Of a stretch of 64,000 nucleotides of DNA, positions 1-64,000 are shown piece after piece. The notes under the pieces are model-generated. The model was not told where the DNA came from, searched no databases, and worked only from the letters and a program-made list of their open reading frames with translations. Position 1 is the first letter of the stretch; each line of letters opens with the position of its first letter. The DNA is from Plumapathes pennacea (taxonomy: Eukaryota > Cnidaria > Anthozoa > Antipatharia > Myriopathidae), in assembly GCA_964036295.1 (NCBI GenBank), contig OZ038466.1, positions 14,418,001-14,482,000 on the forward strand. The letters are read 5' to 3'. Position numbers and translations under genes: made by a program.

Positions 1-118
1 GCTGAAGTCGCTCCCGGCTGGATTTTTTTAACTGTAACATACGCTCGTCAAACAGCCGTGAATTTATCAAAACCGTGGTGATAATAGCTCTGAAATACAT
101 CAGGCTGACTGGAAATTT

Positions 119-452
119 AGAAAGCCTGGTAGAAGAAATGCAATTTAGAAGAAGAAAAACAGATAAGTAATGAAGCGCAGGCTAGATTAATCGTGGCCTG
201 TGATTTGAAACAAATGTTCGAAGTCAAACTGTCAAAGTCAATTGTGCATGAAAATGAGATAAGTCACGCATTACTCTTTTCTTTGCTGGCCGACCTTTTC
301 CACTCCCATGCTCAAAATGTAGATACTCTCAACCTTTTGAAGCAAATGTACGAGTGTTGTAATTATAATTTATAGTTTAGTCAGGTTTCATTTGAGCAAG
401 GTGTAAAAAGCCAAGTTCCCTACACTGTATGATAATTTTTTGGTGAGAAACA
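119..452 (+). mobile_element. HelA Helitron fragment (internal 3' half)
   Basis: Sequence from about 119 aligns by eye to the 3' half of the HelA family in plus orientation: 'aaagcctggtagaagaaatg', then 'ctagattaatcgtggcctgtg', then 'tttatagtttagtcaggttt'. The same order is seen near 28260-28560. The copy stops around 'tggtgagaaac', so the terminal hairpin and CTAG are missing. It is non-coding and diverged. Bases 1-118 and 453-625 show nothing recognisable. Confidence 0.7.
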
Positions 453-625
453 GAAAGAGAAAATTGAAGTTGATCACTCATTATCATCAGATTATTAAAT
501 ATTATATAATTTTAATGGTGCTTGCGGATACTTGCCACACCAAACTTGAATCCTAGCATCTGTCGTGTTTTCTCACGACAAAACTTGTTTTAGATTCGTT
601 TGATATAGTATAGCTCATTTAGATA

Positions 626-2140
626 CTAGAAATACGATAATCGCAGATATCCCCTCGCTTTGTAGTGGGTTTTCGGAAAGCGGGGTTCTTCTTTATTTTC
701 CGCTTGGAGATAATTTTAAATCTTTTTTTTACAAACCATGGTTGTATAGCGATGTCACCAGGGCAGTCTGGTTTAGTTCAGACAACTTGTACAGTCTGCA
801 AGCTTTCGTGGACACTAGCTAAACTCTTAAATTCGCTGAGACAACTTTTGAACGCAACTACAGAATACTCCCGAGAATTGCAAGCCAAGGAAAGCGCAAC
901 TAGAATCGTGACTCGATCAGTTTTGCACAGTCAGCAAAGTCGATCTTCGACACCAAACGCTGTGTCCTAACCACATACTTGTATGTTTTGTTTTGTTTTG
1001 TTTATTTTGTTTGTTTTTTGTTTGTTTTTTTTTTTTTGTTTTTTGTTTTTTGTTTGTTTGTTTTTTCACTTTATCAATTCAATACGCTTCTTCGAGTGTA
1101 AAGAACTTTAGAACTGTCACAGCGAGAATCACTTGTTTGTACGCTTCCGAAGTCTCGGAAAATGTGTGAATTTTGGCAAGGATTCAATTGAGCACAACAA
1201 CTTTTCAAACCGCGTTTGACGAATTTAAAATCTGACAGATTGATGACAGAAAAAGAAATCAAATCACTAAAAATTGCATGGTCCGATTGTGTCGAGCGAG
1301 CAAACTCGGTCACTAAATAATACAAGGTCCGATTGTGTTGAGCGAGCAAACTCGGCCACTCACAATAATTTACAATAGATTGTAATTGTTTAATTTGGAA
1401 AGCAGTGGCCCTTGGCCGGGTATTTTCTACTTTAATAGCCTTCGGAAAGCGAGTGCACTTCAACCCGGTTACATTTTATCCTTGAATATAGTGTGCCAAC
1501 AAACACAGCGAGAATTAAACTTCACAGCATTTTTATGTGTCAGACTGTCAGTGAAATTATGCAAATATGCCAGGAATCGGTTGACACAATCTTGCATGAA
1601 GGTACTCTGAAATAGCTTTGACAACTAGCGAAAAGGTCACAATATTGGCCTTCATTACAGTTCCTGGGGCATCAACGACAAAATATACAGCGATTGTTGA
1701 AATACACGAATGATAACACGACTTTAAAATAGCGTACGCGTACTGTACGTTAACTGATGTAATTTTTCAAAACACACCGGTTCCTGAAAGCCATAGCTTT
1801 AGCTCTTTTCCAGCAAAAGAAACTAAACCCAAAACACTATAGTCTACGTCTTCAATGATTTCAAAATACATTGTATAGAGCAGTCCTCGTACAGTACAAA
1901 AATTCCACTTTCCAGTGTATATTGCGTCGTCGTCTTGTCAAAACTTGGATTCTGAAAACTACAATCCTGTTATTGTAAAAGATGAAATTTGCAATGGTGA
2001 TTGTTCCATTTCCATCGACTGTATTCTGATATTCCTTTCTGAAGAAGTGTCTGCGTTTTAAAACAATGCGGCGTCTGGGATTGTGTTCAGGTCGGCCAGT
2101 CGATGCCTTAAAGAAATCGTTTCACAGCTAGCAAGCTTGG
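626..2140 (-). mobile_element. HelB Helitron, 3' portion of an interrupted copy
   Basis: This is an inverted copy of 11480-12754. On the minus strand it ends in ...ATTATCGTATTTCTAG followed by T (CTAG complement at 626-629), matching the 3' end of the complete copy at 12754. Shared blocks include the GCGAGGGGATATCTG stretch near the end and a block around 1730-1990. Similarity runs to about 2138, where a HelA 3' end begins; it resumes at 6031 ('atatccgggcag'). The missing middle is the HelA insertion. A T/G-rich low-complexity tract (about 985-1066) lies inside. No intact reading frame is visible. Confidence 0.8.
985..1066 (+). repeat. TTTG/T-rich low-complexity tract
   Basis: A run of 'tttgttttgttt' variants and T homopolymer inside the HelB copy. 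The corresponding place in the other HelB copy (about 12496-12516) has a simple A run, so the tract expanded after the copies separated. Confidence 0.85.
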
Positions 2141-4440
2141 CAAGACTGGCGTTGCCAGTGAGCTCGTGGTGTGGGTGGGGACCAGAAGAAACTAAAATGG
2201 ATAGCAGGGACAAGAGTGAGACTCCAAAAAGAGACTTGCAGTTTCTCACCAGAAAAATATTATACAGTATAGAAAACTTGGCTTTTGACACCTTTCTCAA
2301 ATGAAACTACTATAAATTGTCATTACAACACTACATTTGCTTCCACTTGCTTCTCAAAGGTTAAGCGACTATGTAGTTTGAGCTAAGGAGTGAAAGGTCA
2401 ACCCAAAAAAAGAGTAATGCGTGACTTATCTTTTCATGATAGTCGATTCCTCGAACACTTTTTTTTAAATCAGAGGCCACGATAATCTAGCCTTCGCTTC
2501 AGTACTTATGTTCATTTTTTACTAAATGCGTTCCTTCTATGAGGCTTTCGAATATTCCCGCCTGTGTACAAATTGCGGTTTTGTTCACAGCGAGTTCAGT
2601 CGTTTGTGACTAACAAATTCAATGCTTTGGACTATTTCGGTGTATTTTTACTTGGCCAAAAAGCAAAGTCTAGGAATGGGCATATTTTTGTTTTGTTTTT
2701 GTTTTTGTTTTATTTTGTTTTTTTTGTTTTGGGGTCGAGAAAGGGCGCACGCTGATTGGTTGGGCGCTCTGTTTTTGAACACGTGATTTTTGCTGACGCG
2801 TTCTGTCCTTCGGATGTTGGTACGTCTTGTCGGAGTATGTGTGATTACAGCAAAGAACTCTTCAATCGAGAATTCGAAATGAAAACAATATTCATACATA
2901 GAGAAAATCGTAGTTGCATTATTTACTGCGGCGGCATTGTGCGTCAATGTAAAAATCGTCGACTATCACAACCAGATAGACAGATGGATAGATAGATGCT
3001 TTATTGACTAAAATACTTGCAGCCATAGGCTGAATTGCGATTTGACCACAAAGCCGCGAGCGAATAGTAGTGTTCAAACATAAGCATAGTACATGTAGTT
3101 GCGCTGTTTGCAGTGGCAGCTTCATATACATCAATGTGAAAACCGTCGATTTCCATTGGCAGCATCGTGCATCAATGTCAGGACCGTCGACTTTCCTTGG
3201 CAAATAACCGCGACCATAAAGCTGCGTTGCGTTGTAAACAGCTTAAGGAACGTGTGTAATGAACGGAATTTAGTGTGGGTCTCCCGCCGCTGTTGTGTGA
3301 CTTTGTAAGTGAGACGAACAGACGCATAATTCAGTTACCTACATTCGTGGATTTTAATCATTCCAATCTTGAAAACACAAGATCCACTTAGAAGAAACGT
3401 GATCCTTTAATAAAGTAGGATGCATTCTTTTTAAGAGAACCAACCAGTGTTATTGTTGGTTAGAGCATCAAACGTAAATCTAGGCGTGAGTCAGACTTTG
3501 TTTTCGTGGTCAAAATCTTCAAATCAATTAATCCATGAACACTGAAGAGCCTACTCATTCCAAGAGTTATGTTACCTTTGTTGTTTGTAACTCCTCACAG
3601 GGGTTCAGACAGACATATTTTTACAAATCATAACTTAAGTACGGGGAAATACAAAGACAAGACAGATAAACCACTCTAACAGTACCCTGGCCAACGCCAG
3701 GCTTGTTTATTTCTAGTATACAGTTACCACTGCAAAACAAAGGCTACATGATCGAATGTAAGAAATATTTCAACAGGCACTGTACGTTGAGCCGAAGCTG
3801 TCACTGTCGCACGCAGCAAAACATGTAATCTATCCACAGAGCCGGCAGCGTTGTGTAGAGTCTTAAACGACGAGGAACGGCGAGAATGAATATTTTCATC
3901 ATAAGAACGGTTACATTTTCGGCGAAAAAACTTTACAAAACAGCTACAGTATGTACGAGGCAATGGATGTCATGTACAGTGCAAAGCATATTAAAATCAT
4001 TGTTTACGGCTAAAGTTCATCATGGCTTTGGTGTCCATTTTGGCCTAGTATCTTCCCAGAGGTTCCTCGTGACGCCTCAGGAAGTTCGTCGGGGCTAAAT
4101 AATTAGCGGCGTTATTTGCAATCCCGTAGCGATACCCATTAAATATACAATCGAATCCATCAAACATTTGTTTACGGTTATGACGATGAACTTACGAACG
4201 CCAGCCAAAAATTGTTCCCTGAAATCCAGTTTACCAGTGCATGTTCCACAGAGCCAAACGGTGTTGAGCTTGGATGGGATATATCGAACTTTACACGCAG
4301 TTGTATTAACGTACAATTCAATCGCGGCGCCCACGTCTCAAGTTGTTCGCGAAGTCACCTTACGTCATTGCATCTCACGTGATAATATGAACCAATCACC
4401 GTGTGCTGATTCTCGACCCAGAAAAGAAAACTACAGGAAA
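2141..4440 (-). mobile_element. Outer HelA Helitron copy, 3' end and body
   Basis: The minus-strand 3' end is at 2141 (CTAG decayed to CTTG), with the hairpin 'actggcgttgccagt' adjoining. HelA-like sequence runs 2141-2652 and again 3728-4440. Between them are a plus-oriented stretch resembling a HelA 5' region (about 2690-2790, 'ggtcgagaaagggcgcacgctgattggtt'-like), three short repeats of a 'catcaatgt..aaccgtcga' motif (2940-3200) and about 400 bp with no recognisable content. A decayed plus-strand 3' terminus (cctgg-ccaacg-ccagg) sits at about 3686-3706. The copy continues at 5969-6030 after an inner HelA insertion. Confidence 0.7.
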
Positions 4441-5968
4441 CTAGACTGGCGTTGCTAGTGAGCTTGCGGCGTGAGTTGCGTCGAGACCAGAATATACTAA
4501 AATAGAAAGTAGGGACAAAAGTGGAACTCCCAAGAGAGACTTTCAGTTTCTCACCAGAAAAATATTACACAATATAGAGAACTTGGCTGTTGACACCTTG
4601 CTCAAATGGAACCTGATTAAACTATAAGTTATCATTACACACTCATACACTTGCTTCGTAAAGGTTGAGCGACCCTGCATTTTGAGAATGTCTGACATAT
4701 TTTTTTATGCACAATCGATTTTTGACAGTTTGACTTCGACTCTTATTTCTAACCAGAGGCCACGATTAATCCAGCCTTCGCTTCAATACTTTTGTGTTTT
4801 CTTTTATTAACTGACTACGTTTCTTTTATCAGGCTTTCGAGTATTCGTGTTCTGTAACAAATATAAAATTGAAAGCGAGGAATGTAACACGACACTTGTT
4901 TTCTACAATATTATTGCGGTTTTGTTCACAGTGTGTTCAGTCATTTGTGACTGCAAACTCAATGCTCAGGACTATTTCGGTGTATTTTTCATATTTGGCA
5001 TACAATGACCATTGCGAAACAATGCTACATGATCGAATGAAAGAAACATTTCAACAGGCAATGTACGATAAGCAGAAGAATGTTATGAGGCAACAAATGT
5101 CATATACAGAGTAAAGCATAAATCGCCATTGTTTTGCGGCTAAAGCTCATCGTAGCTTTGGTTTCCGTTTTCGGCCTGTTATCTTCCCAGAAGTATTTCG
5201 TGCCGCCACAGAAAGTTTCGTCAGCGCTAAATATTTAGCGGCAACAGAGATATTTGCAATCGCGCAGCGGTATCCATCAAACATTTGTTTACGGCTATTC
5301 TCAAAGCTTCCGCGGTGAACTTAAGAACACAAGCCAAAATCGTTCCCTAAAATCCAGTTTATCCGTACATGTTAGTCCACAGAGCCCAATGGTGTTGAGT
5401 TTGAATGGGATGCAGTTAACTTTCACACACAAGTAACAAGCAATATTCACTGGCCACATCTCGAGTTGTTTAGCGAAGTTAATTACATACATACATATTT
5501 TTATTGATGCTCCCCTCAAGGGGCTTTTCAGCAACAATTTGGCTTCGCCATATTACTGTGGAGTACAGGCACTGAGGGTTGGTCACTGCCAGAGATATGT
5601 TTACGTCCTCAGTGGTTCTTTTACGTCCCCCCTGTAATCAAGTAAAGAAGTATAGGGAGACGAGACCGCCACTTTACGTAGTCATCCGAGCCATGTGAAG
5701 ATCTTACCATTTGCTGATAGAAACAAAGGCAGCATCTTCTCCTTAGTTATTTTAAGACCCCAAGTGCTGGTCTGGCCAGGGTTTGAACCCGCGACCTCCC
5801 GCACGAAAGACCGGCACTCAACCAACTGAGCCAACCGGGCGGCGGTTTACATCATCGCATATCACGTGATAATATGAACCAATCACCGTGTGCTGATTCT
5901 CGACCCAGAAAAAGGAAAACAAGAAAACTCCATTTTTAAGCTCGCTGCAGCTGCACAGCCGCGAGCAA
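4441..5968 (-). mobile_element. Inner HelA Helitron copy carrying a SINE
   Basis: Minus-strand element with both ends visible: 3' CTAG at 4441-4444 next to the hairpin, and 5' TTGCTCG at 5968-5962. It sits inside the outer HelA copy. The sequence left of it ends '..cccagaaaagaaaactacaggaaa' and that to the right resumes 'aacaacaac...ttttaagctcacggggcg', the expected continuation of a HelA 5' end. Flanks read T|TTGCTCG...CTAG|T on the element strand. It contains a tRNA-derived SINE at 5487-5846. It is non-coding apart from short remnants of the HelA N-terminal frame. Confidence 0.85.
5487..5846 (-). mobile_element. tRNA-derived SINE (copy 1)
   Basis: On the minus strand it opens GCCGCCCGGTTGGCTCAG, giving an RNA polymerase III A box (TGGCTCAG..GG) and, about 40 nt later, a B box (GGTTCAAACCC, one mismatch from consensus). 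A tRNA-unrelated body follows, then a short ATGT/TACA-repeat tail. It is flanked by GTAA on both sides (complement at 5847-5850 and 5483-5486). Near-identical copies lie at 27260-27622 and 61360-61718, at the same position within HelA. Confidence 0.85.
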
Positions 5969-6030
5969 AACAACAACAAAAAAAAAGAATTTCCATTTTT
6001 AAGCTCACGGGGCGTGGCCCTCACGAGCAA
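5969..6030 (-). mobile_element. 5' terminus of the outer HelA copy
   Basis: Contains 'tttttaagctcacggggcgtgg' and ends in CGAGCAA at 6024-6030, the complement of the HelA 5' end TTGCTCG. It directly abuts HelB sequence at 6031. It is the remainder of the copy that begins at 2141. Confidence 0.8.
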
Positions 6031-6282
6031 ATATCCGGGCAGTTTACAGCCCTTCGTCAAACTGCTTGGCCTTGCATCTGCATCCTGTTGTACAAAATCA
6101 CTTCCGGTCGTACTTATCGCTTGTCACCGAAAAAAATGGCGGTTAACAGTTGAACTGCTGAGTAACCGCGCCTGGAGGTCGTATGCCTGACAGAGTGACT
6201 GACAACATTAATTTTCGAGATGGCGACCCGCTTGGGGTCTCCAAATAATGCGATACTACAGCATTAGCGTCGTGGTTATTAC
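6031..6282 (-). mobile_element. HelB Helitron, 5' portion of the interrupted copy
   Basis: Complement matches 11160-11460 of the complete HelB copy, for example 'cgccatctcga', 'ggaagtgattttgtacaa' and 'aaggccaagcagtt'. The extreme 5' end (TCCCCGAACGAAG) is lost just after 'cgtggttatt'. Together with 626-2140 this makes one HelB element interrupted by HelA. Nothing is recognised at 6283-6548. Confidence 0.8.
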
Positions 6283-6548
6283 CCAGAATTCAAGATGTAC
6301 ATATATCCAAAATTTCACAACTGTGACTCAAACACTATTTATTTTTTAGGTGGCAAGATATCCTGACAACTTCCATGCAACTAATGACCCAGGTAATGAC
6401 TGTGCACTGTTATTTTGTTGAGGTGTTTGATGTGGGCAGTGTGATTGGGGTTGGTGTTGTGCTTTCTTGTAATGTTTTGTGCGAGAGAGAAAGAGAGAGG
6501 CGAGATTACTATAGTTTTTCCATGTACCTACACTAATGTAGCATAACT

Positions 6549-6737
6549 GCAGTTGAAGTTCCCGTAAGCGGACACCCTTGGGAAGCCGAAAAGTGTCCGT
6601 AACTGGAACTGTCCGTTTTACGGGAATGTGTAAATGCAGAGTTTGACTGAGTTGGAGTTAGTGAAACGGGGTTTCGCAGTGGCGTCTGTAAGTGGAGATG
6701 TCCGCTTATGAGTGTCCGCCTAGAGAGCTTCAACTGA
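6549..6737. mobile_element. Short MITE with imperfect TIRs
   Basis: The left end begins CAGTTGAAGTTCCCGTAAGC and the right end is the inverse of CAGTTGAAGCTCTCTAGGCG. Both run into 'GCGGACAC', a motif repeated with variation through the 189-bp element (tccgtaa, tccgttt, tccgctta). There is no coding capacity. The superfamily cannot be fixed from the ends, because target duplications are not clear. Confidence 0.6.
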
Positions 6738-7485
6738 AGCATATTGTAATTCATTGACGTTTTCCACATTAGTTTTATCTTATTGATGTGAGATGCTTCT
6801 GCTGCCGTGCCATATATATCACTTTTAATACTGAACTGACGGGATTCCTATTTTTAGGTCCAACGGTCACTTGAAGAGCTAAACGCCGAATTAAACAGAC
6901 ATAAAATCCGGGAAATTCGGCCAACCGACAGTGACGATCTTAAAACCTAAGGAGCTCAGCAGCTCGCAACTTGAATGAGACAACCCTGAAAAAAAGTGCA
7001 AGCGGAATTTCCAGCATTAAATTTGTACTGATAGTACTGCTGTGTGACTGCTTGACGTACTGTAATCTGTCGCATCGGCTGTGAAAGTAGGTTATATTTA
7101 GTATTTCATGAACGATTAACGAAGTATTCTTACGCTGTCTTTACACGAGACACATTTACCTCGGTGAAAGCATTTACTTTACTGCAGTAAATGTACCACG
7201 CATGTAGACAACTTACAAAACCTTGGTAAATGTAATTCAGAACAATAGAAAATTTATAGTAATAAATGCCACTTTAACATCTTGCAGGGCATGGCAAATG
7301 AAAATTTACTGCGGTAAATGTCTCTCGTGTAAATACGGCATTAAAAGTATCTGTACAATTGCTCAGGTTGGGAGAATCTGTATTTGAGCTTAGGAGTGAA
7401 AGGGTCAATGTAACAAGAACGCACGGAGCCCAATTTAAGACAGCGAGGCCGAGCAAACAGTGCTGGATCTGGTTCGGCTGGTTCC
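6738..7485. other. No recognisable feature
   Basis: AT-rich sequence without a convincing reading frame. About 7150-7330 has several 'ggtaaatgt / tttac..cagtaaatg' motifs in both orientations, which suggests a worn repeat, but no ends can be set. Confidence 0.4.
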
Positions 7486-9235
7486 ACGTATGTACTGTTG
7501 CACTTTGTAATAACACTTGTCGCACTTTGTAATAAAATAGCTGCTGCACCTTGTAATAGCACCGCACTTTGTAATACCTGTCGCACTTTGTAATAACACT
7601 CGTCGCATTTTGTAATAACCTCCCGGGGGGGTACTCAGTAAAGTTCAATACGGGGTCTCCGCCCCGAAATCCAAACCCCTACTTTCATATACCATTTCTG
7701 AAGAAAAGGTACCCGTTTCACATACCTTTCATAAAAATGGTACCCCTTTATATACGTTTCCGAAAATGGTATCCCTTTCATATATCTTTCCAATAATGGT
7801 ACCCCTTTTATATACCTGCAGTACAAACACTCTATCCTTTTATTGTATCCTCAGAATTAACTTAGGTAACATCAAAGACATCAAGTTTTACCGATAGAGG
7901 TGCTGAAGGAAAAGTTGTTGATTAACTAGCTTGTGGGTCTTCTTTTGGTGTGATTTCCGGTGTTTCGGAGATTAATTTTGTTGTCATTTACACATTTTAA
8001 TGGACTAATGCATTTACTTTTTGAGTAAGATTGTTTTCAACGAACCTACTAAAGTCCTGCAAAACGGGGTACCAGGGGCAACCCTTTCATATACTTCCAG
8101 CCTAAAAAAGGCACCCCTTTCATATACCTTCAGCCTGAAAAAGGTACCCCTTTCATTTACTTTCAGCCTCAAAAACGTACCCCTTTCGGGCGGAGCTTCC
8201 CCGTATAGTCCACTATATGGAGTACCCCCCCCCCCCCCCCCCCTCCTCCGAGTGGAATACCTGTCGCACTTTGTTATAAACTTTGATTGGTCTTCAAGCA
8301 AATGTGAGTGACTTTGGGGGTCACGGTTATACATCTCAGGATTATGTCACGTGTCACGTGACTTCTTTTTTTTTTTTGCTCCTGCCGCACTTCACGAAGT
8401 AACTGGCTTTCCAGTGTACTCTTTCTTGCGTTTCTAGCGCAAGCCCTTCGTCAGAGAAAGTGGCTAGCGCTCGAAACATAAGCTTCAAATTATTTCACGG
8501 CATTCTTATGAATACAAGTTTTCATTCATATAAAGTCAAATCCATTTTCATTAGAAATAATATGGCATTAAACTTGGAATCTCTCAGACATGGTGACGTT
8601 ACGGAACTGTAACAGTGATGTCAGTTGTTTAGATATAGTTCATACTTATTAAAGTTGAGTTGTTCATGTAGTGTTTTGTTTCAGTGTCTTTTCGGAATAG
8701 ACCTACAGTTTCCCACTTAATCATGACATCTTGCGCGATTTTGGCGATTTTTGACTGACATTGTCTGCTGGGAACAAATTATAACATTATAAAGAGAGGA
8801 ACATTTTTCAGATAATTGTTTGGACAATAGACTAGACGGAGTACAAATTTGGTGAGAGTTTTGTTCCGCGTGATCTCTTTCTATTTTGGTTGCAGATAGT
8901 GGCAAAGTCTTTTAAGAATTTATATACTACGTGGTTATTTGGCAGCCATATGTATGAAATTTAGCTGAATTTAAACGACAGCAAAAGTCACATGACAGTG
9001 ACGTCATAACTGTGACCCCCAAAGTCAGTCACATTCTTGACGAACAAACAAAGCTTATTACAAAGTGCAATAATACGTTATTACAAAGTACGACAGCTTG
9101 GTTTATTACAAAGTGCGACATCATGTAATTATAAAGTGCAACAGCTACAAAGTGCGACGAGTGTTATTACAAAGTGCGGCAGGTATTACAAAGTGCAACG
9201 TTATTGCAAAGTGCGACAGTACACACGTACGACGC
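7486..9235. mobile_element. Fold-back element with terminal tandem TTACAAAGTGCGAC arrays
   Basis: Both ends are arrays of a ~16-20 bp unit, 'gtcgcactttgtaataac' on the left (about 7486-7618, resuming 8255-8275) and its complement on the right (9054-9225). Outside the arrays the ends pair as 'acgtatgtactgttgcac' against 'gtgcgacagtacacacgt'. Inside, 'gtgactttgggggtcac' (about 8308) pairs with 'gtgacccccaaagtcagtcac' (about 9013). The middle (8340-9000) is non-coding. A different element (7619-8248) interrupts the left arm. Confidence 0.65.
7619..8248. mobile_element. Poly-C-ended element D, copy 1, with internal minisatellites
   Basis: The left end is 'cctcccgggggggtactc' and the right end 'ggagtacccccccc...tcctcc', an inverted pair ending in a C homopolymer of about 20. 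Inside are two minisatellites with ~33-bp units, 'ggtacccctttcatatac' on both sides (about 7690-7820 and 8060-8190). It is inserted into the left arm of the fold-back element. Similar elements occur at 51019-52955 and 58927-59341. No coding potential; the frames that stay open are by-products of the repeats. Confidence 0.6.
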
Positions 9236-9397
9236 AAGCGCAGAAGCGCAAGAAAAATTAAAGTTCTTTTGTTGTTGCGACTCTGCTTCCCTCGCTATTT
9301 TGTACGAATGAATCGGGATGACACAAGCATAATTTTCATCCCCGAGCACTGCGAGAATAATAATTGAAATGGTAGCAGTTGTTTAACGTTTCCTCCG

Positions 9398-9853
9398 TCA
9401 AGTTTTTGCATCTTCGGTCACAGTTGTCAATCCCTCGGGCGTCGCTTTCACTTCTTCGGTCACAGTCGTCGATCCCTCGGTCGTCGTTTTTACTTCCTCG
9501 GTAACAGCCGTCAATACCTCGGGTGTTGTATCTAATTTGGGCTCAGTCATCGATCCCTGAAATATCGTTTTTACTACTTCGGTCACAGTCGTCGAATCAT
9601 CGGTGGCGGAAGAAACTCCGATTGTTGCATGGGGGTGCTTTTTCTTTCATTCGTTCTCCTTTCAGACCGGTCACTAGGAAGTCCTTCGTACGACTTCAAA
9701 ACTTTATTGCCCGATCTTGGTATCCAATTGGTCCATTTACTCGCATTTTTCGGGTATAAGGTGTCGGCTGAAAGAATAGACTTCCTCAGTTCCAGCTTGT
9801 AATCAACAAAGAAACCAAGTAAAAGCAAAACGGCCACTACGAAGAGCGAAACT
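9398..9853 (-). CDS. Possible exon: membrane segment and Thr-rich repeat protein
   Basis: On the minus strand the open frame gives a hydrophobic stretch (VAVLLLLGFFVDYKLELRKS), then a soluble segment of about 60 residues (WTNWIPRSGNK). After one frame offset come about four repeats of a TTVTEEVKTTPEGS-like 14-residue unit ending at a stop. The two parts lie in different frames; a single missing base in the C5 run near 9632 would join them. There is no ATG before the hydrophobic segment, so an upstream exon or a non-gene origin is possible. Thr/Glu-rich repeats like these occur in secreted or membrane-anchored glycoproteins, but I recognise no family. Confidence 0.35.
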
Positions 9854-10265
9854 TAAGCGAAGCAAAGCAAATATAATCAAACGATAGAAATACTTTGACA
9901 AACGAACATGTTAAGCTGTTCATCACTGTCTTGCTTCAATTTTATCTGTGTTCTGCCCAACTGAAATAGAATGTTCATAAAGTGTTTTAAGACACCGCAA
10001 ATGAAAAGCCTCGGAGAATCTCTCCTTCGACCATGATACTTTGCGCGTCAATCGTCCGCCATTTTGAGATTTTTAATCTCGCGTTCCTGAATTGCCAGTA
10101 GATCTGTTGCACTTCAGAACCATTATCACAGAGGTTTTGGTAAATTCTCGGTTGTTTGACAAGCGTAAGTCAAAGTTGAAAGACCCGTGACAGTCCGGAG
10201 CGACTTCGTTTGTCAAAGTATTTCTATCGTTTGATTATATTTGCTTTGCTTCGCTTAAGTTTCGC
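9850..10265. repeat. Pair of ~55-bp inverted repeats
   Basis: The sequence 'acttaagcgaagcaaagcaa..atcaaacgatagaaatactttgacaaacga' at about 9850-9905 reappears inverted at about 10208-10265, almost perfectly. The spacer (about 300 bp) includes the phrase 'gagatttttaatctcgcgttcctgaattgcc'. The right arm belongs to a longer repeat shared with 45600-46020. Confidence 0.75.
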
Positions 10266-10440
10266 CAGCAATGAAAAATACTGGAAGAAGTATTCGAAAA
10301 TGAATTTGACCAAAACCGCAAGTACATTGTCAACAAATGTATCAGATTTCACTTAAATTAAAGTCAGCCAAAAGAAGAAAGGCGCTTGTTCTTTGTGCAC
10401 GTATTTAGTTTGGATGCAGCTCAGGCTGGAAGATCATGGC
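10080..10440 (+). repeat. Interspersed repeat F, copy 1
   Basis: Shares long stretches with 45600-46020, such as 'tgccagtagatctgttgcac', 'ctcggttgtttgacaagcg' and 'ccagcaatgaaaa', and the closing 'aagaagaaaggcg'. Both copies are non-coding. Neither end of the repeat is clear. Confidence 0.7.
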
Positions 10441-10539
10441 CTCTGGATGAATATGTAGATGTCATATCAGATGTCAAGCTGTGCATCATATGAATAACAA
10501 GACTAGAATGACCAGTGAGCTCGTGGCGTTCGAGTGAAT

Positions 10540-10801
10540 ACACGCATCAAGAGTTTTGACTTTTGGTTGGATCGCACTGTGTTCTGGGTAGGTTTGGCTC
10601 AAAAAGTGAGCACCAACTTTACTGCCATTTCAAGCTTGGAGCTTGGTAAATGTGTACGTTTTAGAACGGATAGAAGTTGACTGAGCTCCAAGCGTGAAGT
10701 GCAAAATGGCAGATATTGTAGAGCTGGTGCTCACTTTTCCGAGCTAAACCTACCCAGAATACAGTGCGATCCAACCAAAAGCCAGAACTCTTGATGCGTG
10801 T
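10540..10801. repeat. Long imperfect hairpin (~120-bp arms)
   Basis: The left arm opens 'acacgcatcaagagttttga' and the right arm ends 'ccagaactcttgatgcgtgt'. Matching continues inward through 'ggttggatcgcactgtgttc' against 'acagtgcgatccaacc', then 'gtgagcacca' against 'tggtgctcac', then 'aagcttggagct' against 'gagctccaagc'. The loop is short (about 25-35 nt). Bulges are few. It could be a palindromic MITE or a transcribed long hairpin. Confidence 0.75.
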
Positions 10802-10806
10802 ATGTG

Positions 10807-11143
10807 CAAGATGTTCCTGGTGACGAGGTTGTGGTATCAATCTTTTTCTGGTCTCGCCCCAGGCCTATCCGTGTTCAAGAAGCGAGCTATAAACTTGGAT
10901 TGTTTTTGTGTGTTTGTTGGAGCGCTTAGTAGAATGAGGCAGGAAAGAAAAGGTACGATTTGAATTTTTAAGTGGTTGATAAGTTGTATTTAACAGCTAT
11001 AATGTGCTTCCACAAAAGATTTTGTATCGGTACTTGGCCAACGGAAAATTGCACCATCGTGCATGAAGAATTTTTGGATTTTATTGTATTTATCAATTAT
11101 GAATTAAAACCACGAGCATATAATGTGACAACGACCCGTATAA
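10807..11143. other. No recognisable feature
   Basis: AT-rich sequence without a convincing frame, lying between the hairpin and the HelB 5' end. Confidence 0.4.
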
Positions 11144-12754
11144 TCCCCGAACGAAGTGAGGGAAATAATCACGACGCTAATGCAGCAAAATCGCATCATT
11201 TGAAGACTCCAAGCGTGTCGCCATCTCGAAATTTAATGTTCGTGTGTGTGTGTGTGTGTGTGTGGGGTACGACTCGTCCCCAGGGCCATCCACGTCGAGC
11301 GACCACTGCGAGGTTACATCGGCAGCTTAACTGTAAACCGCCATTTTCTTAGTGACATGCGGTAGCTGTAAGAGTACGAACGGAAGTGATTTTGTACAAT
11401 AAGATGTAGATACAAGGCCAAGCAGTTCGACGGACGGCTGTAATTTGCCCGGATATTTTGCCGGTGTATGGGAGGCAAGCTTACTAGCCGTGAAACGGAT
11501 TCTTAAAGGCACAACTGGTCGACCTGAACACAATCCCAGACGCCAGTATTGTGTTAAAACGCAGACACTTCTTCAGAAAGAAATAGCAAAATACAGTTGG
11601 TGGAAATCGAACAATCATCGTGGCAAATTTCACCTTTTACAATAACAGGAATGTAGTTTTCAGAATCCAAGTTTGACAAGATGACGACACACAATACAAT
11701 GGAAAGTGGAATTTTCGTACTGTATGAGGACTGCTCTATACAGTGTACTTTGAAATCACTGAAGACGCAAACAGTAGTGTTTTGGGTTTTGTTTCCTTTG
11801 CTGGAAAAGAGCTAAAGCTATAGCTTTCAGGAACCGGTGAGTTTTGAAAATTTACATCAATTAACGTACAACGATTTTGTTAAATGACGGTCGTGTTATC
11901 ATTATGGTATTTCAACAATTGCCGTATATTTTGTCGTTTGATGCCCCGGGAACTGTGATGAAGGCCAAGTAGGATTATACTGTGATCTTTTCGCTAGTTT
12001 TCAAAGCTATTTCAGAGTGCCTTCGTGCAAGATTGTGTCATCCGATTCCTGACATATTTGCATAATTTCACTGACAGTCTGACACATGCTGTGAAGTTTT
12101 GTCGCCGCGTTTGTTGGCACACTGTATTCAAGGATAAAATGTAACCGTGTTAAGATGCTTTTGCTTTTTGAAGGCTATTAAAGTATTAGAAAATATCCGG
12201 CCACTGCTTTCCAAATTAAACAATTACAGTCTATTGTATATTATTGTCTACTAGCGGGACCCCGTAAGATACTCGCTCAACACAATCGGACCTTGTATTA
12301 TTTAGTGACTTGATTTCTTTTTTCTATCAAAGATTTTAAAATCGTCAAACGCAGTTTGAAAAGTTGTTGTGTTCAAAATTGAATCCCTGCCAAAATTCAC
12401 ACGGTCCCGAGACTTCGAAAGCGTGTAAACAAGCGACTCGCTTTGACGGCTCTAAATTTTGTCACACTCGAAGAAGCGTATTAAAGTTATAAAGTAAAAA
12501 AAAAAAAAAAAAAAATTCAGTGTCCAAGATCGACTTTGCTTGGCTTTCAAGCCTCGGGAGTATTCTGTAGTTGCGTGTAAATGTACTGCCGTGCGACAAA
12601 GATATTTTTTAGCGGCCGACTGGTGGCGTTGCTACAACAGCCGTGGTTTGCAAAAGAATTTTTAAATAATCTCCGAACCGAAAATAAACAAGAATCCAGC
12701 TTTCCGAAAACCCACTACTGAGCGAGGGGATATCTGCGATTATCGTATTTCTAG
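11144..12754 (+). mobile_element. HelB Helitron, complete non-autonomous copy
   Basis: The 5' end TCCCCGAACGAAGTGAGGG is preceded by A and has the canonical Helitron TC start. The 3' end is ...ATTATCGTATTTCTAG followed by T, with CTAG at 12751-12754. This fits insertion between A and T without target duplication. A (GT)n run (about 11238-11262) takes the place of the (CAGT)n-type run found in other HelB 5' ends. No long open frame; phrases such as 'tggaaatcgaacaatcatcg' are shared with the coding remnant at 50314-50805. The element is about 1.6 kb. Confidence 0.8.
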
Positions 12755-12984
12755 TTTATTGATATTAAACAACTGTGTCTGATGTACTATTAATACAGTA
12801 AAATTTAGACTGTACTTGCACCTCTGTGAGCCTATATTTCTCATAGCAGCAAATCATGAAACTTCAGTATAAAGAATGTCATGTTCGTTGGATTTACATG
12901 ATAGCTGGGTTGAAATGTTGTTCAAAATCAAAGGGCGTTCTTTCTCTTTGTGGCCCATGGTCTCGGACAGCAAGTTTATTGTGC
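12755..12984. other. No recognisable feature
   Basis: Between the HelB 3' end and the tandem block. No frame, repeat or terminus is recognised. Confidence 0.4.
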
Positions 12985-13315
12985 AGCAGGAATAGTTTTT
13001 CATGTCCATGCACCGAGTGACCACAATATTATAAATGTCTTTGGCTGTGCATACAAGTCCAGCATCAGTTTTTTCTGATGAAGTTTATAGAATAGTTTTT
13101 CATGTCCATCAGTTGACAGTGGCCAATGTGATAGCTCCATGAATGTCTTTGATGGTTGCACATTGAGGTTCTATACATCCAGTTTAATCTGATGAAGTAT
13201 ATTGATATGCAGCATTAGGAATAAGTTTTGGTGTCCACCAGAGACTACAAATATCCATGAATGCCTTTGGCTGCAGGTGTATACAAGTCTAGCATTTAGT
13301 TTCTTCTGATGAATG
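12985..13315. repeat. Three diverged tandem copies of a ~105-130 bp unit
   Basis: Three successive blocks each contain 'gaata(a)gttttt-c-tgtccat', then 'atgaatg(t/c)ctttgg', then 'tacaagtccagcat..ttttctgatgaa'. They start at about 12988, 13089 and 13217. They lie downstream of the HelA helicase frame and may be part of the HelA 3' non-coding region or a separate old repeat. The sequence 13316-13852 is AT-rich and otherwise unrecognised. Confidence 0.65.
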
Positions 13316-13852
13316 ATATGAAACTTTTCCAAGTGAGCAGGATATTATTTCTTGTGTAGTCATAGCTGCAGGCAGAATAATTATTGTATTCAGGCAGCAG
13401 CACTTGATTGTAGGTACACTGCACTGGCTGGAAGTAATGGATCCCACAGTGGCAATGTTATTGTAGTTTGAGTCAGTCATATCAAGTAATAGAGGGTCTG
13501 CGGAGAGAGTGATCGATTCATTAATGTAGTTGAATGAAATGTTTGTATACTATACCCACCCCACTATCCTAAAAATGAAGGTGACTTACCTTTGTCAGGA
13601 AGTCAGTGTGGGAAGCTGGCACCATGGTGCTAGCAAGTAGGATCCGCTGAACATGCGATGTTTATCCAGTTGTGTCCATAAACATAAACTGTCCACAAAT
13701 GTAACTTCTCTGAGCAGTGTTGTGTACACTGTACAAAATTATCATAATATTATAATATATTTATTTCAATGATTTCCTAAATGAACTCCTTGATGTACGT
13801 ATATCTGTTGTTTAGAAAATGTACAGTGTAGGGATGCATATAGCAGCTGATG

Positions 13853-16800
13853 TTATGCTAGCTTTACAGTTATTGTAACAGCATCGTGATCAGAATACTT
13901 TAAAACTTTTGTTTGTCGGATCAAAGGGATTGTCGATTTGTTGATTAGCATGTTACCAGCATTATGGTCATCAAATTTTATATAGACAATAGTTGGTTTG
14001 TGGGTGTTTTGATCGGTAGCAATGTGAACAACAGTGCCCATTTGTCCATTTATAAGTCTGTCTGCAATATCAATGTTTGTTGTAAGCATGACTCTGGCAC
14101 TTTCTTTTATAAATATTTCAGAATCAAGTCCACCTGTTTCAGAGCGTCCTTTAGAAAGAACTCTTTCAATGTCTTGTCTTGTGACATTCTGTGGATACTG
14201 ATCAATTGCTCTAAGTACAAAAAGTGGTGAGGATATCTGTTGCAAACGTTGGTTGTTGTACACATTAACAGGATTATTTTCAGCCCATATATGGAGTGCA
14301 TCTGATGGATAATTTTCATCTGAAGGGGTTATGGACGTGGTCTGAATACATCTGATGTCATCTTCAGTTTGTGATGCTGTCCTGATTCTGTTCAAAAGCT
14401 CAGCGAATTTGTGGTCATCTTTTTGTCTCATTATTTCTGTGAGCTCTATCATTTTGAAAGCTTTCCATGGATGACATAAATTGTAGGCATCATTTTTGAA
14501 ACATGAAAAAACAGGTTTCCTACGTATTGGTGGGAGCTGGTACAAATCTCCGACAGCAATGATGCTTATGCCAGCAAACAACCGAGAGTTTGGAGTGACA
14601 AAAATTTGCTGTAGTCTTTGGTGTACATGGAGTAATGCACTGTTTGAAACCATTGAAATCTCATCTATAATTATCAGCTTGAGTTCAGATAATGACATTC
14701 GCATTTGTGTTTTCTTTTGGTCTGACAGTGGAGGTACATTATCCCCTGTTTCTTTAGGGATTGATAAGGCAGTGTTAATTGTAGTGCCATTGATGTTTAT
14801 AGCTGCAACACCAGTGGGGGCCATTAATAGGACTGTGGGTAGCTCTGGATTTAAAGGAGCATGTTTGAAAGTTTTCACTGCAGTATGGTAAATGGTTTTT
14901 ATTAAGTGGCTCTTTCCTGCACCAGCACCTCCTGTTATGAACAGATATATTGGTTCTACTTTCTCTGGTTTCAAGCTATTAAAATTCTTCATTTTAGTTC
15001 TGCACCAAGCAAGAAGAATATTGTATGCATAGCGTTGCTTGTTGTTCAAGGATCGAACAGATTCACGGAGAAAGTCATCAGATACATCTGAAGGCTGGTT
15101 ATGAACTATAAGTCCTGAAGATGGTTGCTGAGGCTGATCAGAATTTGGAGCAAGATCATCAGGTGATTGCTCATATGGCATTGAATTGTTGTCTTCTGGT
15201 TCACACTGGATATCTTCATTTTCTTGATCATTTATAGGATCATAGTGAGGTATAGCTCCTGGGTTATTTCTTAAGAATTCTAAAGCCTCTTCTACAGCTT
15301 CAGCATCAGGTTGAAATAATTCTCGATTGTGCTCAACAATGGGTTGCACATCAGGCTCATAAAACTTTGACATGTATGTTTGATCTGTGCCAAGCAGGTC
15401 ACCTTCTTCTCGCCATGGAAAATAGAGCATAAGTAGATGATGGAAATATTTTTCAGGTTCCTTTCTTTTGCTTGGAGTATGAAACCGTATAACAGCCTTG
15501 ACTTTTCTGCATTTCATAACTTCATTGGTAATTAGCAGTCTTATTTTATTAGGAAGTAGCTGAAAGTCTGTGCTATCAATAGAAGACTGTGTGTGCTGTG
15601 ATTCAATGACATCATCAGTTAGGACATCCGGCTGAGCATCATTTGTTTCATTACGTTCACTGTAATAATCTTTGTAGTAATGTGCTGCAAACTCAGCTAA
15701 ACATAGTCGATCAACAGCAATAATTGTTTCTGGCCGATAGGTGTAACGTTCAATGATATTAGATTTAAAAATATCTGTACTGTCTTCATCTAATGCATCA
15801 AGCTCATCTTGGCTTTTTGCTACACGCAATCTGTTTTCTGGTAAGTTTGTGCTAACAAAAATTGTTGCAGGAAATGTTTTTCTCAACCAAAGTTCAGGCA
15901 TGCATCTGTAGACACATTCTTGTGAACTAACTTCTCTAGTAGACAGAAAAGCAGCACCTATTTTTCTCAAGCTTTCTTTAACAGTCAAATTTGAATTCCT
16001 TGCTTCTTTTGCTGCATTTGTGATGGCCTGTGAACATTCAGTTTCATCTTTTGAAAAATAGGAACAAACATATGTTAAGCACTTGTAGTGGTTAAAAACA
16101 GGTTGTAAGTCAACATTTGCTGCAAAACCCTTTACTCCTGCTACAAAATAATTGTTAATGAAGCAACTGTCCACTGGTCTTTTGAGATGCAACTCATGAT
16201 AAGAATCAGTAGAAATTGATAATGCCCACTCATAATCTTTTTGAGAGATACCTGCTAAGTTCAAAACTTGTTTTTGAGTAAGGTTAGGATCATAATCAGA
16301 TTTACTTGGGTCCAAGACCTCATTAATTTTCTTTTTGACAGAAGTTAGAATTGCACTTTGCTTAGAGAGGACTTCAGCTTTTGCAACTTCACTAAGGTCA
16401 TCTGACAAAGGTTCTGCTACAACTGTTTTTTCTGTGAAAAGCTGACCAAAATTAAATCTGCATGGAATGTTTCTATATTTTCTACATGTTTTAGAGTGAG
16501 TATGTTTTTGATAAGTTTTAACTAATTCATACAAGTCGGGATCATTCTCTTTGTTTGGAAGGCAACCTTGTACATGCTTGTCTAGATATTCTATATATTC
16601 CTCTTTGCTGTCATGTGTTAGTTTCGGACAATCTGAAGTCCATATCAGTGCATGTAAGTGTGGAGACCCCCTCATTTGGAACTCAATTCGAAGAGCATAG
16701 TAGATTATCTTCCCTATGGGGTTGGCTCTGTTAAGCAAGACTTCCTTGAAAAATGTTTCAACTCTGTACTGGAAGTGTTTTGCTACAACAACAGGATTAA

Positions 16801-17914
16801 GATTCAGCATAGAACATCTTTCATTGTATGACAAAGCTTGGACTTGTTCATCAGTCATATTTTGTCCTTTTGTCCTTGCAATAATTTGAAATAGTTCAGG
16901 CCATCTAAGATCAGCGCATGATAATGTCATGAACCATGTTGGAATTCCCAGTTGGCGAACCATACCTACAACTTCATACATAAATCTTTGCCAGTATGGT
17001 GGAGAGCCTGGAATTTGCCTCAGAAACAAATATGCTTGATCTTTTGAAATAAGATTTTGTAAGTTTTGTACATTTGATCTCAATTCCGAGGCTTTCATAG
17101 ACTGCCCATGGACCTTTTTGAGAGCGATGTTAATACTGTCAGATACTTTCTTTTGCTCCATTACAAATTGTGCATAAAACAGGTACTCTGGATTTGTTGC
17201 AAATCGCCCACTATAATGTAATAGCCGTGCATTAAAATATTTCACTGGTGTCAATTTAATTTCCCGTTGAGCTTGATAACCAAATCTTCCTTTTGGAAAT
17301 AATATAGGAAATGCTAGTTCTTCACACTGCTTTTCAATCATTAATGACACAGGATGCTTATTTTCTCCAGGTGCAACATTATAAACTTCATTTCCTAATG
17401 AAACATTGCTTTCATCTTGCTCCTCCAAAATTACAGGGTAATCCGGAATTACAGACTGTAAACAGGTTTCATTAGTTGGCGCTCTATGTTCATTCAGTGG
17501 GTCATCATTTTCCTCTGAGTTGTCATTTATTACATCAATATCATCAAATATTCTATCAGCAGTGGAACTTTCTTCTTCGGGTGAACTTGAAGTCATATCT
17601 TCTGATGCACTTTGGTCAGCCAGACTTGTTAAGTTGCTGTCAATATTTTGAATGTCAATTGCTATGTTTGTATACAATGGATTATTCAGTTTGAGCCAAG
17701 TAAGGGCAGCATGAATTATCTGTGGACGCACAGCTTGAAAATAGACATGGCCTCTAAATTCCAGCTTTCTCTTAAGTTTCAACATTATAATACCTGACCT
17801 TTCAGGAGGACCGGGTAAAATTCTACAAGTCTGTTCACAGTCAACAGGCACATTGCAGATTGCACCTTTAATCTTTCTTTGTTGTCCTTTAGGCATTACC
17901 ACTATTTTTTTCAA
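13853..17914 (-). CDS. Helitron Rep nuclease-PIF1 helicase, C-terminally truncated
   Basis: An open frame of about 1350 codons. Residues ~185-430 form the Helitron-type N-terminal Rep region with 'FPILFPKGRFGY' and the HUH motif HLH at 419-421. The paired catalytic tyrosines fit Y615 and Y619 in 'TYVCSYFSK'. HUH Reps nick and join single-stranded DNA in rolling-circle transposition. A PIF1-type SF1 helicase follows: Walker A GGAGAGKS (995-1002), Walker B IIIDE (1081-1085), 'GDLYQLPP' (1122-1129) and 'ARVMLTTN' (about 1273-1280). The frame stops at residue 1353 before the expected 'VHKxQG' and 'ALSR' motifs, so helicase motifs V-VI are missing. The first ATG in frame is residue 7; the frame really continues from 17889-18344 across an A7 run near 17907. 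Confidence 0.93.
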   Translation of the reverse strand: MKKIVVMPKGQQRKIKGAICNVPVDCEQTCRILPGPPERSGIIMLKLKRKLEFRGHVYFQAVRPQIIHAALTWLKLNNPLYTNIAIDIQNIDSNLTSLADQSASEDMTSSSPEEESSTADRIFDDIDVINDNSEENDDPLNEHRAPTNETCLQSVIPDYPVILEEQDESNVSLGNEVYNVAPGENKHPVSLMIEKQCEELAFPILFPKGRFGYQAQREIKLTPVKYFNARLLHYSGRFATNPEYLFYAQFVMEQKKVSDSINIALKKVHGQSMKASELRSNVQNLQNLISKDQAYLFLRQIPGSPPYWQRFMYEVVGMVRQLGIPTWFMTLSCADLRWPELFQIIARTKGQNMTDEQVQALSYNERCSMLNLNPVVVAKHFQYRVETFFKEVLLNRANPIGKIIYYALRIEFQMRGSPHLHALIWTSDCPKLTHDSKEEYIEYLDKHVQGCLPNKENDPDLYELVKTYQKHTHSKTCRKYRNIPCRFNFGQLFTEKTVVAEPLSDDLSEVAKAEVLSKQSAILTSVKKKINEVLDPSKSDYDPNLTQKQVLNLAGISQKDYEWALSISTDSYHELHLKRPVDSCFINNYFVAGVKGFAANVDLQPVFNHYKCLTYVCSYFSKDETECSQAITNAAKEARNSNLTVKESLRKIGAAFLSTREVSSQECVYRCMPELWLRKTFPATIFVSTNLPENRLRVAKSQDELDALDEDSTDIFKSNIIERYTYRPETIIAVDRLCLAEFAAHYYKDYYSERNETNDAQPDVLTDDVIESQHTQSSIDSTDFQLLPNKIRLLITNEVMKCRKVKAVIRFHTPSKRKEPEKYFHHLLMLYFPWREEGDLLGTDQTYMSKFYEPDVQPIVEHNRELFQPDAEAVEEALEFLRNNPGAIPHYDPINDQENEDIQCEPEDNNSMPYEQSPDDLAPNSDQPQQPSSGLIVHNQPSDVSDDFLRESVRSLNNKQRYAYNILLAWCRTKMKNFNSLKPEKVEPIYLFITGGAGAGKSHLIKTIYHTAVKTFKHAPLNPELPTVLLMAPTGVAAININGTTINTALSIPKETGDNVPPLSDQKKTQMRMSLSELKLIIIDEISMVSNSALLHVHQRLQQIFVTPNSRLFAGISIIAVGDLYQLPPIRRKPVFSCFKNDAYNLCHPWKAFKMIELTEIMRQKDDHKFAELLNRIRTASQTEDDIRCIQTTSITPSDENYPSDALHIWAENNPVNVYNNQRLQQISSPLFVLRAIDQYPQNVTRQDIERVLSKGRSETGGLDSEIFIKESARVMLTTNIDIADRLINGQMGTVVHIATDQNTHKPTIVYIKFDDHNAGNMLINKSTIPLIRQTKVLKYSDHDAVTITVKLA

Positions 17915-18344
17915 AAATGATACGCTGTGCTATAAGTATCTGTTCAAGTTTCTCTAACAGAGCCAATTCTGGAGGGACTTCATCTAAATACAGGTTGTTT
18001 TTAACAGCTTGGCATGGAACTTTCCCTTTTAAAATCTTTGAGTGGCAGGTATTACAAATATATTCCTTTTCATCAAATGACTTTTGACCGGTAAAAAAAT
18101 CTTGCATAGTGTACTTTGTTCTCTTCAGTTCTACAACTGACTTTCTGTAAAGTATTCGATTACATACAGAGCATATAAAGTAAGGACCATCTTTTATTTT
18201 GTTTTTAAATTCTGCAAGATGGTACTCTAAATTATGTATTATACTTTTAGATCTTCTCTTTTTACTTGCTTCTCTTTTTTTTTGCACATAAAATGTCCTT
18301 TTTCTCTTGATCCATGCTGTGATATTTACTTTTCTTACATTCAA
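17889..18344 (-). CDS. Cys-rich domain frame of the HelA polyprotein
   Basis: A 151-codon frame between the protease-repeat frame and the Rep-helicase frame, overlapping both. From residue ~40 it has 'FICSVCNRILYRKSVV' and 'YICNTCHSKILKGKVPCQA', a four-or-more cysteine, zinc-finger-like arrangement. This kind of segment commonly precedes the Rep domain in animal Helitron proteins (I believe the family now called DUF6570). The start of the frame is a shadow of the upstream repeat frame; the meaningful part begins near 18275, where a run of nine A (minus strand) offsets the two frames. It ends at a stop reached only because of a seven-A run at about 17907. It is most likely a middle section of one protein. 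Confidence 0.8.
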   Translation of the reverse strand: MNVRKVNITAWIKRKRTFYVQKKREASKKRRSKSIIHNLEYHLAEFKNKIKDGPYFICSVCNRILYRKSVVELKRTKYTMQDFFTGQKSFDEKEYICNTCHSKILKGKVPCQAVKNNLYLDEVPPELALLEKLEQILIAQRIIFEKNSGNA

Positions 18345-21300
18345 GCCAATATCTTTTAGCTGATGGTTCTGTGTTATTATATCTTCGTGTCATATTGTGA
18401 ATAAGTGCCCTTTTTTTGTTAGACTCCATAAGTCTGTACTTTTTTGCATTTTTGGATAGAAAGTCTTGTTTTTTTTTAGGTTCCATTGATTTGTATTTTT
18501 CAACCCTTTTAGACAAAAGGTCCTTTTTTTGTTTAGGTTCCATTGATTTGTATTTTTCAACATTTTTAGACAAAAGGTCCTTTTGTTTAGGTTCCATTGA
18601 TTTGTATTTTTCAACATTTTTAGACAAAAAGTCTTTCTTTTGTTTAGGTTCTATTGATTTGTATTTTTCAGCATATTTAAACAAAAGGTCCTTCTTTTGT
18701 TTAGGTTCCATTGATTTGTATTTTTCAACATTTTTAGACAAAAGGTCTTTCTTTTGTTTAGGTTCCATTGATTTGTATTTTTCAGCATATTTAAACAAAA
18801 GGTCCTTCTTTTGTTTAGGTTCCATTGATTTGTATTTTTCAACATTTTTAGACGAAAGGTCCTTCTTTTGTTTAGGTTCCAGTGATTTGTATTTTTCAGC
18901 ATATTTAGACAAAAGGTCCTTCTTTTGTTTAGGTTCCATTAATTTGTATTTTTCAACATTTTTAGACAAAATGTCCTTCTTTTGTTTAGATTCCATTGAC
19001 TTGTATTTTTCAGCATTTTTAGCAAGAAGGTCCTGTTTTTGTTCATGATTCATTGATCTATATTTCCCAGCCATATTATTTACAATGCATCTTTTTTTAG
19101 CAGGTTCCATCATTGTATATTTTTCTCTTTCTTGTTCTCTTTTTCGTTTTAGAGTATCTTCTCTTTTTCTGGAAGAAATCTGTTTCCTTGTTATTTTGTG
19201 CTTTTCACTTTTCGTCAAACAACATGAGCATGAAAGAAACTGTATTTGATAGTGCACTTCATCACATGCAAACTTGTCAAGAATGATAGAATAGATTATG
19301 TTAATGAGCAACTCTACATCATCTACTTTCTGAAATAAATGTGGTGATTCACTTTGATCAAATGCTAATACAACAAATTTTGTTCTCCTTTTTGCTTGTT
19401 GTTGAAAAATACAACTTAGGCAGTACGTTGAAATCCATAACAGAAAGCCAGTATTATTCCTATTGTTTTGTGTAATACGTTCATGAAGATTCTGCTTGCT
19501 TAAACTTTTGTCCTTAGACAGAACTCCTTGTCTTTTAGCAGTAAAGACAACATTAACATCAGTGCCTGCACATATCTCTAGTTTATTTGGTAAATCACTT
19601 ATCACAAGGTGTTTGTCAACATTCATTTTCCTGTAAAATGTGTTACCTTTTTCAATTACAGCACTTAATGTATCAGAATTCCAATAGCTGCAAGATTTAA
19701 TTACAGAGAAACAAATGCTATAGAAAGAAATTGCACAGCACTGCTTACATTTGCAAATAATTGCTTTACTTCTTTGCTGAACAGTTGTAGGTTCTTCACA
19801 TCTGTGCCTGTTGTGTCTGTCTTCTGTTAGACAAATGTTTACTCCTTTAATTTCAAATGTAATGGCAGGCAAGTGTACATATAAAGTCTGGAAATATTCC
19901 AATAAATTGCCAACTGAACGAAGTTCAATTAATACACATTTTCCTTCAGGATGTTCCATGCCAAAACTATCTCTACTATGAGAATCAAATACTTTGAACC
20001 TGCCACCTGACAAACAAAATACAGCTACAGTACTACAGCCTATTGTCAGAATAAAGCAGCTGAAATCCTGTCTGAGCAATAAATTAAAAGCCCCAGTCAG
20101 TGTTGTACAGTAAGCAAAGCCTTCGATGGGAAAGCAAGTTCCAAACAAATTACCCACGTAACTTTCACTGTATTGCAGCTCATACTGAGTTTCATATATT
20201 GTGACCATTCCAGGTAGATCTGTCAGCAGCAAAAAATAGTCCTTAGATAATTGCGAAAGAGTGGAATACAGATTGTTCCCAGCATTCATAATTTCGCTCA
20301 AATCCTCTGATAAAGAAATAAAATTCGTGTGGTTAAATATGACAGCTGCTACAGACATAGCTACACATTGTCGTCCAGCATTATCTCCAAATATTGCAGC
20401 ATTACCTTGACTGTACGGTGCAATGATTGTTTTGTTTGGATCGACAACTGAAGGACCGGGATTTTTTTCTATATCCCTTGACAGAGAAAACGCGTAGTAA
20501 TTGATTTTGTGATTTCTATCTCTGAACACAGCTGGTCTCGAAATGCTTGTCCTTGAAGTCATTCTAAAATACAAACGTACCTTAGCACCTCGTTTACTTT
20601 TGACAAACTTCTTTTTGAACTTATAGCTTTCTCGCAGCGATGGTTTATTGATCCTAATTTTCTCTTTGCATTTCTGTGGCTTTCTATTGTTTCCATGTTG
20701 TTTACGCGCACGTTCACGGAATGCATTAGCATTGTGAAGTACGTAAGCTCTGGTATAATCATGAACTTTTGACGACTTTGGGACATTCTTTGAAATGTAT
20801 TCTCGTAATAGTCGCCTGCTTTTCCTGTCCTTGTTCAGAACGCGCGAAAGTTCATTCAAAGGCACTCGGCTTGGCTCACGACTTCGTCTTGGACGAGTTC
20901 GATTTTCTTTCACATAAACATTACTGGGAATACAATAGAACTGCTCAAAGCGAGATCTACCAACGACCACTTCTTCTTCAATCATGTTCCAATTTTCAAA
21001 TAATAACGCCACGTTATCTGCTGCCTGTTTGATCTTCATGGCACTGAGCCAAAATGTCGCAACAACAACAACACAAATGCACAACAGAGTGAAACGTTGA
21101 TTCCAAAGAAAAGTCAGATTTTCTGACGCTTTACTTGTATCAGCAAGAATAATACAAAGTAAAAGAATACAAAGTACCTTTAAGTTCACCTTCATACTAA
21201 ACAGTTCCATATACACTATCAAGCGATGGCCAAGAATCGAAGTAGTTGCTTCGCCGTTAATATCATTCGGGTTCTGATCTTTGCATTTGGAACCCCTTCG

Positions 21301-21612
21301 TTCAGCTTGTTCCTTCAAGTTCTGGACGTCAGGATCTTCGTACATTTCTGTACAGTTGTGCATAGCTATGCAGTTCATTGATAAGAACATTAATATGTTC
21401 TTTGATATGTTCACTGATATATTCATTGCTTCATTTGCGGCTTTTTTCAAAGCTTTCGAGGCTGAACGGACCGACCCAAGCCAAAACCGCTCAATGAAAT
21501 TTAGTGTGGGTCTACCGCAGCCGGCGTATGCGTTTGTAAGTAGGATGAGCGGTCCATAAAAGAATCCACAGAGCCAACCAAGGCAAGCAACGCACAATTC
21601 CATCGCCCACAT
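18262..21612 (-). CDS. HelA N-terminal polyprotein: membrane region, 2A motif, protease-like domain, Lys-rich repeats
   Basis: Open from 21702 (a GTG codon), but the first ATG is at 21612, where the short copies also keep ATG-TGG. In numbering from the GTG, hydrophobic segments lie at about 36-59, 172-187 and 200-221, followed by a basic region. DIEKNPGP lies at 410-417, a 2A-like ribosome-skipping motif preceded by the usual small hydrophobic stretch (YYAFSLSR). A ~200-residue domain follows with Gln445-Cys446 ('GRQCVAMS') and Asp573-x-His575 ('FDSHSRD'), like papain-fold deubiquitinases of the peptidase C76 type. The tail is about 14 copies of a 19-residue 'EKYKSMEPKQKKDLLSKNV' unit. The frame ends at a nine-A run, after which the protein continues in the next frame. 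Protease activity is inferred. Confidence 0.85.
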   Translation of the reverse strand: MWAMELCVACLGWLCGFFYGPLILLTNAYAGCGRPTLNFIERFWLGSVRSASKALKKAANEAMNISVNISKNILMFLSMNCIAMHNCTEMYEDPDVQNLKEQAERRGSKCKDQNPNDINGEATTSILGHRLIVYMELFSMKVNLKVLCILLLCIILADTSKASENLTFLWNQRFTLLCICVVVVATFWLSAMKIKQAADNVALLFENWNMIEEEVVVGRSRFEQFYCIPSNVYVKENRTRPRRSREPSRVPLNELSRVLNKDRKSRRLLREYISKNVPKSSKVHDYTRAYVLHNANAFRERARKQHGNNRKPQKCKEKIRINKPSLRESYKFKKKFVKSKRGAKVRLYFRMTSRTSISRPAVFRDRNHKINYYAFSLSRDIEKNPGPSVVDPNKTIIAPYSQGNAAIFGDNAGRQCVAMSVAAVIFNHTNFISLSEDLSEIMNAGNNLYSTLSQLSKDYFLLLTDLPGMVTIYETQYELQYSESYVGNLFGTCFPIEGFAYCTTLTGAFNLLLRQDFSCFILTIGCSTVAVFCLSGGRFKVFDSHSRDSFGMEHPEGKCVLIELRSVGNLLEYFQTLYVHLPAITFEIKGVNICLTEDRHNRHRCEEPTTVQQRSKAIICKCKQCCAISFYSICFSVIKSCSYWNSDTLSAVIEKGNTFYRKMNVDKHLVISDLPNKLEICAGTDVNVVFTAKRQGVLSKDKSLSKQNLHERITQNNRNNTGFLLWISTYCLSCIFQQQAKRRTKFVVLAFDQSESPHLFQKVDDVELLINIIYSIILDKFACDEVHYQIQFLSCSCCLTKSEKHKITRKQISSRKREDTLKRKREQEREKYTMMEPAKKRCIVNNMAGKYRSMNHEQKQDLLAKNAEKYKSMESKQKKDILSKNVEKYKLMEPKQKKDLLSKYAEKYKSLEPKQKKDLSSKNVEKYKSMEPKQKKDLLFKYAEKYKSMEPKQKKDLLSKNVEKYKSMEPKQKKDLLFKYAEKYKSIEPKQKKDFLSKNVEKYKSMEPKQKDLLSKNVEKYKSMEPKQKKDLLSKRVEKYKSMEPKKKQDFLSKNAKKYRLMESNKKRALIHNMTRRYNNTEPSAKRYWLECKKSKYHSMDQEKKDILCAKKKRSK
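18380..19110 (-). repeat. 57-bp tandem repeat encoding Lys-rich 19-mers
   Basis: Units of 57 bp on the minus strand encode EKYKSMEPKQKKDLLSKNV with alternating 'SKNV' and '[FS]KYA' endings, so the higher-order period is partly two units. About 10 units are highly alike and the flanking ones have diverged. One unit near 18590 lacks a Lys codon but keeps the frame. All changes between units are in-frame, which suggests past selection or recent expansion. The antisense strand is also open here and should not be read as a gene. Confidence 0.9.
20452..20475 (-). other. 2A-like ribosome-skipping motif DIEKNPGP
   Basis: Minus-strand codons gat-ata-gaa-aaa-aat-ccc-ggt-cct encode the strict core D(V/I)ExNPGP. 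In known 2A peptides the ribosome fails to form the Gly-Pro bond, releasing the upstream product and restarting at Pro. Here the motif lies exactly between the membrane/basic region and the protease-like domain, where a separation would make sense. Confidence 0.8.
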
Positions 21613-21808
21613 ATCTCCTTCAAAATGGCGAAACTGCTCGCCCGGCAAGTCATGTGATGACAAAACGTCATCATAAATCACGTGAAAATATGAACCAATC
21701 ACCGTGTGCTGATTCGTAACCCAGAAAAAAAATAAAATAAAAATAAAAATATGACGATGATGAAGACACGCCTTCCAATCCTAAGCTCGTCGGCTCCGCC
21801 ACGAGCAA

Positions 21809-22132
21809 CTAGACTGGCGTTGCCAGTGAGCTCGCGGCGTGACTTGCGTCGAGACCAGAATATACTAAAATGGAAAGTAAGGACAAGAGCGGAACTCCCA
21901 AGAGAGACGAAGTCCTAAAGTGGGATGAGTGTTGTAATGATAATTTATAGTTTAATCAGATTTCATTTGAGCAAGGTGTCAACAGCCAAGTTCTCTATAA
22001 CTGTGTGATATTTTTCTGGTGAGAAACTGGAAGTCTCTCTTGGGAGTTCCACTCTTGTCCCTACTTTCCATTTTAGTATACTCTGCTCTCGAAGCAACTC
22101 ACGCCGCGAACTCACTGGCAACGCCAGTCTAG
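21809..22132. mobile_element. Two HelA 3' ends in inverted, back-to-back order
   Basis: A minus-strand HelA 3' end occupies 21809-21908 (CTAG at 21809-21812) and abuts the coding copy's 5' end. A plus-strand 3' end occupies about 21918-22132 (CTAG at 22129-22132). Their last ~100 bp are inverted repeats of each other, separated by about 125 bp of HelA 3' sequence. Both have the ACTGGC-loop-GCCAGT hairpin and both CTAGs are followed by T. Confidence 0.8.
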
Positions 22133-22359
22133 TCTAACTGTAAAGAGGATTCGTTAAGACTGTCTGTTTTCGAATGGTAAGCACGCAAAGCACATTCCCT
22201 AGTGCCTATAATCACTTAAATCTATATCAACTAAGTAGAACATTTCTGGTTTAAATGATTCGCCTATGAGTGTATAATGGTGTATATTTTAAATATGCTA
22301 ATATAAACGTGACGTGTACCCTGAGATTTTCCTTTGTGATTGAACTGTAACACTGTAAA

Positions 22360-22986
22360 GGTCAAACGCTGATGATAGTTGCGATCCCGAAACTATCGCC
22401 TACTATCATAGAGAGCGATCAAACGCTCACGAGAGAGCGCATGATGATCAACCGGAAATAACGCAATTGCTCGTGCGAGCTCTGGCTCGTGTGAAAACTT
22501 CAACAACGCCTCGGCGAAAACATGGCAAACATGGCTCTTTTGTCACTCGATACACCCTCGGAGACCCAGGGGCAGGTCGGAGAGCGGAGGGCAAAACGGC
22601 GGCGGAGGGGGAGGGGGAGGGGGAGAAAAAGGGAAAGAGGGTTGGCTCCATCCCCTTTTCTCCCTTTCCCCCTCCCCCTCCGCCGCCATTTTGCCCGCCG
22701 CTCCACGATCTGCTCCTGGGTCTCCGAGAATGCACTCGATACGGCCTTGTTTTTATTGCTTTTCATTGCTTGCCACCTTGAATGCTGCGAAAGGTTGAGC
22801 CCGTCCATTCAGGAGGAAAACAGCTGACCGAAAAATTATCATGCGTGTGATCAAACGAAGGAGACTCTCGTCGACTATCATAGAAAATTGTTCAAATCGA
22901 ATGATAGTTGATGATAGTCCATGATAGTTCGTTTTCAAATGGGCGTGAGAGTTCAAACTGTCATCGATTATCATCACCGTTTGATC
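22360..22986. mobile_element. TIR element with tgatgatagt ends and an internal GC-rich hairpin
   Basis: The left end 'gtcaaacgctgatgatagtt' pairs with the right end (inverse of 'gatcaaacggtgatgata'). 'Tatcat' and 'gatcaaacg' motifs recur inside both ends. At 22558-22620 and 22668-22728 lie ~60-bp GC-rich inverted arms ('ctcggagacccagg...'), with G5A-type runs able to form a G-quadruplex. The open frames on both strands here come from the palindrome and carry no domain. Confidence 0.65.
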
Positions 22987-24180
22987 GGGGCTCTACTGAT
23001 ACAGTTACTAACAATGTTTGTAAATACGAAAAATAGCAGGATTCGCGTAGTTCATGATTTTCCACTGTTATGTTGAAAAGATGGTACAGGCAACTGAGAA
23101 TCACGTCGGGATACCAGTGGTTTAAATTGAGTCGTGAATTCAAACTAAACAGCAACTGACCGATGGAAGTCCAGATTGCATTTCTATGGCAACAGCTCTT
23201 CGTGTGAAACCTGTAGCAAAGGGACCAAAGTGTGAACCAGGACGGTTGGCTTGTATTTTTGTTACACTTGTTTGGATTGTTTCGATTATTTGGATCATAT
23301 TTATTGCAAACTTTGTCGATCTTAGCTCGACATTAACCACTGGTGGTCTGATGATGAAGTTTAATACTGAACTGTCAAACGAAAATTGAAGCACTCACAT
23401 GAGAGCTTCAGATGAGTACATTCTATATAACAATAAGTTCATTTTGATAGTGGAAGTGACCCTCGCATGCAGTGTTCGTTTTGTTGTTGCACAGAAAAAT
23501 GGCAGAAGTGTTCACTTGAAACATATAACTTATCATTTTACCAAGCTTGCAATATAACTTCATCATTCCTTAGAGTCTATAAACTTCCGTTTTAAAACTA
23601 ACTTAATATATATGTCAGATGTCCTTAACGGCACCCAAAGCAGATGACATCCCTAAAAGTCTTAATGTAGCATAAAATATCCGTACACACGACCTGTGTT
23701 CAAAATAATAGTTCGACCCATACTGATAAACAATGTTGCGTTACAACACTGCAGATATTCTTATACGAAATTTTCTCGGCCTTCGTCCCGAAAATATTGG
23801 AAGGAAATTTGCGTACAGTCGTGCTCACAAACATTCACAGTTTTGTATGCATCAACCTTTGTTTGATGGCTGTCTCTCCCATGCGTTCTAGTTTCTAATG
23901 ACAGATATTTGCGTGCGAGGGCACTCGAACCTTTTGTTACGAAAAATTAGATATGCTACTGGCAAAAATCGCGACTTATACACAGAATCTGCGGGGTTTC
24001 CCGATCAAATATGGACATTTACCGCCAACTTACCTGTTTGGACTCTGTCAGAAACCTAAAAAACGAACTCGTACATTTCCGAACGACTGTTGACTACAAA
24101 AGTCGCCCACAGGCCGCAAACGGTCGTTTGCAAACAGCGTCGTTTATTATTTGAAGGGTGGTATGTAAATGTATAAAAAA
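22987..24180. other. Mostly unique sequence, one small open frame
   Basis: No repeat ends are recognised. At 23186-23389 on the plus strand a 67-codon ATG frame encodes a basic N-terminus, one hydrophobic span (ACIFVTLVWIVSIIWIIFIA) and a short tail. That would be a single-pass membrane peptide if real, but I know no family and there is no other support. Confidence 0.25.
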
Positions 24181-24743
24181 GAAGACTGGAAAGGCCAGTG
24201 AGCTCGTTGGGTGGGGTCGAGACCAGAAGAAACTAAAATGGAAAGTAGGGACAAGAGCGAAACTCCCAAAAGAGACTTTCAGTTTCTCACCAGAAAAATA
24301 TCACACAGTATAGATAACTTGACTTTTCAAACCTTGCTCAAATGATACCTATTGGTATAAATTGTCTTTACAACACTCATACACTTGCTTCTAAAAGGTT
24401 GAGCGACTGCATTTTGAGCTTTGGAGTGAAAAAGTTAGCCAGCAAGAAAAGAGTAATGCGTGACTTATCTTTTCATGCACAGTCGATTTTGACAATTTGG
24501 CGTTGAAGACTTATTTGTAATCAGAGTCCACGATAAGCTAGCCTTCGCTTCAATACTTATTTATTTTTTTACTGAAGCGTTTCTTCTATGAGGCTTTCGA
24601 GTATTCGCGCTCTGTAACAAATACAAGTTGGAAGCGAGGAATGTAACAGGAGACTTGTTTACAATATTATTACGGTTTTGTTCACAGCGTGTTCAGTCCA
24701 TTTGTGACTAGCAAACTCAATGTTCAGGACTATTTCGGTGTAT

Positions 24744-25895
24744 TTGCTCGCGCCTGCGGCGAGCTTAAAAACGGAGTTTCTTTGTTTGTTTGTTTTTCTT
24801 CTTTTTCTGAGTCGAGAATCAGCGCACGGTGATTGGTTCATATTACCACGTGATATGCGATGATGTAATTGACTTCGCGAAACTCGAGATGTGGCCAGGC
24901 GAATTGCTTGTTACTTGTGTGCAAAAGGTAACTGCATCCCATCAAAACTCAAACACCGTTTGGCTCTGTGGAACATGCACGGATAAACTGGATTTTAGGA
25001 AACGATTTTGGCTTGCGTTAGTTCACCGTGGAAGCTTTGAGAATAGCCGTAAACAAATGTTTGATGGATACCTCTACGGGATTGCAAATATCTCTGTCGC
25101 TGCTAATTATTTAGTCCCGACGAAACTTTCTGTGATGACACGAAGTACTTCTGGGAAGATACCAGGCCGAAAACGAAAACCAAAGCAATGATGAGCTTTA
25201 GCCGTAAAACAATGACGCTTTATGCTTTACACTGTACATGACATCTGTTGCCTCATAAAATGCTTCTGCTTATCGTACATTGCCTGTTGAAATGTTTCTT
25301 TCGTTCGATCAAGTAGCCTTTGTTTCGCAGTGGTAATTGTATACTAGAAATGAAAAATACACCGAAATAGTCCTGAAGATTGAGTTTGCAGTCACAAATG
25401 GACTGAACACGCTGTGAACAAAACTGCAATAATATTGTAAACAAGTCTAGTGTTACATTCCTCGCTTTCAATTTTATATTTGTAACAGAGCGCGAATACT
25501 CGAAAGCCTGATAGAAGAAACGCATTCAGTTAAAAAAAAGAAACAGTATTGAAACGAGGGCTGGATTAATCGCGGCCTCTGATTAGAAACAAGTGTTCGA
25601 AGTCAACTGTCAAATTTGACTGTGCACTAAAGTCAAAGTCACGCATTACTCAGTTTTTCTTGCTGGTAGTCCCTCAACCTTTAAGAAACAAATGTATGAG
25701 TGTTGTAATGATAATTTATAGTTTAATCAGGTTTCATTTGAGCGAGATGTCAAAAGCCAAGTTCTTTATACTGTGTAATATTTTTCTGGAAACTGGAAGT
25801 CTCTTGGCAGTTCCGCTCTTGTCTCTACTTTCCATTTAGTTTATTCTGGTCTCGACCCAACTCACGCCGTGAGCTCACTGACAACGCCAGTCTAG
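24744..25895 (+). mobile_element. HelA copy nested in another HelA copy
   Basis: The 5' end is TTGCTCG at 24744-24750 and the 3' end CTAG at 25892-25895 after the hairpin 'actgacaacgccagt'. Left flank '..cggtgtat' and right flank 'ttttcatttctag' join into the uninterrupted HelA phrase 'ggtgtatttttcatttctgg' seen at 30435. This fixes both ends with no target duplication. It has no SINE and provides the empty site (gtaa at 24865-24868). Confidence 0.9.
24889..25191 (+). pseudogene. Truncated HelA N-terminal reading frame
   Basis: An ATG-initiated 101-codon frame: 'MWPGELLVTC', then 'LCGTCTDKLDFRKRFWLA', ending '..GKIPGRKRKPKQ'. Its start and the 'RFWL' region line up with the coding copy's N-terminus ('MWAMELCVACL...FIERFWLG'). 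It is the only near-intact version of this leader frame among the short copies; others break after about 50 codons. It may be a relic or a short peptide; no function is known. Confidence 0.5.
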
Positions 25896-26869
25896 TTTTC
25901 ATTTCTAGTATACAATTACCACTGCGAAACAAAGGCTACTTGATCGAATGGAAGAAATGTTTCAATTAACATGCACTGTACGATAAGCCGATCAAGCATT
26001 TTGATAACTGTCACGCTCGCGCGTAGCATAATACATGTAATATATTCACAGAGACGCATTGGTCGAGTCTTTAGCCGTAAGAATGAATATTTTTGTCACA
26101 AAAACGGATATACTTTCGGCGGAAAAACGCTACAAACCAGCTACAGTATGTACGAGGCAATAGATGTCATTAAAGCATAAATCATCATTGTTTACGGCTA
26201 AAGTTCGTCATGGTGTTCCGTTTTCGGCCTGGTATCTTCCCAGAAGTGTTTCGTGTCGCCACAGAAAGTTCGTCGGGACTAAATAATTAGCGGCGACAAG
26301 AGTTATTTGCAATCCTGTAGCGGTAGCCATTAAATATAATCGAACCCATCAAACATTTGTTTACGGCTATGACGGTGAACTTAAGAACGCAAGCCAAAAT
26401 CGTTCCCTAACATCGAATTTATCCGTGCATGTTCCACAGAGCCAAACGGTGTTGAGTTTGGGTGGCATACAGATAACTTTATACACAAGCATTAACGTAC
26501 GATTCGATCGACTGCATCTCAAGTTATTCGCGAAGTCACCCACGTCATCACACATCACGTGGCAATATGAACCAATCACCGTGTGCTGATTCGTAACCCA
26601 GAAAAAAATAACACGATGAAGACACGGTCTCCAACGAGCAATTATCATTATAGCACTCATGCATTTGCTTGGTTGAAAGACTGCACTTTTAGCTTAAGAG
26701 CGAAAGGGTCAGCTAGTAAGAAAAGCAGTAGCAGGAATTTGTTCCTTCTGGAACACACCCCACCACCCCACCCCAACCCACCTTTTTGCTATAAAAACGG
26801 GAAACCCCCGTCGTAATAAAAAATTGATTTTGAATAATGATGGATCAAAGGAATTAAGAAAACAAAGAA

Positions 26870-27129
26870 AAGATGCCGACTCTAGACGAACTAACAACTT
26901 TGTCGTGTGGAAGAAATAAAAGATCAGCTTGATGAATTTCGTTTGGTTCTGAAATAATCCAATGTGGTCATGGAACATCATTTGGTGGAGGAAGATAAAT
27001 TTGCCAAAGCGCCTGTTTTGATAGCCACCTTTTGGCTTCTTCAACACTGACTCCAGATTCTGCAGAAAGTTTTTTAATTGCTGATTGACCCTTCCAATAT
27101 CCTTTTGATGAGTAATAAATCTTTTCCAT
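26870..27129 (-). pseudogene. Polinton/Maverick integrase, N-terminal fragment
   Basis: The frame from ATG at 27129 reads 'MEKIYYSSKGYWKGQSAIKK', then 'AKRWLSKQALWQIYLPPP', the typical start of Polinton integrases. After a stop and frame change, 'NEIHQADLLFLPHDK' (about 26870-26930) continues the family pattern. The catalytic core is absent, so it is a 5' fragment with at least one break. Its ATG lies 5 bp from the HelA insertion at 27135. The sequence at 26731-26869 is unrecognised. Confidence 0.75.
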
Positions 27130-27134
27130 CTTTT

Positions 27135-28656
27135 TTGCTCGCGGACAGCGCAGCTGCGGCGAGCTTAAAAATGGAGGTTTTTTTTGTTTTCCTTTTTCTG
27201 GGTCGAGAATCAGCACACGGTGATTGGTTCATATTATTACGTGATATGCGATGACGTAAATCGCCGCCCGGTTGGCTCAGTCGGTTGAGTGCCGGTCTTT
27301 CGTGCGGGATGTCGCGGGTTCGAACCCCGGCCGGACCAGCACTCGGGGTCTTACAATAACTAAGGAGAAGATGCTGCCTTTGTTTTTATCAGCAAATGGT
27401 AAGATCTTCACGTGGCTCAGATGACTACGTAAAATGGCGGTACCGTCTCCCTATACTTCTATACTTGATTACAGGGGGACGTAAAAGAACCACTGAGGAC
27501 GTAAACAAATTTCTGGCAGTGACCACTCTCAGTGCCTGTACTCCACAGTAATGTGGCGAAGCCAAATTGTTGCTAAAAAGCCCCTTGAGGGGAGCATCAA
27601 TAAAAATATGTATGTAATGTATGTAATTGACTTCGCTAAACAACTCGAGATGTGGCCAATGAATATTGCTCGTTACTTGTGTGTAAAAGTTAACTGCATC
27701 CTATCCAAACTCAAAACCTTTGGGCTCTGTGGAACATGTACGGATAAACTGGATTTTAGGGAATGATTATGGCTTGTGTTCTTAAGTTCACCGCTGAAGC
27801 TTTGAGAATAGCCGTAAACAAATGTTTGATGGATACCGCTCGGGGATTGCAAATTTCTCTGTCGCCGCTAAAAATTTAATCCCGACGAAACTTTCTGTGG
27901 CGGCACGAAATACTTCTGGGAAGATAACAGGCCGAAAACGGAAACGAAAGCTACGATGAGCTTTAGCCGCAAAACAATGACGATTTATGCTTTACTCTGT
28001 GCATGACATCTGTTGCCTCATAACATTCTTCTGCTTATCGTACATTGCCTGTTGAAATGTTTCTTTCATTTGATCATGTAGCCTTTGTTTCGCAGTGGTC
28101 ATTGTATACCAGATATGAAAAATACACTGAAATAGTCCTGAGCATTGAGTTTGCAGTCACAAATGACTGTGAACAAAACCGCAATAATAATGTAAAACAA
28201 TTATTGTCGTGTTATATTCCTCGCTTTCAATTTTATATTTGTTACAGAACACGAATACTCGAAAGCCTGATAGAAGAAACGTATTCAGCTAATAAAAGAA
28301 AACACAAAAGTATTGAAGCGAAGGCTGGATTAATCGTGGCCTCTGGTTAGAAATAAGAGTCGAGGTCAAACTGTCAAAAATCGATTGCGCATAAAAAGAT
28401 ATGTAACGCATTCTCAAAATTCAGGGTCGCTCTCCTTTAAGAAGCAAGTGTATGAGTGTTGTAATGATAATTTATAGTTTAACCAGGTTTCATTTGAGCA
28501 AGGTGTCAACAGCGAAGTTCTCTATAACTGTGTGATATTTTTCTGGTGAGAAACTGGTCTCTCTTGGGAGTTCCACTCTTGTCCCTACTTTCCATTTTAG
28601 TATATTCTGGTCTTGACGCAACTCACGCCGCGAGCTCACTGGCGACGCCAGTCTAG
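27135..28656 (+). mobile_element. HelA copy with SINE, inserted in a Polinton-like locus
   Basis: The 5' end is TTGCTCGCGG at 27135 and the 3' end CTAG at 28653-28656 with the hairpin 'actggcgacgccagt'. It is preceded and followed by T. It separates an integrase fragment on the minus strand from a capsid gene on the plus strand. A SINE lies at 27260-27622. Remnants of the HelA leader frame are visible (27635-27766) but broken. Confidence 0.88.
27260..27622 (+). mobile_element. tRNA-derived SINE (copy 2)
   Basis: A box TGGCTCAGTCGG (27273-27284), B box GGTTCGAACCCC (27317-27328), tRNA-unrelated body, and an ATGTATGTA tail. GTAA flanks at 27256-27259 and 27623-27626. Same internal HelA position as the copies at 5487 and 61360. 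It is not a functional tRNA gene: the tRNA-like head runs straight into a 280-bp body without an acceptor-stem partner. Confidence 0.88.
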
Positions 28657-28697
28657 TTTTCATTTAAAGATTTGGTCCTATGTTTTAACATAATAAT

Positions 28698-29911
28698 ATG
28701 TCGCTTGCAGAAATACTTAATCCAACTAGAAAACCGAAATTGTCGAAGGCAATGAAGGCAGAGAGAACAGTTCATAGGACGACTTTCACACCATCGTCTG
28801 CTAAGCCTGGGGAAACGCTTTATGTTGACGTGCCGAGATTAGGTGAAAACATAGTGTTCGTCCCAAAGAGTATGTTTTTGAGGTTTAACGTCAAGATAGA
28901 AAAGGGAGATGCTGATAATCACCTAGTTCAAAATGTTTCAAGACATTTAATGAATCACACGAAAAGTTCCTTTGGAGGAAAAAATATTTGTGATACAGAC
29001 AGATATGATATTTTTCATGGGTACCATGACATGCTAACATGTGAGGAAGATATGAAAAGAGGGATAATGACTGAGATCAAAAGAAAGACTAGAGCAAAGG
29101 GATCTGGTGATTCTAAGATCATGAATCTCACAAATTTGGCCTACGATCAGAGGTATCACATTCCTCTATCTCACCCGGTGTTAGATGATCACGGAGTGTA
29201 TTATCAAAGTGGACAAATCTGAGATTTGAGATAAAACTTGCGATAGTCGCGACGTCAGACAAAACCAAAGATCATGGTTATGAGTTGACAGACATAGAAT
29301 TAGAATACACAACCATCGAGGATCAAAATTTAGCGTTTCAAGCGACTAACGTTTATCAAAGCGGGAGAACATTCTACTTTGAGGATGTTCATCACTTCAC
29401 AAGACTTCCTTCAGTTGATATTTCGACTGGAACCACGATGAATCTTCATGTTAATATTCCAAGAAGTTGTATGAAAGGAATCATGCTGTTCTTTTTGAAA
29501 AATTTTGCTTCGGGTGAGAGGGAAGCTGAGGAGTTTGTTAATCCTCTCCTTAATTCTGTCAAAGTATCTATCAATGGGGTTCCACACAAGTTATTTTCAG
29601 ACGGAGTTTTACGAGAGGATGTTTGGCCAATGATTTTGAAAAGATTTGATTACATTGAGGATCACTTCAAGGAAGTCGACTTTCATAATGACAAGTTTGC
29701 ATTGTGGGTTGATTTGAGATCGACGCCAGGCAACAGGTATTTTACACCTTTGAGACTCCACTCCGTCCCAACACAACCCACTGTCCCAATACAATTGTGT
29801 CATAAACCGGCTTGGGGAGAAAAGTGCCCTTCCATTAAATCAATAATCAAAAATCAAAAATCAAACATTCCGAAAGCGGCAACTTTTAAGTTAAAAGCCC
29901 TGTATATATGA
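28698..29911 (+). pseudogene. Polinton/adintovirus-like major capsid protein, frame-broken
   Basis: Two frames of 174 and about 230 codons. The first starts at ATG 28698 ('MSLAEILNPTRKPKLSKAMK', 'PGETLYVDVPRLGENIVFVP'). The second follows a one-base offset at about 29219 and runs to a stop at 29911 ('MKGIMLFFLKNFASGERE', 'KFALWVDLRST'). The pattern fits the double-jelly-roll capsid proteins found beside Polinton integrases in cnidarian genomes. Such proteins form virion shells. Length and order are near complete, with one internal frame break, so it is recent but probably inactive. It stands divergent to the integrase fragment. Confidence 0.65.
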
Positions 29912-29913
29912 AA

Positions 29914-31650
29914 CTAGACTGGCCTTGCCAGTGAGCTCGCGGCGTGAGTTGGGTCGAGACCAGAATATAAAATGGAAAGTAGGGGACAAGAGCGGAACTC
30001 CCAAGAGAGACTTCCAATTTCTCACCATAAAAATATCACACAGTATAGAGAACTTGGCTTTTGACACCTTGATTAAACTAAAAATTATTATTACAACACT
30101 CATACACTTGCTTCTTAAAGGTTGAGCGACCCTGCATCTTGAGAATGCGTGACATATCTTTTTATGCACAGTCGATTATGACAGTTTGACCTTGACTCAT
30201 ATTTCTAATCAGAGGCCACGATTAATCCAGCCTTCGCTTCACTACTTATGTGTTTTCTTTTGTTAACTCAATACGTTTCTTCTATCAGGCTTTTGAGTAT
30301 TCGTGCTCTGTAACAAATATAAAATTGAATGCGAAGAATGTCACACGAGAGATGTTTACAATATTATTGCGCTTTTGTTCACAGTGTGTTCAGTCCATTT
30401 GTGACTGCAAACTCAATCCTCAGAATTATTTCGGTGTATTTTTCATTTCTGGTATTCACTGACCATTGCGAAACAAAGGCTACATGATCGAATGAAAGAA
30501 ACACTTCAACAGGCAATGTACGATACGCAGAAGAATTTTATGAGGCAACAGATGTCATGTACAGAGTAAAGCATAAAGCGTCATTGTTTTACGGCTAAAG
30601 CTCACCGTAGCTTTGGTTTCTGTTTTCGCCCTGTTATCTTCCCAAAAGTATTTCGTGTCGCCACAGAAAGTTTCGTCGGGACTAAATATTTATCGGCGAC
30701 AGCGGTACCATCAAATATTTGTTTACGGCTATTCTCAAAGCTTGTGCGGTGAACGCGAGCCAAAATCTTTTCCTAAAATCCAGTTTATCCGTGCGCATTC
30801 CACAGAGCCAAATGGCGTTGAATTTGAATGGGATGCAGTTTACTTTTTCGCTTCATTACTTATGTGTTTTCTTTTATTAACTCAATACGTTTCTTTCTAT
30901 CAGGCTTTCGAGTATTCGTGCTCTGTAACAAATATAAAATTGACAGCGAGGAATGACACACGAGAGATGTTTACAATATTACTGCGCTTTTGTTCACAGT
31001 GTGTTCAGTCCATTTGTGACTGCAAACTCAATCCTCAGAATTATTTCGGTGTATTTTTCATTTCTGGTATTCACTGACCATTGCGAAACAAAGGCTACAT
31101 GATCGAATGAAAGAAACACTTCAACAGGCAATGTACGATAAGCAGAAGCATTTTATGAGGCAACAGATGTCATGTACAGAGTAAAGCATAAAGCGTCATT
31201 GTTTTACGGCTAAAGCTCACCGTAGCTTTGGTTTCTGCTTTCGTCCTGTTATCTTCCCAAAAGTATTTCGTGTCGCCACAGAAAGTTTCGTCGGGACTAA
31301 ATATTTATCGGCGACAGCGGTACCATCAAATATTTGTTTACGGCTATTCTCAAAGCTTGTGCGGTGAACGCGAGCCAAAATCGTTCCCGAAAATCCAGTT
31401 TATCCGTGCGCATTCCACAGAGCCAAATGGTGTTGAGTTTGGATGGGATGCAGTTAACTTTTACACACAAGGAACGAGCAATTCACTGGCCACATCTCGA
31501 GTTGTTTAGCGAAGTCAATTACGTCATCGCCCAGCACGTGATAATATGAACCAATCACCGTGTGCTGATTCTCGACCCACAAAAAGGAAAAATAAATAAA
31601 TAAAAATTCCCATTTTTAAGCTCTCGTGGGCCCCAAGGCCCCGCGAGAAA
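29914..31650 (-). mobile_element. HelA copy with internal 612-bp tandem duplication
   Basis: 3' CTAG at 29914-29917 and a 5' end near 31650 with a worn terminus ('ctctcgtgggccccaaggccccgcgag'). The segment from 'cttcactacttatgtgttt' (30237) to about 30848 is repeated at 30849-31460. The duplication joins 'gggatgcagtttacttt' to 'ttcgcttcatt'. No SINE: the site reads 'gcgaagtcaattacgtcatc'. Its 3' end faces that of 27135-28656, with the capsid gene between. Confidence 0.8.
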
Positions 31651-31929
31651 AAAGGTTGGCCTGGGTACCCTAGCCTGGGCGCGCCAACTATTCATACATT
31701 TCTTTATTATACAGTCGAAGCGAACGTATACATGGCAAAGTGATTTAAAGTTACAGTAATCTACTTGGAATATTAGTTCTAGTATGTACCGTAAGCACAC
31801 CCATGCACTGCAGATAATCTTAAAGTTATATTTTCCGTTGTTCTTTCTTTTTTTAATTGGTACAAAGAAGATATGAAGCCAGATCTGGAAACGAGTTTCC
31901 TATCAGAGCAGATAACAAATTATAAAATA

Positions 31930-32260
31930 AAGACTTGACGCACGTACCCGAACCAGCCGCAACAAATATACCAGTTCGGCGAAGGATTGTCCTACTAGAG
32001 AGCGCTTTGTTGATCCCGCGATCAGCCTTGCACGATTTCTCCTTCTCACCATGTCTGCATAGGCCCGCTGGAACTCGGCGACGCTGCGATCCTTTGCGCC
32101 AACCAATTTGCAAAGAAGAGCAGTGTGAAGCGCAAATCGTCAATTTTGATATATCAGACGGCGGAGTAAATATCGACGCCCGTGCTAATATCAATTCAAC
32201 TTCAGTCTCAACATCGCTAATCCCCATCGCCTTTTTGTGCCCCGAAATATCCTTAGTACA
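31930..32260 (-). CDS. Possible exon of a Cys/His-rich protein
   Basis: The minus-strand frame is open across 31853-32449; the core reads 'DISGHKKAMGISDVE', 'LTICASHCSSLQIGWRKG', 'CRHGEKEKSCKADRGINK' and 'GIFVAAGSGTC'. The spacing of Cys/His and the 'RGIN...G..V..GSG.C' ending resemble a zinc-binding domain of many uncharacterised cnidarian proteins. A polypyrimidine-AG ('cctcttctttcctgtactaag') lies before the core and a GT after it, so it may be a true exon. No neighbour exon was found. Confidence 0.4.
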
Positions 32261-32459
32261 GGAAAGAAGAGGAATTGCTGTCGCGTTGCTTTCTGATACT
32301 TTGTTTCGCTTGTCAAGGGCATAATATCCCCCAACCAGTCGCTGAAATGAGCAACTTATCTCCATTACAGGCTCGCCTCCACTTCTCAATTTGCCAAGTC
32401 TGTTTTGAAAAACTAAAACTTTTATGTCACTGCTATTTTTTCCTAACACCTAACGGCAA

Positions 32460-33169
32460 CTGCTTCGACAATCAAAATAGGTATTCATTTTAAAAGTAAA
32501 ACGGAAGTTGCCCCGCCCGACCCCGCCTTTATGAGTCCTTTCATTTTCTTTCTTTTCCCTCGGCACTGAATAGCAAGACAAGACGGCCACTGAATAGAAA
32601 GAAAATTACGAAAAAGAACTAAAATGTGAATCTCTGTTAGTGATGTAAATTTGAGATAAGGTCTTAGTAGAGCCAAAAACAACAACACAACAACAACAAC
32701 ATGAGGGTGAATGGGTGTATAAATGCAATATTTGGATTAGTCATGCGCTTCATGAACAGATAAAACTCTCGAGAGACAGTCGCATAAATAACGATTTCTT
32801 GCCAGTTAGGCCAGTAATAAAATGTACATATCACTTCCTTGTCAGTTTCTCATTAGATCTGTGTGCAGTTCATTAAGCCGGATCCGGTAAAATAACTCGT
32901 TTTGGTAAATAAAGTCAGCTCAGTTTGAAATCTAAGTGCCACTAAAAGCTACTGATCTTATCATGTTTTATTTGTGTATAAAGAAAACAAAATATTTCTT
33001 GGCCAGATGCGTATTCATGTATCACTTCAAGTACAAATTCTATTGTTGTTGTTTTCATTATTTGGCCACTTTGATACCCAAATAATAAAGTTTCCTATCG
33101 CATTTTCATTCCCGGTAGCGATAATGACAAAACAAAGTTAATATATTTTTGGGTCAAACAAGGGATATC
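32460..33169. other. No recognisable feature
   Basis: AT-rich, with a short (caa)n run near 32678-32700. No frame or repeat end is seen. Confidence 0.4.
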
Positions 33170-33587
33170 AATAGTATATCATTTTCACTACTAAATTTCT
33201 CCACTCATTGTCTCGGTGCGATTAAGTTATGGGAGAATGAGATTGGACCGAGGCCATGAGCGGAGCGCAAAGCGACGGACAGATGGTAGATAACGTAGTC
33301 GCCGAAGGGGAGGTGGGTGGGTCGGAAAAGGCTTTTACGCGTCCTTGTAGAAGGTCTTGTAGAAAAGCCCCGAAATTGAATAATTTGGATCTTAAATACA
33401 TGTTTAAGAGGCGTGGCGATGCGGGGTATTCTAAACAGACATTCCCTAGGGGGATAAAGCTAATAAATCGCACCCGCCAGTATTTCGTGTAGTCTTTTAG
33501 CAATGAAAATAGTATATCATTTTCACTACTAAATTTCTCCACTCATTGTCTCGGTGCGATTAAGTTATGGGAGAATGATATTGGACC
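33170..33587. repeat. 80-bp direct repeats flanking a 258-bp spacer
   Basis: The block beginning 'aatagtatatcattttcac' and ending 'attggacc' is present at 33170-33249 and 33508-33587, nearly identical. The block lies just beyond the 3' side of the DIRS-like RT remnant (minus strand). DIRS/Ngaro elements end in split direct repeats of this sort, so these may be element ends. The spacer holds a 78-codon plus-strand frame with no recognised domain. Confidence 0.7.
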
Positions 33588-33729
33588 TCCGCCTTAATCA
33601 CTGAATTGCTACCGCTACCTAGGTGATTTAAAGCAGATACAACCCAGGAGGGAAGCCAGACGGGGTGGAAGAAAAGATATCCTCCCGAAACTCAGAAACG
33701 AATCTAAGAGCGAATTAAAATATGTTTAA

Positions 33730-35160
33730 TTAACATCAAGGGAAAGCTTGAACCAAGTTTCCGAGCTCATTATTGGCACGAAACTGTCTACCAGCAATAG
33801 ACGCTTCTGAGCTGACTCCTTTGAATGTGCGGCGGTGCTTCCAGCCAGATTCCAGGCATCATCACTCAGTGTGGCATCCAAATCTGATAAGACACGCGAC
33901 GGGGCGTCAGCGGGTTGTCTTTCGACGGCACGTAGCGAAGTGACAAACCCAGATTCCTCTCAGTACAGAACTGGAATAAGGATTTTAACGTGGCCGAGAT
34001 GACGGGCGATTTGGACACCTGCTTTTCCCAACTTGCTACCGGCACTTTACTATCCACGGAAACATCGATCCTGGCGTTGTGGAAGTCGTTTGCAAGGTTT
34101 TGAAGGGTATACAGGAGAGCTAAAGTCCCTTTGGCGGTGATGGGGAGTCCACGTTCATGAACGTCCCAATAGCCTCGTGTTTCCACCGTCGTTTTGCCTT
34201 CCTGTAATATCTGACCGCTCCAACCGGAATTAGATGCATCAGAAAATGACTGGGCTTGGTGGTGGAATTCCGACCTCCAAGGTAAGCAGTCTTCCCCGGT
34301 ATCTAGGAAGCGCCAGTGCGCGATCTCTTGTCGGAGTGGCTCTGATAGCCGGATTTTGGCGTTGGACGTTGTACTGTGAGCAGGGCATGCCTAAGGATCG
34401 TATAAAATTTGTAGCAGCTAAACCAATGCTATGGTACACAAAAGCGCTGGCTTTCCATCCGAACGGGAGAGTAGCGTAAGGGAAGTACCATCCCTGCCAC
34501 TCCAGACCAAAGAGCGTAGAGCTAGATGGGTGGAGGCGCACGTGGTCATAACCACTTTTATCATCGAAAGTGGTTTGAAAATGGTCGCTGTTCACATACC
34601 GGATGAGATCAGTGAGGTAGTCTAACGTGAATGGACAGTATTTAGTCCAGCAGTTAAGAAAACGTTCATCGTGGCACATGCGTGGCATTGACGGTTCCAC
34701 GGTGATTGGCATGACCAAATGAGGTGGCTGACAGGACCCGACTTTTCCCACTATATTTAGCGACCCGTTAACGATCCTCTCCATGATTGTCTTAGATATG
34801 AAATCATGAAAACGCATCACACGAACGTGAATTGGGAAAGATGCCCGCTGGCGGGATGTCGCTGCTGTATTTTTTGCCTTGGAAGGTTCCATCAAAAGGG
34901 GTGAAGAACTCGGATATATCTATTCCCCGGGATATATAGGGTAGGATCTCGTCCCTCTTGGGGTAGTCTGCCAGTATTGAAACCCATTGTGGAAGATTAT
35001 TGGTGAGGTTACCCGCTGTAAAGGAATCCGGATCCCGGAACCTGAGCATACGTGGGGAAGCGAAAACCTTGCCGTTTGATACTGAATAGACGGACGGGAG
35101 TGGTCCAGTCCAGTTGATAGGGTTGCCCTCCCAGTCACACCACTTAACCTCGTGGTTTTG
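33730..35160 (-). pseudogene. DIRS-like reverse transcriptase/RNase H remnant
   Basis: Minus-strand pieces in several frames. Upstream linker 'MLRFRDPDSFTAGNLTNNLP' (35049-). RT with 'VMPITVEPSMPRMCHDERFL', 'FDDKSGYDHVRL' (motif A), 'LPFGWKASAFVYH' and 'CSQYN' (34239-34895), where the usual Asp-Asp box is lost to substitutions and a frame change. RNase H with 'GTLALLYTLQNL', 'SKVPVASW' and 'LRYVPSKDNP' (33866-34186). The order RT-RNase H and the wording fit tyrosine-recombinase retrotransposons of the DIRS group. No recombinase frame follows before the direct repeats. It is dead. Confidence 0.8.
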
Positions 35161-35439
35161 GTGTTCTTAGGGTGCAGAATTTTGAAAACACCCTGGCGGT
35201 GAACTGAAGAGAAAAGAAAAGGGGGCGAAATACCCATAACGACCTTAAAGAAAAATAAAGGGAAGGCCCCCACCAACCAAACCGGACCAGGAACCCGCCC
35301 GAGGGCAAGTTATAGGGTGGAAGCTGAGTTTACCCTTCTGGTCACGATTATGGAAGTGGGGAAGAACTACCCAATAAGGAACAAATGCGTGTTTTACACC
35401 TTTTATTGCAAGCAATATGAAATATGGCTTGATTTGTAT

Positions 35440-36835
35440 AAAGGGATGTAAGGAAAAATTAACTTTGGTTGCCAATTTTGTTGACACATGCGTACTTGAA
35501 CACATGACTAAGCCGCTTTTGGTAATGCCAAACTTTGCCGACACACGGCTACTCTACCAAAATATGGCTACTACGCCGTACACGGCTACTTTATATACAC
35601 GAGACCGATTCACTTTGGTTGGCAATTTTGCCGACACACGGCCACTTATACACGTGACCAAGTTACTTTTTGTAATGCCAAACTTTGCCGACACACGGCT
35701 ACTCTGCCAACATATGGCTACTCTGCCGACACACGGCTGCTTCATATACACGTGACTGCTTGACTTTGGTTGGCGATTTTGCCGACACACGGCCACTTAT
35801 ACATGTGACCAAGTCACTTTTGTAATGCCAAACTTTGCCGACACACGGCTACTCTGCCAACATATGGCTACTCTGCCGACACACGGCTACTTTATATACA
35901 CGTGACTGCTTGACTTTTGGTTGCCAATTTTGCCGACACACGGCCACTTATACACGTGACCAAGTCACTTTTGTAATGCCAAACTTTGCCGACACACGGC
36001 TACTCTGCCGACACACGGCTACTCTGCCAACACATGGCTACTCTGCCGACACACGGCTCCTTCATATACACGTGACTGCTTCACTTTTGGTTGCCAATTT
36101 TGCCGACACACGGCCACTTATACACGTGATAAAGTCACTTTTGTAATGCCAAACTTTGCCGACACACGGCTACTCTGCCAACATATGGCTACTCTGCCGA
36201 CACACGGCTACTTTACACGTGACTGCTTCACTTTTGGTTGCCAATTTTGCCGACACACGGCCACCAATACACGTGACCAAGTCACTTTTGGTACTACCAA
36301 ACTTTGCCGACACACGGCTACTCTGCCAACATATGGCTACTCTGCCGACACACGGCTACTTCATATACACGTGACTGCTTCACTTTTGGCTGCCAATTTT
36401 GCCGACACGCGGCCACCAATACACGTGACCAAGTCACTTTTGGTAATGCCAAACTTTGCCGACACACGGCTACTCTGCCAACATATGGCTACTCTGCCGA
36501 CACACGGCTACTTCATATACACGTGACTGCTTGACTTTTGGTTGCCAATTTTGCCGACACACGGCCACTAATACACGTGACCAAGTCACTTTTGGTAATG
36601 CCAAACTTTGCCGACACACGGCTACTCTGCCAACATATGGCTACTATGCCGACACACGGCTACTTAATATACACGTGACTGCTTGACTTTTGGTTGCCAA
36701 TTTTGCCAACACACGGCCACCAAAACACGTGACCAAGTCACTTTTGTAATGCCAAACTTTGCCGACACACGGCTACTCTGTCAACATATGGCTACTCTGC
36801 CGACACACGGCTACTTAATATACTACAGGGCCACA
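35440..36835 (+). repeat. ~151-bp tandem array with 20-bp subrepeats
   Basis: The phrase 'gccaaactttgccgacacac' recurs at about 35527, 35677, 35827, 35978, 36148, 36297, 36448, 36600 and 36751, a period of 150-152 bp with one 170-bp unit. Each unit holds subrepeats 'gccgacacacggctactct / gccaacatatggctactct'. All three plus-strand frames stay open across most of it. The array sits directly beside a HelB 5' end (36842-37026) and may be internal HelB sequence. Confidence 0.92.
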
Positions 36836-36841
36836 CGTGAT

Positions 36842-37026
36842 CGATCCGGTCTTTGTTATTGGTCTTTGTTATTGGAACTGGGGACGAGGTCGCACGACAG
36901 ACTGACAGACTGACAGACTGACAGACGAACATTAGATTTCGAGATGGCGACCCACTTGGAGTCTCCGATAAGGCGATAATACTACTGTATTAGGGTCGTG
37001 TGTATTTCCCTCACTTCGTTCGGGGA
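36842..37026 (-). mobile_element. HelB 5'-terminal fragment
   Basis: On the minus strand it starts TCCCCGAACGAAGTGAGGG at 37026 and continues 'gagactccaagtgggtcgcc', as in 11144-11260. It contains four 'gacagact' tetranucleotide-type repeats (36895-36930). No HelB 3' end lies beyond it. Bases 37027-37671 are AT-rich without recognisable content. Confidence 0.8.
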
Positions 37027-37671
37027 AAATCCATTTCTTTTAGTTACACTGCAATTTCAAAATCAATTTTTCAATACAGGTGCTAAAGTTTTCGCTGTTC
37101 TAAACTGAACTCAATTATGGCGGGAAAATAGCCGTAAGAGCGATTTTAGGCATTTTTGAACGAAATTTTTGCAAAACGAGTTTCTTGTGCCAATCAATAA
37201 ATTCTTGATTTTGATTAAGAAGGGTTTGAACTGTTCTAAAATGGCCTTAAATAAAAAATAAACAACCGCACTTTTGAAAAAATGCAATTAAAAATCCTTG
37301 AAATTCACTATGCGGTAAGGCACAAGCTACCTACCCGGATTAGAGACCGTGGGAAAATTTACTGTGAAACCCAAAATTTGTTTTTAAGCACTCGTAACGT
37401 CTATAACTATGTAGTTTAGCCTCAGAAAAAAAGATATGCACTAAACGCATAAGGAAGAATTGTTTTTAGTACCGAGAAGTTGGCCTTGTGTTGAGTGGTT
37501 TTTGGGCGCTCCCTGGGCTAAAACATAGGGGGTGGTCAATGTCGGGAGTGAAAAGGCAGAAAATCATTTTAATACCACCAATCTAAATCTTATCAAATAG
37601 GTTTCAAATGCTGAAAAAATTAGGGAAATTGGCATACCCCATCTTTTGACATCGCCTGGTATTCTCTGAGA

Positions 37672-39326
37672 ATGACTCTTAACGAGAAACAGCGTCTAGC
37701 CTATGACATTCAGAACCACCATTAAGCCCTGCATGCTGACGAAGCAACAGCTCCACTGCGAATGATCATTTCAGGGACTGCTGGCACTGGGACGTCATAC
37801 CTCATTAGTGCTATTGCAGATGTGCTCAAAGAGGAATGTGTTCTAACAGGAACAACAGGAATGGCAGGATTCAACATCCATGGCTGCACCATCCACTCTA
37901 CTTTGCAGCTCCCTGTACGAGAGCAGAGAAACAAAGAATTACAGGGACAGCCACTGCAGCGGCTTCAGATGTTTCTGGAAGGAAAGCATTACATCCTCAT
38001 AGATGAAATGTCAATGTTGGGCCAAAGGAGCATGGGATGGGTTGACAGGAGGCTACGCCAAGGAACAAGCCAGCTTGCTGAACCCTTTGGGGGACTATCT
38101 GTCATCTTGATTGGTGACTCTGGCCAACTTCCACCTGTTGGGGACAGACCAATTTATGCAGCTGCTACAGGATCAGTTCTTGGTGACCAAGGCCACTCCG
38201 TTTACAAAATGTTTGACACAGTTGTTCTGCTAAAACAAGTCATGCGACAAGCAGGAAACAACCCTGAAGCAGCAGCTTTCCGTGGCTTGTTGTTGAGATT
38301 GAGAAATGGCCAGTCAACAGAAGACGACTGGAGGAAGATACTTACAAGGTCACCAAGCACCAGCAACGAGGCCGAGTTCAAAGATGCAGTCAGACTGTTC
38401 TTTGATAAACAGAGTGTGGCTGAATATAACTATGAGAAGTTGAAGAGCCTTAACACCCCCATTGCTCGCATCTCTGCCAAACACTCTGGCACAGGTGCAG
38501 CTTCTGCCAAGTCAGATGATGCTGGTGGCCTGGAACCAGAGAGGGAGCACAGGTGATGCTCACATCCAACCTGTGGCAACAAATGGGCTTGTGTAATGGT
38601 TCCCCTGGTACAGTACAAGACATTCTCTTTGCGGAAAACACTGGACCACCAGACCTTCCCATTGCTGTCCTTGTAAATTTCCCACACTACACTGGACCCC
38701 ATTTCATGGAGGAAAGACCACAATGTATTCCATTACCACCACAACTGTTTGAGTGGAACTCCCATGGTAACAGACGTTCACGCCTTCAAGTCCCCCTGAG
38801 ACTGCGATATGCCATGACTATCGACAAGTCACAAGGTCAGACCCTATCCAAGGCAGTGATTGACCTGGGTAAAAGTGAGAAAGCAACTGGATGCACCTTT
38901 GTTGCAGTATCAAGAGTGCGTTCCCTTGACCATGTGCTCTTCCAGCCAATCACCTTTCACAGACTTCAGTCTATTGGTAAGGCTAAAAGTCTCAAAAACA
39001 GGATAGCTGAAGACGACCTACTGGCTGTATATGCAAAACACACATGCAGTAAATTCAGGCATGCAAACCCTGTGGTCCAGCCAAAAGTCTCAAAGCCAGC
39101 TGTTTTAAGCAGTGTGCCAAGGAATGAACGAAGAAAATGCAAAGTCAGAACCCAAATATTGCACTCTGATGTTACAAATGCTCACTTCATCAAAGAGTTC
39201 ATCCGCTCAGAAAGGGAATCACTGTATCATCAACTCGATCAAGTGCTAGGTTTCGGAAAGGCACATCATGGCACAGCTCCATCCTGTTGTACAAACTCGT
39301 TACACAGCACTTCCAACCAGTCCTGA
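37672..39326 (+). pseudogene. PIF1-type helicase of a third Helitron-like element
   Basis: The frame starts 'MTLNEKQRLAYDIQNHH' and meets an in-frame TAA (37723). It continues with Walker A 'SGTAGTGTSYLI', where the invariant Lys is Thr (AAG to ACG). Then come Walker B 'YILIDEMSML' and 'VILIGDSGQLPPVGDRP'. After a frame offset near 38550 it carries 'MLTSNLWQQMGLCNGSPG', 'MTIDKSQGQTL' and 'FVAVSRVRS' (38553-39326). The complete helicase motif set is present but inactivated. No Rep domain is seen upstream (37027-37671). Sequence differs clearly from the HelA helicase. Confidence 0.88.
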
Positions 39327-39854
39327 TGGCAATTGCCTGTGGCATATGGTCTCACAGGGACTGATAGGCACAGATGATTTGACAGCTGACCTGCGACTCC
39401 TCTGCTGACAATGGTAGAGAATGAACAGTACTTCAGGCAGCTTCTCAGCCTTGAGCGTAATGATGAAACGTTTGCAGACATTGTCATAACAGCTGCCACA
39501 TGGGGAGCTTGGGGTGGAGAGTTTCATCTCCATGCACTTTCCCTTGCTTTGAACAGAGCAATATATGTCTACTCATCATTTCGTCTCAGGGATGGCTCCT
39601 TCCCTTATCCATTCCAAAACGGTGCTGAACTTGCAGAGCTTTTTCAGGAAGGAGCAGATCACACAAGGCACCATTTCATATATCAAAAGCCGGGAGGATC
39701 CTTATTGGGTCACACACTTATCTTGGGGTTCTTTGCGGCAGCTCACTTCACTGCCATCCTGCCAAATCATGGCTATTTGTCCTTAATGTTTCATCCCACA
39801 ACCAACCTGTTCCGTCAGGCGGACACAAGGCTACTGTCTCTTCATTTCAGGTGA
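39268..39854 (+). pseudogene. OTU-type cysteine protease domain, frame-broken
   Basis: One frame from 39268 has 'SPDGNCLWHMVSQGL' (Cys in the D-G-N-C motif). After a stop and offset near 39410 the next frame has 'WGAWGGEFHLHALSLAL', 'AIYVYSSF' and 'AHFTAILP' (His motif). These are the conserved blocks of OTU deubiquitinases. The domain follows the PIF1 helicase directly, suggesting a helicase-OTU protein of a Helitron/Helentron-type element. At least two frame breaks. Confidence 0.8.
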
Positions 39855-39887
39855 AGCCTTACAGTAGTTCTTTATCATCACAAACTT

Positions 39888-40558
39888 AGTCTCATAACTA
39901 CCAGAGTTTGTGAGCCTTTAGGCAAGGAAAACATCAGTTCTTCTATCATCACAAGCGTTAGTCTTCCACTGCCAGAGTTTGTGAGCCTTTAGGCTAAGAA
40001 GAAAGCAGTAACTTCCATCAACAGACGTGGATCACGTGACTCCCAGAGTTTGTGCGCCTTTAGGCAAGGAAGACATCAGATCTCCTATCATCACAAGCGT
40101 TAGTCTTATGACAGCCAGAGTTTGTGAGCGTTTAGGCTAAGAAGATTACAGTAACTTCTATCCTTTAGGCAAGGAAGACAGCAGTTCTTCTACCACACAA
40201 GCGTTAGTCTTATGACTGCCAGAGTTTGTGTGCCTTTGGGTAAGGAAGACAAACTGATCTTCTTTCATCACAGGCGATAGTCTCGTGGCACCAGAGTTTG
40301 TGCGCCTCCAGGCAATGAAGACAACAGTAACTTCTATCCTCTAGGCAAGGAAGACAGCAGTTCTTCTATCATCACAAGCGTTAGTCTAAAAGACTGCCAG
40401 AGTTTGTGTGCCTTCGGGTAAGGAAGTCATAAAACCGTATCTTCTATCATCACAGGCGATAGTCTCATGACTTCCAGAGTTTGTGAGCCTTCAGGCAAGG
40501 AAGACAAAACTGTATCTTACCATCATGATGTAGTCAGTCTGATGACTTCCAGGGTGTA
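39888..40558 (+). repeat. ~65-bp minisatellite, about ten diverged units
   Basis: Each unit contains 'ccagagtttgtg-g-ctttaggcaaggaagac', then 'cagt-cttctatcatcacaagcgttagtct'. Some units are partial (a 'tatcctttaggcaagg' shortened form occurs twice). It follows the OTU remnant immediately and may be the tail of that element. Bases 40559-41238 hold no feature I recognise. Confidence 0.85.
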
Positions 40559-41238
40559 AATGTCACTGGCAAGCATACATGTATACCACTGAAAACTGTG
40601 AGATAAGACAGACTGCTTTTGTCTTTTTACTTTTGCATAATAGGTTAAACTTATGACAGCTCAAAACTTATAACATGTCAAAATTGAGTTCTTAGGGTTT
40701 AGTAAACATATCGAACAAGTTACCTTACTCTGACGTAAAACATCCAAATCTTGAAACTGTAACGAATATGCCAGTTTGTGTTGCATGAGTACACAGTACT
40801 GTTAAAAGACATTCTATATGAGTTCAGAAGTTAATGTGTACCAAATCACAAGCTATTTTGTGTTGAAAATTGAGGCTTAGCATCACCAGATACAAGTTTT
40901 TCACATTGAGAGCAATCCTACAACAATGTCAACCATTGCAATACCATGGAATAGTGAGTATGAGGACAATGCTGTGTTTATTATCTATTTTGCTGCATGT
41001 ACATGTTGTATCTGTTTTAGTGAAAAATATTATTTTGTCCTTAATTTTTTCCATGTGCATATATTTTATTCATAGTGACACTATAAATTGTACTGTACAG
41101 GTAATTGTTATTATTCAGAAACTGCTGGTACTTGAAGCATTAAAGATGAAAAAAGACAATACCAAAAGAAGGTACTGTAATAATACAATAAAACATTAAC
41201 CTTTTGTTTGTGCATATATACAATCTCTTTATCACACA

Positions 41239-42179
41239 TTATAACATAGTCACGATACAAGCCGCACGCTGATTGGTCGAAAACCGTGGTTTGCCAGAGT
41301 ATAAACCACACTTACCCGTGGTTTATAAGTTATAAACCACGCTTACGTCATCCTCTGGCAAAAAAGAGAAAATACTGCGAGAATGGAGTCACCAATGCCC
41401 AACTTCGAGATAAAATTTGGCTTTAAATGAAGACACCGGCTCGTACGGTTCACCGTGAATCGGTAAAGAACGTGACCTCATCAAAAAGCACTTCAACAGT
41501 TTGGAGAAGGGAAATCTATGTCGAAGAACGGCAAGTTTCTTGTCAGCGTCGTGGAAAGCGACTCGGCTTAAGCACTGTCCCTAAGTACAGCATATTTGGG
41601 AGTCACAATTACATAAGTGGGTTGTTTGAATGAAGTTGAATGCTTCAACAAGGAAGGAGAGAGCAAATCATTCAGTTGAAGAAGATCAGCCGTGAGCAAT
41701 CACTGAACATGAACGGCGAAGACAGACGAACAGACGTGTTTGTAGTGATGCAAGAGAAAGAATTTCCGACGATGTGACTAAAAAAAATGATTGAAGAATT
41801 TTCGGACGGACTTCAAATGATTGTACTACGAGGTAGAGTCAAGAAATCGGTAAGTTTTCATTCATACAACTTTCGAGTCGGCCGTTGGAGCATTTGTTGA
41901 TTCCCTTCAAATTTGCATTTTATGCACTAGCCGACTGTATGATTTCATGTACTTGTAGTCCAAAGTTCTACAGGAAATATAGTTCTTTACTGTGAGATGT
42001 TGTCTAATTTTATAGAACAGACGGCCTGGTTGAAAAATTGAAGCGAAACTGTACTGACTTGGCAATTCGGACCGCCGAGCCGTTTAGGAGAATCTATTTT
42101 TTCATTGCTGTTAGCATTCCAACATTTTTGATGAATAAAGACAGTTTTATTGTGAAAGTTTTGAAGTTCTATGTTATAA
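41239..42179 (+). mobile_element. Element C, copy 1 (TTATAACATAG ends)
   Basis: Begins TTATAACATAGTCACG and ends CTATGTTATAA, an 11-bp inverted pair. Contains a palindrome around 'gtggtttataagttataaac' (about 41320) and a non-coding, formerly exon-like stretch with a 'gtaagt' donor near 41850. The same ~940-bp sequence lies inverted at 54007-54936. The element class is unknown. Confidence 0.65.
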
Positions 42180-42352
42180 AACAAATAAACCAGCTTCAAG
42201 CGTGCTCCGTTCAGAAATAAAGCACTTAGCAAGTGCCGAGAGCACTCGCCTTCGGCTCGCGTTTCTCCCTACACTTCTTTCGTGCTCTCGTCACTTGCTG
42301 CGTGCTTTATTTCTGAACGGAGCACGCTTGAAGCTGGTTTATTTGTTAATTA
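42180..42352. mobile_element. Palindromic MITE K, copy 1
   Basis: 'aacaaataaaccagcttcaa' at the left is the inverse of the right end. The arms run inward through 'gcgtgctccgttcagaaata' and 'aagcac', with a centre of 'cttcggctcgcg'. Directly adjacent to element C; a related copy sits in the same relation to C at 53829-54006. Confidence 0.75.
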
Positions 42353-42862
42353 AACTAAATATTGCTACTAAATGTTGCTATCACCTATAGTGTACTGTGA
42401 AACACTTCACAATGAACTCAAGAATTTTTTCTCTTTGTAGGACCTAATCGTGTTAACCATCCAGGACAACAAGTATTTATTTACAGTGCGCCAGTTCCTT
42501 TGCAGCATCCTTCCAAGATTTATGTCAATTGTGGATGAATAGTACAGGTTAGCTATGAAAGTGCATTGTATTGGTACATCATGTAAATTATCTTATTAAT
42601 CCACTTAAAACTTGGTGCCTTTTCTGATTTTTGTAGAAGCAAAGAAAGAGGTTTCTTGGCTAAACTTACACTTCGGTCCAAATGGAAGTTAAATTTCTAT
42701 GTTCTTTATAGGTAAGTACTGTATAATAAATTTGCAACAATATGTACCGAAGGCAAAAACCTGAACATGTGTTTTCATCTCCAAAGATCATACTAAAGGA
42801 AATGTTAAAGTGAAGGAATCATGCTGAGAAGTCAACTCCTGTGCTGAACAGGAAAAAATTTT

Positions 42863-43320
42863 GAAAAACCATTAATGGATTACTACAACTATTAGTGGGT
42901 TTTGCTAAACTCAAATTCTTACAAAAAATCCCATTAATGGCTAATTTTTAACATTAATAATTTCCCAGTTTTGAAAAATTACCATTCATGGTAATTGTTG
43001 GAAATACATGCTGGGAATCCAACCAAATCCATGGATGGCTTTCAAAACACATGAATGTTTATATCAGTTGTGACACATTAATGTGGTTTTCTGAAAAACC
43101 ATTAATGGATTATTACAACTATTAGCGGGTTTTGCTAAATTCACGTTCTTAGAAAAAAACCCATTAATGGTTAATTTTTGACCTTATAATTTCTAGTTTT
43201 GAAAAATTACCATTTATGGTAATTGTTGAAAATACATGTTGGGAATTCAACAAAATCCATGGATGGCTTTCAAAACACATGAATGTTATCAGTTGTGACA
43301 CATAAATGTGGTTTTCTTAT
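42863..43320. repeat. 229-bp tandem duplication
   Basis: The block starting 'gaaaaaccattaatggatta' (about 42863) is repeated at about 43092 with the same internal order: 'ctattagtgggttttgctaa', 'aaaattaccat-tatggtaattg', 'atccatggatggctttcaaa'. It ends at 'cataaatgtggttttct'. Confidence 0.85.
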
Positions 43321-44239
43321 TTCCACTGGATATTTTTTTGATATAAATAACCATGTGTTTTTTGTAAAAATAAATAAATAAATAAAAACAGCCATAGGGA
43401 ATCCAAAAAACAATTCATGGATGGCCATATATTACCCATGTATGGTAATGACAATTATGTTTCTTAAAATTTAGATATGGGATTCACATGGGCATCATTT
43501 TAGGAAAAATATGGGCAACGAGCTTCCCATGCATCTCCTATATTTCCTTGAATCCCTGAAAAATAACAAATATATGGGTGGCAGTAATCCACACATTTCC
43601 CATATTACTTCACCTTCACACATTACAAGGCCAGCTTCCATGTGGGCATTAATATGAATGAGAAGAAGCCATGAGATTCCCTTTGTAGTGATTTTGTGCA
43701 CTTATTTTAGTGAAACAAGTTCAATATCGGTTTTTCGAGTGAAATTTAACGTGGAATTCACTCGTCAGGCAGTGAATTTTTCTTGAATCGCATAAGTCAA
43801 AGAAAAACAATGAAATGATGTTTTTACGCTTCAGCGCGCGAGAATTCCATTGCAAAGTCAACTGTCAAGAACCAGCGAATAGGAATCAAGTTGAGACTCA
43901 AGATCACAGTCACTTTTATTTGAATCTTGTGGTGTGACCAATCTTTGTAATAAATGCCCTTTGAAGACAAGAAAAGTTCTATTCAACAAAACCTGTTCCA
44001 CTTATAATTTATAACAAATCATCAAGAAACCTGGAGACAAAATTGTTGTCGTTGAATACCGATGTTCAAGCACGTGAATTGGTGCCGAAAACTGAAAGAA
44101 AAAACTTGCGTGAAAGAAGAAATCCAAACAAGACGTTAAAAATATATAACCGGTAAGTACCTGGATGTATTTGCTCCATAGTTTACACCGAAATGCTCAG
44201 CTTTTAGCTAAAAAGTCAGTCAACTATGTTTGTTTCATT

Positions 44240-44626
44240 TTACAGCGAACGGCCGCGTTCTTGGTAGACGTTTGAGTGAAAGCCAGTGGAAATGTTTACT
44301 GGAGAATTATTAAAAGTTACTCCAGTAAACAACCCATGAGCTGCTCCTGCCATACTTCCAGAGCGACTGGTGCCAGTGTCATCATCAGCTGTTTTGTTGT
44401 TCATGGGTGCTGGTTGAATACCAGGGCTGTCAACAAGAACTTCTCGCAAGACGTGCCTGGAGCCGTTGCTGTTGTTGTTAATGAAACCAGCTAACGTATT
44501 GGACATCTTTCGCTGTTTATCCAGAGGATTATGGCTGTAACTGGAAATCGACTCTGGATTGGCGTGGCCTGTCAGCTCGGAGATTTCTAATGAGTCGAAG
44601 TCACCCCGCAAGGACCTATAAACCAT
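44240..44626 (-). pseudogene. Tyrosine-recombinase C-terminal fragment (Crypton-like?)
   Basis: The frame contains 'EISELTGHANPESISSYSHN' and 'RKMSNTLAGF'. 'LTGHxN...Y' is the final block of tyrosine recombinases, with the catalytic His and the nucleophile Tyr. Proteins with this ending are common in cnidarian genomes, many derived from Crypton-type elements. Only this last block is present. Upstream catalytic Arg regions are absent, so it is one exon or a fragment. Just upstream, 44632-44766 is a ~65-bp tandem duplication ('ccaatcaga-cgcgagttttc'). Confidence 0.6.
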
Positions 44627-45599
44627 CCATGCAATTCCACACTAAATACCCTCGCTTCGTAACCAATCAGAACGCGAGTTTTCTTTGACTTATGCAATTC
44701 CACGCTAAATACCCTTGCTTCGTAACCAATCAGAGCGCGAGTTTTCTTTGACTTATGCGATTCTATGGTAAATTTATAGTCTTGTTCAGGAATCAAAAGC
44801 AGTCGTTTTTTGCGTGTGTAATGGCGATTCCATATTTACACATTCTTGACTTCTCTGATGACAGTTTACAGTGAAATTTAAAGTTCCTGCAGTTGAGTCT
44901 TTGAAACATTTAAAATTTCAAACAGCTGTATTCCAAATATACGTACGGTAATGTACAAACAGCTCCAGCAAGAAAAGCTTTCATCACAGAGTTTACATGT
45001 GGACAATACTTCTTCAAAAATGAAAAATGGCACAAACTCTTGCTGGAAAGCGATGTATATTTAGTATAAGAGCCTCGGAAACTGCATAAACACTCGAACG
45101 GCAGGCAACGTAAAAACGTCAAAGCAAATAACCGAGCGGGCACTGGATACCAGTCACATGTTGACCAATCAAAATAACAGATTCTTGAAGCGGGAAATCA
45201 GTGCGCGGATGTACATTTTCGGTCGAGAGCAGACAGAAGTGCAGTTTTTAAGCTCGCGTTCAGCACGAAGTGCTGAAAAGCAAAGCTTCATGCGATTAGT
45301 CCAACTGGAATGTGTCCCGTGTCCCGGTGCTGTCAACAATGGATTCCAAATATGGAAGTCGTTTTGTTCCCAATTTGGGCAGTGTCGATATTACCGACAA
45401 CACAACAAAATCGAGAACGTGATCGTCGAAGTAGTTTTTGTGGTGGCATTTTTAAGCGTCCCACCTTATTGCAGTTAAGACTGCGTCAGTCAGTCAGTCC
45501 GTCATGCTGTGTCAACAATTGCCTTTGAAATTTGAGCATCAGCGAATACGCATGAAAAAACGAAGAGATGGGAAGACGTTTTATGTAGTTATTTCGATT

Positions 45600-46020
45600 G
45601 TTATCATTGCATTCCTTATTTGCCAGTAGATCTGTTGCACTTCAGGACCAATATCACACAGGTTTTGGTAAACTCTCGGTTGTTTGACAAGCGCAAGTCA
45701 AAGTTAAAATACCCGTGACCACTGACAGCCCTGAGCGACTTCAGCTTGTCGAAATATTTCTATCGTTTAATCAATAGTTGCTTTGCTTCGCATAGCTTTG
45801 GCCAGCAATGAAAAAGTTCTGTAGAGAACTGGAAGAAGAAGAAGAATTCGAAAATGAATTTGACCAAAACCGCAAGTAATGTCAACAAGTTATCAGATTT
45901 CACTTAAACCTATTCGACTTGAAACTCAGCCAAAAGAAGAAAGGCGTGTTTTCTTTAAGCACGTATTTAGTTTGAATGCAGCCCAAGCTGGAGTATCATG
46001 GCCTCTGATGAATTTGTAGA
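45600..46020 (+). repeat. Interspersed repeat F, copy 2
   Basis: Matches 10080-10440 in the same order ('cagtagatctgttgcacttc', 'ctcggttgtttgacaagcgc', 'atttctatcgttta', 'gaagaaaggcg'). A stretch just before it (45330-45530) with 'cagtcagtcagtccgtcatgctgtg' resembles 59615-59660. Non-coding. Confidence 0.65.
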
Positions 46021-46999
46021 TGTTGAACATAACTTTTTTCAGTGCGACTCCGGAAGGTCTCCTTCCGGTTCGAAGATTCGGCACTCGGTGAAGGATTTTA
46101 AATTCTCCCAATTCGAGCGTCTAAGTTTATCATTTTCACCCTCTGCCGCCTTGTAAATGAGGGCTTTCAAAACTGAGACTAAATCGAATACGCGTTCAGC
46201 AAAAGTGGAGGCCCGCGGAAACGGATGCGAACTTCCACATGCCTAAAATTGAGCAATTTTTACCATGTGGCCTTGAGCCAGTTCTATTAAATACCCACTC
46301 CCGCAAAAGTACTTTCGCGAGTTTACAGCTGCCTTGCTGCTTTGATCTTTCATCGCAGCGTACTTTGAAGTTATTACAAGCCTTTTGCACTGCTTTTTAA
46401 CAATTGGGAAGATCCCAAAGATAGCAAAAGGACTAGGAACTTGAAAGGAGAGAAGAGCCCCGATAATTCACTGTCAAGGAAAGGAAAAGAGATGGATTGT
46501 GCTAGTGCAAAATTCAACAAGCAGCTAAGGTCAGGCGAAATCAATTCCTGAACACTTTTATTGTTGACTACTTGAATCTTGATATGAACAGTGAAAATGA
46601 TGCATGGACTGTGTGCACAATCATTTTATTGATAACTTAATTGTTCAGGGTGCCTTATTGTTAATATTGTATGCATTGAAATGTTTGAATAAAAAAAACT
46701 CGTTGGTCAAAAATATTGCAAATCTAGTAATGTTTCAGCTTCAATTTAAATGAACTGCATTGTTTAACTGGATTTCTTGGATAAAATGTATGCAGGTGGC
46801 TATTCCCATTCTTGTTTAAAGGCCCAAATGAACTCTGCAGACCCATATTTTCATCTTGGTGAAGTCCTATATAGTTCCACCCAATGGCTGGACTCAAGTG
46901 CATTTTCCAGGCTTGAATGTATGACACATACTTTTCCCATATATGTATAGGTGGAAATACCCACATGCTCTCCACATGTGGGTTAAACATGGCTTTTGG

Positions 47000-47428
47000 T
47001 ACCCTGGATTCCAGAGGTTTCTCGCTCTCGGAAAAACCCAGGCTGCGCGGCCGCGTAGAGCTGGGGCCGAAGTCACGGGCGGCGGGGGGTTGGGGGCGAG
47101 GCGAAGCCGAGGCGAGAAACTTCTGGTAACAAACGTCGTTGATCTCACTTCCATGTAACGATGATTGACAGTTATTTTAATTGGATAATAAAAAAGTAGG
47201 CCCGCAATGCGTACATGTGGATACTGCCAATGCATTTGAAAACATCCGATATGCTGCGGCGGCTACTGATATCAACTGTTTACCGAGAGGATTTAGGCCT
47301 TTGGCGCACCCTGGAAATGTACAATAAACTGTGCTGGCGTTTGCCGCCGCCCGTGATTTCGGCCCCAGCTCTACGCGGCCGCGCAGCTCGGGTTTTCCGA
47401 GAGCGAGAAACCTCTGGAACCCAGGGTA
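47000..47428. repeat. GC-rich inverted repeat (~86-bp arms)
   Basis: The left arm 47000-47085 opens 'taccctggattccagaggtt'. The right arm 47344-47428 is its inverse, with 'gcggccgcg' in both. The spacer is 258 bp. The arms are far more GC-rich than the surroundings. Likely a short inverted-repeat transposon; open frames on both strands here are palindrome artefacts. Confidence 0.8.
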
Positions 47429-47788
47429 GGATTTTGGTAAAAAAAGTAGTAATTCCACATTAAGATTGAACATATTTCCACCAATACATGGTTGTAACAT
47501 GGAAATCTCTCACTTTCCTGCATATGGGTGAAATATGGATTTTGGCGAAATATATATATAATAATGCAATAATGTACAAGAGCTTGAAATATATAACACG
47601 TTCCTGTGCAATATAGCTTCATTAAGAGTTATTTATTTATTTATTAGCGAGCAAAGCAAGTGAAAGGCTTGAATAGGTAAATAATTAGGGTGCTTTTATT
47701 CACTTTTACGCTGTGCACATTATTTATATATAGTATTTACTATGTATCTTTTATCTTTTTCATTATGTTGAAAATGTAGAGCTACTTT

Positions 47789-47930
<142 letters not shown>

Positions 47931-48764
47931 AAACACGCAGAAAGGGAAAGAACATGAGAGTAGCGCAGGTAAGCCATGAGGCCGCCAAGTGGCCTTCCCT
48001 ATCTATTCTGGTGTTCTCACAACTTCCCAAGTGTTTAGATGAGACTATATTACATGGGAACGCGTTATGTATTTATTTTATACAACAATTAGTCAATAAA
48101 ATACATCACGTATCACATCAGCCTGTATTAATATACTCTCATATCTTACATGGTTATTTAGCCAACCAGAACACGCAAAGTATCATAGTTATTTTATAAA
48201 CACATTAACTATGTGGATTGAACATGGCCATAAAAACGCTATGTAAGATCCATATTTTGCTCACATATCTTTCCATATAAACCAATATCAGGGCCATATA
48301 TGGTCATACTACTTTTTTGGTAAGAAACCATTCATGGAAATCAAATGACAACTCACGAATGATAATTGGAATTTCATAACGGGAAACACACAAAACCCAC
48401 TCCAGAAATCGGAAAACCATAAATGGGTATCACATGAATACCCATGAACGATAATGGAATACTTATAATGGGAAACAAACAAAAAACACTTGAGAAACTG
48501 GGAACCATTCGTGGCGTTGCTTGAAAAACCATTCTAACTAACAACAAACTGTTAATGGGAAATACATCAAAACCACCAAAGATGGTTGACAAACCATAAA
48601 TGGTATTCATCCAAAACACAGAATGGGAAATGAATTTACATTAATGGTTTTGATACAAAACCATTAATGGGTATAGTTCTGTTTTCCCAATAATGGGTTT
48701 TTGGCTGTGAATTTTGGATTTACCATTCAAATACCCCAATAAGGGTTTTTCAACATTTTTCCTG

Positions 48765-49799
48765 CGTAAGGGATCCTCATATACCAAGTCACTGACATCA
48801 TGAAACAAGAATGCCAAAGGAAAATGTTCTCAAAAACATTGGCCTGTATATTCTGTTGAATACGCCACAAAAAAATTCAGTATATCTGTATGTTTTCTTA
48901 AAATTTGGAATGGTACTGTACTGTGCTCAAGTGGATGACATGCTCAGAGCCAAGTATTTGTTTTCTATGTGTAACAGTACAGTTATGTAATCATAAGTGG
49001 CAATAACATGTGAGTAAGGCCAGCACCAATGTACAACAGTTATTCAATATAAGTGGCAAGCCAGCTCCAAGGTAGACAGTAACCAATGTTGTAACAACAA
49101 GTTTAAACCCTTTCACACCTAAGAGTGATCAAATTCAATTTTCTTCTTCAGTTGAAAGTGTACTGTATTGTACAGTATAGAGAATATATAGCTTTTTGTA
49201 CCTTTTTGGTTAAGTGAATGCTGACTAAACTGTCACTTCTCACTACATAATTTATTTTATATGATGCATTTTAAAAAAGCTGAGAGATTCTGCATTTAGG
49301 CGTGGGAGTGAAAGGGTTGTTTACCTGTATTAAGTTCATGATAGTTATTATTCCCTTATCCTCCAAGGGATTGTACTCCTGCATGCTTTTGGTTGGAGAG
49401 TACGTTCCTACTTTTTCCTACAACGTTTTGGGTTTTCGTACCAGGCAGGAGCACTTGATGAAGCTTATATAACACAAAAGTATGATAAAAAGGGCACACA
49501 ATGAATAGTGTGCTGTATGATGATGATGACAATAAGATTAAGAATAAAAAGAATTGATGCTGATATATATGTTGTTTTCTTATTGGGTCAGAGCTTAGTA
49601 ACACAAGGTTACTATATTTCAGACCACTCTTTTTCTCCTTTAAGTGTTCAGCACTTGGTATAGTACAAGTAGTAAAACTTTATTTTAACACGCTTGCTCC
49701 GTCAACTACAACAAGCTGGTTACATCAGAGGTCGTATAAAATAGACACATTACTTCTATGTTTATTTTTTTGCGTCGAAACTTCTAATATATGCCAGTG
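48765..49799. other. No recognisable feature
   Basis: AT-rich sequence. No frame above background and no repeat end is seen. Confidence 0.4.
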
Positions 49800-49841
49800 C
49801 AGGACGGAGTGAGGGGGTATCTGCGATTATCGTATTTCTAG
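49800..49841 (+). mobile_element. HelB 3'-terminal fragment
   Basis: Reads 'gagtgagggggtatctgcga' then 'ttatcgtatttctag' followed by T, identical in form to 12721-12754. Only about 40 bp of the family remain. Bases 49842-50313 hold nothing recognised. Confidence 0.75.
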
Positions 49842-50313
49842 TGTAATAGTAATCAAGTGTCATCAAATTGCCCCAGGCAAACAAGATAAAGGTCCAAACC
49901 GATACTGACCTCGGGAAGATTCGGCCGCCATGTTGATTGCGGCTTTTCGTGTCCCAGTGCCCTAAGCCAGTTAGGAGCGCGGCCGGCGGCATTGTCAGAT
50001 AGTATTTCACTTTATGACCCATCAAATATTTCCTCCCGCGCGTGATTGGTAGAATCGTGACACGTGACCGAATAACGTCCGCTCGTGAGCGGACGTTATC
50101 AGGGTTGTGCCTAAATCGTACCAACGGGAAGGACAGCCGCGCAAGACTGAAAACGAGTTTAGACCCGATTGCCTAACGACCGAGAATCGGACGATGTCGG
50201 TAAATCCAAGATGGCTGTCTTCTGTGTATTTCATCGAACGATGAAATGAACAAGCCTTATCGAGTTAAGTGACATAACATCGCTTCCTTTCATCATAATT
50301 CAGACGATTATAA

Positions 50314-50805
50314 TCCCCCGAGCGAAGTGAGGGGTTACTAACCGTGACAGCATTTGATCGAGTGAATGTTCGTCTGTCAGTCAGTCAGTCAGTCAAGGGG
50401 CGGACGACACTTTATGTAAAGACTAATGGAAAACTATTCTACTCCTTATAAGGCAGTTCGTTCCTAACGAAAATGAATTTGAAAAAACTGGAAAACGTTT
50501 AACAGAAGGTCTCGCGAAGCTCGTCTTCAATAGAGAAGGGAACAGGCACGAGCAAGGCGAAATCGTGAAACGATCGAACAGTCGCCAAAAGACGACAAAC
50601 ATGTTTTTCCGACAGCATCATGAACGCGGGAAGCGTGCCGAAGAAACGGCTCCGCAAAGGGAACAGCGCTTGAAAGCAAATCGGGAGCTTCAGGCGACGT
50701 TTTGTGTTAAACTCAGATACTTATTCAGAAAGGACAAGCAACAAAGGTCAGTCAGTGGAAATCGAACAATCACCGTGACAAATATATTCTATTCTATCTT
50801 GTAAC
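50314..50805 (+). mobile_element. HelB 5' region with a decayed N-terminal coding segment
   Basis: Starts TCCCCCGAGCGAAGTGAGGGG preceded by A, then a (CAGT)n run (50376-50394). From about 50500 the translation gives 'REARLQ', stop, 'RREQARARRNRETIEQSP', then in another frame 'RAEETAPQREQRLKANREL'. Arg/Glu repeats of this kind begin many animal Helitron proteins. It then matches HelB again ('tggaaatcgaacaatcaccg'). This suggests HelB derives from a coding Helitron distinct from HelA. Confidence 0.55.
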
Positions 50806-51018
50806 TCGATCACTTCAAGAATGTATTAAAATCTGTATGCTGATCATTTCCCTCGAAGTATTGTTTTAATACGCTTCTGTTGCCAGTTTCGGCTACCGTA
50901 TTTGCTCAGAGCAATCGGAACTTGAATGATTTAGTCAGATGTCTTATTTTTTCTTTCAACACTAAAACTGTAACAAATGCTGTAATCAGAGACGCGGTGA
51001 TTGTATTTTTACGATCGA

Positions 51019-52955
51019 GGTATAAAAAAGGGTATAGGGAAATGACGTTTTTTAGGTATTTTAAAGGGTCAATAAAAAGGGTGGAGTTAGGAAATAATTT
51101 TGGTGTTTTAAAGGGGTACGAAAAACACCAGGAAAAACCGGGGAAAAAAACGGCAGAAGACCAGAAACTCCGCCTTGTTAAAAGAGGGAAGCACCCCGCC
51201 GCGGAATCGTCTGCCGGACGCATCAAAGGTATAAAAAAAAGGGGTGCATTTGTACTGGAGGTATATAAAAGGGTCCCGATTTTGCCCCCAGGATAGTATT
51301 TTAAGGTGGCTCCATAGGGTTTTCAGACGCAATTTCGCGTGGGCACCAAAATTATAATGAAATAAAAACCCGACTTTCGTAATTCTCTGGAGGAAATCTG
51401 AATTTAACAGGAAATCCTGAAATCTCGGAGTAAAAACAGTTTACGATGCGTGCACGGTTCTTCGAGTCACGAAGAAAGCAAACTTGAAAGCCTTTCAATC
51501 GAACTAAGTACACGCCGGCTTTACTTGATCGCCGATCTTTATCACTTTACCTTCGAATGTATATAACTCTACTGAATTAGTTTGAAAGTATTGTTTCTGC
51601 ACATCCTGTCAGGGCAATAACTAAACAAGCAACACAACGATGAAGAAGTTCCACAATTCAGATTTTATTCTGTTTGACTTTGAAATGAACAGCCGTCACA
51701 AACGCGGCTCGAACGGTCATTTCGGCAATCATCAGTTGCAATGGACAAACCAGTACATTCGGCCTAGTCACAACACTGACAGCAATTCTTGGAAGTAAGC
51801 AAACTTAGACAGAAATTATTGGCGTTGTTATGAAGCTTTGCAAATCCTACTAACCTGCAGAGTTTGATCCCATGTGTCAGTCTGTGGCATATTTTCTTAG
51901 GTGAGCAGTCGCAAAACTAAACATTCACGAACTGTACTGAATAAGTATGAATGAACTCGATGGGAAACAACTGCCAACAAACTTGTTGGGAGCTAGTGGA
52001 CTAGCATTCGACGGCTTGAACTGACGACTTTCGAACTGTCTTCACGGCTTTGTATTTGAAAAGGATTGAGTTGTTGAACAGCTATCACCCTCAAATTGTT
52101 CGAGACTTCGCTAACAGTAGTTCGCACAGCATAATTCGTGGCTGACATATCCAGTACGAGCTTCTCAAGACAGAAATTCAGGAATTGCATGGTGTTTCCT
52201 TTTAGCTTCGCACCAAGAAAACTTGTACTTGCAGGCGTGCGATCGCCGCTTTCTCCTCGTGTTTACATGCACACATTACGGCTAACGCATGCGCACTTGT
52301 CGATCTTGTCGAGTCATTATTTTGCATTTGATGGCGCAATACGCACGTAAAATATCAAGTTTTTCTTTGCATTTTTCTCGAGTTTCCTTCGGTGAATCTG
52401 TCTTAAATTTTGCAGGCAAACGAATATTATATCCGGTTTTGTAATATTTGATTTTAATGGAAATTTATGGAGCAGAATTTTTTTTATTTGCAAAAAACAT
52501 AAATTGCCAATTAGCTCGGAATCCGCTCCCTAACCCCAACTTTTTTTCACAGTTACGTTTACCTTATACAATTTCTAAACATGCTGAAAGTTTCAGAAAA
52601 ATTCACCGAAGAAAACTCCAGAAAATAGAGCAGAAAGTTTGAAAATGGGGTAGAAGACCTTTATTTCAAGGACGTATTGTTTCCATGGAAACCACACTAG
52701 AGTGACAAAAGTAAGACGTATACCCAACAGACCTTTCGAAACATCTACCCTGCAAATTTGATCAAGAAAGAATATAATGAAATGAAAATATGACGGTTTT
52801 GGTGTCATAAACTAAATACAAGCAAGTGCAGGGAAATACCCTATGGAGCCACCTTAAAGGGTAAGGGGTTGACAGTCCGGGCGGAGCCTCCCCGTACAAA
52901 AGTCAAAAGTCCTTTGAGTACCTCCCCCCCCCCCCCCCCCCCCCCCCCCCCCAGG
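51019..52955. mobile_element. Poly-C-ended element D, copy 2, interrupted
   Basis: The left part (51019-51300) is made of 'gtataaaaaagggtat'-type repeats and 'gtttttaaaggggtac'. The right end (52858-52955) has 'gggcggagcctccccgtac', 'gagtacctcc' and a C run of about 30, as in copy 1 ('gggcggagcttccccgtata'). A TTAA element (51305-52853) lies between. Confidence 0.6.
51305..52853. mobile_element. TTAA-flanked TIR transposon (non-autonomous)
   Basis: GGTGGCTCCATAGGGT at 51305-51320 and its inverse at 52838-52853 form 16-bp TIRs extended by partial similarity ('tttc'). TTAA at 51301-51304 and 52854-52857 is the target duplication. TTAA targets are used by piggyBac and Kolobok elements. The interior has no transposase frame. 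It is inserted in element D copy 2, whose sequence continues on each side. Confidence 0.85.
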
Positions 52956-53828
52956 CAAAAGTACCGCAAAACACACCATTCTTTTTGTCCTTCCTTCGCG
53001 TGTAGCACTTGACTTCGAAGAAAAGATTGAGGCCCGGTTCAGACGCCGCTCCTGACATGCGCCGAACCTAATAGTAATAGATTTCTGTTTTCACTTCCCA
53101 CATTTCCTTTGTATCAAACATGAAATATAACTTCTTTCGGTTCGGTCATTCATTTCGTTTGCGCGTAAGATATTTAGTAACCGTTGTAATTCTTTATTTC
53201 GCAGCTTCAGATTAAATATTTCCTTAGATCGAGCCTCTAATGCTGAAAGCCAAATTTCGTCGTATGACTCATCGCCTCAGATTTGCCCGCGTTCCATACC
53301 GCTGATTCCGTGCGGCTGCGCAATGTAACTCGTTTCCAGCTCCTCGCTGAGCTGTCGAAGCCATCAAGTCGTAAATATGGCAACGCTTTGGTTTGTCCTT
53401 CTGGAAATAATATTGCTCTATGTTCCAAGTACCAGTTCAAAACTTGTAAAGGGGGAGGTGAACACAAAATCTGTAAGTTTTGCTAACCCAAATAAGAGAT
53501 GCTTATGGTTATTTATATAGATACCCGTTATTTTTTAGCCTTGAAAAGTTTTGTCATGTTGTTGATTTACCGCTGTGGCTAATTGTGAAAATTCTGTGTA
53601 GAATTGGAAATTTGTGACGAGATTCTGCTTCAAAGACAATGTGCGAGGCAGGAAGGACGAGAATATTGCTAGAATGTGGTACCGTATTAAATTCACAAAG
53701 GTAAGAATGCGTTTGCAATTCTAGTTAATTCTATAAATACTGTAAGAGTACTGCAGCATCGTTTCCAGGTGACATATGCTTTTGTTACAATTTGGAGCGA
53801 ACTCGCTTAGCATGTACTCCTCCAAATG
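52956..53828. other. No recognisable feature
   Basis: Non-repetitive by eye. A short frame at 53237-53467 is open on both strands but shows no domain. Confidence 0.35.
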
Positions 53829-54006
53829 TTTAACAAATAAACCAGCTGCAAGCGTGCTTGCACTTAGCAAGTGACGAGAGCACGAAAGAAGTGTAGGGAG
53901 AAACGCAAGCCGAAGGCGAGCGTTTTTCCCCACTTCTTGAGTGCTCTCGGCACTTGCTAAGTGCTTTATTTCTGAGTGGAGCACGCTTGAAGCTGGTTTA
54001 TTTGTT
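53829..54006. mobile_element. Palindromic MITE K, copy 2
   Basis: Opens 'aacaaataaaccagctgcaa' and closes with the inverse 'gcttgaagctggtttatttgtt'. The inner arms 'cacttagcaagtg' and 'cacttgctaagtg' match copy 1. Adjoins element C copy 2. Confidence 0.75.
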
Positions 54007-54936
54007 TTATAACATAAAACTTCTCCAGTTTTACAAAAAGCTGTTTTTATTCATCAAAAATGTTGGAATGCTAACAGCGATGAAAAAACAGATTCTCCTA
54101 AACGGCTCGGCGGTCCAAATTGCCAAGTCAGTGAAGTTTTGCTTCAACTTTTTAACCAGCTTGTCTGTTCTATAAAATTAGACAACTTCTCACAGTAAAA
54201 AACTATGTTTCCCATAGAACTTTGGACTACGAGTACATGAAATCATACAGTCGGCTAGTGCATAAAAAGCAAATTTCAAGCCAGGGAATCAACAAACACT
54301 CCAACGGCCAACTCAAAAATTGTGTGAATGAAAACTTACCAATTTATTGACTCTACCTTGTAGTACAATCAATTGAAGTCTGTCACAAAATTCTTCTATC
54401 ATTTTTTGTCAGTCACATCCTCGGAAATGCTTTCTCTTGCATCACTACAAACACGTCTGTCTTCGTAGTTCATGTTCAGTGATTGCTTAGTTGGCCAATC
54501 TTCTTAAACTGAATGGTTTGCCCTCTCCTTCCTTGTTGAAGCATTCAACTTCAAACAACCCACGGATGTAGTTGTGACTCCCAAATATGCTGTACTTAGG
54601 GACAGTGCTAATAAACCGAGTCGCTTTTTACGACACTGACGAGAAACTTGTGCTGTGGCTGTTCCTTGACGTAGATGTTCCCTCTCCAAACTGTTGAAGT
54701 GCTTTTTGATGAGGTCACGTTTACCGATTCACGGTGAACTGCTTTGATCATGCTGTACTAGCCGGTGTCTTTCACTTAAAGCCAAACTCCATTCTCGCAT
54801 TATTTTAATTTTTTCGCCAGAGGATGACGTAAGCGTGGTTTATAACTTATAAACCACGGGTAAGCGTGGTTTATACTCTGGCAAACCACGGTTTTCCACC
54901 AATCAGCGCGCGGCTTGTATCGTGACTATGTTATAA
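54007..54936 (-). mobile_element. Element C, copy 2 (inverted)
   Basis: Starts TTATAACATAAAAC and ends CTATGTTATAA at 54936. The minus strand matches 41239-42179 closely, including the 'gtggtttataacttataaac' palindrome (about 54835). Single-base and short indel differences only. C plus K are together inverted relative to copy 1, 11.5 kb apart. Confidence 0.7.
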
Positions 54937-55368
54937 CAAACGATGGACGATATGTTTGAGACAGAAACGAGCTGAAGGTTTGCACGTTTTCGTTCGATCG
55001 ATGTTTTTGTCCAACGAGTCATATAAATCAAACGATGTGTAAATGCTACAAATGTTTACCGAAAAATCAGGCGGCTAATCTTAATACGTGAGTTAATAAG
55101 TTTGTAGTTGATTACATAATATTAAATACACCACATATGAAGGAAGAAAACATGTCAAAGGAAAAAAATAACAATATTGTAATACTTTATTAGTTGCAGT
55201 TTTCCTGTGATATATCTGATTATTTTAGTTATATACAGACTTATTTGTTTAAACACAGCGAAAATTCAACAACATGACATTGATTTACATGAATACCGTG
55301 ATACAGAACTGAATGCTACACGTCTCACACAGGCACTAAATATTATAACATTATACAATAATACCCAC
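54937..55368. other. No recognisable feature
   Basis: AT-rich, with one short plus-strand frame (55207-55395) that has no recognised domain. Confidence 0.35.
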
Positions 55369-57021
55369 TCAATTGACGAGCTTGATTGTCTTTAATTTGT
55401 TTCTAAAGGATGATAAAGACTTGGTGTGGTGCATGTCGGGGGGGGGGGGGGGGGGGTGGGGGGAGAGTGTTCCACAACTTACTGTAGCTCCACTGAAACA
55501 AAAGCTCTTTTTAAAGAATTCACTGTTTAGTCTTGGTAGTTGGAGCCTGAGGCTGTGCAACCTCTTGAGAACAGATCTGCAAGGGTCTTTGGCGTGAGAA
55601 TATTTTGCCTGTTGAACATCATTAACACTTTACATTTGGCCCTCATCTCTGCTAGCATCTCCCAACCAAGGAGGTCAAACAAGGATTGGTTACTGGTATA
55701 TCCATCATAATTCACACAAAGAATATTATTCTTGCAGCTCTGTTCTGGATTTTTTGTAATTTGCCAGCCAAGGTTTGAGTTAAGTCATCCTAAACTTTAC
55801 AATTTCGGGTACAAATGTTTGAATGTGTTGGAGGGCACTAAGCCCAGCCCCAATCTTTTTTGAGATATAACTTGATATGTTCATCCCATTTTGGATTTTG
55901 GTCATTGATTACACCAGGTGTGGGTTACCCTCTTTATCCACTGCTGCTCAATTACAATATTTGAACTATAAAAATGAAAGCTTTGCAAGCCATTGAGCCG
56001 AACCGAGTATGTACTCAGTTTTAGCGACATTTGGGTGCAACTTGTTAGCTTTAAGCCAATTGTTGATTTTCACTAACTCAGAGTTTGCTTTACTTTCAAC
56101 ATTGTGCATATCTGCTCTGGTTAAGGAAATACTTGTATCATCAGCGAACATACAGGGACTTGTGGACCAAGAATAGAACCCTGGGGGAACCCACAGCTAC
56201 AGTAATTAACCTTTCACCAGATGACTCATTATTTACAATATGCATATTTGTTTTCTATTGGAAAGATAGGACTGTAGTAACAAAAGAGACCTGCCTGTGA
56301 TACCGTAAATCCATAACTTCTCTAAAAAAATATTGTGGTTCACAGTATCAAAGGCTTCTTTTAGATCAAGAAATATTATATAGCAATATTAAAAAGGCCA
56401 CAATCCATGTTAACCAGTCAACACCGAGACTGTGGAGTGAAATTTTTTAAAACCAAATTGCTTATCAGGGAGAATGTTATTAATGGTCAGGTAATGATGC
56501 AATTGATTATAAACAATTCTCTCAAAAATTTTGCTGATTACAGATAGTGCAGAAATCGGTCTATATATGTCAAAATTTTATGCTTTTGCCACATTTGTGG
56601 AGAGGAGTAACTCAAACTTGCTTCCAGTCTGACGGAAATACACCAGTCACAACTATCCTTTGAATATCATTGATAATGGACTGGAACAACTTCCTTGAGA
56701 AATACTGTGGGAATACAATCAAGACCTATTGTACTACTTTAGAGGAACATTGAGCTGAAACAACACTTAAAACCTCCACACTATTAATAGAATGAAATTC
56801 ATATTTAGTGGAGGCAGGCTTAAACTGTTTAAAGTCCAGATTGTTACAGCTACTCTTGAGTTAGAAGTATTCTCCCTTGAGAGTTTAGCGCCTGTTTCGA
56901 TAAAATGGTTGTTAAACCCATTGGCTATTTCAGAAGGCAAAATAATGGAGCCATTGTCCGCTTTTATTTCAGTAATAATTGAAGGAGTTGGGTATCGGCC
57001 CTTGAGTGAGTTTATTGTCAA
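55369..57021 (-). pseudogene. Non-LTR retrotransposon RT (CR1/L2-like), 3' part
   Basis: Minus-strand pieces in order: linker 'GRYPTPSIITEIKADNGS' and 'SEIANGFNNHFIETGAKL' (57021-56767); RT core with 'LLLQSYLSNRKQ' and a 'VPQGSILGP'-like motif (about 56340-56170); 'MFADDTSISLT' and 'INNWLKANKLHPNVAKTEYI' (56151-55966); C-terminal 'SNQSLFDLLGWEMLAEMR' (about 55700); and an ending 'LRLQLPRLNSEFFKKSF' (55560-). Several frames and a deletion between the RT motifs show decay. A poly-G tract lies at 55438-55457. The endonuclease is absent; a 125-codon minus frame at 57313-57690 is unrecognised. Confidence 0.82.
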
Positions 57022-58926
57022 AGTTACAGCCTATTATACCCTTACTGTTCTTTATTGAGATATTTATACTTGTTTGTTTTTACTGGTACAGCCAATGCCT
57101 AATGTACATGTATGTCTGCTGAAAATAACAATAGTATAGTAATCACATGCTTTTGAGTGCAGTTTGGAAAAAATGAAAATTAAAAAAATAAACCCCTTTT
57201 ACAAGAAATAGCATATCCTAATTAGTACTTGTGCCAAGTTTTGGAACGTTTGGTGTATCAGAAACTGAAGGTGAACTTTTGAAAATCACAAAAATAATAG
57301 ACTTCACTAAGGTTACAGGGGATGCTTGTCCCCCCTTTCATACTCAAGTCTCCTATTTTTCTGACTTTTAAACATTTGCCATTCTATTTGCATGTGCTCA
57401 AACTTTCTGAAACTTGGTAGATTTACTAAGATGTGCTCTTTCTTGTGACAGAGTTCATTTTTCAATTTGATTAATTTTGCACACTCGGTCCTAGTCCTCT
57501 TTTCATTTCTAAAGTGGCTAATTGTGATTGCTTTGGTTTTGCATTTGCTACACTTTCCGATTAATCCAAACAAGTTTAGCAACATTCTTGGCCAATCAAG
57601 AGAAAAAGCAGAACCTGGTTGCAATATTCTCACACATGAAAGCAAGTGGCAATTGCGTGTTCTCTGGCTGCTGATTCTGAAACTAATCACAATTACTTCA
57701 TTTTGCTTGACAGTACTTGTAAATGGTCAGACATGTTCTTGCTTGCCTCATTGATGTGCTCTGTAATTGCTTTGGTTTTGGTTTTTGACAGTCATCCCAA
57801 TTTATATGCTCTATGCATGTTATTAATGTTGTTATTGAAAAAATGTAAACTAGTGACCTGGGATTGCCTGCAAACAGAGAGAGAGAGTTCAGCTGGTATT
57901 AACTGACACAATTCTTGTTGAAAAAAGAAAATATCCACCAATATAAATCCCTTGGGAATAACTGATCCTGGACCATGAGAAAATGCAGTGTAATGATGTT
58001 CCCAAATACAAATTAACACATGAATCGGATCAATATTCCTCCATGCAATTTTGAAGAGCCAGGCAGTTGTTCATTTTTCTCGTTGTGTCTACTGCGCAGT
58101 AGTGCATTGTAGACACTATGTCGTGGAAATGTAAGGTGAGCCAATGAAAAGAAAGCATGGTTAGCTGTGATATTCAAAACCAATCAGAAGTTATTTGCTG
58201 ATACTAGGGACTTGATCGGTGCAAAACCATGCAAGAAGTTTGCATAATGGTGGCATGAGATGGGCTTCTAAAGTGTGGTAATCATAGTTTGTTCAGGCAG
58301 AATGTGTTGTATAAAGTCTGTGGTAATGGAAGATGATTTGTGTGGTCATTCAATACGATCAGAAAGGAAACAAATTCACTCAACAGATCTCTGGCATTGC
58401 ATGAATTTAACTTGCTTGGCTGTGGTGATTATAGTTGCCAAGTATTGGTATGTATCGAACATCTGATTTTTGACATAATGCATAGTTTTATTTGGCAGAA
58501 ATTGGGAAAAGTGAACCAACACTCCACTCCAAGCCTCATTTGCACAGCTGTTATGAATTTTTCTCACAGTGAAGCAAACTTGGACTGAGAACTTTTCATT
58601 GTAGCAACCATCCTCGAGCAGTAGAGAGAAGGAGTAGAAAATATGTCTATAAATAGCTGTGGTGTGTTTCACTCTCAGTGTTATTTCTAGCTGCTTCAGT
58701 AAATTTGCATCCATCTGTGAGTAGCACTACTTAGTGTTGTCATTCTACTTTTCTCACATACATGTTTACGATCACAGAAACATAGTTGGGATGGTGATCA
58801 TTTTGTATTGCCATGAACATGTTTACTTTTGCATGTTTGATTCTCGGCAAAACAGCAAATAAGGTTGAATGTTGTGCTGTGATCAATTATGCATGAACTT
58901 GGATGTTAAATGGTTTCTCCATACAA
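57022..58926. other. No confident feature
   Basis: Apart from the unrecognised minus frame at 57313-57690 (which could be a further piece of the retrotransposon), no repeat ends or domains are seen. Confidence 0.35.
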
Positions 58927-59341
58927 GAAACCCAGGGGGGAGGGGAGGGGGTACTCCCATATATAAGCCATATGGGTATATGCAGCCCCAAAGGGTATCA
59001 TTTCAAGCACTTTTTGGTCTGAAATAGGGTGTAGATTTTGCCTTTTTGGTCTGAAATGGGGTATCCATTGTGTGTTTTTGGTCTGGGATAGGGTATGATT
59101 TTAACAGAAATATGTCGACAGACACGGACATTCCACGGCTAATGGAAGAAAACTGCGGGCGAAAATCATTGCAACAAAAAAGAGATCTCTGAAGTAGGGT
59201 ATACATTTTGGAGTCAGGTCTGAAATTGGGTATATAGCAAATCAGATATTCTGGTCTGAAACAGGGTAAGGGTTTGCAGGACCAGGTGGCACACTCCCAC
59301 CCAAATTATGATGAGTACCCCCTCCCCCCTCCCTGGGTTTC
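58927..59341. mobile_element. Element D, copy 3, ~415-bp with G/C-rich TIRs
   Basis: The left 'aaacccaggggggagggg' plus 'gggggtactc' is the inverse of the right 'gagtaccccctcccccctcc' plus 'ctgggttt'. The interior has five or more copies of 'ggtctgaaatagggtat', a minisatellite. Termini and 'ggtactc' match the other D copies. No coding. Confidence 0.75.
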
Positions 59342-61253
59342 TCCTATGCCCGAATTCCTTCTGTCTGGAGAAACCACTGCTTGCAGTGTATGAACAAGCC
59401 GGCACCTACCATCTTGTGTGTAGCAGTAGACATGTGAACCTAGCAGGTTCCTATTTTCTTTTTATTTGGCTGGAAGTGAGACTTTCATAGCCTATTGGCC
59501 AATCTGATATTACATCTACACTGTAAGTCATTGACAAGCAACCACAGAAAATCTTGTTGACATTAAGGTCTGTGTCTCACGAAAGTGAGAAGCACGACCT
59601 TATTGTGGCCACGACACCATCAGTCTGTCAGTCAGTCAGTCTGTCATGCTGTGTCAACAGTAGACTTCCAAATTAGGAAGTTTATTCCAAATTTGGGTAC
59701 AATCACGCACGATGAAATACATTTCAAGAGATTGATTAACTTTAAAGGCACGGAATTTTACGACCTTTGAATCACGGCTTTTGGTGAAAGTATGAATGCG
59801 GAAGACGCTCCAAAGAGTTATACTTGCTCTTGGCCAATACCTTGAGTGTTTCAAGCATCGCCCGATTTTCCTGATAAACTCTGTGTGAAAACAACATTTC
59901 ATAATGGCATAACGGTACGGACTTTATATCGATTGTGCAGTTATCATTTTGTGTCAATGTTTCAGTCGGTTGGCCATACACAGGAACCTGGCGTTCATCT
60001 CTATCGACACTCATTGTGCAGTGGATGCGCGCGATTTAGTTGTTTACATTCCTCAGTTTAAATTTGTCTGGGTAACTTACCACAAGACTTAAAGTACATT
60101 GTGTATGCAAAAGCCCTTGAACGAAAGGTTACTTTGGTGTTCTTGGTTGATAATGAGTTACAATAATATTAAGAGTTCGCTCGAACGAACTATGCAAGAA
60201 AACAACACATTCTTGTACGTATGTACGTATTCAGTCATCCGGTTAATATTTATCTGTTTCATCAGATTACCGAGACCGTAAAAATGTGAACTTTCTATGA
60301 CAGGTCATTCATGTGACTATAATAAACTTCACTCTTGAGAAAGCATTTTTTAGTGGTCATCACTTGAAATTCGAGTTAATGATTACCTTGAATATGTATA
60401 CTGCTTGGAAGGAAGTTATGCTGCTCAAAATGATTTGAACGCAGGTAAAGCGGGCAAGGTTTGCACTTTAGAATATATCCTGTCCATGTTCGCTTTGAGT
60501 TGAGAGGATTAGGCCACTTTGAGGTTTAAGAGAAGTTATTTAACTCTGTGAGCTGAGGAGCCGATTGCCTCATTAAATATGCATGTTACGCTTGATTGAG
60601 TACAAGCGTGTTGCCCTGCACTGTGGTGGTAAAGCGTGACGTCTTATTTTGCAAAATTTTCCATTTGAATCTCTAAACATACACAGCTGCTGCACGAACG
60701 TGTGCAAAGTTTCAAATCGCTAGCCCTACTGACAGCAACCAGCCTCCATACTGAACTCTCTTATTTAGCATCAGTTCTAAATCGAAGGAACCATTAACAC
60801 CAAATAGGAGCGTTTAGTATTGAGAAATTTAAACTTCAATAGCCCACATCTCAGCTGTTCAATGTGCTAAAGAGCCAATTTTTTGTGTGACCTTTTTTAG
60901 ACAGGGCATTCCACAAAATTGTCTGAAATCCATATTCGGATATTTTTTGTGACATCACTTTACCACTATATTCACTCAAGGCAATCCCTACTTTAGAGCA
61001 GTTAAGACACAAGCCTGTTGTACGAACTAGACCACAGTCTGCTAATCAAAAAGATAGTTGACCTTACAGTGGCATCGCTGCTTTGATTTTTAATAGAAGA
61101 GCAGTGTTGCAACATTTTACAGGAATGACAAACACAAACTCAATGCATACTTTTTGTAATATTTGGAAGATATATACCTCCTATACAATGTTTAGTGTGC
61201 GTGTTGCACTTCATACAAGTTTTTAACAAATCATTCAAACCTTGTTTTACTTT
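59342..61253. other. Mostly unrecognised sequence
   Basis: At 59565-59660, 'ctcacgaaagtgagaag' and 'gtctgtcagtcagtcagtctg' resemble the repeat near 45480-45510, and the following phrase ('aatttgggtac') matches 45370. No other structure is seen. Confidence 0.4.
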
Positions 61254-61359
61254 TTGCTCGCGCATGCAGTGAGCTTAAAAATGGAGTTTTTTTTTTTCTG
61301 GGTCGAGAATCAGCACACGGTGATTGGTTCATATTATCACGTGATATGCGATGACGTAA

Positions 61360-61718
61360 ACCGCCGCCCAGTTGGCTCAGTTGGTTGAGTGCCGGTCTTT
61401 TGTGCGGGAGGTCACGGGTTCGAACCCCTGCCGGACCAGCACTCAGGGTCTTAAAATAACTAAGGAGAAGATGCTGCCTTTGTTTCTATCAGCAAATGGT
61501 AAGATCTTCATGTGGCTCGGATGACTATGTAAAATGGCGGTCCCGTTTCCCTATACTTCTATACTTGATGACAGGGGGTACGTAAAAGAACCACTGAGGA
61601 CGTAAACAAATCTCTGGCAGTGACCACCTTCAGTGCCTGTACTCCAAAGTAATATGGTGAAGCCAAATTGTTGCTGAAAAACCCCTTGAGGGGAGCATCA
61701 ATAAAAATATGTATGTAT
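61360..61718 (+). mobile_element. tRNA-derived SINE (copy 3)
   Basis: Head 'ccgccgcccagttggctcag', B box GGTTCGAACCCC, same body and (ATGT)n tail as the other copies. GTAA at 61356-61359 and 61719-61722. Same HelA position. Confidence 0.88.
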
Positions 61719-61917
61719 GTAATTGACTTTGCTAAACAACTCGAGAAGTGGCCAGTGAATATTTCTCGTTACTTGTGTGTAAAAGGTAACTACATCCCAT
61801 CCAAACTCAACACCGTTGGGCTCTGTGGAACAGGTATGGATAAGCTAGATTTTAGGGAACGATTTTGGCTTGCGTTCTTAAGTTTGCCGCGGAAGCTTTG
61901 AGAATAGCTGTAAACAA

Positions 61918-62577
61918 ATTAACAAATTGACGTCAGTTTTTTATGTGTCTGTCCTCTTATTGATCATGAAACGCATCATAACATTGTCAAAAACTTGTGG
62001 ATCCATGAGGCGCTTTGCCGAGTGGATCCGCAACTTTTTGACAATGTTATGACGCGTTTCATGATCAATAAGAGGACAGACACATAAAAAACTGGCGTCA
62101 ATTTGTTTTTTACAATAACAAAACTCAAGCGATGACGTGGGGAAAACATGCAAGAAAACTGGATTTTGTTCGATTTGACCGAAATGTTGTCAACAACTTT
62201 TCCCGCTTTCTAATTGGTCGAGGTTGAAATTCAAGACATTTCATTGGCCAAAAAGTGACAGTTTGATGTGAGCATTTTGCGTGTGCAAAATAAAATTTTG
62301 TCAAAGAAGTTGGAAAGAAATGAAACTAGAAACTAGACGCTTTTCTGCTGCGGTTTTCTGGACAATTTCAAGACAAAGCTCAAGGAATTGGCCTCTGAAC
62401 ACTTCTGGTTCTCTACTTCAAATGCCGAATGTCTCTTTTGCAAGAACTGAGGTAAAATTGAAGCTGAATTCACCTTCTTCGTCCAAATCACTGTCGTCAG
62501 CACTCGATTTTGTGTCTGTCCTCTTATTGATAATGAAAATTAGCCAATCACAAAGCGAGAAACTGACGTGTTTTGTA
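61918..62577. mobile_element. Insert J with a ~79-bp perfect-type palindrome
   Basis: Arms 61926-62004 ('attgacgtcagttttttat' ... 'ggatcc') and 62024-62103 are inverse copies around a 19-bp loop. The arm phrase 'gtgtctgtcctcttattgat' occurs a third time at 62512, and the far end 'gaaactgacgtgttttgt' is an inverse of the near end ('acaaattgacgtcag'). The ends therefore look like weak TIRs. No coding frame recognised. Confidence 0.6.
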
Positions 62578-62805
62578 AAATGTTTGATGGATACCGCTCG
62601 GGGATTGCAAATTTCTCTGTTGGCGTTAAATATTTAGTCCCGACGAAACTTTCTGTGGCGGCACGAAGTACTTCTGGGAAGATAACAGGGCGAAAACGGA
62701 AACCAAAGCTACTGGGAGTTCCACTCTATGTCCCTACTTTCCATTTTAGTATATTCTGGTCTCGACGCAACTCACGCCGCGAGTTCACTGGCAACGCCAG
62801 TCTAG

Positions 62806-63127
62806 TCTACTAGTATATTGCACTATACATGTACCATACTGTACAACATAGGAAATACATAATTTGGTAAGTAACTAGTTACAGAGACCATGTCTGTTAT
62901 TTATAAAAACAAATACATAAATATATAAGTGATTTGCAAATTGAATTTTTCTGTGAAGTACACGTAGAAATTTTCAATGTACAATTTTCAAAGCGTTTGA
63001 TTCACTTAGTCACTCATTAACTATGAAAAAGCTCAAAGCATATGGATTTGCATCAGCCTCCTTGAACCTCATGAGGTCATACTTTGAAAACCACATGACT
63101 ACAGTCAAGCTAGGAAACACAACAAGT
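62806..63127. other. No recognisable feature
   Basis: AT-rich spacer between the HelA copy and the microsatellite. A short plus frame from 63023 ('LKAYGFASASLNLMRSYFEN') recalls a non-LTR RT segment but is too short to assign. Confidence 0.35.
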
Positions 63128-63174
63128 GGTGGTGATGATGATGATGATGATGATGATGCTGATGATGATGATGC

Positions 63175-63209
<35 letters not shown>

Positions 63210-63330
63210 CTGATGATGATGATGATGCTGATGATGATGATGCTGATGATGATGATGATGCTGATGCTGATGATGATTGATGATGATTGATGCTGATGCT
63301 GATGATGATTGATGATGATTGATGATGATA
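63128..63330 (+). repeat. (GAT)n microsatellite with GCT interruptions
   Basis: About sixty GAT triplets with scattered GCT and, at the end, 'gatt' slips. It abuts the HelA 3' end at 63332. The poly-Asp and poly-His frames here are trivial. Confidence 0.97.
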
Positions 63331-63331
63331 A

Positions 63332-64000
63332 CTAGACTGGCATTGCCATTGAGCTCATGGCGTGAGTTGCGTCGAGACCAGAATATACTAAAATGGAAAG
63401 TAGGGACATAGAGTGGAACTCCCAAGAGAGACTTTCTCACCAGGAAAATATTACACAGTTATAGAGAACTTGGCTGTTGACACCTTGCTCAAATGAAACC
63501 TGATTAAACTATAAATTATCATTAAAACACTCATACACTTGCTTCTTAAAGGTTGAGCGACCCTGCATTTTGAGAATGCATGACATCTTTTTATGCACAG
63601 TCGACAGTTTGACAGTTTGACTTATTTCTAATGAGAGGCCACGATTAATCCAGCCTTCGCTTCAATACTTTTGTGTTTTCTTTTATTAACTGAATACGTT
63701 TCTTCTATCAGGCTTTCGAGTATTTGTGTTCTGTAACAAGCGAGGAATGTAACACTACACTTGTTTACAATATTATTGCGGTTTTGTTCACAGCGTGTTC
63801 AGTCATTTGTGAACTGCAAACTCAATGCTCAGGACTATTTCGGTGTAGTTTTCATATCTGGTATACAATGCATGACCATTGCAAAACAAAGGCTACATGA
63901 TCGAATGAAAGAAACTCTTATCTTCCCAGAAGTACTTCGTTCCACCACAGAAAGTTTCATCGGAACTAAATATTTAGTGGCGACAGAGAAATTTGCAATC
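63332..64000 (-). mobile_element. HelA copy, 3' part (runs off the window)
   Basis: CTAG at 63332-63335 and the hairpin 'actggcattgccatt' (one mismatch). Standard HelA order follows through 'gaggccacgattaatccagc', 'ggactatttcggtgta' and 'ctaaatatttagtggcgaca'. Continues past 64000. Confidence 0.85.

Follow-up and report, generated by a model that had tools for sequence, protein, structure and literature searches.

The window, a 64,000-nucleotide stretch of contig OZ038466.1 of the antipatharian Plumapathes pennacea (GCA_964036295.1), harbours an element that is, on its sequence, a decayed Helentron, i.e., a rolling-circle DNA transposon (Table 1). Its limits were set at breakpoints common to other copies (5' end at about 21808-21811, 3' end at about 10496). 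Helentrons lack terminal inverted repeats and target duplications and carry subterminal inverted repeats. Inspection by eye, with 5' ends taken as blastn breakpoints, found GCTCGTGGC in 7 of 8 copy 5' ends; its complement GCCACGAGC was likewise seen in 6 of 6 copy 3' ends. No target duplication was visible by eye in any of the five copies with both ends shown, 5' ends again being blastn breakpoints.

Table 1. Features of the Helentron copy in the window (positions in the window; residues are those of the 1146-codon frame).
Feature	Position	Strand	Evidence or remark
Helentron copy	10496..21811	-	blastn between own-genome copies and reading of copy ends
Insertion of ~1.6 kb within the element's 3' part	11145..12751	.	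alignment gap in blastn against other copies
Third frame: remainder of DUF6570, Rep, PIF1 helicase	13853..17914	-	
PIF1 helicase	14378..14953	-	PF05970, E 3.4e-25
Helitron_like_N (HUH Rep)	16643..17239	-	PF14214, E 7.9e-36
Second frame: start of DUF6570	17889..18344	-	alone below curated cut-off
First frame: pre-2A product, 2A, VTD and repeats, 1146 codons	18262..21702	-	
Charged 57-bp repeats, residues 976-1080	18463..18777	-	part matched by DUF3106
VTD deubiquitinase domain, residues 418-627 (Q445, C446, D573, H575)	19822..20451	-	
2A octapeptide DIEKNPGP, residues 410-417	20452..20475	-	
Basic 'REPSR' domain, residues 249-314	20761..20958	-	also present in the upstream parts of Helentrons with OTU
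Second and third hydrophobic segments, residues 165-225	21028..21210	-	Kyte-Doolittle windows
First hydrophobic segment, residues 36-56	21535..21597	-	Kyte-Doolittle windows

The long first frame had been outlined in an initial annotation with the right coordinates and no strand; it lies on the minus strand, and its first ATG is residue 31 (21612-21610), approximately 200 bases inside the 5' end of the element. In the third frame the HxH and the two Tyr of the HUH Rep were recognised by eye as PHLHAL and YVCSY. Blastn against other copies showed that this frame has lost about 970 bases near 13900 and that the endonuclease-like tail is mostly deleted, and the window copy is unable to make the full downstream product described below. 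In another copy a single open frame runs through the pre-2A protein, 2A, VTD, repeats, DUF6570, Rep, helicase and endonuclease-like tail, and the PIF1 helicase was also detected in the single-frame copy (PF05970, E 1.8e-25). The tail of the C1 copy scored below the curated cut-offs of PF14529 (22.2 against 27.4 bits) and PF03372 (17.6 against 24.5 bits); two relatives (P0058 and P0059) were above the curated cut-offs of AP/EEP endonuclease profiles.

Upstream of the 2A motif, the initial annotation had placed a membrane and basic product. The hydrophobic segments and the basic part are both there, 'membrane' reflecting the hydrophobic segments only: 19-residue windows with a Kyte-Doolittle mean above 1.6 start at residues 36-38, 165-176 and 196-207, and residues 249-400 hold 47 K+R against 11 D+E. 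This basic stretch includes a domain for which we coined the name 'REPSR'. Purifying selection was detected in the basic part (omega 0.32, one pair tested) and not in the first 200 residues (omega 1.01, one pair tested), and the AlphaFold2 model of the pre-2A product was poor (pLDDT 63.8, pTM 0.31).

Directly downstream of the motif, the domain first described as protease-like was predicted to adopt a papain-like C76/VTD fold (AlphaFold2, Foldseek, VIA-align); the 'protease' belongs to a deubiquitinase family already known in Helentrons. It matched the VTD family (PF04843, 29.8 bits, cut-off 25) and 8ADD (E 8.2e-5). The expected Q445-C446 and D573-x-H575 were present, the latter as D573-S-H575, and all four residues showed conservation of at least 90% across 37 rows and aligned with 8ADD. 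Three zebrafish VTDs were active in Erven et al. 2022 (PMC9741609, part of the text). The VTD of this element presumably removes ubiquitin. The charged repeats that follow were visible as units in the translation and as 57-bp offsets in blastn between copies.

DIEKNPGP was found at codons 410-417 as initially reported, and it is retained in relatives. This retention and the predicted papain-like fold are two of the checks set by the initial annotation, and its reading came through both. NPGP was kept at the junction in 50 of 54 homologues. All three protein queries included the 2A, which mildly biased the results towards finding it. Among 20 copies examined from this genome, DIEKNPGP lay in an open frame of at least 250 codons in 13, and an NPGP-type motif was absent from frames of at least 250 codons in six. 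The D[I/V]ExNPGP codon pattern had 121 matches (62 + 59) in the 290 Mb genome and 1 in a reversed control, hence more than expected by chance. It stood directly upstream of VTD in 38 of 44 copies, i.e., those among the matches listed on contigs C1-C9 with a match over residues 1-203; the exact pattern was missing there in the other six. Around the motif, omega was 0.15 (one pair tested). Of 183 sequences scored, 72 had the motif directly before a VTD and 22 had it directly before an OTU deubiquitinase, an enzyme unrelated to VTD. Upstream proteins were of two kinds, each found with VTD and with OTU, so that the junction is the common element; DV-type and OTU-type 2A junctions read LLLRLANDVEENPGP and LLLSGDIELNPGP, respectively.

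Immediately before the octapeptide the window has Arg, about half of the DI group has Gly and 20 of 20 members of the DV group have Asn; 97% of the DI group share a Leu at position -3, and LLL(R)L precedes the motif in the DV group. Viral motifs that begin with Asp strongly prefer Gly before the octapeptide (PMC12846837, in the part of the text available). Since Arg or Asn stands at this position, skipping efficiency is possibly low. A scan of a viral collection gave 21 pattern matches, none of them a relative.

Given these features, we put at roughly 85% the probability that the single long frame is read as two proteins through 2A skipping at DIEKNPGP. The basis of this reading is the motif and its conservation, the open frame in another copy, the predicted VTD fold with its catalytic residues, and the occurrence of 2A before two unrelated deubiquitinases; from these we infer both the skipping and the role of product 1. 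At DIEKNPGP the ribosome would release product 1, a protein with hydrophobic and basic parts and ...NPG as its C-terminus, and leave the Gly-Pro bond unmade. Product 2 would start with Pro and comprise VTD, charged repeats, DUF6570, HUH Rep, PIF1 helicase and the endonuclease-like tail. Skipping would thus provide the transposase with a separate N-terminus headed by the deubiquitinase and leave product 1 free to move elsewhere; it would probably also produce product 1 in larger amounts than product 2. The initial proposal that one mRNA encodes both products is the natural reading because another copy holds all parts in one open frame, whereas in the window copy itself the Rep-helicase lies in other frames.

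It is unlikely that the octapeptide persists because of a role in the protein itself, as a linker or a site cut by the element's own enzyme, with no skipping and a polyprotein that stays fused or is cut later. The motif does adjoin an enzyme of papain-like fold and follows an Arg in the window, and a processing site at the junction is plausible because a different motif, L[KRN]GG, replaces it at the same position in ten OTU elements. However, conservation falls on the residues of the known 2A core and the free position varies; moreover, this one motif occurs ahead of both enzymes, VTD and OTU, and after two upstream proteins that are unlike each other. A chance or functionless relic is very improbable: most copies are decayed and some lack the exact pattern, but the retention in homologues, the excess over the reversed control and the low omega around the motif all speak against this. 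Programmed frameshifting between the three window frames, which overlap at 18262-18344 and 17889-17914, was rejected and has next to no probability, as this stretch is a single open frame in two other copies and DUF6570 is broken mid-domain in the window copy.

Ribosome skipping is described as mostly a viral device that cellular genes seldom use (PMC12846837, available part), and the transposon users of 2A named in the available text of PMC4981915 are non-LTR retrotransposons. The APE-type elements among these (Odon 2013, Heras 2006, cited there) likewise carry D[V/I]ExNPGP inside a transposon frame, whereas here the element is a rolling-circle DNA transposon and the motif directly precedes a deubiquitinase. 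With viral StopGo/2A the junction shares the core D(V/I)ExNPGP, and many relatives are Leu-rich before it; the host element is a DNA transposon, not an RNA virus, and Arg or Asn replaces the preferred Gly (PMC12846837, available part). The initial statement that this layout had no standard description holds for the 2A and not for the deubiquitinase. The 2A layout is the new part because the VTD family, cnidarian members included, was already described in Helentrons by Erven et al. 2022 (PMC9741609). These share the deubiquitinase family and transposon class, with a C-terminal endonuclease of AP type; 'NPGP' is absent from the main text, and its available part names neither a 2A nor a separate upstream product. 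Similarly, for animal Helentrons whose RepHel carries an OTU protease and AP endonuclease, the available part of a review (PMC6431247) makes no mention of a 2A or of a distinct upstream protein. Literature searches found no co-mention of Helitron with 2A-like or NPGP; as far as the partial texts go, co-mentions of Helitron and 2A peptide concern lincRNAs and Harbinger transposons, and that of 2A-like, transposon and cnidarian concerns RNA interference in crustaceans. In the broader literature no Helitron or Helentron appeared among the matches listed, which proves little. A search of eukaryotic 2As by Rao et al. (2025, Cell Rep; cited in the available part of PMC12846837) may already include some of these proteins, and priority is unsure.

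With a conserved 2A, rolling-circle DNA transposons would join the users of skipping as an unrelated class, and the 2A points to an upstream Helentron protein that reconstituted transposition systems might need. Coronavirus PLpro cleaves its polyprotein after LxGG and also removes ubiquitin. In the Helentrons, the ubiquitin-tail-like L[K/R/N]GG stood at the junction position, directly before the deubiquitinase, in 10 of 17 OTU-first proteins without 2A, and it followed the same basic domain in 6 of the 7 testable ones. LxGG may be an alternative junction, perhaps cut by the element's own deubiquitinase. LKGGM may instead represent an internal start codon, although in 3 of the 10 the residue after GG is Val or Ile. 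A broader scheme is possible, if on the doubtful side, in which either of two upstream proteins is split from a VTD- or OTU-fronted transposase by 2A or, where 2A is lacking, by the element's own OTU cutting after LxGG in a PLpro-like manner. If true, self-processing would partly explain the position of the deubiquitinase, which would then not be a matter of proteasome protection only. With 2A before two unrelated deubiquitinases and LxGG in elements without it, why Helentrons carry deubiquitinases becomes experimentally addressable. The link of 2A-OTU to Rep is drawn from proteins holding both domains, and the label 'cnidarian' for the relatives from those few hits whose rows carry a name (Oculina, Paramuricea, Dendronephthya and Exaiptasia). 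A quick tree (LG+G4, with a long-branch warning) used 139 rows thinned to 92 by removing same-label rows over 85% identical.

An octapeptide of the ribosome-skipping (2A) type, DIEKNPGP, had been placed by the initial annotation in a single frame of a Helitron-type element, with hydrophobic and basic stretches upstream and a Q445-C446 pair and D573-x-H575 downstream, and this arrangement was confirmed. The downstream frames encode DUF6570, the Helitron Rep and a PIF1 helicase. The window copy itself is broken: DUF6570 is spread across two frames, there is a gap of about 970 bases between the helicase and the endonuclease tail, and a further stretch has been inserted.

Features of the element and of its surroundings in the window
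Feature	Position	Strand	Observation
Helentron copy	about 21810 to about 10496	-	Extent by similarity to other copies
2A-bearing frame	18262-21702	-	
DIEKNPGP	20475-20452	-	
Missing bases	near 13900		
Insertion	11145-12751		About 1.6 kb
3' end match	21811-21840		30 bases, about 90% match to the element's own 3' end; adjoins its 5' end, as if elements stood end to end
3' end match	24182-24207		26 bases, about 90% match to the element's own 3' end
5' end match	24816-24854		39 bases match the element's 5' end, reversed
ORF	24829-25191	+	Opening residues nearly identical to those of the element frame (IGSY[FY]HVI.DDV)
Copy remnant	24816-25191		Perhaps, from these matches, the 5' remnant of a related copy that is otherwise mostly gone
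174-aa ORF	28698-29219	+	Weak, sub-cut-off match (PF16903, E 7.6e-4) to the N-terminal part of a major capsid protein
218-aa ORF	34242-34895	-	Weak, sub-cut-off reverse transcriptase match (PF00078, E 0.0026)
Two neighbouring ORFs	37762-39323	+	PIF1-type helicase (PF05970, E 3.9e-24); Pif1 2B and herpes helicase-like matches, both under cut-off

The deubiquitinase (VTD) part of the element matched at least 151 places in its own genome assembly (290 Mb, 24 contigs), many of them 98-100% identical. Twenty copies were read, ten with an extra downstream stretch. The copy on contig C1 has 2788 open codons, 16 of which precede the first ATG, with VTD, DUF6570, Rep and PIF1 all over Pfam cut-offs and an endonuclease-like tail under them. 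The copy on contig C2 has 2948 open codons and is imperfect, as judged by eye: about 16 Rep residues present in the C1 and window copies are absent, and its endonuclease region stops early. Within open frames of at least 250 codons, DIEKNPGP was found in 13 of the 20 copies and DKETNPGP in one, with no motif in the other six. The exact codon pattern directly upstream was present in 38 of 44 copies on contigs C1 to C9, matched over residues 1-203. Comparison of the C2 and C1 frames gave an omega of 0.15 around the 2A (33 codons), 0.32 for the basic part, 0.20 for VTD, 0.33 for the part following it, 0.60 for the repeats and 0.20 for DUF6570-Rep-Hel, whereas the first 200 residues gave 1.01 (dS 0.16).

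A search with residues 380-640 found NPGP at the site in 50 of 54 homologues and HPGP in one. Adding the best 120 of 160 matches to a full-length profile and 23 from a search with the protein P0074 gave a combined set of 181 proteins, mildly biased since all three queries include the motif. VTD was detected in 111 of these, 84 of which have more than 25 residues ahead of it, and D.E.[NH]PGP occurs in 65 of the 84. Among the remaining 19, P0049 carries DVGENPGP, P0089 has some 35 residues ahead of VTD without the motif, and 17 have apparently long inserts inside VTD, because of which the HMM match starts mid-domain. Scoring of domain order by local HMMs across 183 sequences gave 72 with 2A-VTD and 22 with 2A followed by OTU, an unrelated deubiquitinase family, and the motif matched at no other place. 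P0102 was missed by the pattern, its GGDIENPGP being one residue short; there the motif precedes DUF6570 and OTU comes after. Among the best 120 of 160 full-profile matches, D.E.NPGP had no match in 17 of the 18 OTU proteins or in 33 of the 52 VTD proteins new to the set, many such motif-less predictions starting at or inside the enzyme; the 2A is therefore a trait of some lineages, not all. In a quick DUF6570+Rep tree (92 rows) both 2A-VTD and 2A-OTU were scattered over several places, and the 2A-OTU protein P0172 was nested within the 2A-VTD group to which the window copy belongs, a group of 8 rows with support 100.

The use of 2A by transposons is already known from non-LTR retrotransposons (PMC4981915), as are deubiquitinases in Helentrons (Erven et al. 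2022, PMC9741609) and their OTU and AP endonuclease domains (review PMC6431247). No text linking 2A with Helitrons was found in a partial coverage of the literature that did not include Rao et al. 2025. Most probably a single mRNA would serve both products, with skipping between G416 and P417, so that product 1 would end in NPG and product 2 would start with Pro and VTD. The 2A would thereby contribute separation, a clean enzyme N-terminus and an excess of product 1. Helitron VTDs have been proposed to shield transposition proteins from degradation (Erven et al. 2022, PMC9741609). The octapeptide is preceded by Arg in the window, whereas Gly is preferred in Asp-bearing viral motifs (PMC12846837), which counts against the proposed skipping.

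Upstream parts of at least 40 residues were scanned, excluding the 20 residues adjoining the junction. A profile of the basic domain (REPSR, residues 249-314), made solely from DIE-type 2A-VTD proteins, matched 15 of 16 DIE-type and two of six DVE-type 2A-OTU upstream parts, six of seven LxGG-OTU parts and none of 27 DVE-type 2A-VTD parts. A second profile, built from the short hydrophobic upstream protein in the DVE-type 2A-VTD group, matched three of six DVE-type 2A-OTU parts and the single DFE-type 2A-VTD, with zero matches in all other groups scanned. LRGG is the ubiquitin tail, and ten of the 17 OTU-first Helentron proteins without 2A (P0078, P0079, P0083, P0084, P0086, P0088, P0092, P0131, P0145 and P0148) carry a similar L[KRN]GG[M/V/I] 29-33 residues ahead of the OTU match, the position held by 2A in other proteins (20-42 residues ahead). 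L[KRN]GG occurs 18 times in the 238,696 residues of the 181 proteins. The ten sit in two tree clades and so are not ten independent cases. OTU may cut at L[KRN]GG, which would make this a second type of junction beside the 2A. P0094, P0096 and P0134 have neither signal despite at least 50 preceding residues; P0119, P0156, P0159 and P0181 have at most 33 residues before the OTU match.

Eight other 2A sites were read in the same genome. Outside the VTD family, two run directly into an OTU-type protease domain (L039, contig C1, Pfam E 1.9e-10; L042, contig C3, E 3e-12), and L043 (C1) appears 2A-OTU-like by eye and then breaks off. Stops follow soon after the 2A in L040, L041 and L045, and L046 has an open frame without an assigned domain. 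In L044 (C1) the 2A is followed, by eye, by an endonuclease-like stretch recalling non-LTR retrotransposons, the transposon class known for 2A use.
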